Below are positions 1-64,000 of a DNA stretch of 64,000 nucleotides, one piece after another. Source of the DNA: Dokdonella sp. (GTDB taxonomy: Bacteria > Pseudomonadota > Gammaproteobacteria > Xanthomonadales > Rhodanobacteraceae); assembly GCA_016712865.1 (NCBI GenBank), contig JADJQH010000008.1, positions 1,116,001-1,180,000 of the forward strand, given 5' to 3'. Every line of letters begins with the position of its first letter. Position 1 is the stretch's first letter. The notes beneath the pieces are model-generated. The model was not told the origin of the DNA and did not search any database. It was given only the letters and a program-made list of their open reading frames with translations. The position numbers and the translations under genes were made by a program.

Positions 1-205
1 CAATCCGATCCTGGTCACCGCGCTCAACTCGGTCATCGGTTACGACCTCGGCGCGGCCACTGCCAAGCAGGCCTACAAGGAGGGCCGTCCGATCATCGAT
101 GTTGCGCTGGAAACCACAAAGCTCTCGCGCAAGGACCTGCTTCGCTTGCTGGATCCCTTGCTGCTGACAAAAGGTGGCATCAAGGGTGGCTCGGCAGGCG
201 GCTGA
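1..205 (+). CDS. fumC: Class II fumarate hydratase family, C-terminal fragment
   Basis: This is the last 67 codons of a gene that begins upstream of the window; it is read from base 2 and ends at TGA 203-205. The segment NPILVTALNSVIGYD followed by a DPLLLTKGGI-type end fits the C-terminal domain of the fumarase/aspartase superfamily. The ending resembles class II fumarase (fumarate to malate, TCA cycle) more than aspartase. The catalytic residues lie outside the window, so the exact member (fumarase or aspartate ammonia-lyase) cannot be proven here. Confidence 0.7.
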   Translation, partial: NPILVTALNSVIGYDLGAATAKQAYKEGRPIIDVALETTKLSRKDLLRLLDPLLLTKGGIKGGSAGG

Positions 206-372
206 TTGTCGCAGGCGCATTGAAGTCGTCACGGAAAACCCGGCAAATGCCCGGCGTGGCACGATCCGTGAATGTGCCGGGCAAAGACATGGCCACTGGC
301 ACATGCCTTTGTAATGTCGGTCCGGCAAGGTTCGAAATTCCGTTCAAAAAATTCAGGATTGTGGAGCAGGCA

Positions 373-1275
373 ATGAGCAAGCGTTTGATTCTGGCACTGG
401 CATTTGTCGCCAGCACGGCATGGGCCCAGCAGAATGTCGATATTTCCGCCGAGCAGTTCAACAGCGGTGATGCCAATGGCACGCTGGCCTCGTTGGGTCG
501 CCAGGCTGCGGCGACGGGCAAGAAGCTCGTCATCACCGCGCCTGCGCATTGGCACGCCAGGATTGCCGCAAGCATCCGCTCCGGCGGCAATGCCGACATC
601 GTGCTCAAGGATGGTTTCTATGAAAACGTCCTCGTGCGTGTCGAGGCGGGTGCCGCTGAACCAGCGAAGGAAGAAGCCAAACCCGTCGAGGCCAAACCTG
701 AAGTGAAGCCTGAGCCAGCGCGCATGCCGCCTCCCGCAACCAAGCCTGCACCTGTGGCGGAGCCGGCAGACCTGCCGGTATCGCCGCCACCGCCTCCGGT
801 GGTGGAAAGCGCGGCTCCGGCCCCGGCGGAAGTCGTGCCTGCCGAAGTTGCACCTGAACCCGAGGCGGTCGCTCCGGCGGAAGTCATTGAACCGGCTCCT
901 GCGCCGACCGAGACTGCTCCGCCTCCAGCGGCCGAGGAAGCAGCCAGCACGGAAGGGCAACAGGCCGCTGCTGCAGCGGCGGACCCCAAGGCACCGCTCA
1001 TGTTCACGGCCCAGGAGCCAGGCGATGTCGATTCGGTGCGTGCTTCGCTGGAGACCCGCTACAACGATGGCAACCGGATTTCCGAGCTGCTCGATGTTGC
1101 CAAGTTGCGTCGCGCTGACGTGATCTACACGGGTGAGGGTGTGGCTGTGGTTGCGCGTCGCGAAGGCGGCCGTTTGTACCGCATGTGGTTGGTGGGCACG
1201 ATCAACCTGAACCAGATCGGCATTGCCAAGGACGGTGCCAATCGTTACCGGGTCATTGGTTCCATCGTGAACTGA
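373..1275 (+). CDS. Exported Pro/Ala-rich protein of unknown function
   Basis: 300 aa, function not recognised. I chose ATG 373 because GGAG lies 6 nt upstream and the product then begins with a clean signal peptide (MSKRLILALAFVASTAWA, cleavage before QQ). Upstream in-frame codons would put residues before it. The mature protein has an N-terminal globular part (about residues 20-95), a Pro/Ala/Glu/Val-rich linker (about 95-210) of the kind that spans the periplasm or wall, and a folded C-terminal domain (about 215-300). No catalytic motif or membrane helix is evident after the signal. A strong terminator follows at 1331-1370, so it is probably monocistronic. The linker could suggest envelope tethering; this is inference. 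Confidence 0.7.
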   Translation: MSKRLILALAFVASTAWAQQNVDISAEQFNSGDANGTLASLGRQAAATGKKLVITAPAHWHARIAASIRSGGNADIVLKDGFYENVLVRVEAGAAEPAKEEAKPVEAKPEVKPEPARMPPPATKPAPVAEPADLPVSPPPPPVVESAAPAPAEVVPAEVAPEPEAVAPAEVIEPAPAPTETAPPPAAEEAASTEGQQAAAAAADPKAPLMFTAQEPGDVDSVRASLETRYNDGNRISELLDVAKLRRADVIYTGEGVAVVARREGGRLYRMWLVGTINLNQIGIAKDGANRYRVIGSIVN

Positions 1276-1330
1276 GCAGGGGGACATCCCCAGCGTTGCT
1301 GCAGGCGGTTGCAGGCTTGCTTGCCCAAAC

Positions 1331-1370
1331 AAAACGGCGACATCCGCAAGGAGTGTCGCCGTTTTCTTTT
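1331..1370. terminator. Bidirectional rho-independent terminator
   Basis: A 12-bp perfect stem (AAAACGGCGACA at 1331-1342, TGTCGCCGTTTT at 1354-1365) encloses an 11-nt loop. An A-run on the left and a T-rich run on the right let it act in both directions. It sits between the convergent exported-protein gene and the ABC permease gene. Confidence 0.85.
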
Positions 1371-1388
1371 CCGATGCCGGGATTGGAC

Positions 1389-2360
1389 TCAGGTTGAGGT
1401 TTCAATCCGCGAGCGGCGCAGCCACACGGCTGCCGCAATCATGGCAATGCCAGCCGCAGCCCCGATCCAGATACCAGGCGTCGCCAGCAGGCCATAGACG
1501 TTGGATGGATCGAGCAGGCTGAGCATGTTGCCGCGCTCGAACGCATGTTCCGGATCGATGAACGCCGGGTTCTTGTCGTTCAGCCACTGGCCGGGAAAGA
1601 TACCGAACAGCAATCGACCAATCAGTTCTTCGAGCATGAATCGGCGACTGATGCTGGGCAGTCCCATCATGCCGATCCAGCTGTTGGCGATGAAGGCAAA
1701 CAACGGAACCAGCACGGCCCACAGGAAGGGTTTGCTGCGCGCATAGGCCGACCAGAACAACAGCCAGCCCACGGTCGGCAACGCCAGCAGGGCGTCCACC
1801 GGCAGGGTCAGCAACATGCGCCAGAACAATCCAAGCGTGTGCGAGGCGGCAATTGCCGGTAGCGGATTCAAGCCGTGAAAGAGGGTCCAGATCCCGACCA
1901 CGACCAGCAGCGCGACATACGCCACGGTGGCCACCAGGAACGAAATGAGCGGGGCAAGCAGGACCGCGGCCGCCACCTTGGACAACACGGTTGCGGTATC
2001 CGACACCGGCAGCGACTTCCAGAACAGCACGCTGCGGTCGCGGCGGTCGTCATACAGCGCACCGAGCAGGTAGAAGAACAGCACGAAGAACAACACCACG
2101 CACAGCAGTCCGGCCAAGGCAACATAGGCCACGTCCAGGCCCATGCCGGCGTGCACGAAGTCTCCCTTGCTCAGGTGTGCGGCCAATTCATCCCAATGGA
2201 TTCCGGAGCGTATTTCAAAGCGCGAGGACGCGCCTTCGGCGGCGATGATGCCGAGCACGGTCAGCAACAGCATGATGCCGCTGACCCAGATCGGTGCCCA
2301 GTAGAAGCCTCCGCGATGTTCCCAGTATTCGCGCTTGAGCAACCAGCCAAACGTGTTCAT
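1389..2360 (-). CDS. ABC-2 type transporter permease
   Basis: 323 aa integral membrane protein with about six to seven hydrophobic segments: one near residues 22-42, a pair around 80-110, then segments near 125-160, 175-205, 215-235 and a C-terminal one at about 290-315. It forms the membrane part of an ABC transporter with the ATPase encoded immediately upstream. Their coding regions overlap by 4 bp (ATGA at 2357-2360), which implies translational coupling. The family (ABC-2 permeases next to YtrA-type GntR regulators) is associated with responses to cell-wall-active compounds, but the substrate cannot be read from this sequence. The gene is last in a four-gene minus-strand operon that ends at the terminator at 1331-1370. 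Confidence 0.85.
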   Translation of the reverse strand: MNTFGWLLKREYWEHRGGFYWAPIWVSGIMLLLTVLGIIAAEGASSRFEIRSGIHWDELAAHLSKGDFVHAGMGLDVAYVALAGLLCVVLFFVLFFYLLGALYDDRRDRSVLFWKSLPVSDTATVLSKVAAAVLLAPLISFLVATVAYVALLVVVGIWTLFHGLNPLPAIAASHTLGLFWRMLLTLPVDALLALPTVGWLLFWSAYARSKPFLWAVLVPLFAFIANSWIGMMGLPSISRRFMLEELIGRLLFGIFPGQWLNDKNPAFIDPEHAFERGNMLSLLDPSNVYGLLATPGIWIGAAAGIAMIAAAVWLRRSRIETST

Positions 2361-3214
2361 GCGTAGGTTCCTTTCATGGTGGCGACAAACAGGTCGGCGA
2401 CGCTGGGTTTGTGCAGCTCACCAAGCTCTTTCAAGCGGGTGCGCTCGACTCCGTCGAACAGGAAAATGGACTTGCCGAAAATCTGGCGCTCATTCAGGGG
2501 TCCCAGGGCGCGAGCAGCAGCGGCCTTGTCCGGATTGACCATGACTTCGACGTAACGCTCGCCGATTTCATCCATCGAGGCGTTCAAGGCGATCTTGCCT
2601 TCACGGATGAAGATCAGGTCGGTGAGGATGTGTTCGATTTCCTCGACCTGATGGGTGGTGACGATGATGGTCTTGTTCTCGTCGAAATAGCCGTTGAGCA
2701 GGTTTTCGTAGAAGGTCTTCCGATACAGGATGTCGAGGCCGAGGGTTGGCTCATCGAGCACCAGAAGGCGTGCATCGATGGCCATGACCAGGGCGAGATG
2801 CAACTGCACGATCATGCCTTTGGAAAGCTCGCGCACGCGCATGCCAGGTTTGAGTTTGGTATGGGCCAGGTAGCCCTCGCACTTTTCGCGTGAGAAGCGG
2901 GGGTGCACCCCAGCCACGAAATCGATGGCCTCGCCAACCTTGATCCAGCGCGGCAGCACCGCAACATCGGCGATGAAGCAGACCTGCTCCATCAACTCCG
3001 TGCGCTGGGTCCTCGGGTTGAGGCCAAGAACGGACAATTCACCATCGAACTCACTGAGTCCGAGAATGGCCTTGAGCGCGGTGGTCTTGCCGGCACCGTT
3101 GGGACCGATCAAACCAACGATGCGGCCACTGGCGACCTCGAAATCTATGGAGTCGAGGGCGACGGTCGTGCCAAAGCGCTTGCTCAATCCGCGGGCGTGG
3201 ACAACGGCGCTCAT
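2357..3214 (-). CDS. ABC transporter ATP-binding protein
   Basis: 285 aa. Start ATG (3212-3214) overlaps the stop of the GntR gene as ATGA, so I preferred it over longer in-frame extensions. It has a Walker A motif (GPNGAGKT, about residues 38-45), a signature region around ELSKGM, Walker B LLVLDEPTLGLD and the H-loop TTHQVEE. The signature reads LSKGM rather than LSGGQ, a variant common in this exporter subgroup. It energises the permease encoded next. The ATPase-permease-GntR arrangement is that of ytr/bcr-type exporters. The C-terminal 70 residues are family-specific and not an enzyme domain. Confidence 0.9.
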   Translation of the reverse strand: MSAVVHARGLSKRFGTTVALDSIDFEVASGRIVGLIGPNGAGKTTALKAILGLSEFDGELSVLGLNPRTQRTELMEQVCFIADVAVLPRWIKVGEAIDFVAGVHPRFSREKCEGYLAHTKLKPGMRVRELSKGMIVQLHLALVMAIDARLLVLDEPTLGLDILYRKTFYENLLNGYFDENKTIIVTTHQVEEIEHILTDLIFIREGKIALNASMDEIGERYVEVMVNPDKAAAARALGPLNERQIFGKSIFLFDGVERTRLKELGELHKPSVADLFVATMKGTYA

Positions 3215-3585
3215 CGGGATTCTCCGGTTGTGCCTGGGGCATGTTTGATCAGGGTGCCGAGGTCGATGCCCATGCGCTCCAGGCGCGCGAACAGCGTGGG
3301 CCATTCTTCCTTGAGGAAGCGTTCACGCTCGGATTTCAGCAGGGCAGCGTGCGCCCCTTCGCTCACATACATGCCCAGCCCTCGCTTTTTCTCCACCAGG
3401 TTCTCATCGACGAGTTCCTGGTAAGCCTTTGAAACCGTGATTGGATTGATCTGGAAATCCGCTGCCACTTGACGCACTGAAGGAAGCGCGTCTCCCTGTT
3501 TGAGCACTCCGTCGAGAATCATCGCCACCACACGATCGCGCAGCTGGCGATAAATGGGGGTGTTGTCATTCCAAACCGTGCTCAT
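3211..3585 (-). CDS. GntR family transcriptional regulator, YtrA subfamily
   Basis: 124 aa, the short form typical of the YtrA subfamily: an N-terminal winged helix (PIYRQLRDRVVAMILDG, then LPSVRQVAADFQINPITVSK) and a short C-terminal dimerisation tail instead of a ligand domain. It begins 3 bp after the stop of the small exported-protein gene and overlaps the ATPase start by 4 bp. It should repress the operon it belongs to: a palindrome of the right form covers the operon promoter at 3987-4028. The effector is unknown; for relatives it is often envelope stress or a cell-wall antibiotic. Confidence 0.9.
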   Translation of the reverse strand: MSTVWNDNTPIYRQLRDRVVAMILDGVLKQGDALPSVRQVAADFQINPITVSKAYQELVDENLVEKKRGLGMYVSEGAHAALLKSERERFLKEEWPTLFARLERMGIDLGTLIKHAPGTTGESR

Positions 3586-3588
3586 GGC

Positions 3589-3957
3589 TTATTCCTTGAT
3601 GACGCGAGGCATCAGCTTGCCAAACGAGTAGTAGGGCATGTCCAGGCGCGCATGCGGCAATGCTGCAACGCCGGGAACAGAGTCGCGCGCCTCGGACACG
3701 GACGCGACCTGCGGTGACGGCTCGTCGACTGCAAGTTCCGGGGCTTTCGCGCTGACGACGATGGTCGGCAAGGTGGGAATCGGGGCCTCGGCGCGTACAT
3801 GGATGGTTTCCAGCATCGGAATCGAGGAGGCGTTCCCGGCGTGCAGCGGTTCTGCCGACCGTGGCTGCTCGGCATGAATACCCGCGAAGCTGGCGATCCC
3901 GAGAACAGTGGTGATAGCCAGGGCGAGCAGGCTGCGCAAACGGATGATTCGGTTCAT
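3589..3957 (-). CDS. Small exported protein, first gene of the YtrA-type operon
   Basis: 122 aa, not recognised. ATG 3955-3957 is preceded by GGGAGG at the right distance and gives a signal peptide (MNRIIRLRSLLALAITTVLG, cleavage probably near IHA-EQ). Longer in-frame starts would run back through the promoter and operator, so they were rejected. The mature part is low in structure and rich in Pro, Ala and Val. It contains two similar segments, LETIHVRAEAPIPTLP and TIVVSAKAPEL, which read like imperfect repeats. Its position at the head of an ABC exporter operon, 3 bp before the regulator, suggests a periplasmic accessory or sensor role. That is inference from context only. Confidence 0.75.
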   Translation of the reverse strand: MNRIIRLRSLLALAITTVLGIASFAGIHAEQPRSAEPLHAGNASSIPMLETIHVRAEAPIPTLPTIVVSAKAPELAVDEPSPQVASVSEARDSVPGVAALPHARLDMPYYSFGKLMPRVIKE

Positions 3958-3986
3958 GGCGACCTCCCTGAGGTCTGTTGTTGATC

Positions 3987-4028
3987 TGGTGTTGTAGCGA
4001 ACTATAACACCATATCTCAGGGTGTCAA
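3987..4028 (-). promoter_or_regulatory. Sigma70 promoter overlapped by a GntR/YtrA-type operator
   Basis: Read on the minus strand, TTGACA (4028-4023) and TATAGT (4006-4001) are 16 bp apart, close to consensus, and face the small exported-protein gene. The palindrome TGGTGTT (3987-3993) / AACACCA (4006-4012) overlaps the -10 box and the start region. It contains GGTG-N16-CACC exactly, the form I recall being reported for a YtrA regulator in Xanthomonas (from memory, not checked). Binding there would block RNA polymerase, so the operon should be self-repressed. Confidence 0.75.
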
Positions 4029-4187
4029 GCCAGCCGTATGCATGACTGATGGCATGCGGGAGCCAGAACAGGACCTGCGGCCACCAGTTTCCACGTCGGT
4101 AGTCGTGCAAAGGCAGGCATGAGCTCGCCCCACGCGGGTCGCGAGCATGTGGAATACTCGGGCTTTCTTTTCCCGGAGGAATGGGCC

Positions 4188-4748
4188 GTGTTCAGAATCG
4201 TGCTTTTCGCGATGTTGGCCAGCGGCAGTGCACTTGCCCAGCAATGCGGCGACCTGGTGGCCGCAAAATTCCGCCCGTTGGCAGGCAAGGAAACCGTGGA
4301 CCTGTGCAAGGCCTATGCGGGCAAGGTGTTGCTGGTCGTCAACACCGCCAGCAAATGCGGTTACACGCCTCAGTACGAGGGATTGGAGGCCTTGAATGCA
4401 AAGTACGCGGATCGTGGATTTGCCGTACTGGGCTTTCCTTCAAACGATTTCAGGCAACAGGAGCCGGGAACGGAATCGGAAATCCGTGACTTCTGCACAC
4501 TCACCTATGGCGTGAAGTTTCCGATGTTCGAGAAGGTGCACGTCAAGCAGGAAAGCGCTCATCCCTTCTATGCCGGACTGGCGGCCGCATCCGGCGGGCG
4601 CTATCCAAGCTGGAATTTCTACAAATACCTGATCGACCGCAATGGCAAGGTGGTCGCGGATTTTGCCAGCAAGGTAGCGCCGGATGACCGCGATCTGGTG
4701 ACCCGTATCGAAGGCTTGCTTGCAGAGCCGGCGATAGAGACGAAATAG
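4188..4748 (+). CDS. Glutathione peroxidase family protein, exported
   Basis: 186 aa. GTG 4188 is chosen because GGAGGA lies 8 nt upstream and the resulting N-terminus is a signal peptide ending ASGSALAQQ; no good ATG exists upstream in frame. The core has the GPx fold with the peroxidatic Cys in NTASKCGYTPQY (Cys rather than selenocysteine), GFPSNDF, and the WNFYKYL motif that supplies the catalytic Trp and Asn. Such Cys-type enzymes usually reduce peroxides with thioredoxin rather than glutathione. A periplasmic location is predicted, unlike the cytoplasmic BtuE form. It is a single gene, followed by a palindromic repeat rather than another gene. Confidence 0.88.
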   Translation: MFRIVLFAMLASGSALAQQCGDLVAAKFRPLAGKETVDLCKAYAGKVLLVVNTASKCGYTPQYEGLEALNAKYADRGFAVLGFPSNDFRQQEPGTESEIRDFCTLTYGVKFPMFEKVHVKQESAHPFYAGLAAASGGRYPSWNFYKYLIDRNGKVVADFASKVAPDDRDLVTRIEGLLAEPAIETK

Positions 4749-4765
4749 GGACGCGGGATTGGGGA

Positions 4766-4791
4766 GCAGGTCGGGTTGTAATCCGACCTGC
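4766..4791. repeat. Short palindromic repeat (GGTCGG/CCGACC family)
   Basis: Perfect 9-bp arms (GCAGGTCGG, CCGACCTGC) flank an 8-nt loop just after the peroxidase stop. The same core occurs at 39140-39165 and 39225-39244, so this is a dispersed REP-like family. A second, unrelated hairpin (GCCCCTGC 4858-4865, GCAGGGGC 4870-4877) follows before the next gene. Confidence 0.7.
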
Positions 4792-4913
4792 CAAACTGGC
4801 AGAACCATTGGCTCGGCCACGTCCCGCTTCGTGACTTCCCGAAACCCAAGTCGCTGGGCCCCTGCCTTCGCAGGGGCGTCGGCTGCGAGTTTTCGAGTCC
4901 CGGGTCCCGACTC

Positions 4914-6635
4914 TCAGCCCTCGGGCCGGATCAGCCCCAGTGCTTCAAGTTTCAGCACGATCTGCTGGACTGCTTCATCCGGGGCGATCGAGGTGGTGTC
5001 GATGCGCAGATCCGGGTTTTCCGGGATCTCGTAGGGATCGCTGATGCCGGTGAACTCCTTGATTTTCCCGGCACGGGCCATGGCATAGAGTCCCTTGCGG
5101 TCGCGCGCTTCGCAGGTTTCGATCGGAGTTGACACGTGTACTTCGACGAACACGCCGGCTGCGCTGATGCCTTCGCGCACGATGTCGCGCGAGCCCTTGT
5201 AGGGCGCAATCGGCGCACAGATGGCGATACCGCCATTCTTGGTGATCTCGGATGCGACAAAGCCGATGCGTTGCACGTTCAGGTCGCGATGCGCCTTGGA
5301 GAAACCAAGCTCGCTGGAGAGATTCTTGCGCACGATGTCGCCATCGAGCAGGGTGACCGGTCGCGTGCCCAGTTCCAGCAAACGCACCAGCAGGGCATTG
5401 GCAATGGTCGATTTGCCGGAGCCCGAAAGTCCGGTGAAGAACACCGTGAACCCTTGTTTGTGGCGCGGCGGATGGGTGCGCCGCAATTCCTCGATCACTT
5501 CCGGATAGGTGAACCATTCAGGAATGTCGAGGCCTTCCTGCAGGCGGCGACGCAACTCGGTGCCGGAGATGTTGAGCACGGTGGCGCCTTCGGGCACTTC
5601 ATCCGCCGGCATGTACTGGGCACGTTCGGCCACGAAGACCATTTCCTGGAACGGCACCATGGTGATGCCGAGTTCCGCCTGATGCCGGGCAACCAGGGTC
5701 TGCGCATCGTAGGGGCCATAGAACGGCGTTCCCGAGCTGTCCTTGCCGGGGCCGGCATGGTCGCGGCCCACGATGAAATGGGTGCAGCCGTGGTTCTTGC
5801 GGATGATGGCGTGCCACAGCGCCTCGCGCGGCCCGCCCATGCGCATGGCCAGGTGCAACAGGGCCAAGGTGGTGGTTTGCTCCGGATAGTGGCGCAGCAG
5901 TTTTTCGTAGCAGCGCACGCGGGTGTAATGGTCGATGTCACCGGGTTTGGTCAAACCCACCACCGGCTGGATCAGCAGGTTGGCCTCGGCAATCTGGGCG
6001 GCGCGGAAGGTCAGCTCCAGATGCGCGCGATGCATGGGATTGCGGGTCTGGAAGGCGACGATGCGCGACCAGCCCATCTTGGAGAAAAACGCGCGAACTT
6101 CGCGCGGCGTCGATCGCAAATGGCCGAAGTCGTAGTGACGTGGCATTTCAAGCCCGTGCAGGCGGCCGCCAAGGTAAATGGGGTGGCTGCGCTCCAGCAA
6201 ATGGCTGACGCTCGGATGCTTGCGGTCGGTGGTGCCGAATACCTGCTTGGCTTCGAGCTCGAGATCCGGTTCAAAACGATCCTCGATATCCAGGATGGCC
6301 AGCACCACGCCTTCCGGGTCACGCAGGGCAATGCGGGTGGCGGAACCGAGGGAATCGGCAAACTCGCGGCTGATGTCCAGGGTGATCGGCATCGGCCACA
6401 GTTCGCCTGATGCCAGGCGCATGGTGTCGCGTACTGATTCGTAATCCGAGCGCAGCATGAATCCACGCAGGGGCGAAAATGCTCCGTTCAGCAGCATTTC
6501 CAGGTCGCACATCTGGCGCGGAGTCAGGTCCCAGGAGGGCAGGCTCGCCGAGAGTTGCTTGAGCCTGGCGGCTTCTTCGGCTGCTACGAGGCCATCGACG
6601 AGATGGCCGCCATGCGGAGCGATCAGCTGTGACAT
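4914..6635 (-). CDS. Bifunctional sulfate adenylyltransferase / adenylylsulfate kinase
   Basis: 573 aa cytoplasmic enzyme of sulfate activation: sulfate to APS (N-terminal half), then APS to PAPS (C-terminal half). The ATP sulfurylase part (about residues 1-385) is the single-chain type, with QTRNPMHRAH near residue 195 and GRDHAG near 290. The APS kinase part (about 395-573) has the P-loop GLSGSGKS, DGD, and an intact FSKAHRDLNVQRIGF segment, so both halves look active. AGGA upstream supports MSQL as the start; five more in-frame codons lie before it. Many gammaproteobacteria use the heteromeric CysD/CysN(C) system, so this Sat-CysC fusion is a notable alternative. No other sulfur gene is adjacent. 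Confidence 0.93.
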   Translation of the reverse strand: MSQLIAPHGGHLVDGLVAAEEAARLKQLSASLPSWDLTPRQMCDLEMLLNGAFSPLRGFMLRSDYESVRDTMRLASGELWPMPITLDISREFADSLGSATRIALRDPEGVVLAILDIEDRFEPDLELEAKQVFGTTDRKHPSVSHLLERSHPIYLGGRLHGLEMPRHYDFGHLRSTPREVRAFFSKMGWSRIVAFQTRNPMHRAHLELTFRAAQIAEANLLIQPVVGLTKPGDIDHYTRVRCYEKLLRHYPEQTTTLALLHLAMRMGGPREALWHAIIRKNHGCTHFIVGRDHAGPGKDSSGTPFYGPYDAQTLVARHQAELGITMVPFQEMVFVAERAQYMPADEVPEGATVLNISGTELRRRLQEGLDIPEWFTYPEVIEELRRTHPPRHKQGFTVFFTGLSGSGKSTIANALLVRLLELGTRPVTLLDGDIVRKNLSSELGFSKAHRDLNVQRIGFVASEITKNGGIAICAPIAPYKGSRDIVREGISAAGVFVEVHVSTPIETCEARDRKGLYAMARAGKIKEFTGISDPYEIPENPDLRIDTTSIAPDEAVQQIVLKLEALGLIRPEG

Positions 6636-7115
6636 TGGTGTTCCTGGCAAATGGAGAGAACAGGCGCATCAACCGGCGCGACGTCTTTATCGACCGCCTT
6701 TTTCCGGATTGGATTCGCGGGAGGGTCCGGACCCGGACTGCCGGCCATGGAAACGGTCGGTCGGTCGCTGTGGTTCGGCACAACTGCGGAATTATAGGCG
6801 TTTGCGGGGTTTCATGGGCTCGTCGCCTGCGTTGACTTGTGCTGCGGCTCGCTCTGGGCTGTTGGGGCAAGGGGTTTCCGGCGACGGCGGACGACCTGAA
6901 CCAGAATCCGGGCGCCATTCATGGAACCTGGGGAACCCTGCGCAACCGGCGTGTTCTCAGTCCGCCGCAAGGGCCGGTGCCAGCGGCCGGCCCTGACTCC
7001 GGCCAATTTGCCAAGCCATGCGGCCGCCGCCACAATATGCGGCCCGCTTGGCGGTCGGTTTCCAGTCGGGTGGCCAGCAGCCGTCCTCAATCGTTTTACC
7101 CAGGAGTTCTCATAC
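6636..7115. other. 480-bp gene-free region between sulfurylase and FKBP genes
   Basis: Divergent promoter region. On the minus strand a consensus -10, TATAAT (6796-6791), faces the sulfurylase gene and would give a leader of about 150 nt; its -35 is weak. On the plus side only the FKBP gene's ribosome site (CAGGAG 7101-7106) is clear. No convincing small gene, repeat or terminator was found in 6840-7090. Confidence 0.5.
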
Positions 7116-7856
7116 ATGACCCGTTTTGTGCGCAAGACCCTCATCGCTGCCGCATTGACCACGGCGTTTGTCGCCGGCAATGCCATGGCCATCGATGCTT
7201 CACTGAAGACCGAAAAAGACAAGATCAGCTACATGGTCGGCGCCGACGTCGGTCGCGGCCTGTCGCAGATCAAGGATGAGCTGGATCTGAAGCTTGTGCT
7301 CCAGGCCCTGCAGGATGAGTTCAATGGCGGCAAGACCCTGATGACCCAGGAAGAAGGGCAGACGGTTCGCCAGGAGTTCATGCAGAAGTTGCAGGCCAAG
7401 CGCGTTGCCGACGAAAAGGTGGCCGCCGACAAGAACAAGGCTGAAGGTACTGCTTACTTGGCCAAGAACAAGGCCAAGGCCGGCGTGAAGACCACCGCAT
7501 CCGGCTTGCAATACGAGGTGATCAAGCAGGGCACGGGTCCGATGCCGAAGGCCACCGACACGGTCAAGGTCGACTACACCGGCACCAAGGTTGACGGCAC
7601 CAAGTTCGACAGCTCGATCGATCGCGGTCAGCCGGCCACGTTCCCGCTGAATGGCGTGATCAAGGGCTGGACCGAAGGCCTGCAGTTGATGCCGGTTGGT
7701 TCCGAGTACCGCCTGGTCATTCCTGCCGAGCTTGCCTACGGTGAGAATGCTCCGCCGCAGATCGGTCCCAACGCGACCCTGATCTTCGACGTCAAGCTGA
7801 TCTCGATCGAGACTGCTGCCGCAGCGCCTGCACCGGCTGCTCCAGAGAAGAAGTAA
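7116..7856 (+). CDS. FKBP-type peptidyl-prolyl cis-trans isomerase, exported (FkpA/Mip-like)
   Basis: 246 aa. ATG 7116 has CAGGAG 9 nt upstream and gives a typical signal peptide ending GNAMA. Residues 23-125 form the helical dimerisation domain of the FkpA/Mip group (DKISYMVGADVGRGL, then a Lys/Ala-rich long helix). Residues about 130-230 are the FKBP domain (VDYTGTKVDGTKFDSS, GVIKGWTEGLQLM, AYGENAPPQIGPNATLIF). A short Ala/Pro tail ends the protein. It should act in the periplasm as a folding helper and chaperone. It is transcribed alone and ends at the terminator at 7876-7913. Confidence 0.93.
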   Translation: MTRFVRKTLIAAALTTAFVAGNAMAIDASLKTEKDKISYMVGADVGRGLSQIKDELDLKLVLQALQDEFNGGKTLMTQEEGQTVRQEFMQKLQAKRVADEKVAADKNKAEGTAYLAKNKAKAGVKTTASGLQYEVIKQGTGPMPKATDTVKVDYTGTKVDGTKFDSSIDRGQPATFPLNGVIKGWTEGLQLMPVGSEYRLVIPAELAYGENAPPQIGPNATLIFDVKLISIETAAAAPAPAAPEKK

Positions 7857-7875
7857 TCGCGAGGTGGCTGTAACT

Positions 7876-7913
7876 GAAGGCGTGCCGCAGGTCGGCACGC
7901 CTTCATGCTTTTT
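7876..7913 (+). terminator. Rho-independent terminator of the FKBP gene
   Basis: An 11-bp perfect stem (GAAGGCGTGCC 7876-7886, GGCACGCCTTC 7894-7904) with a 7-nt loop is followed by CTTTTTG. It lies 20 bp after the FKBP stop and about 50 bp before ugd. Confidence 0.85.
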
Positions 7914-7964
7914 GCAGCACGCATCCGCCGTCCACGATGGATGCGCTGCCAGGGAGTCGAACAT

Positions 7965-9305
7965 ATGCGCATCGCGATTTTCGGAACCGGTTACGTCGGC
8001 CTGGTTACCGGCACCTGCCTGGCAGAAGTCGGCAACGACGTGATCTGCGTTGACGTCGATGCAAGCAAGGTCGAGCGCCTGCAGCGCGGCGAGATTCCGA
8101 TCTACGAGCCCGGCCTTACACCGATGGTGATCGAGAATCACGCTGCCGGACGCTTGCGCTTCACCACCGATGCCGAGGCTGCCATTGCCCATGGCGCCAT
8201 CATCTTCATTGCCGTGGGAACTCCGCCCGATGAGGATGGCAGCGCCGATCTTTCGCATGTGATCGATGTTGCCCGCAGCGTGGGGCGTTCGCTGGCGCAG
8301 GGTGCCATCATCGTCAACAAATCCACGGTGCCTGTGGGAACGGCGGATCTGGTCAGGCAGACGATTGCCGAGGAGCTCGGCAAACGCGGTGCGAAAGTCG
8401 ACTTCGACGTTGTTTCCAACCCGGAATTCCTGAAGGAAGGCGACGCCGTGCAGGATTGCCTGCGCCCGGACCGCATCATCATCGGCAGTTCCAGTGCCGC
8501 TGCGGTCGGTACCTTGCGCAGCCTGTATGCGCCGTTCAACCGCAATCACGACCGCATCGTGGTGATGGATGTGCGTTCGGCGGAACTGACCAAGTACGCC
8601 GCCAACGCCATGCTGGCAACCAAGATCAGTTTCATGAACGAGATGGCCAACATTGCCGAGCGCGTGGGGGCGGACATCGAGCAGGTGCGCCTCGGCATCG
8701 GTTCGGATCCGCGCATCGGCTACCACTTCATCTATCCCGGAGCAGGATACGGTGGTTCCTGTTTCCCCAAGGATGTGAAAGCGCTTGAGCGAATGGCGCG
8801 CGATCTTGCCTACGAACCGCGTGTCCTGGCCGCGGTCGAGGCAACCAACGCGGCGCAGAAGGAACGCTTGTTCGAGTTGCTCGACAGGCATTTTGCAGGA
8901 GATCTTGCGGGTCGCACCATTGCGCTTTGGGGGCTCGCCTTCAAGCCGAATACCGACGACATGCGCGAAGCACCCAGTCGCAACCTGATCGAGCGACTTT
9001 GGCTGAATGGAGCGCGCGTGCGTGCCTTTGATCCGGAGGCTCGCGAGGAAACCCGGCGCTTGTATGGCAAGCGCGCGGATCTTGAGTTGTGCGATTCCCA
9101 GTACCTGGCTCTGGAAGGTGCGGATGCCCTGGTCATCGTGACCGAGTGGAAGGCGTTTCGCAGTCCCGACCTGTCCAAGATCCGCTCAGCCCTGCGCTCG
9201 GCGGTGATCTTTGATGGACGAAACATTTTTGATCCGCAGGTCGTCGAAGCAGCCGGCCTCGCCTACTACGGCATCGGCAGGGGACGCAGCGTGGCGAAGG
9301 CGTGA
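7965..9305 (+). CDS. ugd: UDP-glucose 6-dehydrogenase
   Basis: 446 aa cytoplasmic enzyme that oxidises UDP-glucose to UDP-glucuronate, a precursor for exopolysaccharide or lipid A modification. It starts at ATG 7965 after AGGGAG. The N-terminus is a Rossmann fold ([14 protein letters not shown]). The central domain has the E-F-L-K-E-G motif ([11 protein letters not shown]), and the catalytic Cys lies in [13 protein letters not shown] (about residue 266). The C-terminal UDP-binding domain includes [19 protein letters not shown]. It is followed 88 bp later by gmd in the same direction; both make nucleotide sugars for surface polysaccharide. Confidence 0.95.
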
Positions 9306-9393
9306 CTTGCCATTTCTCCGCTCATCGTTAACATCGCCAGCCCTGCAAATCAGTACCGTACCCGATAGCCCCTTTTTTTTGAGCACTATTCAG

Positions 9394-10527
9394 ATGGACA
9401 AGAAACGCGCGCTGGTCACCGGCATTACCGGTCAGGATGGTGCTTATCTCGCCGAGTTCCTGCTGGCGAAGGGATACGAAGTGCACGGCCTCAAGCGGCG
9501 TGCGTCGTCCTTCAACAGCGAGCGCATTGATCATCTGTACCGTGAGATGGATGAGGGTGGTCCCGGCCTGACCTTGCACTATGGCGACCTGACCGACTCC
9601 ACCAGCCTGATGCGCGTCGTGCAGCAAGTGGAGCCACACGAGATCTACAACCTGGCTGCCCAAAGCCATGTGGCGGTCTCTTTCGAGGAACCCGAGTACA
9701 CCGCCAACGCGGATGGACTTGGTACGCTGCGCCTGCTGGAGGCCATGCGGATTCTCGGCATGCAGGATCGCTGTCGCATCTATCAGGCATCGACCTCCGA
9801 ACTCTACGGCCTGGTGCGCGAGACGCCACAGCGCGAGACCACGCCGTTTCATCCGCGCTCACCGTATGGCGTGGCCAAGCTCTACGCCTACTGGATCACG
9901 GTCAATTACCGTGAGGCCTACGGCATGTATGCCTGCAACGGCATCCTGTTCAACCACGAGTCGCCCATTCGCGGTGAAACCTTCGTCACGCGCAAGATCA
10001 CCCGCGGCCTGGCCCGGGTCATCAACGGACTGCAGCATTGCCTCTACCTTGGCAACCTGGATGCCAAGCGCGACTGGGGCCATGCGCGCGATTATGTCGA
10101 GGCGCAGTGGCTGATCCTGCAGCAGGAAACCGCGCACGATTACGTGATTGCCACCGGCATCCAGCACTCGGTTCGCGAGTTTGTCGTGTTGGCAGCGCGT
10201 GAAATGGGCGTCGAAGTCGAATTCAAGGGGCAGGGTGCAGACGAAGTTGCGCTTGTGGCCGAGGTGCGCTCCGATGCCGCCAAGGTCGTTCGTGGCGACG
10301 TGCTTGTGCGCATCCATCCCAAGTACTACCGACCGGCGGAAGTGGAAACCCTGCTCGGCGATCCGACCTTTTCACGCGAGAAGCTCGGCTGGAAGCCACG
10401 CACGAGCTTCGCGGAACTGGTGCGCGAAATGGCCAAGGCGGACCTGGCTCTTGCCATCCAGGAGGCATCGGGAACGGTGGGTGCGCGACATGGCCGTCAC
10501 CTGATTGAAAAGCTTTCCGGCGCATGA
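9394..10527 (+). CDS. gmd: GDP-mannose 4,6-dehydratase
   Basis: 377 aa short-chain dehydrogenase/reductase of the extended type, converting GDP-mannose to GDP-4-dehydro-6-deoxy-mannose, the first step to GDP-fucose or GDP-rhamnose. Motifs: NADP-binding [12 protein letters not shown] at the N-terminus, active-site TSELYG, and [10 protein letters not shown] (catalytic Tyr and Lys). The N- and C-terminal parts match the usual Gmd length. ATG 9394 follows a stretch with eight T residues; no strong ribosome site is visible. The stop overlaps slyX by 4 bp. The next enzyme of the pathway (fcl or rmd) is not in the window. Confidence 0.95.
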
Positions 10528-10736
10528 GCTCGCTGGAAGAGCGCCTGACCGAGCTCGAGGTGCGCCTGGCGTTCATTGACGACAGCGTTTCCGCGCTCAA
10601 TGCTGCGGTTGCCGCCCAGGATCAATCGACGCTGGCACTGCAACGCGAGCTTGAGCGCATGCGCAGCGACTTGATGATCCTGCGTTCTGCGCTGAGCAAC
10701 GATGCGCGCAGCGAACCACCTCCACCGCATTACTGA
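10524..10736 (+). CDS. slyX: SlyX family protein
   Basis: 70 aa, mostly one coiled coil ([19 protein letters not shown], then a leucine/glutamate heptad pattern up to about residue 55) and a short PPPPHY end that is characteristic of SlyX. The start codon overlaps the gmd stop as ATGA. The cellular role of SlyX is not established. The length and PPPHY ending make the family call safe. Confidence 0.9.
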
Positions 10737-10758
10737 GAATCCAGCGGCAGCAGATCCC

Positions 10759-11334
10759 ATGGCAGACTCCCTTCGCGACCAGTTGCTGAAAAGCGGCCTC
10801 GTGCAGAAACTGAAATCCGAAGCGCAGGTCGGTGGACCGGGGCAGCGCCAGAAGAAGGCACAGAAGGGCGATGCATCGCGTCAGCAAGCCGCTCCGAAAA
10901 AGCGTGCGCATGGCAAGCCCGCCTCAAATGCGGGGGAAATGGATCTCGCGCGTGCCTATGGCTTGCGTGAGCGTTCCGACCGCGAGGAGCGCGAGCAGCA
11001 AAAGAAGCAGGCGGAATTGCGGGCCAGGGAAAAGGCCGAGCGCAAGCAGAAGCTGGCCGAACTGCTCGCGGGACGCGCCTTGAACCACGCGGATGCCGAC
11101 ATTGCACGCCATTTTCCGCATGGCGGGAAGATCCGCCGGGTCTACTGCACGGCCGAGCAACTCAAGCAGGTCAATGCAGGACATCTGGCGGTGGTGCAGC
11201 ACCGCGGTCACTATTTGCTGGTGAATCGCGAGACGGCCGATCAGGTGTGCGCAATCAGCGAGGAAGCGCTGGTGCTGCTTTGTGATCCGAACGAGGCAGC
11301 AGACGATGGTGTTCCGACGGACCTCGTCTGGTAA
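10759..11334 (+). CDS. DUF2058 protein (YaiL-like)
   Basis: 191 aa. It starts at ATG 10759, 22 bp after slyX, with MADSLRDQLLKSGL as expected for the family. The N-terminal half is highly charged (Lys/Arg/Glu/Gln-rich, residues 20-110, probably helical) and the C-terminal half is compact (IRRVYCTAEQLKQVNAGHLAVVQ). YaiL-type proteins have been described as nucleoid- or ribosome-associated, but the function is not settled. It is probably co-transcribed with slyX and gmd. It ends 3 bp from the stop of the convergent reductase gene, with no terminator in between. Confidence 0.85.
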   Translation: MADSLRDQLLKSGLVQKLKSEAQVGGPGQRQKKAQKGDASRQQAAPKKRAHGKPASNAGEMDLARAYGLRERSDREEREQQKKQAELRAREKAERKQKLAELLAGRALNHADADIARHFPHGGKIRRVYCTAEQLKQVNAGHLAVVQHRGHYLLVNRETADQVCAISEEALVLLCDPNEAADDGVPTDLVW

Positions 11335-11337
11335 CGC

Positions 11338-12084
11338 TCAGAAATCCATGAAATAGCCGCCATTCACCGGAATGTTGGCGCCGGTGATGAAGCCGGAATC
11401 GTCCGCGCAGAGGAAGTCGACAACGCGCGCAATCTCCTTCGGTTTGCCTAGGCGTCCGACCGGGATATTGGCAACGATCTGCTCGCGCACGGCTTGCGGA
11501 ACCGCCATTACCAGCGCGGTCTCGCAATATCCCGGCGACACGCTGTTCACGGTGACTCCCTTGCGCGCGACTTCGCGGGCTAGGGCCATGGTGAAGCCAT
11601 GCATGCCGGCCTTGGCCGCGGAGTAGTTGGTCTGGCCGAACTGGCCGGTTTGTCCATTCACCGACGAAATGTTGACGATGCGGCCAAACCCGCGTTCGGT
11701 CATGCCATCGACCAGGGCGCGACAGGTATTGAACACGCCATCCAGATTCACGGTGATGACATCCGACCACTGGCGTTCGGACATCTTGCGCAGACTGGTG
11801 TCGCGGGTGATGCCGGCGGCATTGACCAGGATCGATATTGGCCCGTGTTTGTCGGTGATGGCCTTCAGGGATGTCGTGCATTCCTCGAAGCTGGATACGT
11901 CCAGCGGTTCAAAGCTGATGTCGTCGGAAAACTCGGAAACCTCATCGAGGAACTCGCTGACCCGTTCGCTGCGGGAGCCGAGGTCGGCGGCAATCACGCG
12001 CTTGCCGGACTTGGCGAGTTGGCGACAGATTTCCGTGCCCAGTCCGCCGATTCCGCCGGTTACCAAAGCCAGTTGCTTGTTCAT
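11338..12084 (-). CDS. phaB: Acetoacetyl-CoA reductase, paralogue 1
   Basis: 248 aa classical SDR. It has NADP-binding TGGIGGLGTEICRQL, NAAGITRD, the catalytic Ser in ISSVNGQTGQFGQTNYSAAK with Tyr-x-x-x-Lys, and SPGYCETALV. The NGQ-GQFGQTNYSAAKAG pattern is characteristic of PhaB, which reduces acetoacetyl-CoA to (R)-3-hydroxybutyryl-CoA for polyhydroxybutyrate; FabG is the alternative. It lies 126 bp downstream of phaR on the same strand, and a second paralogue lies upstream of phaR. Compared with paralogue 2 it has a longer, Glu/Ser-rich segment after the first Rossmann strands (SRSERVSEFLDEVSEFSDD), so the two may differ in cofactor or control. Confidence 0.85.
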   Translation of the reverse strand: MNKQLALVTGGIGGLGTEICRQLAKSGKRVIAADLGSRSERVSEFLDEVSEFSDDISFEPLDVSSFEECTTSLKAITDKHGPISILVNAAGITRDTSLRKMSERQWSDVITVNLDGVFNTCRALVDGMTERGFGRIVNISSVNGQTGQFGQTNYSAAKAGMHGFTMALAREVARKGVTVNSVSPGYCETALVMAVPQAVREQIVANIPVGRLGKPKEIARVVDFLCADDSGFITGANIPVNGGYFMDF

Positions 12085-12210
12085 TTTCTGGAGGTTCCCC
12101 TACTCGAGATGCGGTTGATCGGCTGCCGTAGCCCATCGCGGACCCGCGCCGTGTTCGGCGCAAGGGCAGCCACAATCGAAAAGTTGCCGGAATTCACATG
12201 CGCGAAGCGA

Positions 12211-12708
12211 TCAGGACTTGCCTTCCTTCTTCGCCTTTTGCGGTTCCTCGCCCTGACGTGCCTTGTTGACGGCGTCGTTGAGGAATCCCTGCTGCACCGA
12301 GCGCCACGCATCCATGTTGCGTTCAGTGAGGTCGTTGAGCATCGACCAGGGCGTGCGCCCCATGATGTTGTTCAACTGACTGCGGAACTGCTGTTGCTGG
12401 TCGAGAAACACCTGCAGGCTTTTTTCCAGATAGCTGCCCATGAAGCCCTGCATGGAATCGCCATAGAAGCGGATCACCTGCGACAGCAGCTGCGTGGTGA
12501 ACATGGGTTGGCCACTGTCTTCATGCTCGGTGATGATCTGCAACAGGACCGATCGGGTCAGATCCTCGCCGGTCTTGGCGTCGCGGACCTCGAATTTCTC
12601 CCCGTCAACGACCAATTGGCGCACTTCTTCCAGCGTTATGTAGCTGGAGATTTCGGTGTCGTAGAGACGCCGGTTCGGGTACTTCTTGATGATGCGGGAC
12701 TCAGGCAT
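12211..12708 (-). CDS. phaR: Polyhydroxyalkanoate synthesis regulator PhaR
   Basis: 165 aa. The N-terminal DNA-binding domain is unmistakable (RIIKKYPNRRLYDTEISSYI), followed by the PHB-accumulation regulatory domain (LLQIITEHEDSGQPMFTTQL). A coiled segment (SLQVFLDQQQQFRSQL) and a basic tail complete it. In studied bacteria PhaR represses phasin and PHA genes and is titrated by binding to PHB. Lying between two phaB copies, it probably controls one or both. Upstream, at 12864-12886, is a TGCAA-N13-TTGCA inverted repeat that could be an autoregulatory site (weak). Confidence 0.93.
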   Translation of the reverse strand: MPESRIIKKYPNRRLYDTEISSYITLEEVRQLVVDGEKFEVRDAKTGEDLTRSVLLQIITEHEDSGQPMFTTQLLSQVIRFYGDSMQGFMGSYLEKSLQVFLDQQQQFRSQLNNIMGRTPWSMLNDLTERNMDAWRSVQQGFLNDAVNKARQGEEPQKAKKEGKS

Positions 12709-13323
12709 TCGGCAACGCTAACAGATCGTGCGGCGCTGCACCAGTTTAAGCGCCGGCATGCGTTGACTTGCCGCGTGGCGGTTAGTGCGTCCGCCGTCGC
12801 GCAGCCCGCAGCAAGGGTCTTCCCAATCCACGGAAGATCTTCATCCCGGATCTGGATATGACGTGCAACTGATTGGTTTAATTGCAGAACAACTAGAGCT
12901 TTGGCCGCCTGTGCGAACGCCGGCGGGCTGCACTCGGTTGGTGGATTCCCGCTCTGCTCAAGCCGCGACGAGGTGTGTCGAACTGGGCAAGCATGAACGC
13001 GCAGGCGCATCACGAAGCCCGTGTTGCGAAGCATCGAAAGCGAACATGGGCAGCCGGTTCACGGCTGCTGTCCACTGACGCGGCCACGGGTGGCGCAGCC
13101 GGCCAATCCAGCCCGGCCCTTTTCTCCCTGCGCCACCCTTGCCCTCGTCCCGAGGAGCCTGCGCGGCAGAATGAATTCGAAGCGAAACGGCGCTGACGCG
13201 ATTCAGTGGATCAATCGGAGGGTGCGCATAGCGGGCACTATGCAAGCCTGACGATTGATCCAATCAATCGATGGCAGCGGCGTTGCAGCCGGATGGCTTC
13301 TGTCGCGCAGGCTCCTAGCCGGG
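12709..13323. other. 615-bp gene-free region between phaR and phaB paralogue 2
   Basis: No convincing coding sequence: open frames here are short and of mixed composition. An AT-richer patch at about 12850-12900 upstream of phaR probably holds its promoter and a possible operator (TGCAA 12864-12868, TTGCA 12882-12886). Near the other end a nested hairpin (13208-13261) lies just past the stop of phaB paralogue 2. The middle (12900-13200) shows nothing I can assign. Confidence 0.45.
13208..13261. repeat. Nested inverted repeat downstream of phaB paralogue 2
   Basis: Outer arms GGATCAATCG (13208-13217) and CGATTGATCC (13252-13261) are perfect over 10 bp. Inside, GCATAG (13226-13231) and CTATGC (13238-13243) form a second stem. 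There is no T-run, so it is not a standard terminator. It could shape the 3' end of the phaB message or be a protein-binding palindrome. Confidence 0.6.
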
Positions 13324-14064
13324 CTACCAACCCATGTAGTGGCCACCGTTGATGGAAAGATTGGCGCCGGTGATCCACGAGGCCCGCTCATCGACGAGGA
13401 AGTTGACCGCATACGCAATCTCCTCGGGCTCTCCGAGTCGACCAACCGGAATCTGCGCGGCAATCTTGGCGCGCACGTCTTCCGGTACCGCGCGCACCAT
13501 TTCAGTCAGCACGTATCCCGGCGACACGGTGTTCACGGTAACGCCGAACTTGGCGTTTTCCTGGGCCAGGGAGATGGTGAAGCCGTGCATGCCCGCCTTG
13601 GACGCGGCGTAGTTGGCTTGGCCGTATTGTCCCTTCTGCCCGTTGATCGAGCTGATCTGCACGATGCGGCCCCACTTGCGCGTGCGCATGCCGTCGATCA
13701 CCGGGCGGGTCACGTTGAAGCAGGAATTGAGGTTGGTGTTGATGACCTCTTGCCACTGCATGGCGGACATCTTGTGGAAGGTCGTATCGCGGGTGATGCC
13801 GGCATTGTTGATGAGGATATCGACCGGGCCGGCCTTGGCCTCCACTTCCCTGACCATGGCTTCGGCTGCTGCCACGTCGGAAACATCGCCAGAGGCAATC
13901 ACGAAATCGAATCCGTCGGCTTTCTGCGCGGCCTGCCAGGCCTCGGCCTTGGCGCGGTCCCGGTAATTGGTGGCGACGCGGTGCCCCGCCTGGGCCAGTT
14001 GTCGACATATGGATGTGCCAATGCCACCGATGCCGCCCGTTACCAATGCTACCCGTGTCGTCAT
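13324..14064 (-). CDS. phaB: Acetoacetyl-CoA reductase, paralogue 2
   Basis: 246 aa SDR. Motifs are TGGIGGIGTSICRQL, NNAGITRDTTFHKM, ISSINGQKGQYGQANYAASK (catalytic Ser, Tyr, Lys) and SPGYVLTEMV. The sequence follows canonical PhaB more closely than paralogue 1 (for example ATNYRDRAKAEAWQ after the second strand). The predicted role is NADPH reduction of acetoacetyl-CoA in the cytoplasm for PHB synthesis. It is the upstream member of a phaB-phaR-phaB run on the minus strand. The PHA synthase genes are not in the window. Two mutually exclusive small hairpins lie 38-65 nt upstream of the start. Confidence 0.9.
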   Translation of the reverse strand: MTTRVALVTGGIGGIGTSICRQLAQAGHRVATNYRDRAKAEAWQAAQKADGFDFVIASGDVSDVAAAEAMVREVEAKAGPVDILINNAGITRDTTFHKMSAMQWQEVINTNLNSCFNVTRPVIDGMRTRKWGRIVQISSINGQKGQYGQANYAASKAGMHGFTISLAQENAKFGVTVNTVSPGYVLTEMVRAVPEDVRAKIAAQIPVGRLGEPEEIAYAVNFLVDERASWITGANLSINGGHYMGW

Positions 14065-14138
14065 GTTGTTCTCCTGGTTGAATTCGGGTTCTTCAATCGC
14101 GCAATTCCCACGTAGGAATTGTGCCTACGCCAGGCAGA

Positions 14139-15014
14139 TTAGTCGTCTTGCATTGCGACATTTGTACGGTTGATTGCCGGAATCGCCCTGTGGTCGAACC
14201 GTTGCAATGCGGCACGCAGCGTTGCCTCGGGCGAGGCAAGCATGGGCACATGCTGACCCAGGTGGCACAGGGCATCGCGCAGCGCCGGTAGCGGATCGCG
14301 TGCATCCACCGGCCTTGAGCGCAACTGCTTGCTCAATTTCCTGCCGTCTTCATCCAGGACCAGTGGCAGGTGGAGGTATCCAGGCGTCGGCAATCCAAGA
14401 AGTCGCTGCAGGAAGATCTGCCGGGGTGTGGAGTCCAGCAGATCTGCGCCACGCACCACTTCGTCGATGCCTTGCTCGGCATCATCCACGACCACGGCCA
14501 GCTGGTAGGCATGCAAGCCGTCGCTTCGGCGCAGCACGAAATCGCCTACCTGCTCGCCGAGGTTCTGCGCAATGTCTCCAAAAACCGCGTCATGAAACCG
14601 GATCTGCGCCGAGCCGACCCGCACGCGCCACGCGGCGGATTCAACCCCCGCGGAGCCGGTCCGCACGCAGTTGGCGGGATGCACGCCGTTGAACGCGGCA
14701 AGATCGCTTCGACTGCAACGGCATGCGTAGGCGTGACCGGCATCGCGCAGCAGCTGGAGGGCCTGCTCGTAGCGGTCCCGGCGCCGGCTTTGCACGATCA
14801 CCGGAAGGTCGGACTCCAATCCGAAGGCTGCCAGCGTGGCGAGAATGTCGGCGGCGGAACCCGGAACTTCGCGGGTACGGTCCAGGTCTTCCATGCGCAC
14901 CAGCCATTCGTGACCGCGTGACTTCGCACGCAGCCAACTGCCCACGGCAGCCACCAGCGAGCCGAAATGAAGCTGGCCAGTGGGCGAGGGGGCAAACCGG
15001 CCGCGGCCGCTCAT
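14139..15014 (-). CDS. gluQ: Glutamyl-Q tRNA(Asp) synthetase
   Basis: 291 aa. It is a truncated glutamyl-tRNA synthetase that attaches glutamate to queuosine in tRNA-Asp. It has the class I catalytic core (RFAPSPTGQLHFGSLVAA, a HIGH-type motif), Zn-ligand cysteines around residues 100-120 (YACRCSRSD, then NCVR) and KLSKQ as the KMSKS-like loop. It lacks the C-terminal anticodon-binding domain, as expected for this family. ATG 15012-15014 (MSGRGRFAPS) is chosen because the conserved sequence begins there; the 32 residues upstream in frame do not look like protein. Confidence 0.93.
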   Translation of the reverse strand: MSGRGRFAPSPTGQLHFGSLVAAVGSWLRAKSRGHEWLVRMEDLDRTREVPGSAADILATLAAFGLESDLPVIVQSRRRDRYEQALQLLRDAGHAYACRCSRSDLAAFNGVHPANCVRTGSAGVESAAWRVRVGSAQIRFHDAVFGDIAQNLGEQVGDFVLRRSDGLHAYQLAVVVDDAEQGIDEVVRGADLLDSTPRQIFLQRLLGLPTPGYLHLPLVLDEDGRKLSKQLRSRPVDARDPLPALRDALCHLGQHVPMLASPEATLRAALQRFDHRAIPAINRTNVAMQDD

Positions 15015-15161
15015 GCAGTGGTCCCGAGTCTCGAAGTTGCCGATTTGATGACACGCGGGCTCATCGACATGATGGTTGCAGCTGCTTGAAAACACATTGA
15101 TATTACCCAAACATCACAGGGTCGAATCCTCGACCTGGCCCAACGGACGAGTAAATCCATC

Positions 15162-16040
15162 ATGCGTCGAATCATTCTTTTCGTGGCGACCAACCTGGCC
15201 GTGATGGCCTTGCTCACCCTTGTCGTCAAGATTTTTGGCATCGATACCTACACCTACAGCAAGGCCGGCATCAACTTCCAGGGCCTGCTGGTGATGTCTG
15301 CCGTACTGGGATTTGGCGGCTCCTTCATTTCCTTGCTTGCCTCCAAGTGGGTGGCGAAATGGCAGACCGGGGCCCGCGTCATCGAGAACCCGTCGAATCC
15401 GACGGAATCCTGGCTGCTCTCCACGGTGCGCCGCCAGGCTGAGGGTGCCGGCATCGGCATGCCCGAGGTGGCCATCTACGACGCCCCCGAGATGAACGCA
15501 TTTGCCACCGGCGCCACCCGCAACAGTGCGCTGGTTGCGGTCAGCACCGGATTGTTGCAGCAGATGAGTCAGGAAGAAGTCGAGGCGGTGCTGGCACACG
15601 AAGTCAGCCACGTTGCCAACGGTGACATGGTGACCATGACCTTGCTGCAGGGCGTGCTCAACACCTTCGTGATCTTCCTTGCGCGCGTGGTCGGCACGGT
15701 GATTGACCGGGCCATCAGTGGCAACCGCGACAACGGTGGCGGCGGCATCGCCTATTTCCTGATCGTCATGGTCCTGCAGGTGGTGCTCGGCATCCTCGCG
15801 TCCGTCATCGTGATGGCGTTTTCGCGCTGGCGCGAGTTCCGCGCCGATGCCGGAAGCGCACGGCTGTCGAGCAAGCAGAAGATGATCTCGGCGCTGGAGC
15901 GTCTTGGACAGGGACGGGGTGAAAACTCCTTGCCCAGCGCAATCCAGGCCTTCGGAATCGCCGGTGGTGGCATGCGCAAGCTGTTTTCCAGCCATCCGCC
16001 CATCGAAGAGCGCATCGCGGCACTTCGCAAGGCTGGATGA
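15162..16040 (+). CDS. htpX: Membrane zinc metalloprotease HtpX
   Basis: 292 aa, the usual length. Two N-terminal membrane helices (about residues 5-25 and 40-60), the zinc motif HEVSH near residue 145, two more helices around 160-180 and 195-220, then the third metal ligand region ([16 protein letters not shown]). HtpX is an M48 protease of the cytoplasmic membrane that degrades damaged membrane proteins together with FtsH. FtsH modulators HflK/HflC are encoded elsewhere in this window. The gene is single and ends at the strong hairpin at 16048-16076. Confidence 0.95.
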
Positions 16041-16047
16041 AACCATG

Positions 16048-16076
16048 AAAAAGCCCCGCATCGCGGGGCTTTTTTT
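16048..16076. terminator. Bidirectional rho-independent terminator between htpX and fimX
   Basis: AAAAAGCCCCGC / GCGGGGCTTTTTTT with a 3-nt loop (16060-16062): a perfect G+C stem with A-run and T-run on the two sides. It serves both convergent genes. Confidence 0.95.
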
Positions 16077-16101
16077 CCAGCGCGGTTTCGGTTGAGTCGA
16101 A

Positions 16102-18180
16102 TCAGCTGCCACCGAAATCGTAGGTCATCACCTGTTCGGGCTCCTGCAGGAAATTGCCCTGCACGAAGTTCATGCCGCAGGAGAACAGGATTGCCATGCT
16201 GGCCGCGTCCTCGACGAATTCGGCAACAGTGAGCTTGCCGGCATTGTGCGCCTGGTCGCACATGGATTTGATGCGCTCCTGGTTTTCCTTGTTCTTCGGC
16301 AGGTCGGCCATGTAGCTGCGGTCGATCTTGAGGTAATGCGCAGGAATGTGCTTGAGCAACTGGAAGGAATTCAGCCCCGAGCCGAATTGCTCAAGGGCGA
16401 AGCCGCAATGCAGCTGTTCGAGCCCGCGCACGAATGCGCGCGCCGGTTTCAGGTTGGTGACAACCTTGCTTTCCGGCATTTCAAAGATCAAGGCATCGCC
16501 ACGCTGGCGGGCGTTCTTCAGTTGCAGCGCAATCCAGGGCAACAGGCCCGGATCTTCGAGTGATTGCGGCGACAGCTTGATGAAGAACGAGGTCTTGCGG
16601 CCGCCTTGTTCGCGTTCCGCAATGGCCTTGATTGCCGTGCCGATGACCCAGCGATCCAGTTGCGGAAGCAAGCCGTGCTGCTCGGCGATGGGCATGAAGA
16701 AAGCAGGCAGGATTTCGCCCTTCGGCCCCTTCATGCGCAGCAGCACTTCGTAGAATTCGCCTTCGGCACCCTGCAGGCTGATGACCGGCTGGTAGAAAAG
16801 AATGTAGCCGTCGTTGCTCAGGGCATCCTTGATCAGCTTGAGCCAATGGCGATTCTTTTCCGCGTCTTCCTTGTCCTTGGCAGCCGGATCGAATACCCGG
16901 GCGCGATTTCCGCCCTCGGCTTGAATGGTGCGCAAGGTCAGGGATGCCCGGTCAAGCACGGCATTGCCGTTGCTTGCGCTCTCCACGATCAAGCTGCCCG
17001 CCACGCTGATGGTCAGGTTGATGGAGTTCTTGCCGACTTCGAAGATGCGCTCCTCGAAGGCCTTGCGCAACGCTTCGGTGAGTTGGGCAACCGCTTCGGC
17101 GTTGCGCTCGCAGACGATGATGCCGAAGGTGTGCTCGCCGAGGCGGCCTGCAATGTCTGTCTCCTTGAGATGCCGCTTCATCAAGTTGGCCATGTCGCCG
17201 AGCAGCAGATCCGTATTGCCAAGGCCGATGCCATCGAGCACGGTCTTGTAGTTGTCCAGCTCAAGCAGGATCAGCGCCTGGTCCGATGTTCCGGCATTCG
17301 CGGCGGCAACCACGCGGTCCAGTTCCGTCGTCAGGTACTTGCGGTTGAAGAGGTCGGTTATCAGGTCCTTGGTGCGCAGTTCCTCGAGTTCCTCGGAGGC
17401 GACGGCATCGACCGCCTGCTGGCGGAACACGATCTGCTGACAAGGCTCGCCCTCGTACATCGCCTCGGCGAATTCCATCACCGCATCGAATGTGCTGCCA
17501 TCGCCGCGCTGCGCCTTCAGGTTCAGCTTCTGCGGTGGGCGCTCGCCCTTGGAAAGCTTTTTCAGCAGTGCCTTGAAATCCTCGGCGTCATCGGCTGCGA
17601 CCATGTCGAGGATCGACATGCTTTCAATGTCCTCGAAATCCTCATAGCCAAACGTCTCGAGGTAGGCCCGGTTGGCGCGCACGTGCATGCCTTCATGGAC
17701 ATAGGCAATCGGATCCCGCGAGGAATCGAGCAGATCGCTGCAGCGACGCTCGGACTCGCGCAAGGCGTTTTCCAGGCGACGCACGCTGCGGCGCATGGTG
17801 AGCGCCTCGAATTCACGCCGCACGATGACCTGCAGGTGGTCGGCACGGTTCTGCAAGGCGAGACCGCGAGCGCCGTGCTGGAATGCCTCGACAACCTGGT
17901 TGTCGGTCAGGTTGGATCCGTAAACGATCATGGATATGTCCTTGCCGCAGCGATTGACCGCTTCCGCGGCCTGGCGCAGGGGCAAGTCACGACTGCCGAG
18001 GTTGGCAAGGATCATGTCGGGCGGCTGGCGCTCCAGCAGGTCCTCGAGTTCGGCTTCATTGGCCGCCCGGGTCGGACGCAATGCGATGCCGCCGTTGCGC
18101 AACATGCTGATGATCTGCTCGGCTTCATCCACCGAATCCTCGATCAGCAACAGCTTGATCACATTGTCAGGTTTGCTCAT
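16102..18180 (-). CDS. fimX: FimX-like REC-PAS-GGDEF-EAL c-di-GMP effector
   Basis: 692 aa, essentially the length of Pseudomonas FimX. Order: receiver-like domain (about 1-125), PAS (about 145-265), GGDEF (about 275-430), EAL (about 435-690). All catalytic signatures are degenerate. The receiver phospho-Asp position reads ILANL, the GGDEF site reads GEHTF, EAL reads EVL, and DDFG reads EQFG in the loop normally needed for catalysis. EVL and a dead GGDEF are hallmarks of FimX, which binds c-di-GMP through its EAL domain and promotes type IV pilus assembly at a cell pole. The protein therefore should sense rather than turn over c-di-GMP. It is the sole gene of its unit. Confidence 0.88.
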   Translation of the reverse strand: MSKPDNVIKLLLIEDSVDEAEQIISMLRNGGIALRPTRAANEAELEDLLERQPPDMILANLGSRDLPLRQAAEAVNRCGKDISMIVYGSNLTDNQVVEAFQHGARGLALQNRADHLQVIVRREFEALTMRRSVRRLENALRESERRCSDLLDSSRDPIAYVHEGMHVRANRAYLETFGYEDFEDIESMSILDMVAADDAEDFKALLKKLSKGERPPQKLNLKAQRGDGSTFDAVMEFAEAMYEGEPCQQIVFRQQAVDAVASEELEELRTKDLITDLFNRKYLTTELDRVVAAANAGTSDQALILLELDNYKTVLDGIGLGNTDLLLGDMANLMKRHLKETDIAGRLGEHTFGIIVCERNAEAVAQLTEALRKAFEERIFEVGKNSINLTISVAGSLIVESASNGNAVLDRASLTLRTIQAEGGNRARVFDPAAKDKEDAEKNRHWLKLIKDALSNDGYILFYQPVISLQGAEGEFYEVLLRMKGPKGEILPAFFMPIAEQHGLLPQLDRWVIGTAIKAIAEREQGGRKTSFFIKLSPQSLEDPGLLPWIALQLKNARQRGDALIFEMPESKVVTNLKPARAFVRGLEQLHCGFALEQFGSGLNSFQLLKHIPAHYLKIDRSYMADLPKNKENQERIKSMCDQAHNAGKLTVAEFVEDAASMAILFSCGMNFVQGNFLQEPEQVMTYDFGGS

Positions 18181-18304
18181 TGATTTTGTGCTGTCAGGGC
18201 CGTGCGCGGTGCGCTTCTGGCTGTCTTGCGAGGAGCAATCAGAAGCGGGACTTTTACCGGATTCGACGAGTCATTGCCATACTCGCGCGAATATTCAGGA
18301 TTTT

Positions 18305-19342
18305 TCACGATCGTACGGCGCGTTTTCCGCTCGCGCCGGGCACCTCTCGCACCAACCTTGGAACCAGGTAGCCGGCCACGCGGGCTTCCAGTTGGGCGAT
18401 CAAGGCCAGGGCCTGCGCATCGGGTACCTCGAAATGCGCGGCGCCTTGCACGCGATCCAGCTGGTGCAGGTAATAGGGCAGGATGCCGCAGGCGATGAGG
18501 CGCTCGGAGAGCTCGGCCAGGGCGTCCGCCGAATCATTGATGCCCCGCAGCAGCACCGACTGGTTGAGCAGGCTGACCCCGGCATCGCGCAGACGCTGGC
18601 AGGCTTCGGCAACCGTCTCGTCGATCTCGTTCGCATGATTGGCGTGCAGGACCATGACTTTTGGCAGGGGTATCGTCTGCAGCCAGTCCAGCAATTCGCC
18701 ATCAACGCGCTCCGGCAAGACAATGGGCAGGCGCGTGTGGATGCGCAGTCGGCGCAGATGCGGAATTTCCGCCAGGGCTCGGGTCAGCTCGGCCAGTTTC
18801 GGGGTTGCCAACGACAGCGGGTCACCGCCGGAAAGGATGACTTCATCGACGTCTGCCGATTTGCGCAGGTAGTCGATGGCTTCTCGCCATTGGCCGCTCG
18901 CGGCCGTCTCCTCGGCATACGGGAAGTGCCGCCGGAAGCAATAGCGACAGTGGATGGCACAGGATCCGGTTGCGATCAGCAGGGCACGCCCGGCGTACTT
19001 GTGCAGCAGGCCGGTGCCCACGCGGGCATCCATGTCGCCCACCGGGTCCGAGCTGTAGTGCGGGGCTTCCAGCAGTTCGGCGGCAGCAGGCAGCACCTGC
19101 GTCAGCAAGGGATCGCGCGCGTCGCCCCATTGCATCCGGGCAACGAATCCGCGCGGCACGCGCACGCGAAATCCCGTATCGCCGTCGGCCAGCAAGGCGT
19201 CGGCTTGTCCTTCAAGCCCGAGCAAGCGCAGCAACTCGCGTGGATCGGTGATCGCGTCGCGCCAGATCGCCTGCCAGGACCGGCCCGAACCCGGTGAAGC
19301 GGTTTGCCCAATATGGGAGAAAAGCGGTCGTGCAGGTATCAT
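18305..19342 (-). CDS. epmB: EF-P beta-lysylation protein EpmB (lysine 2,3-aminomutase family)
   Basis: 345 aa radical-SAM enzyme that isomerises L-alpha-lysine to (R)-beta-lysine for modification of elongation factor P. The 4Fe-4S motif is CAIHCRYC (CxxxCxxC, near residue 125). ILSGGDPLSL, HTRLPIVLPERV and NQSVLLRGIND are conserved family segments. It lacks the long C-terminal domain of true lysine 2,3-aminomutases. It is transcribed divergently from efp, 91 bp away, the standard arrangement. The partner ligase EpmA is not in the window. Confidence 0.94.
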   Translation of the reverse strand: MIPARPLFSHIGQTASPGSGRSWQAIWRDAITDPRELLRLLGLEGQADALLADGDTGFRVRVPRGFVARMQWGDARDPLLTQVLPAAAELLEAPHYSSDPVGDMDARVGTGLLHKYAGRALLIATGSCAIHCRYCFRRHFPYAEETAASGQWREAIDYLRKSADVDEVILSGGDPLSLATPKLAELTRALAEIPHLRRLRIHTRLPIVLPERVDGELLDWLQTIPLPKVMVLHANHANEIDETVAEACQRLRDAGVSLLNQSVLLRGINDSADALAELSERLIACGILPYYLHQLDRVQGAAHFEVPDAQALALIAQLEARVAGYLVPRLVREVPGASGKRAVRS

Positions 19343-19433
19343 GGCGGATCGGTTCCGGGCCTCCCGGGCAATGAACTTCCCATTCTAGCTGCTTTGTACC
19401 GGCAGCCTTTCCACCAGCAATCAGGAGCACTCC

Positions 19434-20000
19434 ATGGCCACGCATGGAATGAACGACGTCAAGAACGGCCTCAAGATCATCGTCGATGGCTATCCCTGCA
19501 CCATCATCGACACCGATTTCATCAAGCCGGGCAAGGGCCAGGCCTTTACCCGGGTCAAGTATCGCAACTTGAAGACCGGGCGCACGGTGGAAATGACCAT
19601 GAAGTCGACCGATTCGGTCGAAAGCGCCGACGTGGTCGATACCGACATGGAGTTCCTCTACTCCGACGGCGAGTTCTGGCATTTCATGCATCCGACCACG
19701 CATGAGCAGATCGCCGCCGACGAAAAGGCGCTGGCCGATGCCGCGCAATGGCTCAAGGGCAACGAGATGGTCATCGTTACCCTGTGGAACGGCTCGCCGC
19801 TGACCGTGACGCCGCCGAATTTCGTCGAGTTGCAGATTGTCGAAACCGATCCGGGCGTGCGCGGCGATACCTCGGGCGGCGGCGGCAAGCCGGCCAAGCT
19901 CGAAACCGGGGCGGTGGTTCGCGTTCCCCTGTTCGTGAACCAGAACGAGATCATCAAGGTTGATACCCGCACCGGTGAGTATGTCGGGCGCGTCAAGTAA
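19434..20000 (+). CDS. efp: Elongation factor P
   Basis: 188 aa. Translation factor that enters the ribosomal E-site and relieves stalling at polyproline. The N-terminal KOW-like domain carries the modified lysine at residue 34 in KPGKGQAF. Two OB domains follow, with the end [11 protein letters not shown]. Lys34 together with divergent epmB implies the beta-lysylated type. AGGAG upstream fits ATG 19434; MNDVKNGLK five codons later is an alternative start. Proline-rich products in this window (RNase E tail, the exported protein at 373) would be expected clients. Confidence 0.96.
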
Positions 20001-20010
20001 GCAGGAAGGC

Positions 20011-21336
20011 ATGAGCCCTGCGCCCATCGTCGATCTCGTCATCGAGGCGCGCTGGCTCATTCCGGTCGAGCCGCATGCACGGGTGCTCGACCATCATGCG
20101 GTGGTGGTCGACGCGGGTCGCATCGTAGCGCTGCTGCCGATCACCGAAGCCCGCCAGAAGTTCGCGCCGCGCGAGCGCGTCGAACTTGCTGGCCATGCGT
20201 TGATTCCAGGCCTGGTCAACGCCCATACGCACAACCCGATGACACTGATGCGCGGCCTGGCGGACGACGTGCCGTTCATGACCTGGCTGAAGGATCATGT
20301 GTGGCCCGCGGAGGCCAAGGTCATGGGGCCGGAGTTCGTGCGCGACGGCGTGGAACTCGCAATCGCCGAGATGATCCGTGGCGGTACCACCTGCTGCAAC
20401 GAAAACTATTTTTACCCGGACGTGCAGGCGGCGACTTACCGCAAGTTCGGCTTCCGCGCCCTCATCGGCCTGCCGGTGATCGAGTTTCCGACGCCGTGGG
20501 CGAGCAGCCGCGACGAATACTTCGACAAGGCGCTGGCGGTGCATGACGATTTGCGCGGGGATGCGCTGGTCGGCACCAGTTTCGCGCCGCATGCGCCCTA
20601 CACCGTATCCAACGAGAGCTTTGAACGCATCCAGATGCTGTCCGGGCAGCTCGACCTGCCTGTGCATCTGCACCTGCACGAAACGGCTGACGAAATCCGC
20701 GACAGCCTCAAGGACTTCGGCATGCGTCCGTTTGCACGCATCAAGCAGTTGGGCCTGGTCAACGAGCGCCTGATCGCCGTGCACATGACCCAATTGACCG
20801 AGGGCGAAATTGCCGATTGCGCAACGCACGGCGTTTCCATCGTGCACAACGTCGAATCCAACATGAAGCTGCTCAGCGGATTCTGCCCGGCCGAGGCGAT
20901 CCGGCGCGCCGGCGTGAATCTGGCCATGGGCACCGATGGCTGTGCATCCAACAACGATCTGGACCTGTTCGGCGAGATGCGCTCGGCTGCCCTGGTTGGC
21001 AAGCTGGTCGCCGGTGATGCGGCGGCCATGGATGCGGCGAGTGTGCTGCGCGCGGCAACCCTGGGCTCGGCGCGTGCGTTGGGTTGGTCCGATCGCATCG
21101 GCTCGATCGAAGTCGGCAAGCAGGCGGATCTTGTCGCCGTCGATCTCGACACGATCGAGAGCCAGCCGGTGTACAACGTGATTTCGCAGTTGATTTATGC
21201 GGCCAGTCGCCACCAGGTTTCGGATGTCTGGATCGGCGGTGAGCGCAAGCTGCGCGAGCGCCGGCTGATCGATATCGACACTGCGGAAATCCTTGCCAAG
21301 GCGCGTCGCTGGCAGGCGCGGATTGCTTCGACATGA
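20011..21336 (+). CDS. mtaD: 5'-methylthioadenosine / S-adenosylhomocysteine deaminase family (TRZ/ATZ amidohydrolase)
   Basis: 441 aa. ATG 20011 has AGGAAGG upstream, 10 bp after efp. It is a metal-dependent amidohydrolase with the HTHNP motif, HLHLHE, a later metal-binding His (VHNVESNMKL) and catalytic Asp in GTDGCASNN. In Pseudomonas the same gene order (this hydrolase, ubiG, gph) occurs, and the hydrolase there deaminates methylthioadenosine; that supports the call but not the exact substrate. Its stop overlaps ubiG by 4 bp, so the amidohydrolase and methyltransferase are coupled, perhaps because methyl transfer yields products related to SAM recycling. Confidence 0.82.
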   Translation: MSPAPIVDLVIEARWLIPVEPHARVLDHHAVVVDAGRIVALLPITEARQKFAPRERVELAGHALIPGLVNAHTHNPMTLMRGLADDVPFMTWLKDHVWPAEAKVMGPEFVRDGVELAIAEMIRGGTTCCNENYFYPDVQAATYRKFGFRALIGLPVIEFPTPWASSRDEYFDKALAVHDDLRGDALVGTSFAPHAPYTVSNESFERIQMLSGQLDLPVHLHLHETADEIRDSLKDFGMRPFARIKQLGLVNERLIAVHMTQLTEGEIADCATHGVSIVHNVESNMKLLSGFCPAEAIRRAGVNLAMGTDGCASNNDLDLFGEMRSAALVGKLVAGDAAAMDAASVLRAATLGSARALGWSDRIGSIEVGKQADLVAVDLDTIESQPVYNVISQLIYAASRHQVSDVWIGGERKLRERRLIDIDTAEILAKARRWQARIAST

Positions 21337-22046
21337 GTGCGAATCCTGGCCCCAACGTGGATGCGGGCGAGGTCGAGCGTTTCGACCGTTTGGCCAGTCG
21401 CTGGTGGGACCCGGATGGCGAATCCAGGCCCCTGCATGACCTGAATCCCTTGCGCTTTTCCTGGATCGCGCAACGCATCGCACTGCGGGGAAGTCGCGCC
21501 CTCGATGTGGGATGCGGGGGTGGCCTGTTGAGCGAGGCCCTGGCGCGGGCCGGAGCACGGGTAACCGGCATCGACATGGCCGGCGCCGTACTTGATGTGG
21601 CGCGCCTGCACCTGATGGAAAGTGGACTTGAAGTCGACTATCGCCAGATGAGCGTGGAGGCCTTGGCGGACGCCCATGCCGGGGAATTCGATCTGGTGTG
21701 CTGCATGGAGATGCTCGAACACGTGCCGGACTCGGGCAGCGTCATCCGGGCCTGCGCCGACTTGTTGAAGCCCGGCGGAATGCTGTTCCTGTCGACCCTG
21801 AACCGGACCCCGAAGGCGTTTGCTGCTGCCATCGTGGGCGCCGAGTATGTGATGCGCCTGTTGCCCAAGGGCACCCACCACTACGCGCAGTTCATCAAGC
21901 CGTCCGAGCTTGCGGCCGATTTGCGCGCAGCCGGGCTTGTGCTCGATGACGTGCGCGGCATGGCCTACAACCCGGTGACGCGCAAGGCGTGGCTCGCGGA
22001 ATCGGTTGCGGTCAACTACCTGGTTTGCGCCAGCAAGCCGGCATGA
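21333..22046 (+). CDS. ubiG: Bifunctional ubiquinone O-methyltransferase UbiG
   Basis: 237 aa SAM-dependent methyltransferase performing both O-methylations of ubiquinone synthesis. It starts in an ATGA overlap with mtaD. Family features: ASRWWDPDGESRPLHDLNPL near the N-terminus, SAM motif LDVGCGGGLLSEALA (about residues 52-66), MEMLEHVPD, and KGTHHYAQFIKPSEL. The length is typical. The stop overlaps gph by 4 bp; the three genes form one tight unit downstream of efp. Confidence 0.95.
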   Translation: MSANPGPNVDAGEVERFDRLASRWWDPDGESRPLHDLNPLRFSWIAQRIALRGSRALDVGCGGGLLSEALARAGARVTGIDMAGAVLDVARLHLMESGLEVDYRQMSVEALADAHAGEFDLVCCMEMLEHVPDSGSVIRACADLLKPGGMLFLSTLNRTPKAFAAAIVGAEYVMRLLPKGTHHYAQFIKPSELAADLRAAGLVLDDVRGMAYNPVTRKAWLAESVAVNYLVCASKPA

Positions 22047-22708
22047 ACACGGCTGGCGGGTTCAGCGCCGTTCTGTTCGATCTGGATGGCACCCTGGCTG
22101 ATTCCGCTCCGGATCTGGTTGCGGCGTTGTCCACATTGAGTCGCGAGATTGGCGAGCCCGAACCGGATCCGATTGCCGTCAGCCGCGTGGTCTCCACGGG
22201 CGGCCGCGCGATCCTGCGTTGCGGACTTCCGCGAATCGCTGAAGAGCGCATCGAGGAATTGCTGCCACGCTACCTTCACCTTTACGCCGAGCGCGGCAAT
22301 GTTTCCACGCGGTTGTATGAGGGCATCGACGAGGTGCTGCGATCACTTGAGGCACGCGGGATACCGTGGGGCATCGTCACCAACAAGGTGGGCTGGCTGG
22401 CCGCCCCGGTCATCGAACAACTGGGCCTCAAGGGGCGCTGTTCCGCATTGGTGGCTGGCGATACCTTGAGCGTGCGCAAGCCGGACCCGGCGCCGGTTCT
22501 GCATGCCTGCGCATTGATGAAAGCCGATCCGTTGCTGACCCAGTTCGTCGGCGACGATCTGCGTGACATCGAAGCCGGACGCGCTGCGGGCACGCGCACC
22601 ATTGCCGCGGCCTGGGGCTATCTCAACGGTGGCGATCCGCACAGCTGGGGTGCCGACGCCATAGCCAACGACGTGGCGGCCCTGCCAGCCTGCCTGCTCC
22701 TGGCGTAA
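22043..22708 (+). CDS. gph: Phosphoglycolate phosphatase (HAD family)
   Basis: 221 aa. HAD hydrolase with motif I FDLDGTLADSAPDL (nucleophile Asp), motif II around TNK, motif III Lys in RKPDPAPV, and motif IV FVGDDLRDIEAG. It hydrolyses 2-phosphoglycolate formed during DNA repair. The start is set by the ATGA overlap with ubiG, and the conserved DLDGT follows at the normal distance. MupP-type phosphatases (N-acetylmuramate 6-phosphate) share this neighbourhood in Pseudomonas, so that activity is a real alternative. Confidence 0.88.
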   Translation: MNTAGGFSAVLFDLDGTLADSAPDLVAALSTLSREIGEPEPDPIAVSRVVSTGGRAILRCGLPRIAEERIEELLPRYLHLYAERGNVSTRLYEGIDEVLRSLEARGIPWGIVTNKVGWLAAPVIEQLGLKGRCSALVAGDTLSVRKPDPAPVLHACALMKADPLLTQFVGDDLRDIEAGRAAGTRTIAAAWGYLNGGDPHSWGADAIANDVAALPACLLLA

Positions 22709-22712
22709 GCAC

Positions 22713-23537
22713 GTGGTTGCTGATGCCCTTTCCAGTCATGTCGACAAATGGACGGCAGCCGAGCCGGAGCTTGCGCTTGCGCTGCGGTTTGCCGATGCCG
22801 CTTCGCGCCCGCGCATTGCCGCGCTCATCTGCCTCGAACATGAGATCGTCCACGCTGCGCTGCATATCGCAGAACGCGACGTCGCCCTGGTCAAATTGAA
22901 CTGGTGGGCCGAGGAGTTGGCTGCCTTGGCAGCTGGAGCAGCCCGCCATCCACTCACGCAGACGCTGGGCGGGAACGCGGACCTTGACGCGATCTCCCCG
23001 GGACAATGGGGTAGGGCGGCGAGCGCAGCCATGAGCATGCGCGAGGCAGCTCCGGCGGCAACATTCCAGGACCTGCTTGCGCGCTATCGACAATTTGCCG
23101 AGTGCTGGGCCCCCATGCAGCAGGCACTGTATTCCGCAGTGGATGCCGATGCCTGGATCGAGGCGCGCAGCCTGGCCCTGGCCTTGCGTGACGCGCTTGC
23201 ATTGCATCACGCCCTGCAGCAGGACCGATTGCCGCTGCCCATGGAGCTGCTGGCGCGACATCAGCTTTCACGCAGTGAACTGGCCCAGCCATCGGCCGCT
23301 CGGGATGCGATCTTGCGCGAACAGATTTCCTTTCTGTCGCGTGCCATGAAGGCGGTAAAACGCAGTCGATTGACCGTTCATGCCGCCGTGCAACTGCGCG
23401 CGGATGAGTACCGTTGCCAGCGAATGCACAAGTCCGGCGATGTGCTGGGAAGCGGCCACGACGCGTTGGCCCGCTTGCCCTTGTCCAGTGCGTGGGTGGC
23501 CTGGCGCGCGGCCCGAACCATGCAGCGAATGGGTTGA
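22713..23537 (+). CDS. Squalene/phytoene synthase family protein, degenerate active site
   Basis: 274 aa, all-helical. The start is taken at GTG 22713, 4 bp after gph, because no in-frame ATG precedes the conserved region; the ribosome site is poor. The pattern LICLEHEIVHAALHIAERDVALVKLNWWAEEL matches the family in outline. However, the Asp-rich DxxxD metal-binding motifs needed for prenyl condensation are absent or replaced. It is therefore probably not a working synthase. NDUFAF6-like, non-catalytic relatives are the nearest analogue I can suggest. It is probably co-transcribed with mtaD-ubiG-gph. Confidence 0.6.
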   Translation: MVADALSSHVDKWTAAEPELALALRFADAASRPRIAALICLEHEIVHAALHIAERDVALVKLNWWAEELAALAAGAARHPLTQTLGGNADLDAISPGQWGRAASAAMSMREAAPAATFQDLLARYRQFAECWAPMQQALYSAVDADAWIEARSLALALRDALALHHALQQDRLPLPMELLARHQLSRSELAQPSAARDAILREQISFLSRAMKAVKRSRLTVHAAVQLRADEYRCQRMHKSGDVLGSGHDALARLPLSSAWVAWRAARTMQRMG

Positions 23538-23609
23538 TTCGGTAAGCTGAGCGCTTGAATTGATGCGGATCGGGCCAATTTTCCAAGTCTTGGACAAGGT
23601 TGTTCAAGT

Positions 23610-23697
23610 CGTCATCCCGGCGAACGCCGGGATCCATTTTGATTCGAATGGTGAGTTTTCAGATGCCAGATGGATTCCGGCTTGCGCCGGAATGACG
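23610..23697. repeat. Pair of inverted REP-like palindromes
   Basis: Two 27-bp units in opposite orientation (23610-23636 and 23671-23697), each with a G+C palindrome: CCCGGCGAACGCCGGG in the first and TTCCGGCTTGCGCCGGAA in the second. Together they make an 88-bp BIME-like structure between the squalene-synthase-like gene and folE2. It could end the upstream transcript. Confidence 0.8.
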
Positions 23698-23752
23698 GCA
23701 GAAGCAGAAGATCAGCGTTGGCCCAAGCCTGAAATCCTTTGAGCAAACACGT

Positions 23753-24706
23753 ATGCCGAGTCTCCCCAGCAACGCACGCCTCATGCCTGACATCGCAGCC
23801 GCGACCGCGCTGGATGCGGCTGCCCGCCTGGATTGGGTGGGCATGGACGAGATCGCGATTCCGGTTCGCCTGCTCGGTGAGGACGGCACGATCATGCAGA
23901 CACCGGCGCGGGTGACTGCCCAGGTCAACCTCAAGGATGCCAGCGCCCGCGGCATCCACATGTCGCGCCTGTACCTGCACCTCGACAAACACCTGCCCGG
24001 CGAAGCGCTCTCACCCTGCACCCTGCGCCGGCTGCTTCGCGATTTCCTCGACTCGCATGCCGAGCTTTCGGATCGTGCGCGCATCGACATCCGTTTCGAA
24101 CAGATGATTCGTCGGCCCGCATTGGCCAGTGACAACAGCGGATGGCGGTCGTACCCGGTGCGAATCACGGCAACCCTTCACGAAAGCGCGTTTGCCTTCG
24201 AACTGGAAACCGAGGCGCTGTATTCCAGCACGTGCCCGTGTTCGGCAGCCCTGGCCCGGCAGTTGATCCAGGAACAATTTGCAGCGGATTTTGCGCCGGA
24301 TGAGGCCTTGCAGCGTGACAAGGTGCTGGCCTGGCTGGGCAGCGAGCAGGGCATCCGCGCCACGCCGCACAGCCAACGCAGCAGCGCGCGGGTACGCGTG
24401 CGCCTGGCTGCGGGTTTCGAGTTTCCCATCGTCGAACTGATCGACCTCATCGAAGGCGCGCTCAAGACTGTGGTGCAGACGGCGGTCAAGCGCGAGGACG
24501 AACAGGCCTTTGCCTTGCTAAACGGCCAGAACCTGATGTTCTGCGAAGATGCCGCGCGTCGCCTGAAGCTGGCCCTTGAAGGCGATGAACGCATCGTTGA
24601 CTTCCAGCTGCGCGTGGCGCACCTGGAAAGCCTGCATGCGCATGATGCGGTGGCGGTGGCCACCAAAGGCGTTGAAGGCGGCTACAGCACGCAGGTTGAT
24701 CGCTGA
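23753..24706 (+). CDS. folE2: GTP cyclohydrolase FolE2 (type IB)
   Basis: 317 aa. It converts GTP to 7,8-dihydroneopterin triphosphate for folate or queuosine synthesis. Diagnostic segments: KDASARGIHMSRLY, the metal-ligand cysteine loop STCPCSAALARQL, and ATPHSQRSSARV. FolE2 enzymes use various metals and often back up zinc-dependent FolE under zinc limitation; no Zur site could be identified. ATG 23753 is used, and MPDIAAA ten codons later is an alternative. The neighbouring gluQ depends on queuosine, but it is 9 kb away and no link is implied. Confidence 0.92.
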   Translation: MPSLPSNARLMPDIAAATALDAAARLDWVGMDEIAIPVRLLGEDGTIMQTPARVTAQVNLKDASARGIHMSRLYLHLDKHLPGEALSPCTLRRLLRDFLDSHAELSDRARIDIRFEQMIRRPALASDNSGWRSYPVRITATLHESAFAFELETEALYSSTCPCSAALARQLIQEQFAADFAPDEALQRDKVLAWLGSEQGIRATPHSQRSSARVRVRLAAGFEFPIVELIDLIEGALKTVVQTAVKREDEQAFALLNGQNLMFCEDAARRLKLALEGDERIVDFQLRVAHLESLHAHDAVAVATKGVEGGYSTQVDR

Positions 24707-24722
24707 GCGCAACGCTGGTTAG

Positions 24723-24769
24723 GTCGCTTCCGTCCATGGTTCGACTGGCTCACCACGAACGGAAGCGAC
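24723..24769. repeat. Inverted repeat between convergent folE2 and deaD genes
   Basis: Perfect 11-bp arms GTCGCTTCCGT (24723-24733) and ACGGAAGCGAC (24759-24769) with a 25-bp centre that itself contains GTTCG/CGAAC. No T-run. It is a candidate transcript-end structure or dispersed repeat. Confidence 0.6.
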
Positions 24770-24844
24770 TGGCAACGCTGCACAGGAAGTGTCGCGCCCG
24801 AAGGTGCATATCCCGATTTGGGATACCTGCAAGAACAGGAGGCA

Positions 24845-26791
24845 CTATTCCCGGTGTGTCTTGTGCTTGAAATGACCGCCGGGTTTGCCCTTGTGGGGCG
24901 GCTTGCTGCCAGGACGTGGTGATCGCGGTCGCTCATCCGCAGCGTCCTTCGATCTGGCGGAAGGCGAGCCTTCCGTAAACTTGCTCATGCGCAGGCGCTG
25001 GCCGGCAACCCAGCTCTTTTTCAACAACTGGAGGATTTCCGTCGGCATGCCTTCGGGCAGGTCGATCAGGCTGTGGTCTTCGCGAATGGTGATGCGGCCG
25101 ATGTACTTGCTGTCGAGCTCAGCTTCATTGGCGATGGCACCAACGATGTTGCCGGGCTTGACGCCGTGCATGTGGCCGACTTCGACGCGAAAGGTCTCCA
25201 TGCCCTGCTCGGGTGGGCGATGCTCGGCTTCGGCAAAGGAGCCAGCGCGCGCAGGTCGCGTGGATTGCGTTTCCATGCGATCACCCGGATACGCTGCGGG
25301 TTGCTTGCGTTCGAAAGGCGGGCGCGCGTCCCGTGGCTCGCGCTCGCCACGCTCACTGCGATGTGACGGACGTGGTCGCTCGGAACGTTCGGCAAATGCC
25401 TTGCGTTCACGCTGCGCGGTGGGGTCGAACTCACGTGGCGGCTTGCGTACCTGGGCTTCCAGCAGCAAGGGCTTGTCACCCTGTGCGAGCCGCGCGAGCG
25501 CGGCGGCAATCTCGATGGCGGGCACGTCGTGTTCGCTTTCGTATTGCTCGATGAGGCTGCGGAACACGGCAAGGTCGGATGCCGCCAGTGCAGTGGTGAT
25601 GCGGTCCTTGAAGCGGGTGATTCGCTTGTCGTTGACCGTATCCACCGAAGGCAGGTCCATCGGCTCGATGGGCTGGCGCGTGGCGCGTTCGATCTGGCGC
25701 AGCATGTTGCGCTCGCGCGGGGTGACGAACAGGATGGCATCGCCCTCGCGTCCGGCACGCCCGGTGCGACCGATGCGGTGCACATAGGACTCGGTGTCGT
25801 AGGGAATATCGTAATTGAGCACGTGGCTGATGCGCTCCACATCCAGTCCACGCGCGGCGACATCGGTGGCCACCAGGATATCGAGCTTGCCGTCCTTCAG
25901 TTGCTGGATGGTGCGTTCGCGCTGGGCCTGGGCCAGGTCGCCGTTGATCGCCGCAGCCGCGAGGCCACGCGCCTGCAGGCGTTCGGCCAATTCCTCGGTG
26001 GCTATCTTGGTGCGCGCAAACACGATCATGGCATCGAAGGGTTCGACTTCGAGGATGCGGGTCAGGGCGTCGAGTTTGTGCATGCCACTGACGAGCCAGT
26101 AACGCTGGCGCGTCTTCGCCGCAGTCGTGGTCTTCGACTTGATGGTGATTTCCACCGGCTCGCGCAAATGATTCTGGGCGATGCGCCGGATCTGTGGCGG
26201 CATGGTCGCCGAGAACAGCGCAATCTGGCGGGTTGGCGGCGTTTTCTTGAGCACTGCCTCGACGTCATCGATGAAACCCATGCGCAGCATTTCATCGGCC
26301 TCGTCGAGCACCAGGCACTTGAGTTCGGACAGATCCAGCGAGCCGCGTTCCAGGTGGTCGATCACCCGGCCGGGTGTTCCCACCACCACATGCACGCCAC
26401 GCCGCAGGCCGCCCAGTTGCGGGCCATAGGCCTGGCCGCCGTAGATCGGCAGCACGTGGAAGCCCGGCAAGTGCACGGCGTAACGCTGGAATGCTTCGGC
26501 AACCTGGATCGCCAGTTCGCGGGTGGGCGCGAGCACCAGCGCCTGCGGTTTGCGCTGCTGCATGTCCAGCCGGCCGAGGATGGGCAAGGCGAATGCGGCG
26601 GTCTTGCCGGTGCCGGTCTGCGCCTGGCCGAGCACGTCCTTGCCTTCCAGAAGGTGCGGGATGGTCGCCGCCTGGATGGGTGAGGGCGACTCGTAGCCGA
26701 CATCGGCCAGCGCGCGTTGCAGCGCTTCGCCCAGGGCGAGTTCCTTGAAGGTGGAAACGGCGGCAGCGCCATCACTGGCCGGGTCGGACAT
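24845..26791 (-). CDS. deaD: DEAD-box ATP-dependent RNA helicase (DeaD/CsdA type)
   Basis: 648 aa. Two RecA domains carry a Q motif (PSPIQAATIP), Walker A AQTGTGKT, PTRELA, DEAD, SAT, and HRIGRTGRAGR (up to about residue 375). After a linker, a basic Arg/Glu/Pro-rich stretch (about 460-535) leads to an RNA-binding DbpA-like domain (FRVEVGHMHGVKPGNIVGAI, about 540-615) and a Lys/His-rich tail. DeaD helps ribosome assembly and mRNA unwinding in the cold and joins RNase E complexes; rne is also in this window. I set the start at MSDPAS because the Q motif lies at the usual distance. The leader carries a G+C hairpin (26905-26923). Confidence 0.93.
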   Translation of the reverse strand: MSDPASDGAAAVSTFKELALGEALQRALADVGYESPSPIQAATIPHLLEGKDVLGQAQTGTGKTAAFALPILGRLDMQQRKPQALVLAPTRELAIQVAEAFQRYAVHLPGFHVLPIYGGQAYGPQLGGLRRGVHVVVGTPGRVIDHLERGSLDLSELKCLVLDEADEMLRMGFIDDVEAVLKKTPPTRQIALFSATMPPQIRRIAQNHLREPVEITIKSKTTTAAKTRQRYWLVSGMHKLDALTRILEVEPFDAMIVFARTKIATEELAERLQARGLAAAAINGDLAQAQRERTIQQLKDGKLDILVATDVAARGLDVERISHVLNYDIPYDTESYVHRIGRTGRAGREGDAILFVTPRERNMLRQIERATRQPIEPMDLPSVDTVNDKRITRFKDRITTALAASDLAVFRSLIEQYESEHDVPAIEIAAALARLAQGDKPLLLEAQVRKPPREFDPTAQRERKAFAERSERPRPSHRSERGEREPRDARPPFERKQPAAYPGDRMETQSTRPARAGSFAEAEHRPPEQGMETFRVEVGHMHGVKPGNIVGAIANEAELDSKYIGRITIREDHSLIDLPEGMPTEILQLLKKSWVAGQRLRMSKFTEGSPSARSKDAADERPRSPRPGSKPPHKGKPGGHFKHKTHRE

Positions 26792-26980
26792 GGGGTTTCT
26801 CGATGCGCCGATGGCCTTGGCGGCCAGTTCGACGAGCAGGGGAGCAGGAAGGGCGCGTAGTGTAGCCGTTTTGCCCCACCTGGACATTTCGTCCCGAATC
26901 GACGGCCCCGCCCAGCGCGGGGCGCCGTGGTCAGGCCAGGCCCTGTCGCGCGTGCGCGTTTGCTCAGGATGTCGTTCTGC

Positions 26981-28543
26981 TCATTCCTCGAAATCGTCGT
27001 CAAACAGGGCGTCCGAGGTGAATTCGCTCGTGTTGCCATCCGCATCGGTGGCAAGCAGCACCAAAGCGTGCCCGCCGAGCGAGGCCGTCGGCACGCTGAC
27101 ACTTCGCAGGGTCTGCGCATCGACTTCGGCAATGCTGTCGGTGAACGCGATGATCTCCATCTGTCCCTTCGATCCACCGCCGATGTCCACCCGCAGTGGA
27201 TAGGCGGAATTTCCCGTCGCGCTATCGACCAGGTAGTCGATCTGCATCGTCGCCCCGTTGTCGAGATAGCTGATGCTCTCGATGTGCGGTGTGTTCTGCA
27301 GGCGGTTGCCGCCCTGGTCGACATCGCCCGCATCGTTGGGCGTTGCGCCATCAGCGTTGGAAAAAGGTGCCAGATCAATGCCGATGGCGTTGCCGTGGAA
27401 GCTGTTGCCAAGAATGGCCGCGCCCGTGCAGGTGGAAACCAGCACGCCCGCCGCTGCCCCATGGGCGATCCGATTGCCTTCACCTGCTGCGTCACCGCCG
27501 ATGAGGACGCCACATTCACCGCCTCGGAAAACCACGATGGTTGGCTGTGGCTGGGAGGGCGAGGAAGGAAAGCTGCCGTTGGGGCGAGCCAGCGTTCCAC
27601 TCCAGTCGGTACCGAACACGTTGCCCTGGATGCGCACCGGATTGGCGTTGGCGGCCGCGGCATTGGTCGAAATGTAGATTGCACTGGTCTCGATGCCCGA
27701 AACCAGGTTGCGTGCGGCCACGCTGCCTCCGCCTATCACGTTGCCCTGCACGGGGTTGGTCACGTACAGGCCGTAGTCCTGGCCTTGCAGAACAGTGCTG
27801 CCGTCCGCGCCCAGGCCGATGATGTTGCCCTGCACTTGGCTGGTCTGGAAAGTCGAGTTCGCGCTTTCGTCCCACAGGCCGATGTAGCCATTGCCGGAGA
27901 TGACATTTCGCGCAGCGGACGTAGTGCCGCCGATGATCGCTGCACCACGCTGGCGAATACCGTAGGAATTGTTGCTGGCGGCCATGCCTTGCATGCCGGT
28001 GATGTCGGTACCGATGAAGCAGCCTTCGACGACATTCGGGCCGGGCGACTGCAATTGCACGTTGATCTGGAAATTGTTGATGGCCACGCCGCGCAAATGC
28101 AGCAGCGGATTTCCGTTGCCGACATCGATTCCGGCTTGCGAGCTGCTGCCGAACCCGTGCAGCTCGATCTTGAGCACGGCGTTGCTGCCGCCTTCATCCG
28201 CTGCCAGTGTGTTGGCTGTGGCACCGGGCTGGCTGTAGCCATCAACGCTCAGCGTGTCCTGGATCAGCGGCAGCGTGGTTGCCGGCGAGATTCGCCAGTG
28301 ATCGGTAGCTGCCACGTAGCCGGCATCGCTGATGGGAATGTCGAACACGATACTGTCGGCACCCGCACTCGCATTGGCCAGGGTGATGGCGCCGCGAAAC
28401 GAGCAGTTGGCGTTTCCGGGGTTGGCATCGCAAAGCTGGAACGGCGCGCTGCCGTCATCGCTGGTCGTGTCGACGAGAAACGTGGCGGCGTTGGCGCAGG
28501 GCGCCAGCGCCAGCCAGGCAAGGGTGAACGCGAAACGTGACAT
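26981..28543 (-). CDS. Secreted beta-helix protein, CSLREA-like
   Basis: 520 aa. GGAGAG precedes ATG 28541-28543 and the product has a signal peptide (ending PCANA-ATF). The segment FLVDTTSDDG... LCDA...CSFRGAITLANA matches the N-terminal domain often annotated CSLREA. The middle is a right-handed parallel beta-helix built of short repeats rich in G-N-x-I/V-x-G (GNVIGG, GNIIGLG, RNVISGNG). The protein ends ALFDDDFEE, a short Phe/Asp tail similar to that of the next protein. It is likely surface-exposed or released; no enzyme motif is apparent. Its upstream region carries the 25-bp element shared with the gene at 28814-30511, so the two are probably co-regulated. Confidence 0.8.
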   Translation of the reverse strand: MSRFAFTLAWLALAPCANAATFLVDTTSDDGSAPFQLCDANPGNANCSFRGAITLANASAGADSIVFDIPISDAGYVAATDHWRISPATTLPLIQDTLSVDGYSQPGATANTLAADEGGSNAVLKIELHGFGSSSQAGIDVGNGNPLLHLRGVAINNFQINVQLQSPGPNVVEGCFIGTDITGMQGMAASNNSYGIRQRGAAIIGGTTSAARNVISGNGYIGLWDESANSTFQTSQVQGNIIGLGADGSTVLQGQDYGLYVTNPVQGNVIGGGSVAARNLVSGIETSAIYISTNAAAANANPVRIQGNVFGTDWSGTLARPNGSFPSSPSQPQPTIVVFRGGECGVLIGGDAAGEGNRIAHGAAAGVLVSTCTGAAILGNSFHGNAIGIDLAPFSNADGATPNDAGDVDQGGNRLQNTPHIESISYLDNGATMQIDYLVDSATGNSAYPLRVDIGGGSKGQMEIIAFTDSIAEVDAQTLRSVSVPTASLGGHALVLLATDADGNTSEFTSDALFDDDFEE

Positions 28544-28586
28544 GTTGCTCTCCAGCGCAACGGCGGATGCCGGCTTTCCAGGTACA

Positions 28587-28611
28587 TACGCCGTTGCGGT
28601 GCAAACCTGAC
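28587..28611 (-). promoter_or_regulatory. ECF-type promoter candidate, copy A
   Basis: Minus-strand element reading GTCAGGTTTG... then CAACGGCGTA, 44 nt before the start of the CSLREA-like gene. It differs at a single base from copy B (30561-30585). GTCAG and CGTA are 16 bp apart, the general layout of ECF sigma promoters (TGTCA-like -35, CGTA/CGTC -10). Assignment to the neighbouring sigma factor is inference. Confidence 0.5.
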
Positions 28612-28702
28612 GTGATCGCCTGAATTGCCAGGACGGGCATGTGGCGGCCCACGGCGTTCTGCCCGACGGGAAGCTGCTGGTGATTCAGCGGACGCGCCCT
28701 CG

Positions 28703-28813
28703 GGGAAGGTCTGATCAAGTATTGTCGCGAGCACGCTCGCTCCCACCATTGCTTGATTTTGTGGGAGCGAGCTTGCTCGCGACGAATGAGTTCCGTACTT
28801 GTTCAGAGTTTCT
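28703..28813. repeat. MITE-like element, copy 1
   Basis: 111-bp element. It is nearly identical, in the opposite orientation, to 59420-59531. It holds two inverted units of a GTGGGAGCGAGC-TTGCTCGCGAC type, the REP core known from pseudomonads. Outer ends resemble 19-bp terminal inverted repeats ending in CTGATCAAGTA / TACTTGTTCAG. Its right end touches the stop codon of the beta-helix gene at 28814. It has no coding capacity. Confidence 0.85.
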
Positions 28814-30511
28814 TTAGGGCACGTCGAAAGCGTCTGCAAAGATGCGGTCGTCAACCAACTCGATCAACTGACGCTCGACGGCGCCCGTGTCACAGTCCGC
28901 GCTGCCATTTCCATCCATGTCAACGGGACGTGGCCGACCGCGGGTATCACCTCCCTTGAAGACGCATGCGCTCACACGATCCGTCGCGGGACTGTTCGGC
29001 TGCGGCAGGAAGGTGGGAAAGCGGCCACCGTTGTTGGCAAGCGGAGCCAGGCCAAGCTGGGAGAAGCCCGATACGAAGAGATCGTGTGCGGCACCGAATC
29101 CGCAACTGGCAGGTGCCAGGTTGTAATCGAAGGTGAATAGTTGCCCTCCGCTTTCCACGGAGCAGGCCGCACCGTTGCTGGCCCAGATCATGCTGGCAGC
29201 GACCCCCAGGCTCGACCCACTGCCAATACTCACCGTGCTGCCAGTTGCGGAGCTGGCGTTGACCAGCGTGGAGTAGGAAATGCTGGCATTGATCGGGTTT
29301 GCACCCAGTAGATAGAGGTCGCCACCGAAGGCATCGGCACTGTTGCCGTTCGTGGTTACCTGGAACAGGTCCAGTCTGGGCGGCAATGGCCCGCCTCCGC
29401 TTCCTGCGGCATCAATGGCACCTCCCGAGAATCCGGCATGGTTTGCGATGAAGGCGCTGTTGGCGATTTCGCTGTCCAGCTGTGGACTGAGGTTGATGGC
29501 GCCGCCGAATTCGGCCTGGTTCTCCTGAAAAAGGCTTCCATACACCTCGATGGCATTGATTGCTGATATGGCGCCTCCGAAAAAGCTTGCGGTGTTTTCC
29601 TCGAACCGACTGTTTTCGATTTCGCCCGGGCTGCTCAGTGATTCCAAATAGACGGCGCCACCGCTGGATGCGGAATTGTCGAAAAAACGGGAGCCGAGCA
29701 GATTGAGCTCTGCATTCTCCTTGTAAACGGCGCCGCCGAAATCCGCTGCGTTGCCGCCGAAAAAACTGCGGCTCACGTTCAGATTCCCGAAAAAGCTGGC
29801 AACAGCGCCACCTACGGCGCTGGTTGCCCCGGTGGCATCGTTCGCCGTGTTGAATTCGAACGAACTGTCGGAGATGTTGGCTACCGAATAGCTGACGATC
29901 GCACCGCCTGAGACTGCAAAGTTGTCTTGGAACGTTGAATTGGCCACGTTGAGCAAGGAGTTGCCGGCAGCCGCGATTCCGCCGCCCGTGAAATCGGCAC
30001 TGGAGTTCCGGATGGTCGCGCGCAGCACGCTCAGGCTGGCGTTTTCGCCCAGATACACGGCACCACCAAAGTCGCCGTGACCGTTCGCCAAGGTGATGTT
30101 GCGCAGCTCAACGGCCGTTTGATCTTCGGGGTTGGTCACGCTGATATACAAGGGCCGTGTGTTGCCCTGGCCGTTCAGGGTGATCAGGCCCCCGCCATCA
30201 ATGGTGCATTGGCCCTCCAGGAATTTCGTGGAAGTCAGGGCAATGGTGTGGGGAGCGGCACCGCAGGAAAACGTGAGCACGCCCCCCGGACCCTGCACGC
30301 CAACCACCAGTTGAAACATTGCGGCGTTGAGCGCGGCCTCCGTGCAACTGGCGGGAGTTCCGTTACCGACAACCACATTGTCTGCATGCGCAAATGGGCA
30401 CAGGACCAATGCGCTCAGCAGAAGCGCCGAAGACTTGGTTTTTTGCGCTTGGGGTGTGGCGTAAAGCCGGGCGAATCCGGGAAGGGATATGGAACAATGG
30501 GTCGATACCAT
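28814..30511 (-). CDS. Secreted polymorphic-membrane-protein-like beta-helix protein
   Basis: 565 aa. GGAGG lies before ATG 30509-30511; the signal sequence is long (positive start, hydrophobic stretch SSALLLSALVLC, cleavage near AHA-DN). Residues about 110-430 carry at least six copies of a repeat with FxxN followed by GGA(I/V), for example RFFDNSASSGGAV, RFEENTASFFGGAI and LFQENQAEFGGAI. This is the signature pair of chlamydial polymorphic membrane proteins. Near the end a RGRPRPVDMDGNG...CDTGAVE segment matches the choice-of-anchor Q type domain, and the protein ends DRIFADAFDVP. It is probably displayed or released. No autotransporter barrel is present, so export past the outer membrane must use another route. 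Confidence 0.8.
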   Translation of the reverse strand: MVSTHCSISLPGFARLYATPQAQKTKSSALLLSALVLCPFAHADNVVVGNGTPASCTEAALNAAMFQLVVGVQGPGGVLTFSCGAAPHTIALTSTKFLEGQCTIDGGGLITLNGQGNTRPLYISVTNPEDQTAVELRNITLANGHGDFGGAVYLGENASLSVLRATIRNSSADFTGGGIAAAGNSLLNVANSTFQDNFAVSGGAIVSYSVANISDSSFEFNTANDATGATSAVGGAVASFFGNLNVSRSFFGGNAADFGGAVYKENAELNLLGSRFFDNSASSGGAVYLESLSSPGEIENSRFEENTASFFGGAISAINAIEVYGSLFQENQAEFGGAINLSPQLDSEIANSAFIANHAGFSGGAIDAAGSGGGPLPPRLDLFQVTTNGNSADAFGGDLYLLGANPINASISYSTLVNASSATGSTVSIGSGSSLGVAASMIWASNGAACSVESGGQLFTFDYNLAPASCGFGAAHDLFVSGFSQLGLAPLANNGGRFPTFLPQPNSPATDRVSACVFKGGDTRGRPRPVDMDGNGSADCDTGAVERQLIELVDDRIFADAFDVP

Positions 30512-30560
30512 GGTGGTCCTCCGCTGTGGCTGGGGCGCAACGCGCGCCTTTCCGTGGACT

Positions 30561-30585
30561 TACGCCGTTGCGGCGCAAACCTGAC
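30561..30585 (-). promoter_or_regulatory. ECF-type promoter candidate, copy B
   Basis: Located 50 nt upstream of the PMP-like gene, in the space it shares with the divergent sigma factor gene. On the minus strand TGTCAG (starting at 30586) and CGTA (30564-30561) flank a segment containing the hairpin CGCCG-CAA-CGGCG. It is identical to copy A at 24 of 25 positions, while sequences around the two differ, so the conservation looks functional. Confidence 0.55.
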
Positions 30586-30616
30586 ATGTCCGGCTAGAAT
30601 CGCGGCGGGAGGTGCC

Positions 30617-31183
30617 ATGAGCAGTCCGGATGGAGAAATCACCCGCTTGTTGCGGCAGTGGCAGGAGGGTGACGGCGCTTCGCTGGACGCCTTGTTGCCT
30701 GAAGTCTGGCAAGAGCTTCGGCGCATTGCCGCACATGAGCTGCGCGCAAATGCGGGCCACGAAACCCTGCAACCGACGGCCTTGGTCAACGACCTGTTCG
30801 TGCGCTTGCTCGGTGCCCGGCAAGTCCAGATCGAGAACCGCAAGCACCTGTTCACCACGGCGGCCAAGCTGATGCGGCAGGTATTGATCGACCGCGCGCG
30901 CGCCCAGCAACGCGAGAAGCGTGGCGGTGGGCATTGGCGTCGTGCCGATCTCGTGGAAGCGATGGCACTTCCCATCGATACGCCCACGGATCTGCCGGCA
31001 CTGGACCAGGCCCTTGACGCGATGGCCGAGCTGGATCCGCGAATGGCCCAGATTGTCGAGCTGCGCTATTTCGTAGGCCTCGAAGTGAACGAAGTCGCCC
31101 GCTTGCTGGAAGTCGATGAGCGCACCGTCTATCGGGACTGGGCACTTGCACGTGCCTGGCTGCGGCAGCGCCTGGATGCCTGA
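30617..31183 (+). CDS. ECF sigma factor of the kinase-associated group (ECF43 / TIGR02999 type)
   Basis: 188 aa. GGGAGG lies 4 nt before ATG 30617. Region 2 runs from about residue 25 to 100 (TALVNDLFVRLLG, then HLFTTAAKLMRQVLIDRAR). Region 4 follows (LDPRMAQIVELRYFVGLEV, then LLEVDERTVYRDWALARAWL). There is no anti-sigma gene. Instead a Ser/Thr kinase follows with a 1-bp overlap (TGATG). In the ECF43 group, sigma activity is switched on by phosphorylation from the partner kinase; a Xanthomonas pair of this kind controls type VI secretion (recalled, not checked). Targets here may be the two beta-helix genes. The sigma gene is divergent from one of them. Confidence 0.9.
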   Translation: MSSPDGEITRLLRQWQEGDGASLDALLPEVWQELRRIAAHELRANAGHETLQPTALVNDLFVRLLGARQVQIENRKHLFTTAAKLMRQVLIDRARAQQREKRGGGHWRRADLVEAMALPIDTPTDLPALDQALDAMAELDPRMAQIVELRYFVGLEVNEVARLLEVDERTVYRDWALARAWLRQRLDA

Positions 31184-34014
31184 TGTCAGATTTGCGCACG
31201 CATGACGTAAGTGCAGGCATGAACCTGCAAACCGAAGGTGCCAGCGGGCGATTCGCCCGATTGCGTGATGCATTTCATCGTGTGATCGATATGGACCTTT
31301 CGCAACGCGACGCGGAAATCGCGCGCCTGTCGGCGAGCGATGCGGCCTTCGAATCTGAATTGCGCTCGCTGGTGCAGCACACGGATGAAGCGGATTTGCT
31401 GGTTGCAGACGAACCCTCGCTGCCGCAACTGGGTCCATTCCGCGCCGAGCGCAAACTCGGGCTGGGTGGCATGGGCGAGGTGTGGCTGGCCAGGCGCGTG
31501 GATGGCGGCTTCGAGCAGCAGGTTGCCATAAAGCGTGTGCGCGACGGTGCGTGGTCGCCGGGATTTGCGCGCGGCTTTCTGCGCGAACGACAGATTCTGG
31601 CTCGCCTGTCTCACCCGCACATTGCGCACCTCGTCGATGGCGGGGTGGGCTCGGATGGGCATCCCTGGTTGGCCATGGAATATGTCGATGGCCAGCGCAT
31701 CGACACCTGGTGCGACTCTCGGCACCTGGTCGCCGCCGAACGCGTGCGCCTGTTCCTGCCGGTGTGTGACGCCGTCGCGTTCGCGCATCGCAATCTGGTG
31801 ATTCACCGCGACCTCAAGCCGGCCAATATCCTGGTCGACGAGGACGGCAGGCCTCGCTTGCTCGATTTCGGCATTGCACGCCTCCTCGACGTCGAGAAGA
31901 GTGAGCTGACTCGAACCTGGGGTGCGATGACGCCGGCTTACGCAGCGCCAGAACAGCGCGAAGGCGGTGACATAACCACGGCAACGGATGTCTATCAATT
32001 GGGCGCGGTGCTGCGTCAGCTGGTGCGCTCTGCGGCCGATGGCGAACGGGCGCAGCAAGGCGACCTTGGGCACATCCTGGACAAGGCCCTCATGCCGCTA
32101 CCGGCTGATCGCTATGCCGGCGTGATCGTCATGGCCAACGATCTTTCCGATTGGCTGGCGCGCCGCCCCCTGCGCAGCGGCGTCGGCAGTCGCCGAGAGC
32201 GCCTGAAGAAAACTGCGTGGCAATGGCGCTGGCCGCTGGCCATGTTGGCGGCCGTGGTCGTCGCCGTGGGCAGTGGTGCCGTACTTGCCCTGCGCGAGGC
32301 GCGGGCAAAAGTGCGCGAGGCGGAGACTTCCCGGCAGACAACACAGTTCCTCATAAGCCTGTTCCAGGGCGCAGATCCGACGGTCGCACGGGGAGCAAAG
32401 TTGAGTGCGCAGGATCTGCTTGACCAAGGCAGTGCCAGACTGCGTTCGATGTCGCATCTGTCACCCCCTGTTCGCGCCCGCATGCTGCAAACCATTTCAG
32501 CGACCTACACGGCGCTGGGTGACTACGACCGTGCCCTCGCATTGGCAAGCGAAGCGCTTGATCTGCGACGTGCCGACGCCGCGTCGCTGGAAATGGCGGA
32601 AAGTCTCGATCAGGTGGGGGAAGTCCTGCGCTTGAAGGCCGACTACGCAGGCGCCGAGCCGTTGTTGCGCGAGGCTCTGGATCTGCGCAGCGCACAGCTC
32701 GCACGCGATGACCCGGCGATCATCGAAAGCCTGGCGCACTTGGGTGCCTTGCAGGTTGGCCTTGGCAACTTCCAGTCGGCCGATGAACGCTTTGCGCAAG
32801 CCGTGCAATCCGCGCAGCGGCGCTTTGGCGAGAATTCGGTTGAGACGGCTCGCTATCTCGACAGTTATGCCAGCAATCTGGATGACATGGGGCGACGTAC
32901 GCAAGCGCTTGCCTTGCATCGCCGCGTGCTGGCCATCCGCGAACGCGTGCTTGGAATGAACGATGCAGAGGTTGCGACGACATTGGCCAGTCTCGGTGTG
33001 CACCTCTCAGGCTCGGGACACCTGGAGGAGGCCGCACGGATGCTTGAGCGTGCGCTGGCAATCCGCATTACCGTGTTTGGTACGTCGCATCCATTGGTTG
33101 CCTTCACCCAGATCGACCTTGCCGGGGTGTATGCCGACCAGGGAAGACTTGATGATGCGAAGCGACTGGCACAGGAGTCACTCGACAGCTGTCGCGCATC
33201 GCTGCCGGCGGACCACCCCAAGATCAGCGAGGCGCTCAACATGCTCGCCTTGATCCGCGCAGTACGTCGCGATTTCCCCGGCGCGGTGACCCTGCAAGAG
33301 GAAGTGTTGCAGCGCTTCGTTGCTTCACTGGGGGAGGATCATCCCAACACCCTGACGGCGAAGAACAACCTGGCCTACTCTCTCATCCACTCCAACCGTG
33401 CTTACGAAGCCGAAGTGCATTTGCGCGAGGTGCTTGCGCGCAAGCGCAAGGACAACGGACAGGGTGCGCATGACCTGCAGAATCTGGCCACGGCCGTGGG
33501 ACTGCAGGGCAGGCATGCGGAGGCGGTGCAATTGCAGCGCAGCGCTGTGGAATTGCAGAAGGCGCGCGAAGGCGAAACGTCGGCAGCCACCGCCGTGGCG
33601 CTGCGCGAATTGGCCATTGCCGAGGAAGTGCAGGGCAGCGATCCGGAACCCCGGTATCGCGCAGCGCTGGCCATGGCCGAGACCGTGGGCCAGGCCCGTG
33701 AAATCCCGTTGCGTGGTTGGCAGGTGCCCTTGGCGGCGTTTCTGGTCGGTGCCAATCGCTGCCGGGAAGCAGTGCCGCTGCTTCGCAGTGCACTGGCCGG
33801 CATGGATGCTGCGGCCAATACCGCAGATCCGATTGCAACGCCGCAGATGCTCCTGCTGCTGGATGCCTGCTCGGCTCAGGCCAGCCAGTCCGCATCGGGC
33901 ATGTCGCGCGTCGACGCCTGCGCGGCCTTGCGCGAATTGCCGGGCGCAGGGGTCGATGTCTATCCCGTTACCCGTACCTTGCTGACAACCCGCTGCGGCA
34001 TGCGCAAGGGATGA
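31183..34014 (+). CDS. Membrane Ser/Thr protein kinase with C-terminal TPR array
   Basis: 943 aa. An N-terminal extension (about 1-82) precedes a Hanks-type kinase domain (about 83-330) with GLGGMGEVW, AIKRV (catalytic Lys near 117), HRDLKPANIL near 208 and DFGIA near 228; all key residues are present. One membrane helix (LAMLAAVVVAVGSGAVLAL, about 355-375) separates it from roughly 560 residues of TPR/Kinesin-light-chain-like repeats (for example ALALHRRVLAIRERVLG and AARMLERALAIRITVFG). The TPR part should face the periplasm as the sensor. It is coupled to the ECF sigma gene and is expected to phosphorylate that sigma factor. It is the longest gene of the putative regulon. Confidence 0.92.
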   Translation: MSDLRTHDVSAGMNLQTEGASGRFARLRDAFHRVIDMDLSQRDAEIARLSASDAAFESELRSLVQHTDEADLLVADEPSLPQLGPFRAERKLGLGGMGEVWLARRVDGGFEQQVAIKRVRDGAWSPGFARGFLRERQILARLSHPHIAHLVDGGVGSDGHPWLAMEYVDGQRIDTWCDSRHLVAAERVRLFLPVCDAVAFAHRNLVIHRDLKPANILVDEDGRPRLLDFGIARLLDVEKSELTRTWGAMTPAYAAPEQREGGDITTATDVYQLGAVLRQLVRSAADGERAQQGDLGHILDKALMPLPADRYAGVIVMANDLSDWLARRPLRSGVGSRRERLKKTAWQWRWPLAMLAAVVVAVGSGAVLALREARAKVREAETSRQTTQFLISLFQGADPTVARGAKLSAQDLLDQGSARLRSMSHLSPPVRARMLQTISATYTALGDYDRALALASEALDLRRADAASLEMAESLDQVGEVLRLKADYAGAEPLLREALDLRSAQLARDDPAIIESLAHLGALQVGLGNFQSADERFAQAVQSAQRRFGENSVETARYLDSYASNLDDMGRRTQALALHRRVLAIRERVLGMNDAEVATTLASLGVHLSGSGHLEEAARMLERALAIRITVFGTSHPLVAFTQIDLAGVYADQGRLDDAKRLAQESLDSCRASLPADHPKISEALNMLALIRAVRRDFPGAVTLQEEVLQRFVASLGEDHPNTLTAKNNLAYSLIHSNRAYEAEVHLREVLARKRKDNGQGAHDLQNLATAVGLQGRHAEAVQLQRSAVELQKAREGETSAATAVALRELAIAEEVQGSDPEPRYRAALAMAETVGQAREIPLRGWQVPLAAFLVGANRCREAVPLLRSALAGMDAAANTADPIATPQMLLLLDACSAQASQSASGMSRVDACAALRELPGAGVDVYPVTRTLLTTRCGMRKG

Positions 34015-34081
34015 TCAGGGACGACTGAGGATGTGTTTCCGCACTGGTTGAATGTTGCGGGGACCTTGGAAAGAAACCTGT

Positions 34082-34963
34082 TCACCACGTCAGCGGCATC
34101 ATCGTGGCGCGGTCGGTGCGTGTTCCACATGACAGCGGTGACCTGACAATGAGCGGTGCCAAAGGCGAAGGAAGCGGCAATTCCCACGGGTCTTCACCCA
34201 TGCCATCGGAGAACACGCGGTCGCGGCCCAGATCCGTCGCCAAACGCAGGTCGGTATTCTGGGTCGAAGCACTTCCGCAGTAGCAGGGAATCTGCTGGCC
34301 GGTGGATTGATCAAAGCATTCGGAATTGAAATCGGTGAAGTGCTTGTATTGGGTGGTCAGCGGGTCGTAGCTCATCGAGTCCGGCTGGTGGAACTCGTGG
34401 TCGAGGCCGAACAGATGGCCGGCCTCGTGCGTCGCGGTCCAGCACAACTCTGGGATGTTGTCTCCGTGAGCCGCGGAAAACACGAAGGCAATCGTGTTGA
34501 CCAGTGGAACTCCGCAGGCCCAGGGAGAAACGCCAAGAACTCCGCTTGACATGCCGATGTTGCCTGGGTTGCCTCCTATCATCAGCTCGCGATGCGGCAC
34601 GTTGCCAGGATCGGTTTCCGTGATGGTCATGAAATAGGGCGCATAAACCCGGCGCACGCATTTCACCAGTGCGCCCCAGGATGCATCTCCGAAGGCGTGT
34701 TCAGGAATCACTCGTGGTTGGTTCACCAGGGAAGACTGGTTGGTGATTGCATTGTCAGGTCCGGGCAACACCGTGCAAGTGGGGGTGCAGCGATTGAGGT
34801 AGAGCAATTCTTGTACAGGAGGTGATCCCTGCGTCGACGGGGAGCCCTGTTCGGCCAGCCGCGAATAATTCCCTGCAAGGGCGGGCGCGGTTGCAGAGAA
34901 AGTTGCTGCGACGAAGGCCAGTGCGTGACCAGTCAAGTAAAGGCGAGCTTTTGATGCCGACAT
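34082..34963 (-). CDS. Secreted zinc metalloprotease (metzincin type)
   Basis: 293 aa. GGGGGA precedes ATG 34961-34963, and the signal peptide ends ATAPALA. The zinc motif [11 protein letters not shown] (HExxHxxGxxH, about residues 180-190) and the following DSMSY, a candidate Met-turn, place it among metzincins. Eight or more cysteines (for example [14 protein letters not shown]) suggest disulfides and extracellular action. No propeptide cysteine switch is obvious. It lies convergent with the kinase gene, 67 bp away. Its substrate and any link to the kinase system are unknown; its upstream region only weakly resembles the shared 25-bp element. Confidence 0.8.
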
Positions 34964-35061
34964 TTCGTATCCCCCGGAAACGCCAACGGCGACAATTCTG
35001 ATCCCCTGGGTTGGCGGCCGCCAGTGCTTCGAAAGACTGCGTCCAAGCGCTTGGAGTGGAA

Positions 35062-35175
35062 ATGAAAAGGTATTTCAATCAATTGGTTGCGATAATTTTG
35101 CTTGTTTCCCCAGCAAAAGCCCCCAGATCGTGCGGCCCTACCCAGCGACGAAGCCGACCCACATGTCCGAAATGA
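35062..35175 (+). CDS. Possible small secreted peptide or leader ORF upstream of tldD
   Basis: 37 codons. GGAG lies 5 nt before ATG 35062, a better ribosome site than that of tldD. The N-terminus looks like a signal sequence ([20 protein letters not shown]), leaving a 17-residue basic, Cys-containing end ([17 protein letters not shown]). It overlaps the tldD start by 13 bp in another frame. It could be a real small protein, a leader peptide coupling tldD translation, or chance. Confidence 0.3.
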
Positions 35176-36605
35176 TTGCGCTGGCCGAGAACCGCCTGTT
35201 GCGCCCGGGAGGGCTTGCGGCCTCCGATCTGGATCGCGTGTTTTCTCGCCTGATGAGTCCGGCCGTTGATTCGGCCGACCTCTATTTCGAACACTCGCGC
35301 AGCGAGTCGTGGATGCTTGAAGACGGCCTGGTCAAGGAAGGCAGCCACTCCATCGAGCAAGGTGTCGGCATCCGTGCGCAGTCGGGCGAGAAGACCGGAT
35401 TCGCCTACTCCGATGACATCGTCATGCCGGCCTTGCTGGAGGCTGCGGGTTCCGCGCGTGCCATTGCGCGCGAAGGTGCCGCCGGGTCCGGCAAGGCGCT
35501 GGCCGTCACCTCTGCGCGCGCCTTGTACCCGGCGCTGGATCCCATTGATTCGATGTCGAGCGAAGCCAAGGTGCGCCTGCTCAACGAAATCGATGCTTAT
35601 GCGCGCTCGCTGGATTCGCGTGTGCGCGAGGTCATCGTCAGCATCTCGGCCACCGTCGATACCCTGCTGGTCGCCGCTTCCGATGGCACCCTGGCTGCGG
35701 ATGTGCGTCCGCTGGTGCGCTTCAACGTGCAGGTGATTGCCGAGCAGAATGGCCGCCGTGAATCCGGAGGTTGCGGTGGTGGTGGACGCTACGATCTGGT
35801 GGAATTGCTCAAGGATGATCGTGCGCGCCGAATCGCCCGCGAGGCGGTGCGCTCGGCGCTGGTCAACCTGGACGCGGTGGACGCACCGGCCGGCAACATG
35901 ACCGTAGTACTGGGACCGGGCTGGCCCGGCGTGCTGCTGCACGAGGCCATCGGCCACGGGTTTGAAGGCGACTTCAACCGCAAGGGCACCTCGGCGTTTT
36001 CGGGCAGCATGGGTCAGCGCGTTGCTGCACGTGGCGTGACCATCGTCGATGACGGCACCCTGGCCGGACGGCGCGGTTCCTTGAGCGTGGACGACGAGGG
36101 CACGCCCAGCCAATGCACGGTGCTGGTCGAAGACGGCATCATGAAGGGGCTCATCCAGGACAAGTTCAATGCGCGACTGATGGGCATGAAGGCGACCGGC
36201 AACGGTCGGCGCGAATCCTTTGCCCATCTGCCCATGCCGCGCATGACCAACACCTACATGCTGGCCGGACAGCATGAGCCGGACGAGATCCTGCGCTCGG
36301 TCAAGCGTGGTCTGTATGCGGTCAATTTCGGCGGCGGCCAGGTGGACATCACCAACGGCAAGTTTGTTTTCTCGGCCAGCGAGGCCTATCTGATCGAAGA
36401 TGGCAAGATCACGCGGCCGGTCAAGGGCGCCACCCTGATCGGAGCCGGTTCCGAGGTGCTCAAGCAGGTCTCGATGATCGGCAACGACCTCAAGCTGGAT
36501 GAAGGCGTGGGTGTATGCGGCAAGGATGGCCAGAGCGTGCCGGTCGGAGTTGGCCAGCCGACCTTGCGCATCGACAATCTCACGGTGGGTGGCACGGCAG
36601 CTTGA
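35163..36605 (+). CDS. tldD: Metalloprotease TldD
   Basis: 480 aa (MSEMIAL start; MIAL three codons on is possible). TldD is the zinc-bearing subunit of the TldD/TldE protease, which degrades unfolded peptides and matures microcins and antitoxins. The zinc motif [11 protein letters not shown] lies near residue 262. The C-terminal Cys ligand region is GVCGKDGQ, followed by [16 protein letters not shown] at the end. The partner PmbA (TldE) is encoded 0.6 kb downstream on the same strand, with yjgA on the opposite strand in between, a common arrangement. Confidence 0.95.
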
Positions 36606-36619
36606 TGCGCCGCGCGGCC

Positions 36620-37156
36620 TCAGTCCGTTGTCGGCGCCTGCATGTCGCGCAACAAGCGGAAAAGTTCACGCGCGGCACGCGGCGGTTTCTGTCGACTGGC
36701 CTCGACACCGGCCTGGCGAATGAGGGCACGCAGGTGCTGGCGATCGGCAGCCGGATGCTGGAGCAGGAATTCGTCAAGGGCTGGATCGCCTTCGGCAATC
36801 AGGCGATCACGCCAGGATTCGAGTTGATGCAGGACGGCGACTTCGCGATGGAACTGCTGCCGATCGCCGTCGAGAACCAGTCGAACGGCCTCGATCTGGC
36901 CATCGTCGAGCCTGCGCAATTGCTTGGCGAGGTATTGGGTCTGGCGTTTGCGCGCAATGGGTTGATGGATGTTGCGGGTGCGGCGGATTTCAGCGATCAG
37001 GGTTTCATCGAGGGGAATGCGGGTGAGTTGGGCGTCACTCAACCGGGCAAGGGCTTCAGCCAGTTTGAATATGGCCATGGCGTCGCGGCGCAACTGGCTG
37101 CGGCTGGGGCCATCGAATTCGCTTTCGATCTCGTCGAGTGACATTGTCAATGACAT
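36620..37156 (-). CDS. yjgA: Ribosome-associated protein YjgA (DUF615)
   Basis: 178 aa, highly charged and helical. SEFDGPSRSQLRRDAMAIFKLAEAL near the N-terminus, IRRTRNIHQPIARKRQTQYLAKQLRR and the end RELFRLLRD are typical. YjgA binds a late 50S ribosome precursor. The start is either ATG 37154-37156 or 37142-37144; neither has a clear ribosome site. It is convergent with tldD (14 bp) and divergent from pmbA, whose GTG is 44 bp away. Confidence 0.9.
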   Translation of the reverse strand: MSLTMSLDEIESEFDGPSRSQLRRDAMAIFKLAEALARLSDAQLTRIPLDETLIAEIRRTRNIHQPIARKRQTQYLAKQLRRLDDGQIEAVRLVLDGDRQQFHREVAVLHQLESWRDRLIAEGDPALDEFLLQHPAADRQHLRALIRQAGVEASRQKPPRAARELFRLLRDMQAPTTD

Positions 37157-37200
37157 TTTCGGGTGGCGCGCGAGTGCCGCGCAGTAGGGAAGGATAAGGC

Positions 37201-38556
37201 GTGAACCAGGCAATCACCAATTCCGATGACAGCATGACCGAACTCGACAGGCTGTCGGAGCTGACGTCGGACGTGCTGCGTCGCTGCAAGGCAAAAGGTG
37301 CGAGCGAGGTTGATCTCGGCTTTGGCGTCGACGTCGGCCTGAACGTGAGCGTGCGGCTCGGCAAGGTGGAATCGATCGAGCACAATCGTGATCGCGGGCT
37401 CTCGCTGACCGTGTTCTTCGGCAAGCGCAAGGGTTCGGCAAGCACAGCCGACCTCAATCCGGATTCGATCGAGAAGACCATCGAACATGCCTGCGCCATC
37501 GCCCGCCATACCGAGGCGGACCCCTGCAATGGCCTGGCCGATGCCGATCTGCTGGCGCATGACTTTCCCGATCTCGATCTCTGGCATCCCTGGCAGATCG
37601 ACATCGAGGCAGCCACGAATCTGGCCCTGCGCTGCGAAGCGGCCGGTCGCGAGCATGATCCGCGTATCAGCAATTCCGAGGGTGCCACCGTGCAAATCGG
37701 AAGCTCGCTTGGCGTGGGCGCGACCTCCCACGGTTTCTTTTCGCGCGAGCGCGATACCCGGCACATGGTTTCCGTTGCCCTGCTTGCCGAGGATGAAGCC
37801 GGCATGCAGCGCGACTACTGGTACGAGACGGTGCGCTGCGCCGATGATTTTCCGGATGTGGCCGTGATCGGTCGCAAGGCTGCCGAGCGCACCGTGGCTC
37901 GCCTGGCGGCACGCAAGCTCAGCACGCGCCAATGTCCGGTGCTGTTTTCCGCGCCGGTCGCGCGCAGCCTGCTCGGCAGCTTCATTTCCGCGGTCAGCGG
38001 CGGCGTGCTGTATCGCAAGGCCAGTTTTCTGGTCGATCACATCGGCAAGCCGGTGTTTCCATCCTTCGTCAACATCATCGAACGTCCACGGCTTGCGCGC
38101 GGTCTGGCATCGGCAAATTTCGACAGCGAAGGCGTGGCAACGCGTGACTCCGATCTGGTCAGGGATGGCCATCTCTCGCGCTATGTGCTCGGCAGCTATT
38201 CTGCGCGCAAGCTCGGGCTCACCAGCACCGGCAATGCCGGTGGTGTGCACAATGTCCTGGTCAGTCACGGCGAACTCGATTTCGCCGGCATGCTCAAGCG
38301 CATGGGCACGGGTCTGCTGGTCACCGAATTGATGGGCCAGGGCGTTTCCCTGCTTACCGGCGACTATTCACGCGGGGCTTCGGGTTTCTGGGTGGAAAAC
38401 GGCGAGATCGTGCATGCGGTCGATGAAGTCACCATCGCCGGCAACCTGCGTGACATGTATGCCAACATCGTCGACATCGGCAGCGACGTGGATCGGCGCT
38501 CGCACCTGCTCACCGGTTCCATCCTGCTTGAACGCATGACCATTGCCGGATCGTGA
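37201..38556 (+). CDS. pmbA: Metalloprotease-associated protein PmbA/TldE
   Basis: 451 aa. GTG 37201 with AAGGATAAGG just upstream is used; ATG 37234 (MTELDRLSEL) is possible. Features: ASEVDLGFGVDVGLNVSVR, LDLWHPWQ, RDYWYETVRCADDF, FLVDHIGKPVFPSF and GVSLLTGDYSRGASGFWVENG. It lacks the HExxxH motif, as expected: TldE is the non-catalytic partner of TldD. Together they form a cytoplasmic hetero-dimer protease. Confidence 0.95.
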   Translation: MNQAITNSDDSMTELDRLSELTSDVLRRCKAKGASEVDLGFGVDVGLNVSVRLGKVESIEHNRDRGLSLTVFFGKRKGSASTADLNPDSIEKTIEHACAIARHTEADPCNGLADADLLAHDFPDLDLWHPWQIDIEAATNLALRCEAAGREHDPRISNSEGATVQIGSSLGVGATSHGFFSRERDTRHMVSVALLAEDEAGMQRDYWYETVRCADDFPDVAVIGRKAAERTVARLAARKLSTRQCPVLFSAPVARSLLGSFISAVSGGVLYRKASFLVDHIGKPVFPSFVNIIERPRLARGLASANFDSEGVATRDSDLVRDGHLSRYVLGSYSARKLGLTSTGNAGGVHNVLVSHGELDFAGMLKRMGTGLLVTELMGQGVSLLTGDYSRGASGFWVENGEIVHAVDEVTIAGNLRDMYANIVDIGSDVDRRSHLLTGSILLERMTIAGS

Positions 38557-38625
38557 CTTCCCGGCCTTGAAACGGACGAGGCCAGAAACCATTGTTTGTC
38601 TGCAATTCCCCGAACGGAGAAGGCC

Positions 38626-39033
38626 ATGAATGTCGAGAGCGATCCGCAAGCCAGCAGCACCCCCGAAGTCGTGGCGCCCGTGGGCGAAGAGCGCACCTGG
38701 GCCTTGCTCGGGCACCTTTCGGCGCTGAGTGCCTTCATCAGCGGCCTGGGTTGCGTGATCGGCCCTTTGATCATCTGGCTGATCAAGCGCGACACGCTGC
38801 CGTTTGCCGGGGACCAGGCCAAGGAAGCGCTCAACTTCAACATCACCATCCTCATTGCCGGCGCAGCCCTGGTGCTGTTCTCCATCGTCACCGTCGGCAT
38901 CGGCCTGGTGCTGGCCGTACCCTTGGGCTTCGTGCTGTTCTTCTACTGGTTGATCTTCACCATCATTGCTGCGGTCAATGCCAACAACGGCGTGCGCTAT
39001 CGCTACCCGCTGACCCTGCGTCTGATTCACTAG
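38626..39033 (+). CDS. DUF4870 membrane protein
   Basis: 135 aa. It starts at ATG 38626 after GGAGAAGG. A polar N-terminus (about 30 residues) is followed by the family signature ERTWALLGHLSALSAFI, a helix (GLGCVIGPLIIWLIKR), FAGDQAKEALNFNITILI, and two more hydrophobic segments up to AAVNANNGVRYRYPLTLRLI. Tic20-like fold family, function not established. It stands alone downstream of pmbA and upstream of the poly-G/repeat region. Confidence 0.88.
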   Translation: MNVESDPQASSTPEVVAPVGEERTWALLGHLSALSAFISGLGCVIGPLIIWLIKRDTLPFAGDQAKEALNFNITILIAGAALVLFSIVTVGIGLVLAVPLGFVLFFYWLIFTIIAAVNANNGVRYRYPLTLRLIH

Positions 39034-39067
39034 AACCAAGGTTCGTCCTGCATGCAGGGCGGTTGTG

Positions 39068-39165
<98 letters not shown>

Positions 39166-39224
39166 AACCTCTCGAACCACGATTGTGCAGGCAGGCGAGT
39201 TTGCCGCGTTTGAGCGGTGCCGTT

Positions 39225-39244
39225 GGTCGGGCTCCAGCCCGACC
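39225..39244. repeat. Palindromic repeat of the GGTCGG/CCGACC family, third copy
   Basis: GGTCGGGCT and AGCCCGACC with a 2-nt centre, 11 bp before the ispA stop codon on the opposite strand. It could serve as the 3' end hairpin of the tilS-xseB-ispA transcript. Confidence 0.7.
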
Positions 39245-39255
39245 TCAGCGCATCG

Positions 39256-40212
39256 TCAATTCGCGCGCTCGGCGACAAAGCGTGCCAGATCGCGCAGGTG
39301 CGCTGCCGAATCACCGAGCATGGCAATGGACGTCATCGCTTCATCGGTGAGCGCGGCAAGGTGGATGCGGGAGGCCTGCATGCCAAGAATCGCGGGGTAG
39401 GTGGGTTTGCCCTGTGCAGCATCCTTGCCGGCAGTCTTGCCCAGTTCTGCGGATTCACCTTCGACATCGAGGATGTCATCGCGGATCTGGAAGGCGAGGC
39501 CCACGCAATGCCCATAGCGTTCCAGTGCCGAAAGCAGATCGGCATCGTGACAGCCTGCCGCCAATGCGCCGAGCCGCACGGACGCGCGAATCAATGCGCC
39601 GGTTTTCAGCACATGCATGCGCTCGAGTTCAGTCGCATCCAGGCGCTGGCCAATGGCTGAAAGATCCAATGCCTGGCCACCGGCCATGCCGTGGGAGCCG
39701 CAGGCATCACCGAGGATGCGCATCATTTCGAGGCGGATATCCGCGCTGATCGGCGCCGCATGGTCGTGGGCAAGCACTTCAAAGGCCAGGGCCTGCAACG
39801 CGTCGCCGGCGAGTATGGCCATGGCTTCGCCAAACTCGACATGACAGGTGGGTCGGCCGCGACGCATGGCGTCGTCGTCCATGGCCGGCAGGTCGTCGTG
39901 CACCAGCGAGTAGGCGTGGATCATTTCCACCGCCACGGCTGCGGCATCGAGATGTTCGAGCGGTGCGCAGAATGCACTGCCGCTTGCATAGACCAGCAAG
40001 GGCCGCATGCGCTTGCCGCCACCGGTCACCGCATAGTGCATGGCCTGATGCAGCGGCACCGGCGGCTGCGTGGAATCCGGCAGCGCGCGCGCGAGCATGA
40101 CATGGCTGCGCTCGGCAAAGCCGCGAAGCGTGGTGGATAGCTCGTAGGCCTGGCGAAGCTCGCGGCCGCTTGCGTCTGGCGCGAGGGAATCAGCGCCCGG
40201 ATCGGAGTTCAC
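39256..40212 (-). CDS. ispA: Farnesyl diphosphate synthase (short-chain polyprenyl synthase)
   Basis: 318 aa. The start is GTG 40210-40212, overlapping the xseB stop as GTGA. It condenses IPP with DMAPP and GPP to farnesyl diphosphate, feeding ubiquinone and undecaprenyl synthesis. Motifs: [12 protein letters not shown], first Asp-rich motif [21 protein letters not shown], second Asp-rich motif [10 protein letters not shown]. The N-terminal ~25 residues are polar and longer than usual. The usual partner dxs does not follow; instead repeats lie downstream. Confidence 0.94.
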
Positions 40213-40463
40213 GGTGTATCGGGGTCGAACGGCTCGGCAAGCTCGGGCCGGGTCGGATCCAGCAGCTGCTTGACGCGAAGCTCCGCCTGCTCGAGCGCGC
40301 TCTGGCAATTTCGATAAAGTTCGACGCCGCGCTCGAAGGACTTGAGCGAGTCGTCCAGGCCCATTTCCGTCTGTTCCATGCGGGTGACGAGTTGCTCGAG
40401 TTCATCGAGCGACTGCTCGAACTCGGCGACCTGGTTTGAATTGGCGGGCTTGCTGCCGGACAT
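40209..40463 (-). CDS. xseB: Exodeoxyribonuclease VII small subunit
   Basis: 84 aa from ATG 40461-40463 ([10 protein letters not shown]); a TTG at 40497-40499 overlapping tilS would add 12 residues. Core [35 protein letters not shown] (in parts) and [16 protein letters not shown] are diagnostic. It binds the large subunit XseA (not in the window) to form the single-strand exonuclease. It is coupled to ispA by a 4-bp overlap. Confidence 0.92.
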
Positions 40464-40495
40464 GCGGCGAAGGCTATCCTGCGAATTGCGCAGGG

Positions 40496-41821
40496 TCAAC
40501 GAGTTTTCCAGACCAGGCGCGCGTTGTGGATCGACAGCAACCGGGTTCCGAAAAAGCCGATCCAGCGATCAGCCACGGCGAGCAGACGACCATCCGCATG
40601 GAAAACCAGCGGCATGCGATCCCTTGACCAAGGCGGGACCCCGGCCTTCTGCAACAGATCGCGCAATTCGTGATGGATCGGCTCGCCGCGCAGTTGGATG
40701 CGCTCGCCTCCACGACGGAATCGCACCTGCAAGCGATCGGCATCCGGCAGGGTGATTGCCTCGCCGCGCTCATCGACCAGGGCGAGCGTGCCCAGATCCG
40801 CGGGGAGCACCAGGACATGGCCATTCCAGGCCTGTTGCCAGTCGGTCGGGATACGGGGCATGGGGGCCATGGCATGGATCCATTGCCGATAACGCCTCAG
40901 TTCTACTCCAGGCCAGCGAACGCAGGGCAAGCGGTCCGCGCGCGCCTCGCGCAATTGCCGTTCCAGTTCACCGACCTGATGGCGATTCGGGGGCGGCAAG
41001 CCGAGACTTCGAAGCCATGACCTGAGCACGGAATCGCGCAGGGCATCGGCAAGGGCCAACCAGCCGTTTGCATTCAGGCTGGCAGGATCCGTTCCACGCA
41101 GATCCGCGAGCGCAATGTCGGACTGCTGTTCGATGAAGTCCGCGGCAGCGCGCATCCACTGCGCGCCCTGGCTGAAGGTGGATTGCAAATTCGGCCAACG
41201 TTCGCGCAAAAGCGGAATTGCCCTTGCGCGCAGGAAATTGCGGTCGATGCGGGTATCGCGATTGCTCGGGTCCTCCAGCCACTCCAGTTGGAACTCCTTG
41301 GCATGGGCGACCAGTTCGTTGCGCGGAATGGCCAGCAAGGGTCGCCAGGCCAGGCCAGGCCCGAACCTGCGCAGGCTTCGCATCGCCGCCATGCCTTCCG
41401 GTCCTGCGCCACGCAGCAGGCGCAGCAGCACGGTTTCCGCCTGGTCGTCGCGATGATGGGCAAAGGCGATGATTTCTTCGCACCGCATGGCGAACTGGAT
41501 TGCGGCATGTCGCGCATCGCGCGCACTGGCCTCAAGCCCGCTGCCGCGGTCACGATCGACCCGCACCAGCAGCGTCTCAAACGGCACATCGGAAGAATGG
41601 CAAATCTTCGCGCAGTGCGCCGCCCAGGCCTCGCTGTCGGCATGCAACTGATGATTCACATGGATGGCGCGCAAGCCGCGTTGGCGGACTTCATCGCTTG
41701 CGGCCAGGCAATGCAGCAGGACCGATGAATCCAGGCCGCCGCTGAATGCAACCGTGATCGGTCCAGGCGGCAGCGACTGGAGTTCAGCCTCCATGCGTGC
41801 GCGCAAACTGGACATGCTCAA
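40496..41821 (-). CDS. tilS: tRNA(Ile)-lysidine synthetase
   Basis: 441 aa. It modifies C34 of tRNA-Ile(CAU) to lysidine. The PP-loop SGGLDSS lies at residues about 28-34 after VAF, with [10 protein letters not shown] and [10 protein letters not shown], then the helical substrate-binding domain and the C-terminal TilS domain ([32 protein letters not shown]). The length is normal. First gene of a tilS-xseB-ispA unit on the minus strand. Confidence 0.95.
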
Positions 41822-41840
41822 GTCGCCCGTAATGCCCGCA

Positions 41841-42875
41841 TCAACTCCAGGAGCAAACGACTTTGCCGCAAAGTCCGGCTTCCATCAGGTCGAAGCCCTT
41901 CTGGAATTCGTCGATGTGGATCTGGTGGGTGAGCACTTTCTGCAAGGGAAACCCGCTCAGCACCATCTGCGTCATCTTGTACCAGGTCTCATACATGCGA
42001 CGGCCATAGATGCCCTGGATGGTCAGGCCCTTGAAGATGATCTTGTCCCAGTCGACTCCGGCGCCCTTGGGCAGGATGCCGAGCAGGGAAATCTTGCCAC
42101 CGTGATACATGCATTCGAGCATGTCGTTGAAGGCGCGCGGATTGCCGCTCATTTCCATGCCGACATCAAAGCCTTCGATGTGCAGGTCCTTGACCACGTC
42201 CAGCAGCGATTGCTTGGAAACATTGACCACGCGGGTCGCGCCCATGTCGGCGGCAAGCTTGAGGCGATAGTCGTTGACGTCGGTGACCACGACGTTGCGC
42301 GCACCGACGTGCTTGGCGATGCCGGCGGCAATGATGCCGATAGGACCGGCACCGGTGATCAGCACATCCTCGCCGATCAGGTCGAACTCGAGCGCCACAT
42401 GCGCGGCATTGCCATAGGGATCGAAAAAGGCGGCGAGCTCGGAAGGAATCTGGTCCGGGATCGGCCACAGGTTGGACGCCGGCACCGCAATGTACTCGGC
42501 GAATGCACCGGCGCGATTGACGCCGATGCCCACGGTGTGCGGACACAGGTGTTGCTTGCCGGCGCGGCAGTTCCTGCACACGCCGCACACGATGTGGCCT
42601 TCGGCGGATACGCGCTGGCCGATGTCGTAGCCGCGCACGCCTGCGCCTGCCTCGACGATGCGGCCGACGAATTCGTGGCCGATGACCAAGCCGGGCTTGA
42701 TCGTGCGTTGCGACCACTCGTCCCACAGGTAGATGTGCAGGTCGGTGCCGCAAATGGCCGTCTTTTCGAGCTTGATCAGGACGTCGTTGGGTCCGATTTC
42801 CGGCATCGGAACCTGTTCCATCCAGATGCCCTTGCCGGCATCGCGCTTGACCAGGGCCTTCATGGTTGAAGCCAT
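41841..42875 (-). CDS. tdh: L-threonine 3-dehydrogenase
   Basis: 344 aa zinc alcohol-dehydrogenase-family enzyme oxidising threonine to 2-amino-3-ketobutyrate. Catalytic zinc site: CGTDLH and GHEFVG. The structural zinc loop is [18 protein letters not shown]-binding [15 protein letters not shown] lies near residue 175. [21 protein letters not shown] and the end [11 protein letters not shown] match E. coli Tdh closely. The usual partner kbl is not adjacent. It starts at ATG 42873-42875 and is probably monocistronic. Confidence 0.95.
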
Positions 42876-42972
42876 AGCATCACCCGGGAGTGTGGGTTTG
42901 GGGGGCGCGCATTATACGGCGTGGGTGGTGTTGCTGACCCCTGGCTTTGGTTGCCTTGACGCAAGCTTGCGT

Positions 42973-45012
42973 TCAGCTTGCCGGGATCGGCCTGCTCGAG
43001 CGTGCATGCGCGCTGTTGCGCAACAGTTCGAGTACCGCTTCCTGATCCATCGATCGATGGAAATGGAAGCCCTGCAGGCGGTCGCAGCCTGCCGACTGGA
43101 ACCAGGCCAGTTGGGCCGCCGTCTCGATGCCTTCTGCCACGACTTCCAAACCCAGGCTGTGGGCCAAGGCCAGCATTGCCTTGACGATGGCGGCATCACG
43201 CGAATCAACCAGCACATCCACGACGAAGCTGTGGTCGATCTTCAGTCCGTCGAATGGCAACTGGCGCAGGTGCTTGAGCGAGGAGAATCCGGTTCCGAAA
43301 TCATCCAGCATCACGCGCACGCCAAGGTCGCGCAATCGATCGATGCTGTATCCGGCACGCTCCGGCTGGCCCATGGCGATGGATTCGATGATTTCAATCT
43401 CAAGGCAGCCGGGCGCCAGACCCGTGCGCTCGAGCATGCTGCGGATTGAATCGGCAAATTTCCGACGCTGGAAGCTGTAGGCGGAGATATTGACCGCAAC
43501 CGTGATCGGGTCGCTGCCCGGTCGCTGCCAGGCTTTTGCGGCAAGGCAGGCCTGGTTGAGCACCCAGGTATCGAGCGCCTCGACCAGGCCCAGCGGTTCC
43601 AGTTCGGCAATGAACTCATCCGGGAGCAGGCGCCCACGTTTGGGATGCTGCCAGCGAATCAGCGCTTCGAAACCGCAGATTTCCAGGTTCCAGCCATCCA
43701 GGATCGGCTGGAACTCAAGATGGAATTCGTCGTTGGCAAATGCCGCGCGCAGTTCCGATTGCAGCTCCAGGCGCTGCTTGGCTTCAAGGTCGAGATCGTG
43801 GGCATAAACGCGATATCGCATCGGCCCTTCGCGCTGGGCGCTGGCACGCGCCATTTCCGCGCGTGATTGCAGGGTTTCTGCGCTGTCCGCATCGCGTGGG
43901 GCCATGGCAATTCCAACGCTGGCCTCCAGCGGCAGTTCGCGTCCGTTCCAGAACAAGGGTTGCGCAAGCGCCAACAGGATCTGCTCGGCCGCCCGCTGCA
44001 AACTGCTTTCGGAGCCGGGGCCCGATCCGTACAACGCGAGATGGTCGGCGCCGGGACGCGCAGCGACAAGACCGCTGGTGCGCCCGATTTCCTCGATGCG
44101 CTCGGCGCTCGAAAGCACCGCGACATCGACCCCGGCCATGCCGGAAGCCACGGCAATATTGCCGAGATTGTCCAGGCGCACGAGCAGCATGGCAGCGCCT
44201 TGCGGTTGCTGGATCTGCTGGTTCACGCGACTGAGCATCTGGGCGCGGTTCGGCAATCCGGTGAGCGGATCGAAGTAACGCAGCCACTCGGCGGCATCCG
44301 ACGCGTGTTCGGCGCGGTCACGCTCGTTCTCCAGCAACCAGATGACGAGGCCATAGCCGATGAAGATCTGGGTAACAAGGCCGACCACACCGAGATACTT
44401 GAGCCAGGACCACGGCGATCCACCCATGGTCTGCACCACGTAGACGCCAAACACCTGGAGCAGGTCCAGGCCGTAAATGGACAGCGCGATGGCGGTCAGT
44501 TGGGCGCCCACCTTGGCGCGCGGCCAACGCCAGGCAATGGCGATGCCCATGCACAGCGCCGCGAGGCCGGTGATCAGCAGTCGCAGGCCCACGCGCAGGA
44601 AAAAACGTTCGCCGGAAGCGGCCGGATCAAAGGCAAACGCAAGACAGGTGAGCAATCCGAACAGGCTGGCCGCGGCCAGCGCACCGACAAGCTGCGATCG
44701 CGTCCAGCGCTGCGTGCGCCAGATCGCCATCGTGCCCATGACCAGCGCCGCCACCTGGATGTAGGCCGCGGTCAACGAGACGCAGGACAGGAAAAGGCGC
44801 AGCGGATGGGCGGCCGGATAGTGGGGCAGCAAGAGGACGGAAAGGCCGGCAGCGCCCAGGTAGATGGCCAGACTCAGGAAACTGATCGACCAGAGAGACA
44901 GGTGGTCGCCGCGGAACAGGCGGAAATAGTGCGCAAAAACGATGCTCTGGGTCAGCGCGATCAAAGATCCCGTGAAATAGAGGACAAGATCGAGTATTGC
45001 CCAATCGTTCAT
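42973..45012 (-). CDS. Membrane-bound c-di-GMP phosphodiesterase (degenerate GGDEF, intact EAL)
   Basis: 679 aa. Seven or so membrane helices occupy residues 5-245 (no known sensor signature). A GGDEF-like domain (about 255-420) has an inactive site: the motif reads PGADH. The EAL domain (about 430-670) keeps EALIRW, NISAYSF, EIIESI, DDFGTGFSSL, KIDHSF and AEGIE, all the catalytic residues. It should hydrolyse c-di-GMP to pGpG at the inner membrane. ATG 45010-45012 is used because the first helix begins right after it. It is divergent from miaA (146 bp). It complements FimX, which only binds the nucleotide. Confidence 0.9.
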   Translation of the reverse strand: MNDWAILDLVLYFTGSLIALTQSIVFAHYFRLFRGDHLSLWSISFLSLAIYLGAAGLSVLLLPHYPAAHPLRLFLSCVSLTAAYIQVAALVMGTMAIWRTQRWTRSQLVGALAAASLFGLLTCLAFAFDPAASGERFFLRVGLRLLITGLAALCMGIAIAWRWPRAKVGAQLTAIALSIYGLDLLQVFGVYVVQTMGGSPWSWLKYLGVVGLVTQIFIGYGLVIWLLENERDRAEHASDAAEWLRYFDPLTGLPNRAQMLSRVNQQIQQPQGAAMLLVRLDNLGNIAVASGMAGVDVAVLSSAERIEEIGRTSGLVAARPGADHLALYGSGPGSESSLQRAAEQILLALAQPLFWNGRELPLEASVGIAMAPRDADSAETLQSRAEMARASAQREGPMRYRVYAHDLDLEAKQRLELQSELRAAFANDEFHLEFQPILDGWNLEICGFEALIRWQHPKRGRLLPDEFIAELEPLGLVEALDTWVLNQACLAAKAWQRPGSDPITVAVNISAYSFQRRKFADSIRSMLERTGLAPGCLEIEIIESIAMGQPERAGYSIDRLRDLGVRVMLDDFGTGFSSLKHLRQLPFDGLKIDHSFVVDVLVDSRDAAIVKAMLALAHSLGLEVVAEGIETAAQLAWFQSAGCDRLQGFHFHRSMDQEAVLELLRNSAHARSSRPIPAS

Positions 45013-45158
45013 GCGCCGCCGTCTTCGGTTTTCCCCGGAATGGCTATGTGAGCGCAGCCCGACCGGATTTGTCAAAGGTTATATCCTGCGCGCTTCGCGG
45101 CAATGCCCGTCCTGATGAGTGCACAGGAACAGCCGGAGCCATCTCCGGGGAACCCGAT

Positions 45159-46097
45159 ATGCCCACGATTGACCACCGTCTCCCGCTCGTTTTCCTCATG
45201 GGTGCGACTGCCACCGGGAAAACCCAGCGCGCCTGCGATCTGGCCGTGGAATTTCCGTTGGATCTGGTCAGCGTCGATTCCACGCTGGTCTATCGCGGCA
45301 TGGACATCGGTACGGCCAAGCCGGATGCACGGGTGCTGGCCCGCCACCCCCATCGCCTGATCGACATACGCGAACCGGAGCAGGCGTACTCGGCGGCGGA
45401 TTTCCGTGCCGATGCCCTCAGGGAAATTGCCGACATTCATGCGCGCGGTCGGATTCCGCTGCTGGTGGGCGGTACCGGACTCTACTTCCGGGCCCTGGAG
45501 CGCGGCTTGTCGGAAATGCCTCGTGCCGATCCCGCCTTGCGTGAGAGGCTGGCGGAGGAAGTACGCGTGTACGGCAAGCTGCACATGCACCGCAAACTGG
45601 CGATGTGTGATGCGAGGACCGCGGCCAGGCTGGATGCGAACGACGTGCAGAGGGTGTTGCGGGCTCTGGAAGTGTTCGAACTCAGCGGTGTGCCGATTTC
45701 CGAACAGCAAGGTGGCGTTCGAGGCAGGCTGCCGTGGCGCGTACTCAAGCTCGGTCTGGTGGCTGCGGATCGATCAAACCTGCGCCTGCGCATTGCCGAG
45801 CGTTTCGACCAGATGCTTGCCCAGGGCCTGGAAAACGAGCTGCGCAGCTTGCGTGCTCGACCGGGATGGTCGGCCGATCTGCCCTCGATGCGCGCGGTGG
45901 GCTACCGGCAAGGCTGGGACTGGCTGGACGGCAAGGTTTCCGCAACCGACTTTCGCATGCATGCGCTTCATGCAACCTCGCAGTTGGCCAAACGGCAGAT
46001 GACCTGGCTGCGCTCCGAGCACGATGCCTGGTTGTTCGATTGCGATGCGGCCGCCAGCCCGAGCCGCATCCATGCGGCGCTGGCCGCTTTCCTCTGA
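45159..46097 (+). CDS. miaA: tRNA dimethylallyltransferase
   Basis: 312 aa. It adds the dimethylallyl group to A37 of tRNAs reading U-starting codons, using the product of the isoprenoid pathway. P-loop GATATGKT, then SVDSTLVYRGMDIGTAKP, VGGTGLYFRALERGL and SLRARPGWSADLPSMRAVGYRQ. GGGGA precedes ATG 45159; the in-frame extension upstream is not conserved. It heads the miaA-hfq-hflX-hflK-hflC block, as in enterics. Confidence 0.95.
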   Translation: MPTIDHRLPLVFLMGATATGKTQRACDLAVEFPLDLVSVDSTLVYRGMDIGTAKPDARVLARHPHRLIDIREPEQAYSAADFRADALREIADIHARGRIPLLVGGTGLYFRALERGLSEMPRADPALRERLAEEVRVYGKLHMHRKLAMCDARTAARLDANDVQRVLRALEVFELSGVPISEQQGGVRGRLPWRVLKLGLVAADRSNLRLRIAERFDQMLAQGLENELRSLRARPGWSADLPSMRAVGYRQGWDWLDGKVSATDFRMHALHATSQLAKRQMTWLRSEHDAWLFDCDAAASPSRIHAALAAFL

Positions 46098-46252
46098 GCA
46101 CGACCCTGGATGGATTGCCACCGGTTTGCAGCGCAGGCCCCCTGCGCGGGGCGGTGGCGCCTGAATGCCGGAAACCCCTGCCGCGCACGCCGTGGAACGC
46201 GGCGTACGGCGTACTATTCGGCCGGTGCTTGGTTTACCATGCGCGCGCGTGA

Positions 46253-46630
<378 letters not shown>

Positions 46631-46636
46631 GCCGCG

Positions 46637-47974
46637 CTGTTTGATCGATCGCGAAAAGGTGAACGCGCATTGCTGTTGCAGGCCCAGGCGCCTGGCCAGC
46701 ACGATCCCGCGTTGATGGAGGAGTTTGCCGAGTTGGCCCGGTCCGCCGGAGCCACCGTCGTGGCAACCCTCGGCGCGCGGCTGGAGCGGCCCAATCCGCG
46801 TTATTTTGTCGGAGTCGGCAAGGCCGAGGAATTGAAGGCGCACAAGATTGCCTCCGACGCCGACCTCATTCTCGTCAACCACACCTTGTCCCCGGTGCAG
46901 GAGCGCAATCTCGAACGCCTGACCGAATGCCGGGTGGTGGATCGCACTGGCCTGATTCTCGACATCTTTGCCCAGCGCGCGCGTTCCCATGAAGGCAAGT
47001 TGCAGGTGGAGCTGGCCCAGTTGCGGCACATGTCCACGCGACTGGTGCGCGGCTGGACCCATCTGGAGCGGCAACGCGGCGGTGCCATCGGCCTGCGTGG
47101 ACCTGGCGAGACGCAGCTTGAAATCGACCGTCGCCTGCTTGCCGAACGCGTGAAGCAATTGCAGAAGCGGCTGGAAAAGGTGGAAGTGCAGCGCGCCCAG
47201 GCACGCCGTTCGCGTGAGCGCAGCGCTTTGCCGGTGGTTGCCCTGGTGGGCTACACCAATGCCGGCAAGTCCACCTTGTTCAATGCGCTGACCGGTGCCG
47301 GCGTCTACGCCGCCGACCAGTTGTTCGCCACGCTGGATCCCACCTTGCGCCGTATCGATGGCCTGGAGTGCGGGCCGATCGTGCTTGCCGATACGGTGGG
47401 CTTCATCCGCGACTTGCCACACGACCTCGTGGCTGCCTTCCGCTCCACGCTCGCCGAAGCACGCGAAGCGGACCTGTTGCTGCACGTGATTGATGCTTCC
47501 GATCCGGAACGCGACACGCGGATCGCCGACGTGGATCGCGTACTGGCGGAAATCGGCAGTGCCGATGTGCCACAGGTTCTGGTCTACAACAAGATCGATC
47601 GGCTCGAACAGGAGCCGCCGCCATTGCTGCTGGATCGCGATGGACCACTGCGCGCCTGGGTTTCGGCGCTGGATGGCCGCGGCATGGATGGATTGCGTGC
47701 CTCGATCAGCAAGGCGCTTTCCAGCGAGCGGCTGCATCGCAAGTTCACGCTTCCTTCGGCGTCCGGTCGCCTGCGCGCGCGCCTGCATGCGCTGGGCGTG
47801 GTGGCTTCCGAGCAGACTGATGCCGATGGCTGGGTGATCGAGATCGATGCGCCGCGGGCGCTCATAGAGCCCCTTTTTGGTTTGCCCGGCGGCGATGGCG
47901 AGTGGTTGAAAGCCGCCTTGCTTGCCCCCACCCACAGGGCTACCTACAATCGTTCGCGTGCGACTCGCGCCTGA
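46637..47974 (+). CDS. hflX: Ribosome-associated GTPase HflX, apparent CTG start
   Basis: 445 aa as annotated from CTG 46637. HflX proteins begin M-F-D-R...GE; here the reading frame gives L-F-D-R-S-R-K-G-E-R-A directly after hfq, and the only codon in the Met position is CTG. The next conventional start, TTG 46670, would remove this conserved opening. The body is standard: GERNLERL-type region LSPVQERNLERL, RARSHEGKLQVELAQL, RGPGETQLEIDRR, G1 GYTNAGKST, G3 DTVGF, G4 NKID. HflX splits stalled 70S ribosomes after stress. Coupling to hfq translation may drive the weak start. Confidence 0.93.
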   Translation: MFDRSRKGERALLLQAQAPGQHDPALMEEFAELARSAGATVVATLGARLERPNPRYFVGVGKAEELKAHKIASDADLILVNHTLSPVQERNLERLTECRVVDRTGLILDIFAQRARSHEGKLQVELAQLRHMSTRLVRGWTHLERQRGGAIGLRGPGETQLEIDRRLLAERVKQLQKRLEKVEVQRAQARRSRERSALPVVALVGYTNAGKSTLFNALTGAGVYAADQLFATLDPTLRRIDGLECGPIVLADTVGFIRDLPHDLVAAFRSTLAEAREADLLLHVIDASDPERDTRIADVDRVLAEIGSADVPQVLVYNKIDRLEQEPPPLLLDRDGPLRAWVSALDGRGMDGLRASISKALSSERLHRKFTLPSASGRLRARLHALGVVASEQTDADGWVIEIDAPRALIEPLFGLPGGDGEWLKAALLAPTHRATYNRSRATRA

Positions 47975-48105
47975 TTTGACCATGCAGCCCGCTTGCTGCT
48001 GCCGTGCAATCGGCGTTGCGGCGGGTCGCATCCCTCCCGCAACCACGCATTCAGGCCGGAATGGGTGGTCATCTGCTGCAAATGCGACCCTACAGGATTG
48101 GATCA

Positions 48106-49233
48106 ATGGCTTGGAATGAACCCGGTGGCGGCAAGCCACGCGACCCTTGGCGTGACAACGGTGGCGGCAAGAATGACCTGGATGACGCCATCAATCGCCT
48201 CAAGGAACGCTTCGGTCGCCTGTTTGGTGGTGGCGGCGGTGGTGGCGGTTCGGGTGGAGCGTCTGGCGGCGGCATTTTCATGGCCATTGCCGGATTGCTG
48301 ATTGCCTGGCTCCTGTTTGATTCCTGGGTACAGATCGATGCGCGCCAGCAGGGCGTGGTGCTGCGCTTTGGCGAGTACTCGCGGAGCATGACGCCCGGAT
48401 TCAATCTCAAGTGGCCACGACCGGTGGAGTCGGTGACCAAGGTTGATGCGACGCAGATCCGCTCCATTTCGGACACCGTGCGTATGCTGACCCGCGACGA
48501 GAACATCGTCCAGGTTGAATTCAACGTGCAATACCAGGTCGACAACGCGACCCAGTTCCTCTATTCGACGCGCGATCCGGACGAAACCCTCAAGCAGGCG
48601 GCGGAAAGCGCGGTGCGCGAGGTGATCGGCTCGAACAATCTCGACGCGATCATGCCAGACCAGCGCGTGGAGCCGGTCGCCGGAGAAGCGGCGGTGGCCA
48701 ACCCGAGCGCTGAATTGGCGTTGCAGGCCAAGAAGGTGGTGCAGGGCACGCTGGAGCGGTATGACGCCGGCTTGCTGGTAACCGAACTGAATTTCCAGAA
48801 CGTGCGTCCGCCACAGGAAGTGAAGGATTCCTTCGACGATGCGATCAGCGCGCGTGAAGATCGGCAACGGGCCAGCAACATTGCCGATGCCTATGCCAAG
48901 CGCGTGGTACCGGAGGCGCGCGGCGAAGCGGCGCGCATCCTGGCCGAGGCCAAGGGCTACAAGGCCGAGCGCATTGCCAGGGCGGAAGGTGATGCCCAGC
49001 GTTTCGACCTGATTGCCACCGAATACCGCGCAGCACCGGAAGTCACGCGCAAGCGTCTGTATATCGAAGCCATGCAGCAGGTGATCGGAGATACCCCGAA
49101 GGTCATCGATTTCACGAACGGCAAGAACCTGCTGCAGATCCCGGTGCCGGGCGCAAGTGCCTCTGCTCCGTCGGCAACGCAGGCCGCAGCGGCCGGCATC
49201 TCGGCCACGGAAGCCGACAAGGGAGGTCAATGA
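48106..49233 (+). CDS. hflK: FtsH modulator HflK (SPFH protein)
   Basis: 375 aa. AGGA precedes ATG 48106 (MAWNEPGGG, as in homologues). A Gly-rich N-terminal region includes a run of eight Gly (encoded at about 48225-48250), then one membrane helix (IFMAIAGLLIAWLLF, about 58-75), the SPFH/band-7 domain (VVLRFGEYSRSMTPGFNLKWP) and a long helical C-terminus. With HflC it forms a large membrane cage around FtsH. It is separated by 1 bp from hflC. Confidence 0.95.
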   Translation: MAWNEPGGGKPRDPWRDNGGGKNDLDDAINRLKERFGRLFGGGGGGGGSGGASGGGIFMAIAGLLIAWLLFDSWVQIDARQQGVVLRFGEYSRSMTPGFNLKWPRPVESVTKVDATQIRSISDTVRMLTRDENIVQVEFNVQYQVDNATQFLYSTRDPDETLKQAAESAVREVIGSNNLDAIMPDQRVEPVAGEAAVANPSAELALQAKKVVQGTLERYDAGLLVTELNFQNVRPPQEVKDSFDDAISAREDRQRASNIADAYAKRVVPEARGEAARILAEAKGYKAERIARAEGDAQRFDLIATEYRAAPEVTRKRLYIEAMQQVIGDTPKVIDFTNGKNLLQIPVPGASASAPSATQAAAAGISATEADKGGQ

Positions 49234-49234
49234 C

Positions 49235-50095
49235 ATGCGCAATACCGTCAGCATCATCGTGGCCGTCGCCATCCTTGCCCTGGTCAACTGCGTGTTCACG
49301 GTCAAGGAGGGGCAGACCGCAATCCTCCTGCAGTTTGGTCGCATCGTCGAATCCGGATTCAAGCCGGGCTTGCATTTCAAGCTGCCGCTCATCCAGCAGG
49401 CCTTGCGCTTCGACCAGCGCCTGCAGACGCTTGATACCGCCGCAGAGCGTTACCTGACGTCCGAAAAGAAGGATGTCACGGTGGACTTCGTGGTGAAGTG
49501 GAAGATCGCCGATTCATCGAAGTTCTACACCTCCGTGGCGGGCGATCAGGATCGCGCCCAGCAGCGCCTGGCGCCGATCGTGAAAGACGGCATGCGCACG
49601 GCGATCAACTCGCGCACGCTGCAACAGGTGGTGTCGAGCGCGCGCTCCGACCTCACCGATCAACTGGTGCGCACGGCCAACAAGGCGGCGCTGAACCTCG
49701 GCATCGAAATCGTCGACGTGCGCATCAAGCGAGTGGACCTGCCCGAGGCCAGTTCGGTCCTGCGTTCGGTCTACGAGCGCATGCAATCGGAACGCAAGCA
49801 GGTAGCCGACTCGCTGCGTGCCGAAGGCTCCGAGGCGGCCGAGCGCATTCGCGCGGATGCCGATCGGCAGGTGCAGATCATCAAGGCGGAGGCTTATCGC
49901 GAGGCGCAGAAGGAGCGTGGCGAAGGCGATGCCAAGGCGGCCGAGGTGTATGCCGCCTCCTATGGCCGGGATGCCGAGTTCTTTGGGTTTTATCGAACCC
50001 TGGAAGCCTACAAGGATGTCTTCAAGTCATCGAACGGCGTGTTGGTGCTGGATCCTGATTCCGAATTCCTGCGCTATACCCAAGGCACGAAGTAA
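49235..50095 (+). CDS. hflC: FtsH modulator HflC (SPFH protein)
   Basis: 286 aa. GGGAGG precedes ATG 49235, 1 bp after hflK. N-terminal helix (VSIIVAVAILALVNCVF), SPFH domain (AILLQFGRIVESGFKPGLHFKLP), coiled region (ERMQSERKQVADSLRAEG) and the conserved end EFLRYTQGTK. Partner of HflK; the pair regulates FtsH proteolysis at the inner membrane. Confidence 0.96.
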   Translation: MRNTVSIIVAVAILALVNCVFTVKEGQTAILLQFGRIVESGFKPGLHFKLPLIQQALRFDQRLQTLDTAAERYLTSEKKDVTVDFVVKWKIADSSKFYTSVAGDQDRAQQRLAPIVKDGMRTAINSRTLQQVVSSARSDLTDQLVRTANKAALNLGIEIVDVRIKRVDLPEASSVLRSVYERMQSERKQVADSLRAEGSEAAERIRADADRQVQIIKAEAYREAQKERGEGDAKAAEVYAASYGRDAEFFGFYRTLEAYKDVFKSSNGVLVLDPDSEFLRYTQGTK

Positions 50096-50101
50096 CCACC
50101 C

Positions 50102-50284
50102 ATGCCAAGCGAACTGGTGTCGGCGCTGTGCCTGGTCGCTGTCATCGAGGGCTTGATCCTGTTTGCGTTTCCCGGTCACTGGAAGCAAGCCATGGAGCGC
50201 ATGCGCGAAATCGAAGAAGGCAGGCTGCGCACGGCCGGAGGAATCATGATCGTTATCGGCCTGGTTGCACTGAAATTGAGCCAC

Positions 50285-50287
<3 letters not shown>
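50102..50287 (+). CDS. DUF2065 small membrane protein (YjeT-like)
   Basis: 61 aa. Two hydrophobic segments (LVSALCLVAVIEGLILFAF and the C-terminal AGGIMIVIGLVALKL) flank a charged middle (MERMREIEEGRLRT). The family sits between hflC and purA in many gammaproteobacteria, as here. Function unknown. It begins 6 bp after hflC. Confidence 0.88.
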
Positions 50288-51947
<1,660 letters not shown>

Positions 51948-51953
51948 TTGGCC

Positions 51954-52023
51954 GGGAATCGGGAATCGGGAATCGGGAATCGGGAATCGGGAATCGGGAA
52001 TCGGGAATCGGGAATCGGGAATC
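51954..52023. repeat. Ten tandem copies of GGGAATC
   Basis: Ten perfect 7-bp units (70 bp) begin 6 bp after the purA stop, followed by GGAAAGC. No gene reads through it. Perfect copies imply recent slippage, so the copy number is probably variable between strains. Confidence 0.97.
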
Positions 52024-52175
52024 GGAAAGCTTTTCCGCCTCTCCCGCTGGCGCACCCAGAGGGCATAAAGGAGAGGGCTGGGGTAAGGGTGGAGCGACAA
52101 CTTGCTTGTCACCCATCATGCCGGTTTGCACACATCGCGCCATTGAGTTCCGCAACACCCTCGGATTGCACCAAC

Positions 52176-52200
52176 AAAAAACCCCGCAAGAATGCGGGGT
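52176..52200 (-). terminator. Terminator of the tRNA-Leu gene
   Basis: On the minus strand ACCCCGCA (52200-52193) and TGCGGGGT (52188-52181) pair with a 4-nt loop, followed by a run of six T (from 52181 down to 52176). It lies 46 bp downstream of the tRNA 3' end. Confidence 0.9.
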
Positions 52201-52245
52201 TTCGTGTGGTTTCGGGACTCGGTGGGATGTCCTGAAACGGGTATG

Positions 52246-52330
52246 TGGTGCCCAGGAGAGGACTCGAACCTCCACGGGTCGCCCCGCTAACACCTGAAGC
52301 TAGTGCGTCTACCAATTCCGCCACCTGGGC
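52246..52330 (-). tRNA. tRNA-Leu (anticodon CAG)
   Basis: 85 nt with encoded CCA (52246-52248). The acceptor stem is GCCCAGG/CCTGGGC, the D-arm region GCGGAATTGGTAGACGC, and the anticodon loop TTCAGGT inside CTAGC/GTTAG. A short variable arm and the T-arm GGTTCGAGTCC follow. It resembles the E. coli CAG leucine tRNAs. It is transcribed opposite to the flanking purA and rnr. Confidence 0.96.
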
Positions 52331-52499
52331 AAACCCGGCGATGCTGGGATCACCGGGGGCGCGAACGATACGTGGGACGCTGCGGGCTGTCAATGCGGAT
52401 TGCCCGGTCCATGCACGGCGTTTTTCGCTCAAGTCCGGAATCTGTCAAAGTGTTGCCGCTGGCTGCATCCCTGCGGGCAGCGACGAGGAGAATACACGC

Positions 52500-54929
52500 G
52501 TGCGCAAGAAGTCCGGCAAGTCAGGCCACACCCCCAATGCGGGATCGCCGCGGGGCAAGGGGAGTGCGTCGAAATCCGCTGTGGGCACGGCGGGCGCGCG
52601 CAGGTCGGCAACGCCCGCCAAGTCGGGCGGAAAGCAGCCTGGCCCTGGAAAAACCGCGAAATCCGCATTGCCGCCCTGGATGCCCAAGGCGCATGCCGCC
52701 TTGCCCAAGCCTGCCCGCGGATTGACCGTGCCCTCTCCTGCAAGGACCAGGCCCGCCACGCGCAAGGATCCGTTTGCGCAGCGCGAAGCCCAGCGCTACG
52801 AACGTCCCATTCCAAGTCGTGAAGCCATCCTGGCCTTGCTCGCGGAAAGTGCATCGCTCCTGAAAACCGAGGCGATTGCCGAGGCTCTCGAATTGCGCAG
52901 CGAGTACGACGTCGACGCCTTGAGCAAGCGCCTTGCCGCGATGGTGCGCGATGGCCAGTTGTTGCAGAACCGGCGTGGCGGTTTCGGGGTCGCCGAAAAA
53001 CTCGACTTGATTGCCGGCGTCGTCTTGGCCAATGCCGACGGCTACGGATTCCTTCGACCGGATGAAGGCGGCGAGGACCTGTACCTTTCGCCCGCGCAGA
53101 TGCGGCCGGTGCTGCACGGTGATCGCGTGCTGGGCAGCGTGATCGGTGTTGATCGTCGTGGACGTCGTCAGGGTGCGATCGTCGAGGTGCTGGAGCGGCG
53201 TGCCTCGCGCCTGGTTGGACGCGTGGTCATCGAGGATGGCCTCACCCTGGTTGCGCCGGATGACCGGCGTGTTCACCAGGATGTCCTGATCCGCCCCGGC
53301 GAGTCGCAGAATGCACGCTCCGGCCAGATCGTGATTGTCGAAATCACCGATCCGCCGACCCAGCATCGCGGACCCATCGGGCGCATCCTGTCCGTGCTCG
53401 GGGAACGCTTGACGCCTTCGCTTACCGTGGAGATGGCCATTGCCAGCCACGACCTGCCGCACGAGTGGCCCGAGGCCGTAACCCGCCAGGCGTCGCAGAT
53501 CGATGCGCAGGTGCAGGCAGCGGACACCGCCGGGCGCGTCGACCTGCGCGCACTGCCATTGGTCACCATCGATGGCGAGGATGCGCGTGACTTCGATGAC
53601 GCGGTTTATGCCGAGGAGGATGCCAAGGGTTTTCGTCTGCTCGTCGCCATTGCCGATGTTTCGCATTACGTGGACCTCGGCAGCGCGCTGGACGAGGAAG
53701 CCTACCTGCGTTCGACTTCCGTGTACTTTCCCGGGTTCGTGGTGCCGATGCTGCCGGAAACCCTGTCCAACGGCATCTGCTCGCTGAATCCCAAAGTGGA
53801 CAGGTTGTGCATGGTTTGCGACATGCGCATCAGTCGCAGCGGCGAAGTGGTTTCCTCGACGTTCCACGACGCCGTCATGCGCTCGCATGCGCGCCTGACC
53901 TACACCCGCGTGTGGCAGGCCATCGGCGAGAAGCTGGCCGACGCGCGCGACGAGATCGGCAGCCTGATGCCGCAGCTGGAAAAGCTGCATCAGCTGTACA
54001 AGGTATTGGCGAAGGCGCGTCAGAAACGCGGTTCCATCGATTTCGAGAGCAGCGAGGTGAAGTTCCGCCTGGCCGCATCGGGCGAGGTCATCCAGCTGGG
54101 TGCCGAGGTTCGCAACGATGCGCATCGCCTGATCGAGGAATGCATGATCGCCGCCAACGTGGAAGCGGCCCGGTTCCTGCTGCGCAAGCGCATTCCGGCT
54201 CCTTTCCGGGTCCATGAACCGCCGCCGGCATCGCGCTATGAAGACCTGCTCGAATTCCTGCGCGAGTTCAAGCTCAGCTTGCCGCCCGCTGACGAGGTGA
54301 CGCCCGCCGATTTCGCCGCGTTGCTGAAGAAGGTGCGTGATCGGCCGGAAGTCAGCCTGATCGAATCGGTTCTGCTGCGTGCGCAGAGCATGGCGGTCTA
54401 TCAACCGGAGAATTCAGGACACTTCGGCTTGGCGCTGGATGCCTACGCCCACTTCACCTCGCCGATCCGGCGCTATCCGGACCTGCTCGTGCATCGCGCC
54501 ATCCGCTACGCGATCAGTGGCGGCAAGGCGTCCGGTTATGCCTATTCGCCGACCCAGATGGGCACCATGTCGGTGCATTGTTCGAACAATGAGCGTCGTG
54601 CCCAGGAGGCCGAGCGCGATGTCGATGAGCGCTACAAGTGCGCATGGATGGAGAAACATGTCGGCAGCACATTTGCCGGCGTGGTCTCCGGTGTCACTTC
54701 ATTCGGCTTGTTTGTCGAGTTGAGTGAATCGCGCATCAACGGGCTGGTGCACATCACCCAGTTGCCCAACGACTACTACCATTTCGATCCCAAGCGGCAC
54801 TTGCTCACGGGTGAGCGGCGAGGCCTGAAGTTCCGTCTCGGTGATCCGGTCCATGTGCAGGTGCTGCGCGCCAGCCTGGAAGATCGAAAGATCGATTTGC
54901 GTCTTGCTGCTGACCCGGCTGGCCGTTGA
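52500..54929 (+). CDS. rnr: Ribonuclease R
   Basis: 809 aa from GTG 52500 (GAGGAG upstream); an open frame continues upstream only through the antisense of the tRNA gene and was rejected. An unusually long Lys/Ser/Pro-rich N-terminus (about residues 1-95) precedes the helix-turn-helix region (SREAILALLAESASLLKTEA), cold-shock domains, the RNB nuclease core with the catalytic Asp cluster in DGEDARDFDDAVY, and a C-terminal S1 domain (GVVSGVTSFGLFVEL). Processive 3'-5' exonuclease for structured RNA and trans-translation. rlmB follows 139 bp later, as in E. coli. Confidence 0.95.
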   Translation: MRKKSGKSGHTPNAGSPRGKGSASKSAVGTAGARRSATPAKSGGKQPGPGKTAKSALPPWMPKAHAALPKPARGLTVPSPARTRPATRKDPFAQREAQRYERPIPSREAILALLAESASLLKTEAIAEALELRSEYDVDALSKRLAAMVRDGQLLQNRRGGFGVAEKLDLIAGVVLANADGYGFLRPDEGGEDLYLSPAQMRPVLHGDRVLGSVIGVDRRGRRQGAIVEVLERRASRLVGRVVIEDGLTLVAPDDRRVHQDVLIRPGESQNARSGQIVIVEITDPPTQHRGPIGRILSVLGERLTPSLTVEMAIASHDLPHEWPEAVTRQASQIDAQVQAADTAGRVDLRALPLVTIDGEDARDFDDAVYAEEDAKGFRLLVAIADVSHYVDLGSALDEEAYLRSTSVYFPGFVVPMLPETLSNGICSLNPKVDRLCMVCDMRISRSGEVVSSTFHDAVMRSHARLTYTRVWQAIGEKLADARDEIGSLMPQLEKLHQLYKVLAKARQKRGSIDFESSEVKFRLAASGEVIQLGAEVRNDAHRLIEECMIAANVEAARFLLRKRIPAPFRVHEPPPASRYEDLLEFLREFKLSLPPADEVTPADFAALLKKVRDRPEVSLIESVLLRAQSMAVYQPENSGHFGLALDAYAHFTSPIRRYPDLLVHRAIRYAISGGKASGYAYSPTQMGTMSVHCSNNERRAQEAERDVDERYKCAWMEKHVGSTFAGVVSGVTSFGLFVELSESRINGLVHITQLPNDYYHFDPKRHLLTGERRGLKFRLGDPVHVQVLRASLEDRKIDLRLAADPAGR

Positions 54930-55068
54930 ACACCCGCCTGCGCTTGCCACGTACTGTCCGCGCCTTGTCAGCGTTTCCCGACAGCCTGCCAGCGCAGTGC
55001 AAGCGCCAGCACGATGACCATTCACTCCCATCCGCGCCAATGATCCACCACCGCAATCCCGAGACCCC

Positions 55069-55809
55069 ATGAGTACCGAACTGCTGATCGGCATCCACTC
55101 CGTTGAAGCCGCATTGAACTACGATGCGGGCAACATCCTTGAGCTCTACGTCGAGTCCGGGCAACAGAACCCGCGAGTGCGCGAACTTGCCGAGCGCGCC
55201 CGCGATGCCGGAGTCAAGCCGCACGCGCGCGACAAGGCCGATCTTGACCGCATGACCGGTGGCGCGCGCCACCAGGGAATTGCCGCCAAGTACCGCGCTC
55301 CGCCTGCGCGCAGCGAGAGCGATCTGCCGGCAATCATCGATGCAGCAGGCAATTCGGCATTGTTCCTCGTGCTCGATGGCGTCACCGATCCGCATAATCT
55401 GGGTGCCTGCTTGCGCAGCGCGGAGGCGGCCGGAGTCACGGCGGTGATCGTGCCCAAGGACAAAGCCGCAGGAATCACGCCAACGGTTCGACGCGCATCG
55501 GCGGGTGCGGCGGATCGGGTGCCGTTCGTGGCCAGCACCAACCTGGCACGCAGCCTGAAGCTGCTCAGGCAATCCGGCATCTGGCTGACCGGGCTGGCCG
55601 GTGATGGAAATCAATCCCTCTACGCCTGCGATTTCAAGGGGCCGGTGGCCGTTGTCATCGGCAGCGAAGGCGAGGGCATGCGGCGGCTGACGCGCGAGGC
55701 CTGCGACTTCATCGCGCGCATCCCGATGCAGGGGAGTGTGGAAAGCCTGAATGTTTCCGTGGCCACCGGCGTGGTCTTGTTTGAAGTGCTTCGCCAGCGT
55801 ACGGGCTGA
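55069..55809 (+). CDS. rlmB: 23S rRNA (guanosine-2'-O-)-methyltransferase RlmB
   Basis: 246 aa SpoU-family (SPOUT) enzyme that methylates G2251. An N-terminal substrate-binding domain (ELLIGIHSVEAAL) is followed by the three SPOUT motifs: LDGVTDPHNLGACLRSA, VIGSEGEGMR and IPMQGSVESLNVSVATGV. Normal length. It follows rnr in the same direction. Confidence 0.95.
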   Translation: MSTELLIGIHSVEAALNYDAGNILELYVESGQQNPRVRELAERARDAGVKPHARDKADLDRMTGGARHQGIAAKYRAPPARSESDLPAIIDAAGNSALFLVLDGVTDPHNLGACLRSAEAAGVTAVIVPKDKAAGITPTVRRASAGAADRVPFVASTNLARSLKLLRQSGIWLTGLAGDGNQSLYACDFKGPVAVVIGSEGEGMRRLTREACDFIARIPMQGSVESLNVSVATGVVLFEVLRQRTG

Positions 55810-55815
55810 GATGGA

Positions 55816-56883
55816 ATGAACCGGTTTGCGGGGCTGGACCTGTTGCGCGTCATCGCCGGCCTTGCGCTGATCGTCTGCCACACCGCATTTCTGCTTTCCT
55901 CCCTGCGCATCCCGGATTCGGTGTGGCTGTACCTGGGCCTGGTCGGAGTGGAAATCTTCCTTGTCAGTCTGGGATTCCTGCTCACCTGCCGGATGCTCGA
56001 GTCGGCACCGGTGCGGATCGGGCGCCAGTGGTTGCGCGCCATCATGCGCTGGTGGCCGCTGTACCTGTTGATGCTGGCATTGAACCTGTTCATTTCCGGA
56101 GCAGGTGTTCCCGGCGTCCCATGGATGCAGTATGTGGTTCTTGCCCAGAACCTTGCCTGGCCGCATCCGGAATTCTTTGGCGAGGCATGGATCGTGGCCG
56201 CGGCCGTGATGATGGCGCTGTTGATTCCACTGGCCGTTCGATTCCTTGCGCGATGTTCGTTTGCTGTCGGCGTGCGTTGGATCGTTTGCCCGTTGCTGGT
56301 GGGATGCGTGGTGCGCAGCCTGGTGATCGGCTTGCAGGATCCGGCATTTGACCTGGGTGTGCGCAAGATCCTGCTGATGCGCCTGGACCTGCCGTTTTAC
56401 GGTGTCCTGGCCGGCTGGCTGTGGATGCATCGGCGCAATGAACTGCTGCGCTGGCGGCGTGCCTTGGCGGCATCGGGTGTCATTGCGCTCGCAGCAACGG
56501 CGTACGTGTACGTTTCCGTTGCCCTTGATGAGAGCGTGCTTGCGCGCAACGCCTTGCTGCCGCTGTGCGACCTTGGCTGCGCCATGTTGTTGCCCTGGGC
56601 CTGCTCGCTGCGGCTGGGCGATCGCGTGGGCAAGGTGCTGCGCGTTGTCGCCGCCAGCATGTATGCAGGGCTGCTGACGCATGTGACCGTGTTGCGCCTG
56701 GGTGTCTTCCTTGGCCTGCCGCTTGCAGCCCAGTCTGTCTTGCAAGGTTTCCTGATGCTGTCAGCCTGCATCCTGGTTTGCGGCGGCGTTGCCATCCTGG
56801 TCTGGTGGCTGCTCGACCGGCCCTGGCTGCTGCTGCGTGATCGCCTGTTTGCCGAGCATGCGGGCCCAGTCCGTGAACGGTGA
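55816..56883 (+). CDS. Membrane acyltransferase 3 family (OafA/YrhL-like)
   Basis: 355 aa with about ten membrane helices. The N-terminus (FAGLDLLRVIAGLALIVCHT) is the conserved family opening with the Arg and catalytic His. It would transfer acetyl or another acyl group to a cell-surface glycan. No SGNH domain is fused. It starts 6 bp after rlmB but is unrelated to it. Its last 123 bp overlap the end of the sterol-desaturase-family gene on the other strand. Confidence 0.8.
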   Translation: MNRFAGLDLLRVIAGLALIVCHTAFLLSSLRIPDSVWLYLGLVGVEIFLVSLGFLLTCRMLESAPVRIGRQWLRAIMRWWPLYLLMLALNLFISGAGVPGVPWMQYVVLAQNLAWPHPEFFGEAWIVAAAVMMALLIPLAVRFLARCSFAVGVRWIVCPLLVGCVVRSLVIGLQDPAFDLGVRKILLMRLDLPFYGVLAGWLWMHRRNELLRWRRALAASGVIALAATAYVYVSVALDESVLARNALLPLCDLGCAMLLPWACSLRLGDRVGKVLRVVAASMYAGLLTHVTVLRLGVFLGLPLAAQSVLQGFLMLSACILVCGGVAILVWWLLDRPWLLLRDRLFAEHAGPVRER

Positions 56884-57654
56884 AACCACTGCGCGCCAGG
56901 GCGAGTTGAGATTCTCGCGCGAGTGAAGTCCAGTGGCCGGATACTCGTCGTTGCCCGGTTTGCAGTAGGTTCCAAACGCGATGTCGAAGATGGGAAAGAA
57001 GGCGGCGAAATTGCGGTCGGTGTGCTGCGGCTCGATGGAATGATGAAGGCGGTGCCACTGCGGTCCGGCGAAGATCCATGTGCCCGAGCCAAGCGGAAGT
57101 CGAACATTCATGTGCACGAAGAATCCGAACAGGCCGAGTACGGTTGCGATCCAGCTGATGGTGACCGGCTTCTGGTCGAATATCAGTCCGATCGGCACCA
57201 GAATCAGCCACACACGGAAGGGTTCCTCCAGCCAGTGATGACGCAGGCTGGTGGTTACATTGACCGACTCGTCGGCATGATGCAGCTTGTGCAATGGCCA
57301 TGCGAACGGAAAACGGTGCTGCGCGCGATGGAACCAGTAGTAGAAGAAATCGTGGATGAAAAGGAAGACCAGCGCCTGTAGCGCCTGCCAGCCCAGGCCA
57401 TCGGGAAAATGAATGGGAATCTGCAGGCCGTGGCGCTGGACCAGGGGTTGCAGGAATTGCAGCAAAGGCGGGAGCAACAGCGCGTTGACCAGCACGACGA
57501 ACGCGGTATAGCCGAGGTTGAAGGCGACGTTCCGCCACGGTTGCCGCGGCTGCGCAGGGCGCAGGGCTTCGATCAGCATGGCGACCGCAAAGATGATTGC
57601 GACCAGCTGTATCTGGACCCGGAAATTTGCAAGGGCATCAGCGAGGAATTGCAT
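56761..57654 (-). CDS. Sterol desaturase / fatty acid hydroxylase family protein
   Basis: 297 aa from ATG 57652-57654 (MQFLADALANF). Longer in-frame starts lack conserved sequence, and a good -10 box (TATACT, 57725-57720) lies at the right place for this start. Three to four membrane helices and the di-iron histidine boxes HDFFYYWFHRAQH, HKLHHAD and HRLHHS are present. Substrate unknown (sterol, hopanoid or fatty acyl). The ~40-residue end (QQQPGPVEQPPDQDGNAAA) is low-complexity and lies opposite the acyltransferase gene, so it may be a recent stop-codon loss. Confidence 0.85.
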   Translation of the reverse strand: MQFLADALANFRVQIQLVAIIFAVAMLIEALRPAQPRQPWRNVAFNLGYTAFVVLVNALLLPPLLQFLQPLVQRHGLQIPIHFPDGLGWQALQALVFLFIHDFFYYWFHRAQHRFPFAWPLHKLHHADESVNVTTSLRHHWLEEPFRVWLILVPIGLIFDQKPVTISWIATVLGLFGFFVHMNVRLPLGSGTWIFAGPQWHRLHHSIEPQHTDRNFAAFFPIFDIAFGTYCKPGNDEYPATGLHSRENLNSPWRAVVSPFTDWARMLGKQAITQQQPGPVEQPPDQDGNAAANQDAG

Positions 57655-58045
57655 CGAATCCGTTGGAACGTGAAATGCGATGGGGAAATCGGCACGAGCG
57701 AAGTGTTCGTGTGCAGCGCAGTATAGCGGCCGCATGGCGGACAAGCCCCGCATGTTGGCTCCTCGGTATCCATTGTCGCGGGCGTCAGCGATTGATCCGT
57801 CAAGGAACCCGGCACGCCTGGGCAGCGAGCCTTGGACTCGGGCCAATGAAAGTGGCCGATGACCTTGGTGCAGGCGAAGCAGAGAATGGGCTGAACGCCT
57901 GGGTGCTGCGCGCAGGTGGCGCGCTCGGCATCATGCATCGGGTGGGCACGACGGAAGGCATGCATGTAGGCCTTCCATTGGTGATCCATCAATTCAGCGG
58001 CGAATGCCCGTTGAAATCGAAGTTAATGGGGGTACAATAAATGAA
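57655..58045. other. 391-bp region between desaturase-family gene and brnT
   Basis: Holds the probable desaturase promoter (-10 TATACT at 57725-57720, minus strand; -35 unclear) and, at its right end, the brnT promoter. In 57760-58000 no gene, repeat or terminator could be supported. A minus-strand open frame (57573-57992) exists but resembles no family I know and runs into the desaturase-family gene. Confidence 0.45.
58011..58038 (+). promoter_or_regulatory. Promoter of brnT-brnA
   Basis: TTGAAA (58011-58016) and TACAAT (58033-58038) are 16 bp apart. Transcription would start near 58045, so the brnT message begins at or next to its ATG (58046) and may be leaderless. BrnA-type antitoxins repress their own promoter; no clear palindrome was found. 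Confidence 0.6.
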
Positions 58046-58312
58046 ATGGAAATTACGTTCGATCCTGTCAAGGATGTCGTGAACCGCGCCAAGCACCGCA
58101 TGTCGTTAGGTAGCGCGGCGGAATTGGAGTGGGATTCGGCGCTGACGTGGCCGGACATGCGCCGCGATTACGGCGAGCCTCGTCAGTGCGGTATTGGCTA
58201 CATCGGGCTGCGATTGTACGCCGTGGTTTTCGTGGATCGCGCCGACGTTCGGCGCATCATCAGCCTGCGCAAGGCGAATCGACGCGAGGTGAATCGTTAT
58301 GCCCAAACTTAA
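58046..58312 (+). CDS. brnT: BrnT family toxin
   Basis: 88 aa. Family pattern: ITFDPVKDVVNRAKH at the start, RRDYGEPRQCGIGYIGLRLYAVVF in the middle, and RRIISLRKANRREVNRYA at the end. BrnT is a RelE-fold ribonuclease toxin that blocks translation; the conserved His, Arg and Ser/Lys positions appear present. The start is ATG 58046; an in-frame ATG at 58004 lies upstream of the promoter. It overlaps brnA by 14 bp, the usual toxin-first order. Confidence 0.9.
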   Translation: MEITFDPVKDVVNRAKHRMSLGSAAELEWDSALTWPDMRRDYGEPRQCGIGYIGLRLYAVVFVDRADVRRIISLRKANRREVNRYAQT

Positions 58313-58574
58313 GCCAGGCACCATCCTGCCTACGCCAACCCACGACAAGGCCATCACGCGCGCCGCGCGAAGTGACCCCGACGCCAAGCCGTTGACCGAG
58401 CGCGAGTGGAAGTTGGCCAAGCCAAATGTACGCGTCGGACGGCCGCCAAAGGCCGACGCCAAGGTGGCGGTAAAGCTGCGGCTCGACCCGGATCTGTTGG
58501 CCGTGCTCAAGGCCACTGGCCCGGGGTGGCAGACGCGTGCGAATCGCATATTGCGTGAGCGGTTTGCGCTGTAG
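58299..58574 (+). CDS. brnA: BrnA family antitoxin
   Basis: 91 aa. The C-terminal ribbon-helix-helix domain (VAVKLRLDPDLLAVLKATG, then GWQTRANRILRERF) is typical of BrnA, which neutralises BrnT and represses the operon. The N-terminal half is basic and probably disordered until it binds the toxin. Overlap with brnT implies coupling. The pair is the only toxin-antitoxin module in the window. Confidence 0.9.
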   Translation: MPKLKPGTILPTPTHDKAITRAARSDPDAKPLTEREWKLAKPNVRVGRPPKADAKVAVKLRLDPDLLAVLKATGPGWQTRANRILRERFAL

Positions 58575-58687
58575 CGCCAGTTCAACTCATCCATTCTCGG
58601 GATCATGTGTGGTTGAAGAAGGCTACGGGTTGCCGGGATGCGAAGAACCCGCCAGACTCGGGCTGGCGCAGGCACAGGGGAAGGCCA

Positions 58688-59335
58688 ATGATCCAGGTCG
58701 TCATTGTTGATGATCATGAGCTGGTGCGTACCGGCTATCGACTCATCATCGAGCAGCAGGCCGACATCAAGGTGGTGGGTGAGGCTGCGGACGGAGAGCA
58801 GGGGCTTGCCCTGCTGCGCAAGCTGGAACCGGATGTGGCCATCGTCGACCTGCACATGCCTGGCGTCAGCGGGATCGAAGTCACCGAGCGCGTGCGCAAG
58901 CTCAAGCTGAAGACTCGCATCGTCATTGTGACCATGGTCAGCGAATCGCCGCTGCCGCGCAGGTTGCTGGAAGCCGGGGCAAGCGGTTACATCACCAAGT
59001 CATGCCCGGCCCCGGAACTGATGCGTGCGCTGCGCCAGGTGGCGGACGGACGCCGCTATCTGGCCGCCGGAATTGCCGAGGCCATGGCGCTGGATGTGAT
59101 CGATGGCTCCAGGCAATCCCCGTTCGAGCAACTGTCATCGCGCGAACTTGAAGTGGCGCTGATGCTGGCAAGGGGGCAGGACATGCAGCTCATTGCCGAA
59201 CGCCTGAACCTGAGCGCAAAAACCGTTGCAACCTACAAATATCGACTGTTCGAAAAATTGAATATCGACAACGCCGTTACCCTGTCGCACCTGGCCGGAC
59301 TGCATGGCCTGCTCGACAACCAGGGCGCCCACTAG
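58688..59335 (+). CDS. LuxR-family response regulator, GacA/UvrY-like
   Basis: 215 aa. Receiver domain with acidic pocket VDDHE, phospho-Asp in VAIVDLHMPG and a Lys in YITKS; then linker and LuxR-type DNA-binding domain (LSSRELEVALMLARGQ, LNLSAKTVATYKYRLFEKL). Features such as SPFEQLSSREL, KLNIDNAVTLSHLA and the length match UvrY/GacA, which activate small RNAs that titrate CsrA/RsmA. The neighbour uvrC, usual for this gene, is not seen. The cognate kinase (BarA/GacS) lies elsewhere. ATG 58688 is chosen since the receiver fold begins there. Confidence 0.88.
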   Translation: MIQVVIVDDHELVRTGYRLIIEQQADIKVVGEAADGEQGLALLRKLEPDVAIVDLHMPGVSGIEVTERVRKLKLKTRIVIVTMVSESPLPRRLLEAGASGYITKSCPAPELMRALRQVADGRRYLAAGIAEAMALDVIDGSRQSPFEQLSSRELEVALMLARGQDMQLIAERLNLSAKTVATYKYRLFEKLNIDNAVTLSHLAGLHGLLDNQGAH

Positions 59336-59419
59336 ACTGCCGATCAGTGGACGCGCATGCGGCTGCACAGGCGAATTCGCCGTGCCTTGGATTCGCCAGC
59401 GTTGGCGCGCACTTGCCTA

Positions 59420-59531
59420 GGGAAACTCTGAACAAGTACGGAACTCATTCGTCGCGAGCAAGCTCGCTCCCACAAGATCAAGCAATGGTGGGAGCGAGCT
59501 TGCTCGCGACAATACTTGTTCAGACCTTCCC
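59420..59531. repeat. MITE-like element, copy 2
   Basis: 112-bp element lying 28 bp past the rne stop. Ends GGGAAACTCTGAACAAGTA and TACTTGTTCAGACCTTCCC are imperfect terminal inverted repeats (19 bp, two to three mismatches). Inside are two inverted GTCGCGAGC...CTCCCAC units. It is nearly identical to 28703-28813 in opposite orientation. Confidence 0.85.
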
Positions 59532-59559
59532 TGGAGGCAAATGCACGGCCTTGCGTAAC

Positions 59560-62500
59560 TCAGGAGCTGCCTTCGCTACCCGGTTTTGCTGATTCGGACT
59601 TGTCGGCCGATGCAGGTGTTGCTGTCGGTTTTGCAGGTTCCGGCATGGACGCAAAGCTCTTGGCGACTTCTGCGGCGACCTGCGGTTGCGAGGCCAGGAT
59701 GGGCGAGGGTGCCGTGATTGGCGCGCTTCGTGGGAGCGTTTGGCGGTTGGGAACCGAGAACAGATCCTGCACGGAATGTGGACGCACGGGAGTCGGACGG
59801 TCCGACTGGGCTGACGGCATTCCGGTGGCTGTCGAAGCTGGACGCGGTTGACTCGCGGATGCAGAGGGCTGGCTCGGCGGCGCGGCAGGAGTTGGTCTCG
59901 CCGGAGGCGATGGCATCGATACCGGTGGCTGTGCCGGGTTCTGATTCTGGGCCGGCGCTTGTGTCGGTGCCTGCGCGGGTGTTGCTGTGCGAACCGGAGC
60001 CTGGGTCTGAGCCGGAGCCTGGGTCTGAGCCGGAGCCTGGGTCTGAGCCGGAGCCTGGGTCTGGACTGGAGCCTGGGTCTGAGCCGGAGCCTGGGTCTGA
60101 GCCGGAGCCTGGGTCTGAACCGGAGCCTGGGTCTGAGCCGGAGCCTGGGTCTGGACTGGAGCCTGGGTCTGAACCGGAGCCTGGGTCTGGACCGGAGCCT
60201 GGGTCTGAACCGGAGCCTGGGTCTGAACCGGAGCCTGGGTCTGAACCGGAGCCTGGGTCTGGACCGGAGCCTGGGTCTGGACCGGAGCCTGGGTCTGAAC
60301 CGGAGCCTGGGTCTGGACCGGAGCCGGAGCCGGGGCTGGAGCGTTTGCCACGGGCCTTGGAGCGGGATCAGAAGCGCCTGCCGATGCGGCCTGCGCATTC
60401 GGATTGCGCATTTGCGGGGAAGCCGTGGAGCGATCCGCTGCGGCTACGGTGTTCGCGGGTTTGCTGCCGGCATCAGTGCCCTGGTCGACGTCTTCATCAT
60501 CAAAATCATCACGGGCGGCATTCGGCATGTCGGCACTTGCAGCACCCGCTTCACCCTTGCGACGACGGCGACCACCACGGCGGCCGCGACGACGCTTGGA
60601 AGATCCGCCGCCGTCATCAGTCTGCGCGGCAGTCTCGCTGGCTGCTTCCACAGGCACCGGCAGCGCAGCCAATTTCTTTTCTTCGATGGCCTCGCTGCCC
60701 GGCGTGGCAACAGCTGCTTGCTTGATGGCGGGCTTGGCATTCTGGCCGGAAGCAGGCGTTGCAGCCGCTTGCGGCTTGCGGGCGTCGCGATTCTGGCGCG
60801 ACTGATCCTGACGCTGCTGCTTCTGGTTCTGCCCCTTGCGCGCGTCGCGTGCTTCGTTGCGATGGGCATCCTTGCGCTGCGGCTCGGCGCGGGAATTCCG
60901 GCCTTGCTGTTGTCCGCGGCCATCCTTTCGGCCATCGCGCTGATCGCGTTTGGCTTGCGTGTGCGATCGCGGCTGTGGCCGGCCGACTGCAGTTTCCGCG
61001 GGCTTGCCACCGAACAGGCCACCGAGCCAGGCCAGGAATCCACCGCGCGCTGGTTGCGGCGCTGCAACTTCCGCTACCGGAAGGACGATTTCATTCTTGA
61101 CCGGTGCCGGGCTGGCCGGGACCACGCGGCTGACGGCCGGTTGTTCCGGCTCATCGCCTGCTTGCGCAAGTTGCGGCAGCGGGGTGGCGGCAACCGGCGT
61201 CAGACGCTGGTAGCTTGGCTTTGCGTCCTCATTCACATCGGCGGCACGGATGCGCTCGATATGCAGGTGCGGGGTCTCCAGCTTGTCGTCGGCAACGACG
61301 ATGACCTGCACTTCCTGGCGGATTTCGATCTCGGAAAGCTGGCGGCGCTTCTCGTTGACAAGGAAGTTGGCCACGGCCGGTGGCGCCTGCACCAGCACTT
61401 GTCCGGTGTTTTCCTTCATCGCATGTTCTTCGACCAGGCGCAGTGCGGAAAGCGAGAGCGATTCAACGCTGCGGATGCGGCCATGGCCGTCGCAACGCGG
61501 ACACACGATCTGGGTGGCTTCGCCCAGCGAGGGGCGCAGACGCTGGCGCGACAGTTCAAGCAGGCCAAAGCGCGAAATGCGCCCGATTTGCACGCGGGCG
61601 CGATCCACGCGCATCGCGTCCTTGAGCTTGTCCTCGACTTCGCGCTGGTGGCGCGGGCTGTCCATGTCGATGAAGTCGATGACGATCAGTCCGCCGGCAT
61701 CGCGAATGCGCAATTGCCGCGCAATTTCGGCGGCCGCTTCAAGGTTGGTGTTGAACGCGGTTTCCTCGATGTCGCTGCCCTTGGTGGCCTTCGAGGAGTT
61801 GATGTCGATCGCGGTCAGCGCTTCGGTCTGGTCGATCACGATCGAGCCGCCGGACGGAAGCCGCACGGTGCGCTGGAACGCATTTTCGATCTGCGTTTCA
61901 ATCTGGAAGCGAGAGAACAGCGGAACCGTGTCCTGATACAGCTTCAACTTGCGCAGGTTGTTTGGCATCACCTGCTGGACGAACTCCCGCGCATCGTTGT
62001 AGAGCTCCTCGGTGTCGATGAGGATCTCGCCGATGTCGTTGCGCAGGTAGTCGCGCAGGGCGCGGATGATGAGTTTCGATTCCTGGTAGATCAGGAAGGG
62101 TGCAGGGCGCGAGGTGGCGGCTTCGGAAATCGCCTTCCACAGTTGCAGCAGGTAGTCGAGGTCCCATTGCAGTTCTTCGGCATCGCGACCCATGCCGGCG
62201 GTGCGGATGATCATGCCCATGTCGTCGGGCAGTTTCAGTTCATCCATGGCGTCCTTGAGGTTCTGGCGATCCTCACCCTCGATGCGGCGGGATACGCCGC
62301 CGGCGCGCGGGTTGTTCGGCATCAGAACCAGATAGCGTCCGGCCAGGCTGATGAAGGTGGTCAGCGCCGCACCCTTGTTGCCGCGCTCCTCCTTGTCGAC
62401 CTGGACCACCAGGGTCTGGCCTTCCTTCAACAGTTCGCGCGTGCTCGCCTTGTTGGGGTCGAGTCCCGGCGTGAAGTATTGCCTGGAGATTTCCTTGAGC

Positions 62501-62706
62501 GGCAGGAAGCCGTGGCGTTCGCCGCCGTAATCCACGAAACAGGCTTCCAGCGAAGGCTCGACGCGCGTGATGCGGCCGAGGTAGATGTTGGATTTTTTCT
62601 GTTCGCGGGAGGGGATCTCGACGTCGAGATCGTAGAGGGTCTGGCCATCGACGATAGCCACGCGCAACTCTTCACGCTGAGTTGCGTTGATCAACATACG
62701 CTTCAT
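59560..62706 (-). CDS. rne: Ribonuclease E
   Basis: 1048 aa endoribonuclease, core of the RNA degradosome. The N-terminal catalytic half has the S1 domain (about 35-120), the 5' sensor and the DNase I-like site with metal-binding Asp in [10 protein letters not shown] and [11 protein letters not shown]. The zinc-link is CPRCDGHGR. The C-terminal half is disordered, with a putative membrane-interacting stretch ([13 protein letters not shown]) and an Arg-rich RNA-binding segment ([13 protein letters not shown]). Near the end is an 18-copy repeat of P(V/A)[14 protein letters not shown] is the canonical start. The DEAD helicase encoded in this window is a plausible partner. Confidence 0.96.
59996..60324. 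repeat. 18-bp coding tandem repeat in rne (18 copies)
   Basis: Eighteen consecutive 18-bp units (phase mark CTGGGTCTG every 18 bp from 60001 to 60307), encoding PVQTQA or PAQTQA on the minus strand. Units differ only at a few positions (GAGCC, GAACC, GGACC/GGACT). This indicates recent expansion by slippage or unequal exchange. Confidence 0.95.
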
Positions 62707-63103
62707 TTTTATTGTTCCTTTGGCAGGCTCTCGAACCGCTGCCGCGCATGACCGCGCTGCCCGCAGGCTTCGCGTCGCGCGATCCGGCTGGACCGGAATT
62801 CCGGCTGCGGGAGCGCCTGTACTTCTCAGTTTGCCGACGCTTTGCGGGCGTCGGCGCTCATTTGGTGCATGCGAATCCGGAGACCCATTGCCTCCGCAAG
62901 GGTGGCAAGCAATCTTCGATCCGAGCCGTTAGGATGTCCGGGCTTGTCTTGCCTGCGGCCTCTCAACCTGAGTACGGGCAGCAGGGCACGAACAACGCTG
63001 ACGGTCGAATGCGCCTTGAAAATGTCTCGGGAATCCCGCAATTGCGGGCCGATGACGGCGCGAAACGCCCGCGCAGTGTATCAGTCCAGCCCGGATTTTT
63101 TCA
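62707..63103. other. 397-bp divergent region between rne and rluC
   Basis: Expected to hold the long 5' leader of rne, which in enterics folds and lets RNase E control its own message. A perfect 8-bp stem (GCCGACGC 62833-62840, GCGTCGGC 62848-62855) with a 7-nt loop lies 127-149 nt before the rne start and is a candidate for such a structure. No promoter could be fixed and no small gene is supported. Confidence 0.5.
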
Positions 63104-64000
63104 ATGAAGACACACACTTCGACCAACTTTGCAGATCCGGTCTCGAACGGCGTGCAAGTGGTCAAGGTCGAGCCGGATCGAGCCGGGCAGCGGGTCGACA
63201 ATTTCCTTGCCGGTCGCCTCAAGGGGGTGCCGCGCAGCCTGGTCTACCGTATTCTTCGTACTGGCCAGGTGCGCATCAATGGGCGCAGGGCGAAGCCAGA
63301 TACCCGCCTGGAGGCAGGGGACGAGGTGCGAATTCCGCCGGTGCGAACTGCGCAGCGGGATGATCCAGGAACGCCCGCCAGCGGACAATTGCGCAGGATC
63401 GAGCAGGCCATCCTGCATGAGGACCGCGAATTCCTCGTGCTCGACAAACCCAGCGGAATTGCCAGCCACGGCGGCAGTGGCATCAGTTTTGGCGCAATCG
63501 AACTGCTGCGCGCAGCGCGACCGAAGGACAGCCTCGAACTGGTGCATCGACTGGACCGGGACACCAGTGGCGTACTCGTGCTTGCCCGCAAGCGCTCGGC
63601 CCTGACGGCATTGCAGGAACAGATTCGCGAAGGGCGGGCAAGCAAGCATTACCTGACCCTGCTGCAGGGCGCTTTGCCCAAGCCGCGCATGACGGTGCGT
63701 GAGGCCTTGCGCAAATCGGTCCTGCAAGGCGGCGAGCGCATGGTGCGCGTGGACGCCGAGGGCAAACCTTCGGTCTCGCACTTGAGCCAGCTTGAGCGCT
63801 ATGCCGATGCGTGTCTGTGCGAGGTGGCCATCGAGACCGGACGCACCCATCAGATTCGCGTCCATTGCGCACACATCGGCCACCCGGTGGCTGGCGATGA
63901 AAAATACGGCGAACGCGCGTTCAACCAGCGCATGCGCGGGGCCGGGCTCAAACGACTGTTCCTGCATGCCGCCCGCTTTGAGTTCGAGATCGGTGAGCGG
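63104..64000 (+). CDS. rluC: 23S rRNA pseudouridine synthase RluC, 3' end outside window
   Basis: 299 codons are visible; the gene runs off the right edge. An S4 RNA-binding domain (VDNFLAGRLKGVPRSLVYRI, VRINGRRAKPDTRL) is followed by the catalytic domain with HRLDRDTSGVLVLA (catalytic Asp) and GRTHQIRVHCAHIGHPVAGD. Divergent rne/rluC is the usual order in gammaproteobacteria and favours RluC over RluD. ATG 63104 has no strong ribosome site. Confidence 0.93.
   Translation, partial: MKTHTSTNFADPVSNGVQVVKVEPDRAGQRVDNFLAGRLKGVPRSLVYRILRTGQVRINGRRAKPDTRLEAGDEVRIPPVRTAQRDDPGTPASGQLRRIEQAILHEDREFLVLDKPSGIASHGGSGISFGAIELLRAARPKDSLELVHRLDRDTSGVLVLARKRSALTALQEQIREGRASKHYLTLLQGALPKPRMTVREALRKSVLQGGERMVRVDAEGKPSVSHLSQLERYADACLCEVAIETGRTHQIRVHCAHIGHPVAGDEKYGERAFNQRMRGAGLKRLFLHAARFEFEIGER

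Follow-up and report, generated by a model that had tools for sequence, protein, structure and literature searches.

The locus described here lies in a window of 64 kb, by which we mean the whole stretch of DNA analysed (positions 1116001-1180000 of contig C8), taken from the 3.75 Mb genome of a Dokdonella sp. A sigma factor of 188 residues (30617..31183, + strand) is followed by a Hanks-type Ser/Thr kinase with one membrane segment and a C-terminal TPR half (proposed extent 31219..34014, + strand). Divergent to this pair run the genes for a secreted PMP-like protein of 565 residues (28814..30511, - strand) and for a second secreted protein of 520 residues (26981..28543, - strand), while a secreted metzincin-like protein (34082..34963, - strand) is encoded beyond the kinase on the other strand; all of these genes are open frames in the frame list of the window. 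Throughout, 'secreted' denotes a hydrophobic N-terminus as judged by script and by eye, not by SignalP.

The sigma factor had been described as ECF43-type in an earlier, first-pass annotation of this DNA, and the description is borne out. The protein scores 206.2 bits against TIGR02999, 80 bits above the cut-off of 126.15, matches Pfam Sigma70_ECF (PF07638) and adjoins a Hanks kinase, and in the stretch LQPTAL (QPTA) it carries Thr54 at the position of the ECF43 phospho-threonine of region 2.2 (QTTA-like), which replaces the acidic motif there; the class assignment is made through TIGR02999, the kinase neighbour and Thr54. Thr54 is invariant across 15 aligned sigma factors. Such factors, with their partner kinases, are frequent in the order, the TIGR02999 cut-off being passed in 147 of 200 sampled genomes, and the Dokdonella genome itself holds 11 sigma factors above it, the one in the window included. 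In a tree of 47 sigma sequences the window protein groups with those of all 27 loci L031-L057 (clade support 100/99), and the ten paralogs from the same genome fall outside this clade.

The partner of the sigma factor is, as first proposed, a membrane Ser/Thr kinase with a TPR half: it matches the Pkinase and TPR families of Pfam, its catalytic motifs are intact (GLGGMG at residue 93, HRDLK at 208, DFG at 228 and APE at 255) and a hydropathy scan finds one hydrophobic segment, residues 352-370 of the longest frame (32236..32292, + strand), a topology that would place the TPR half outside the cytoplasm. This outer half is variable among relatives: TPR matches abound in the window, L032 and L038, are fewer in L047 and are absent from L034 and L039. 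Over the same loci the sigma factor stays similar to that of the window (73-82% identity in L032, L034, L038 and L039, 61% in L047), and for this reason the sensed cue probably differs among relatives while the output promoter, described below, remains constant.

Of the two secreted proteins divergent to this pair, the PMP-like one exceeds the cut-offs of the NCBIfam models choice_anch_Q (44.5 bits against 25) and POMP_repeat (19 bits against 15). Its predicted model has many short strands at a mean pLDDT of 76.6, and right-handed beta-helix proteins head its Foldseek results, with a best E of 1.3e-3 and none reaching E 1e-3. Proteins passing both of these choice-of-anchor/POMP models (NF041518, TIGR01376) include a target in a relative, at L044, as well as the window protein; in other lineages such proteins carry a membrane anchor signal at the place where the window protein has a short end, DDRIFADAFDVP. 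The second secreted protein, which ends in DALFDDDFEE, has aligned relatives in 10 other loci at 41-92% identity. The first-pass annotation had called it a secreted beta-helix protein and CSLREA-like, the latter label referring to its N-terminus. A signal peptide upholds the first part of that description, but 'beta-helix' and 'CSLREA-like' lack the backing of a family model for this protein, since its NosD score of 16.6 bits stays below the Pfam cut-off of 23.6 and NCBIfam gives no match at E<=0.1; a fold search with its predicted model (mean pLDDT 75.4) likewise returned no clear match. The metzincin-like protein does lie beyond the kinase and does contain the 11-residue metzincin motif (at residue 179), but its gene has no upstream site of at least 11 bits in the matrix scan described below and was for this reason rejected as a member of the regulated set; this neighbour is present in L031 and was not found in L032.

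Both divergent genes stand behind a copy of GTCAGGTTTGCRCCGCAACGGCGTA. Element 1, TGTCAGGTTTGCGCCGCAACGGCGTAAG (30559..30586, - strand), has its CGTA 49 nt from the start codon of the PMP-like gene, and element 2, CGTCAGGTTTGCACCGCAACGGCGTA (28587..28612, - strand), has its CGTA 43 nt from that of the second secreted protein. From GTCAGG onward the two are identical at 24 of 25 bases, with a single A/G difference, and the preceding base is C or T; no copy appeared in 100 shuffles of the window, and the nearly identical element with ECF-promoter spacing reported upstream of both genes is confirmed. The layout is that of an ECF-type promoter: two boxes at a fixed spacing, oriented to the gene and placed before the start codon. 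A third copy, element 3 (TGTCAGATTTGCGCACGCATGACGTAAG, 31184..31211, + strand), lies right after the sigma stop codon; it was missed in the earlier sequence-only reading and scores 22.9 bits by a matrix trained on other genomes. The element is not a genome-wide repeat, an idea we rejected because only elements 1 and 2 are found with 0-2 mismatches in the 3.75 Mb genome, one other copy being found with 3. A strict form, TGTCAGN{15,16}RCGTANG, has 4 matches genome-wide, two in the window (element 3 and the PMP site) and two within long frames. The looser GTCAGG-N15/16-CGTA has 9 matches in this genome against 22 for the reversed control, and none of the 7 outside the window stands before a secreted-protein gene; with the loose pattern falling below its control, only strict forms carry weight here.

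Comparison with other genomes gives the element its context. Scanning genome contigs with the window sigma protein yielded 34 loci (468 kb), in which TGTCAGG-N(k)-CGTA was counted at spacings from k=6 to k=26: there are 11 occurrences for k=15, 18 for k=16, a single one for k=17 and none for the remaining 18 spacings. Against these 29 occurrences at N15/16, 40 Markov runs over the 34 loci averaged 0.1 and never exceeded 1. Control pairs of boxes gave flat or scattered low counts, save for GTCAGG/TACG, whose peak of 10 occurrences at k=18 arises because the frequent continuation CGTACG contains TACG at that offset. A matrix was built from 29 sites, and each locus was scored without its own sites at a threshold of 15 bits. 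By this leave-one-out measure 50 sites were found in 23 of the 27 loci of the sigma clade (shuffle mean 2.2), a figure that leans upward because training took in 18 of the 27 loci and near-identical loci (L047/L048, L040/L041) are kept in; four clade loci have no site at this threshold. At the same threshold there are no sites at the ten loci of the genome's own paralogs (shuffle mean 1.2) or at six outside loci (shuffle mean 0.2), and a promoter shared with the ten ECF43 paralogs is rejected on that count. Strays below 15 bits occur at paralogs L025 (14.7) and L029 (12.2) and at outside loci L063 (13.7 and 12.8) and L064 (11.8). Two loci left out of this three-group count, L058 on a cut contig and L030 with a sigma score below the cut-off, are both without a site of at least 11 bits.

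In a further, independent test at the scale of whole genomes, TGTCAGN{15,16}RCGTAYG has 29 matches against 2 for the reversed pattern in the 10 genomes whose sigma orthologue reaches 73% identity or more, and 7 against 12 in 18 genomes without a close orthologue, of which 10 nevertheless hold sigma relatives of 46-60% identity; all 28 genomes had been chosen for carrying the C-terminal motif discussed below. When all 29 matches in the orthologue genomes were read, 22 were found to precede secreted proteins and 2 to lie at the sigma/kinase junction, the remaining 5 doing neither (L121, L129, L141, L143 and L145). For several of the 22, among them those on G091 C11 and C14, the sigma gene lies on a different contig. 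Of the 7 matches in the 18 genomes without a close orthologue, two (L074 and L080) precede secreted proteins. A wider set of 43 distinct GTCAGG-N15/16-CGTA sites, drawn from the window and the loci read and including L074-L089, which were fetched for matching, and L077, from a genome unchecked for the sigma factor, divides into 33 sites before secreted proteins, 4 before the kinase, 2 before the sigma gene and 4 before neither class; for 27 of these 33, the CGTA stands 22-67 nt ahead of the start codon chosen. Upstream of orthologous genes in relatives, where its loss would have spoken against the first-pass reading, the element is conserved, and on this point that reading stands unrefuted. 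Taken as sequence evidence, these comparisons support a candidate promoter that is tied to the clade of the window sigma factor, precedes genes for PMP-like and other secreted repeat proteins and is conserved together with the sigma factor.

The predicted targets extend beyond PMP-like proteins. Family models identify a Beta_helix protein at L036 and a Chlam_PMP and POMP_repeat protein at L044, while the targets at L040 and L038 exceed the cut-off of PF17164 (DUF5122/delta-60), that at L079 being weak; with the related TIGR02608, L040 passes and both L038 (71.5 of 76.5) and L079 fall below. Such delta-60/DUF5122 proteins are absent at the window locus itself. The Lysobacter target at L047 comprises an alpha-lytic prodomain, a trypsin-like domain and a lectin-like stretch, and a secreted protein of ~600 residues is also among the predicted targets in this genus. 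The lipoproteins of L034 and L044 have sub-threshold family matches only, and the scan with family models gave no match of note for the targets at L042 and L052. Besides delta-60 (DUF5122) beta-propellers, the predicted set would take in lipoproteins of small size and, for Lysobacter, a protease of the alpha-lytic type.

Two phosphorylation-gated systems provide the closest parallels in the literature, which was compared through extracts of PMC13147305, PMC8999054, PMC8103513, PMC9245377 and PMC6653060. In Xanthomonas citri, EcfK is encoded beside the membrane Hanks kinase PknS, a threonine replaces the acidic motif of its region 2.2 and further phospho-sites in the linker are required (PMC13147305). 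EcfP of Vibrio parahaemolyticus is inactive until the threonine in its STTA motif is phosphorylated, and the kinase PknT is encoded nearby, according to review literature that includes PMC8999054. The Dokdonella module resembles EcfK/PknS in having a Hanks kinase next to the sigma factor and a region 2.2 threonine, and EcfP/PknT in the nearby kinase and, by prediction, in the threonine phosphorylation; the outputs differ, being a type VI secretion system for EcfK/PknS and polymyxin resistance for EcfP/PknT in these extracts, while the predicted Dokdonella targets are secreted repeat proteins.

We therefore favour, at a probability of about 0.78, a kinase-gated ECF43 regulon in which the sigma factor would read TGTCAGG-N15/16-CGTA promoters and control secreted proteins together with the gene of its own kinase. 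By analogy with EcfP/PknT and EcfK/PknS, and given the conserved threonine, the active kinase would phosphorylate the sigma factor at Thr54, which would allow it to bind RNA polymerase. The holoenzyme would then start transcription at TGTCAGG-N15/16-CGTA, a step suggested by the conservation of the element, its fixed spacing, orientation and distance from the start codon and its link to the clade. Within the window the promoters used would be those of the two secreted repeat proteins and of the kinase at the sigma/kinase junction, where activation would produce more kinase and so a sharper response; in relatives the promoter would drive further secreted proteins of the beta-helix kind as well as delta-60 beta-propellers and lipoproteins, to which Lysobacter would add a secreted protease. 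As the predicted targets are secreted, the output would be a change in the set of secreted or surface proteins. The TPR half may act as the sensor, and the products may serve as adhesins or shields, as the first-pass annotation proposed.

At the junction, the first-pass annotation had proposed translational coupling of the kinase to the sigma factor. The 1-bp overlap on which this was based is real, the sigma stop TGA (31181-31183) sharing a base with ATG(31183), but that ATG abuts element 3, and the kinase frames of L037, L038, L039 and L057 have their first Met downstream of the element and none ahead of it; the overlapping ATG is for these reasons probably part of the promoter region, and coupling is doubtful. 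The kinase more probably starts at 31219 (Met13 of the longest frame) than at 31183. Element 3 ends 7 bases before ATG(31219), with its CGTA 9 bases before the same ATG (CGTA-N9-ATG), and in the window as well as in L031, L032, L037, L038, L039 and L041 an in-frame ATG follows the CGTA at 8-10 nt. Fourteen of the 27 clade loci keep a junction site of at least 15 bits even though the kinase is read in frame 0, 1 or 2 with respect to the sigma stop, so that coding constraint does not explain it. It could still be that promoter and regulon are real while the kinase starts at 31183 by coupling and the junction element is idle; the overlapping ATG in the window, L031 and L032 and the 13 clade loci without a junction site at 15 bits speak for such an arrangement, which we regard as unlikely in view of the four loci without an earlier Met, the CGTA-to-ATG distance of 8-10 nt and the retention of the site across differing frames. 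The kinase gene is therefore a likely, if predicted, member of the regulon.

A rather less probable reading takes the element for the operator of another, co-inherited regulator, the ECF43 factor reading a different promoter, and co-inheritance does not by itself show which factor reads a site. The two unlike blocks, their fixed 15/16 spacing, their orientation to the gene and their position, mostly 22-67 nt before start codons, however suit a promoter better than an operator, and the sites at the sigma/kinase junction and, at L042 and L046, where the junction site is absent, on the plus strand before the sigma gene instead, are usual for a self-regulated sigma factor; the absence of sites at the ten paralogs also argues against this reading. 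That the two window copies merely record a recent duplication of an upstream region, with no regulatory meaning, would fit their identity at 24 of 25 bases and their confinement, at 0-2 mismatches, to one locus in the genome, but it is contradicted by the relatives, in which sites with diverged spacers precede non-homologous secreted genes in other genera and are also found on contigs apart from the sigma gene (G036 C9, G014 C21, G065 C22 and G103 C67, besides those of G091), and we consider it highly improbable.

The phosphorylation gating of ECF43 factors proposed for the kinase-gated regulon is already known; what appears to be new, within the open-licence literature, is the candidate promoter, the predicted regulon of secreted repeat proteins and the putative kinase feedback. 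The extracts on EcfK/PknS mention neither a promoter motif nor feedback on the kinase nor a target of the beta-helix kind, and the open-licence literature does not name the window promoter, a beta-helix/delta-60 regulon or kinase feedback, though a published ECF43 motif may exist. Type VI secretion and polymyxin resistance are the only ECF43 outputs named in the extracts examined. One ECF43 clade would now gain a promoter code readable from sequence and a predicted regulon across Dokdonella, Tahibacter and kin; the feedback through the kinase gene is testable, and with a reporter the cue of the kinase becomes approachable. The regulon also points to large secreted repeat proteins, many of which end in a motif resembling a sorting signal.

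This C-terminal motif, DxIFx[DN]GF[DE], is found on dozens of secreted proteins, the PMP-like protein of the window among them. The DNA pattern NTYTTYNNNRAYGSNTTYGAN, which stands for [FILVS]F-x-[DNSKRE-like]-[GA]-F-[DE], occurs at 46 places in the Dokdonella genome and its reversed control at none; when the first 30 of these were read, the match proved to end 0-6 residues short of a stop codon in 26 and 21 and 27 residues short in 2 more, the other 2 not doing so. Among the ten motif proteins scanned, none has the motif covered by a Pfam or NCBIfam match: choice-of-anchor and sortase-dependent M36 matches stop at or just before it, and one Pfam match runs two residues in. A literature search on DGFE returned no relevant paper, and the motif may be an undescribed sorting signal. 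The proximity of sigma genes to genes with this tag is suggestive only, as 6 of 11 lie within 8 kb against 2.1 expected (p ~0.01) at a distance chosen post hoc, and 4 of 11 within 6 kb (p ~0.07). A strict link between the numbers of tags and of ECF43 factors was rejected because genus g176 combines many TIGR02999 matches with 0-2 tags. It is a speculative idea, to which we give less than even odds by some way, that the ~11 ECF43 switches jointly select the secreted proteins of an undescribed surface-sorting system marked D-x-[IVL]-F-x-[DN]-G-F-[DE], each reading its own promoter and boosting its own kinase. With a narrower pattern the motif is bimodal in 117 genomes of the family, 28 having 7-136 occurrences and 89 having 0-2, with controls at 0, and in 142 other genera sampled from the class it occurs 0-5 times each, the same as controls. 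Genus g8 includes genomes with the motif (G075, G088 and G100) and others lacking it (G008, G032, G061 and G111). Within the order, several families carry it frequently and others hardly at all.

Among the loci of the window's sigma clade, the promoter-like element (GTCAGG-N15/16-CGTA) is found in several arrangements. At L038 a tandem pair, spaced about 270 bp, stands upstream of a single delta-60 gene (7684-7983, minus strand), and in L042 (7824-7839) and L046 (7798-7834) two elements are placed back-to-back in the interval that separates the sigma gene from a divergent gene, so that in these two loci the sigma gene itself has a promoter of this type. In Lysobacter the element lies 3' of the kinase (L047:11028; L048:11029) and 5' of a gene whose secreted product combines an alpha-lytic prodomain, a trypsin-like domain and a lectin-like C-terminus. 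Three deeper members of the clade, Dokdonella sp. MAGs (L053, L054 and L056), carry TGTCAGGG sites past the kinase in which the second box (GCGTTAGG and similar) is unlike the usual one; these perhaps represent a diverged version of the promoter code.

Within the window, a further match to the element matrix (15.0 bits) at 56479 on the plus strand is likely due to chance, since the rate in shuffled sequence, 2.2 matches per 377 kb, predicts about 0.4 such matches in 64 kb. Two PmbA/TldD-like frames (35130-38556) adjoin the sigma/kinase locus, as they do also in L031 and L032; the first (35130-36605) is assigned from a family-model match and the second (37201-38556) from the first frame's weak tblastn match to the corresponding L032 gene.

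The window's own genome holds ten more ECF43-type sigma genes, with at most a few kilobases separating nine of them from a kinase match; at the remaining locus, L025, a kinase match near the sigma gene was looked for and none was found. Dozens of secreted proteins encoded across this genome carry the C-terminal motif DxIFx[DN]GF[DE], as does the PMP-like protein of the window (28814-28860, the end of its gene). The corresponding DNA pattern gave 46 matches in the genome versus 0 in the control, and none of the family models scanned against ten motif-bearing proteins covered the motif. A motif-bearing gene lies within 8 kb of six of the eleven ECF43-type sigma genes, where 2.1 would be expected. 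The motif is patchy across several families of the order, numbering 7-136 in 28 of 117 family genomes and 0-2 in the remainder. Within a single genus (g8), three genomes carry it (G075, 35; G088, 15; G100, 10) and four have none (G008, G032, G061 and G111), a split that offers a natural comparison toward finding a putative sorting gene.
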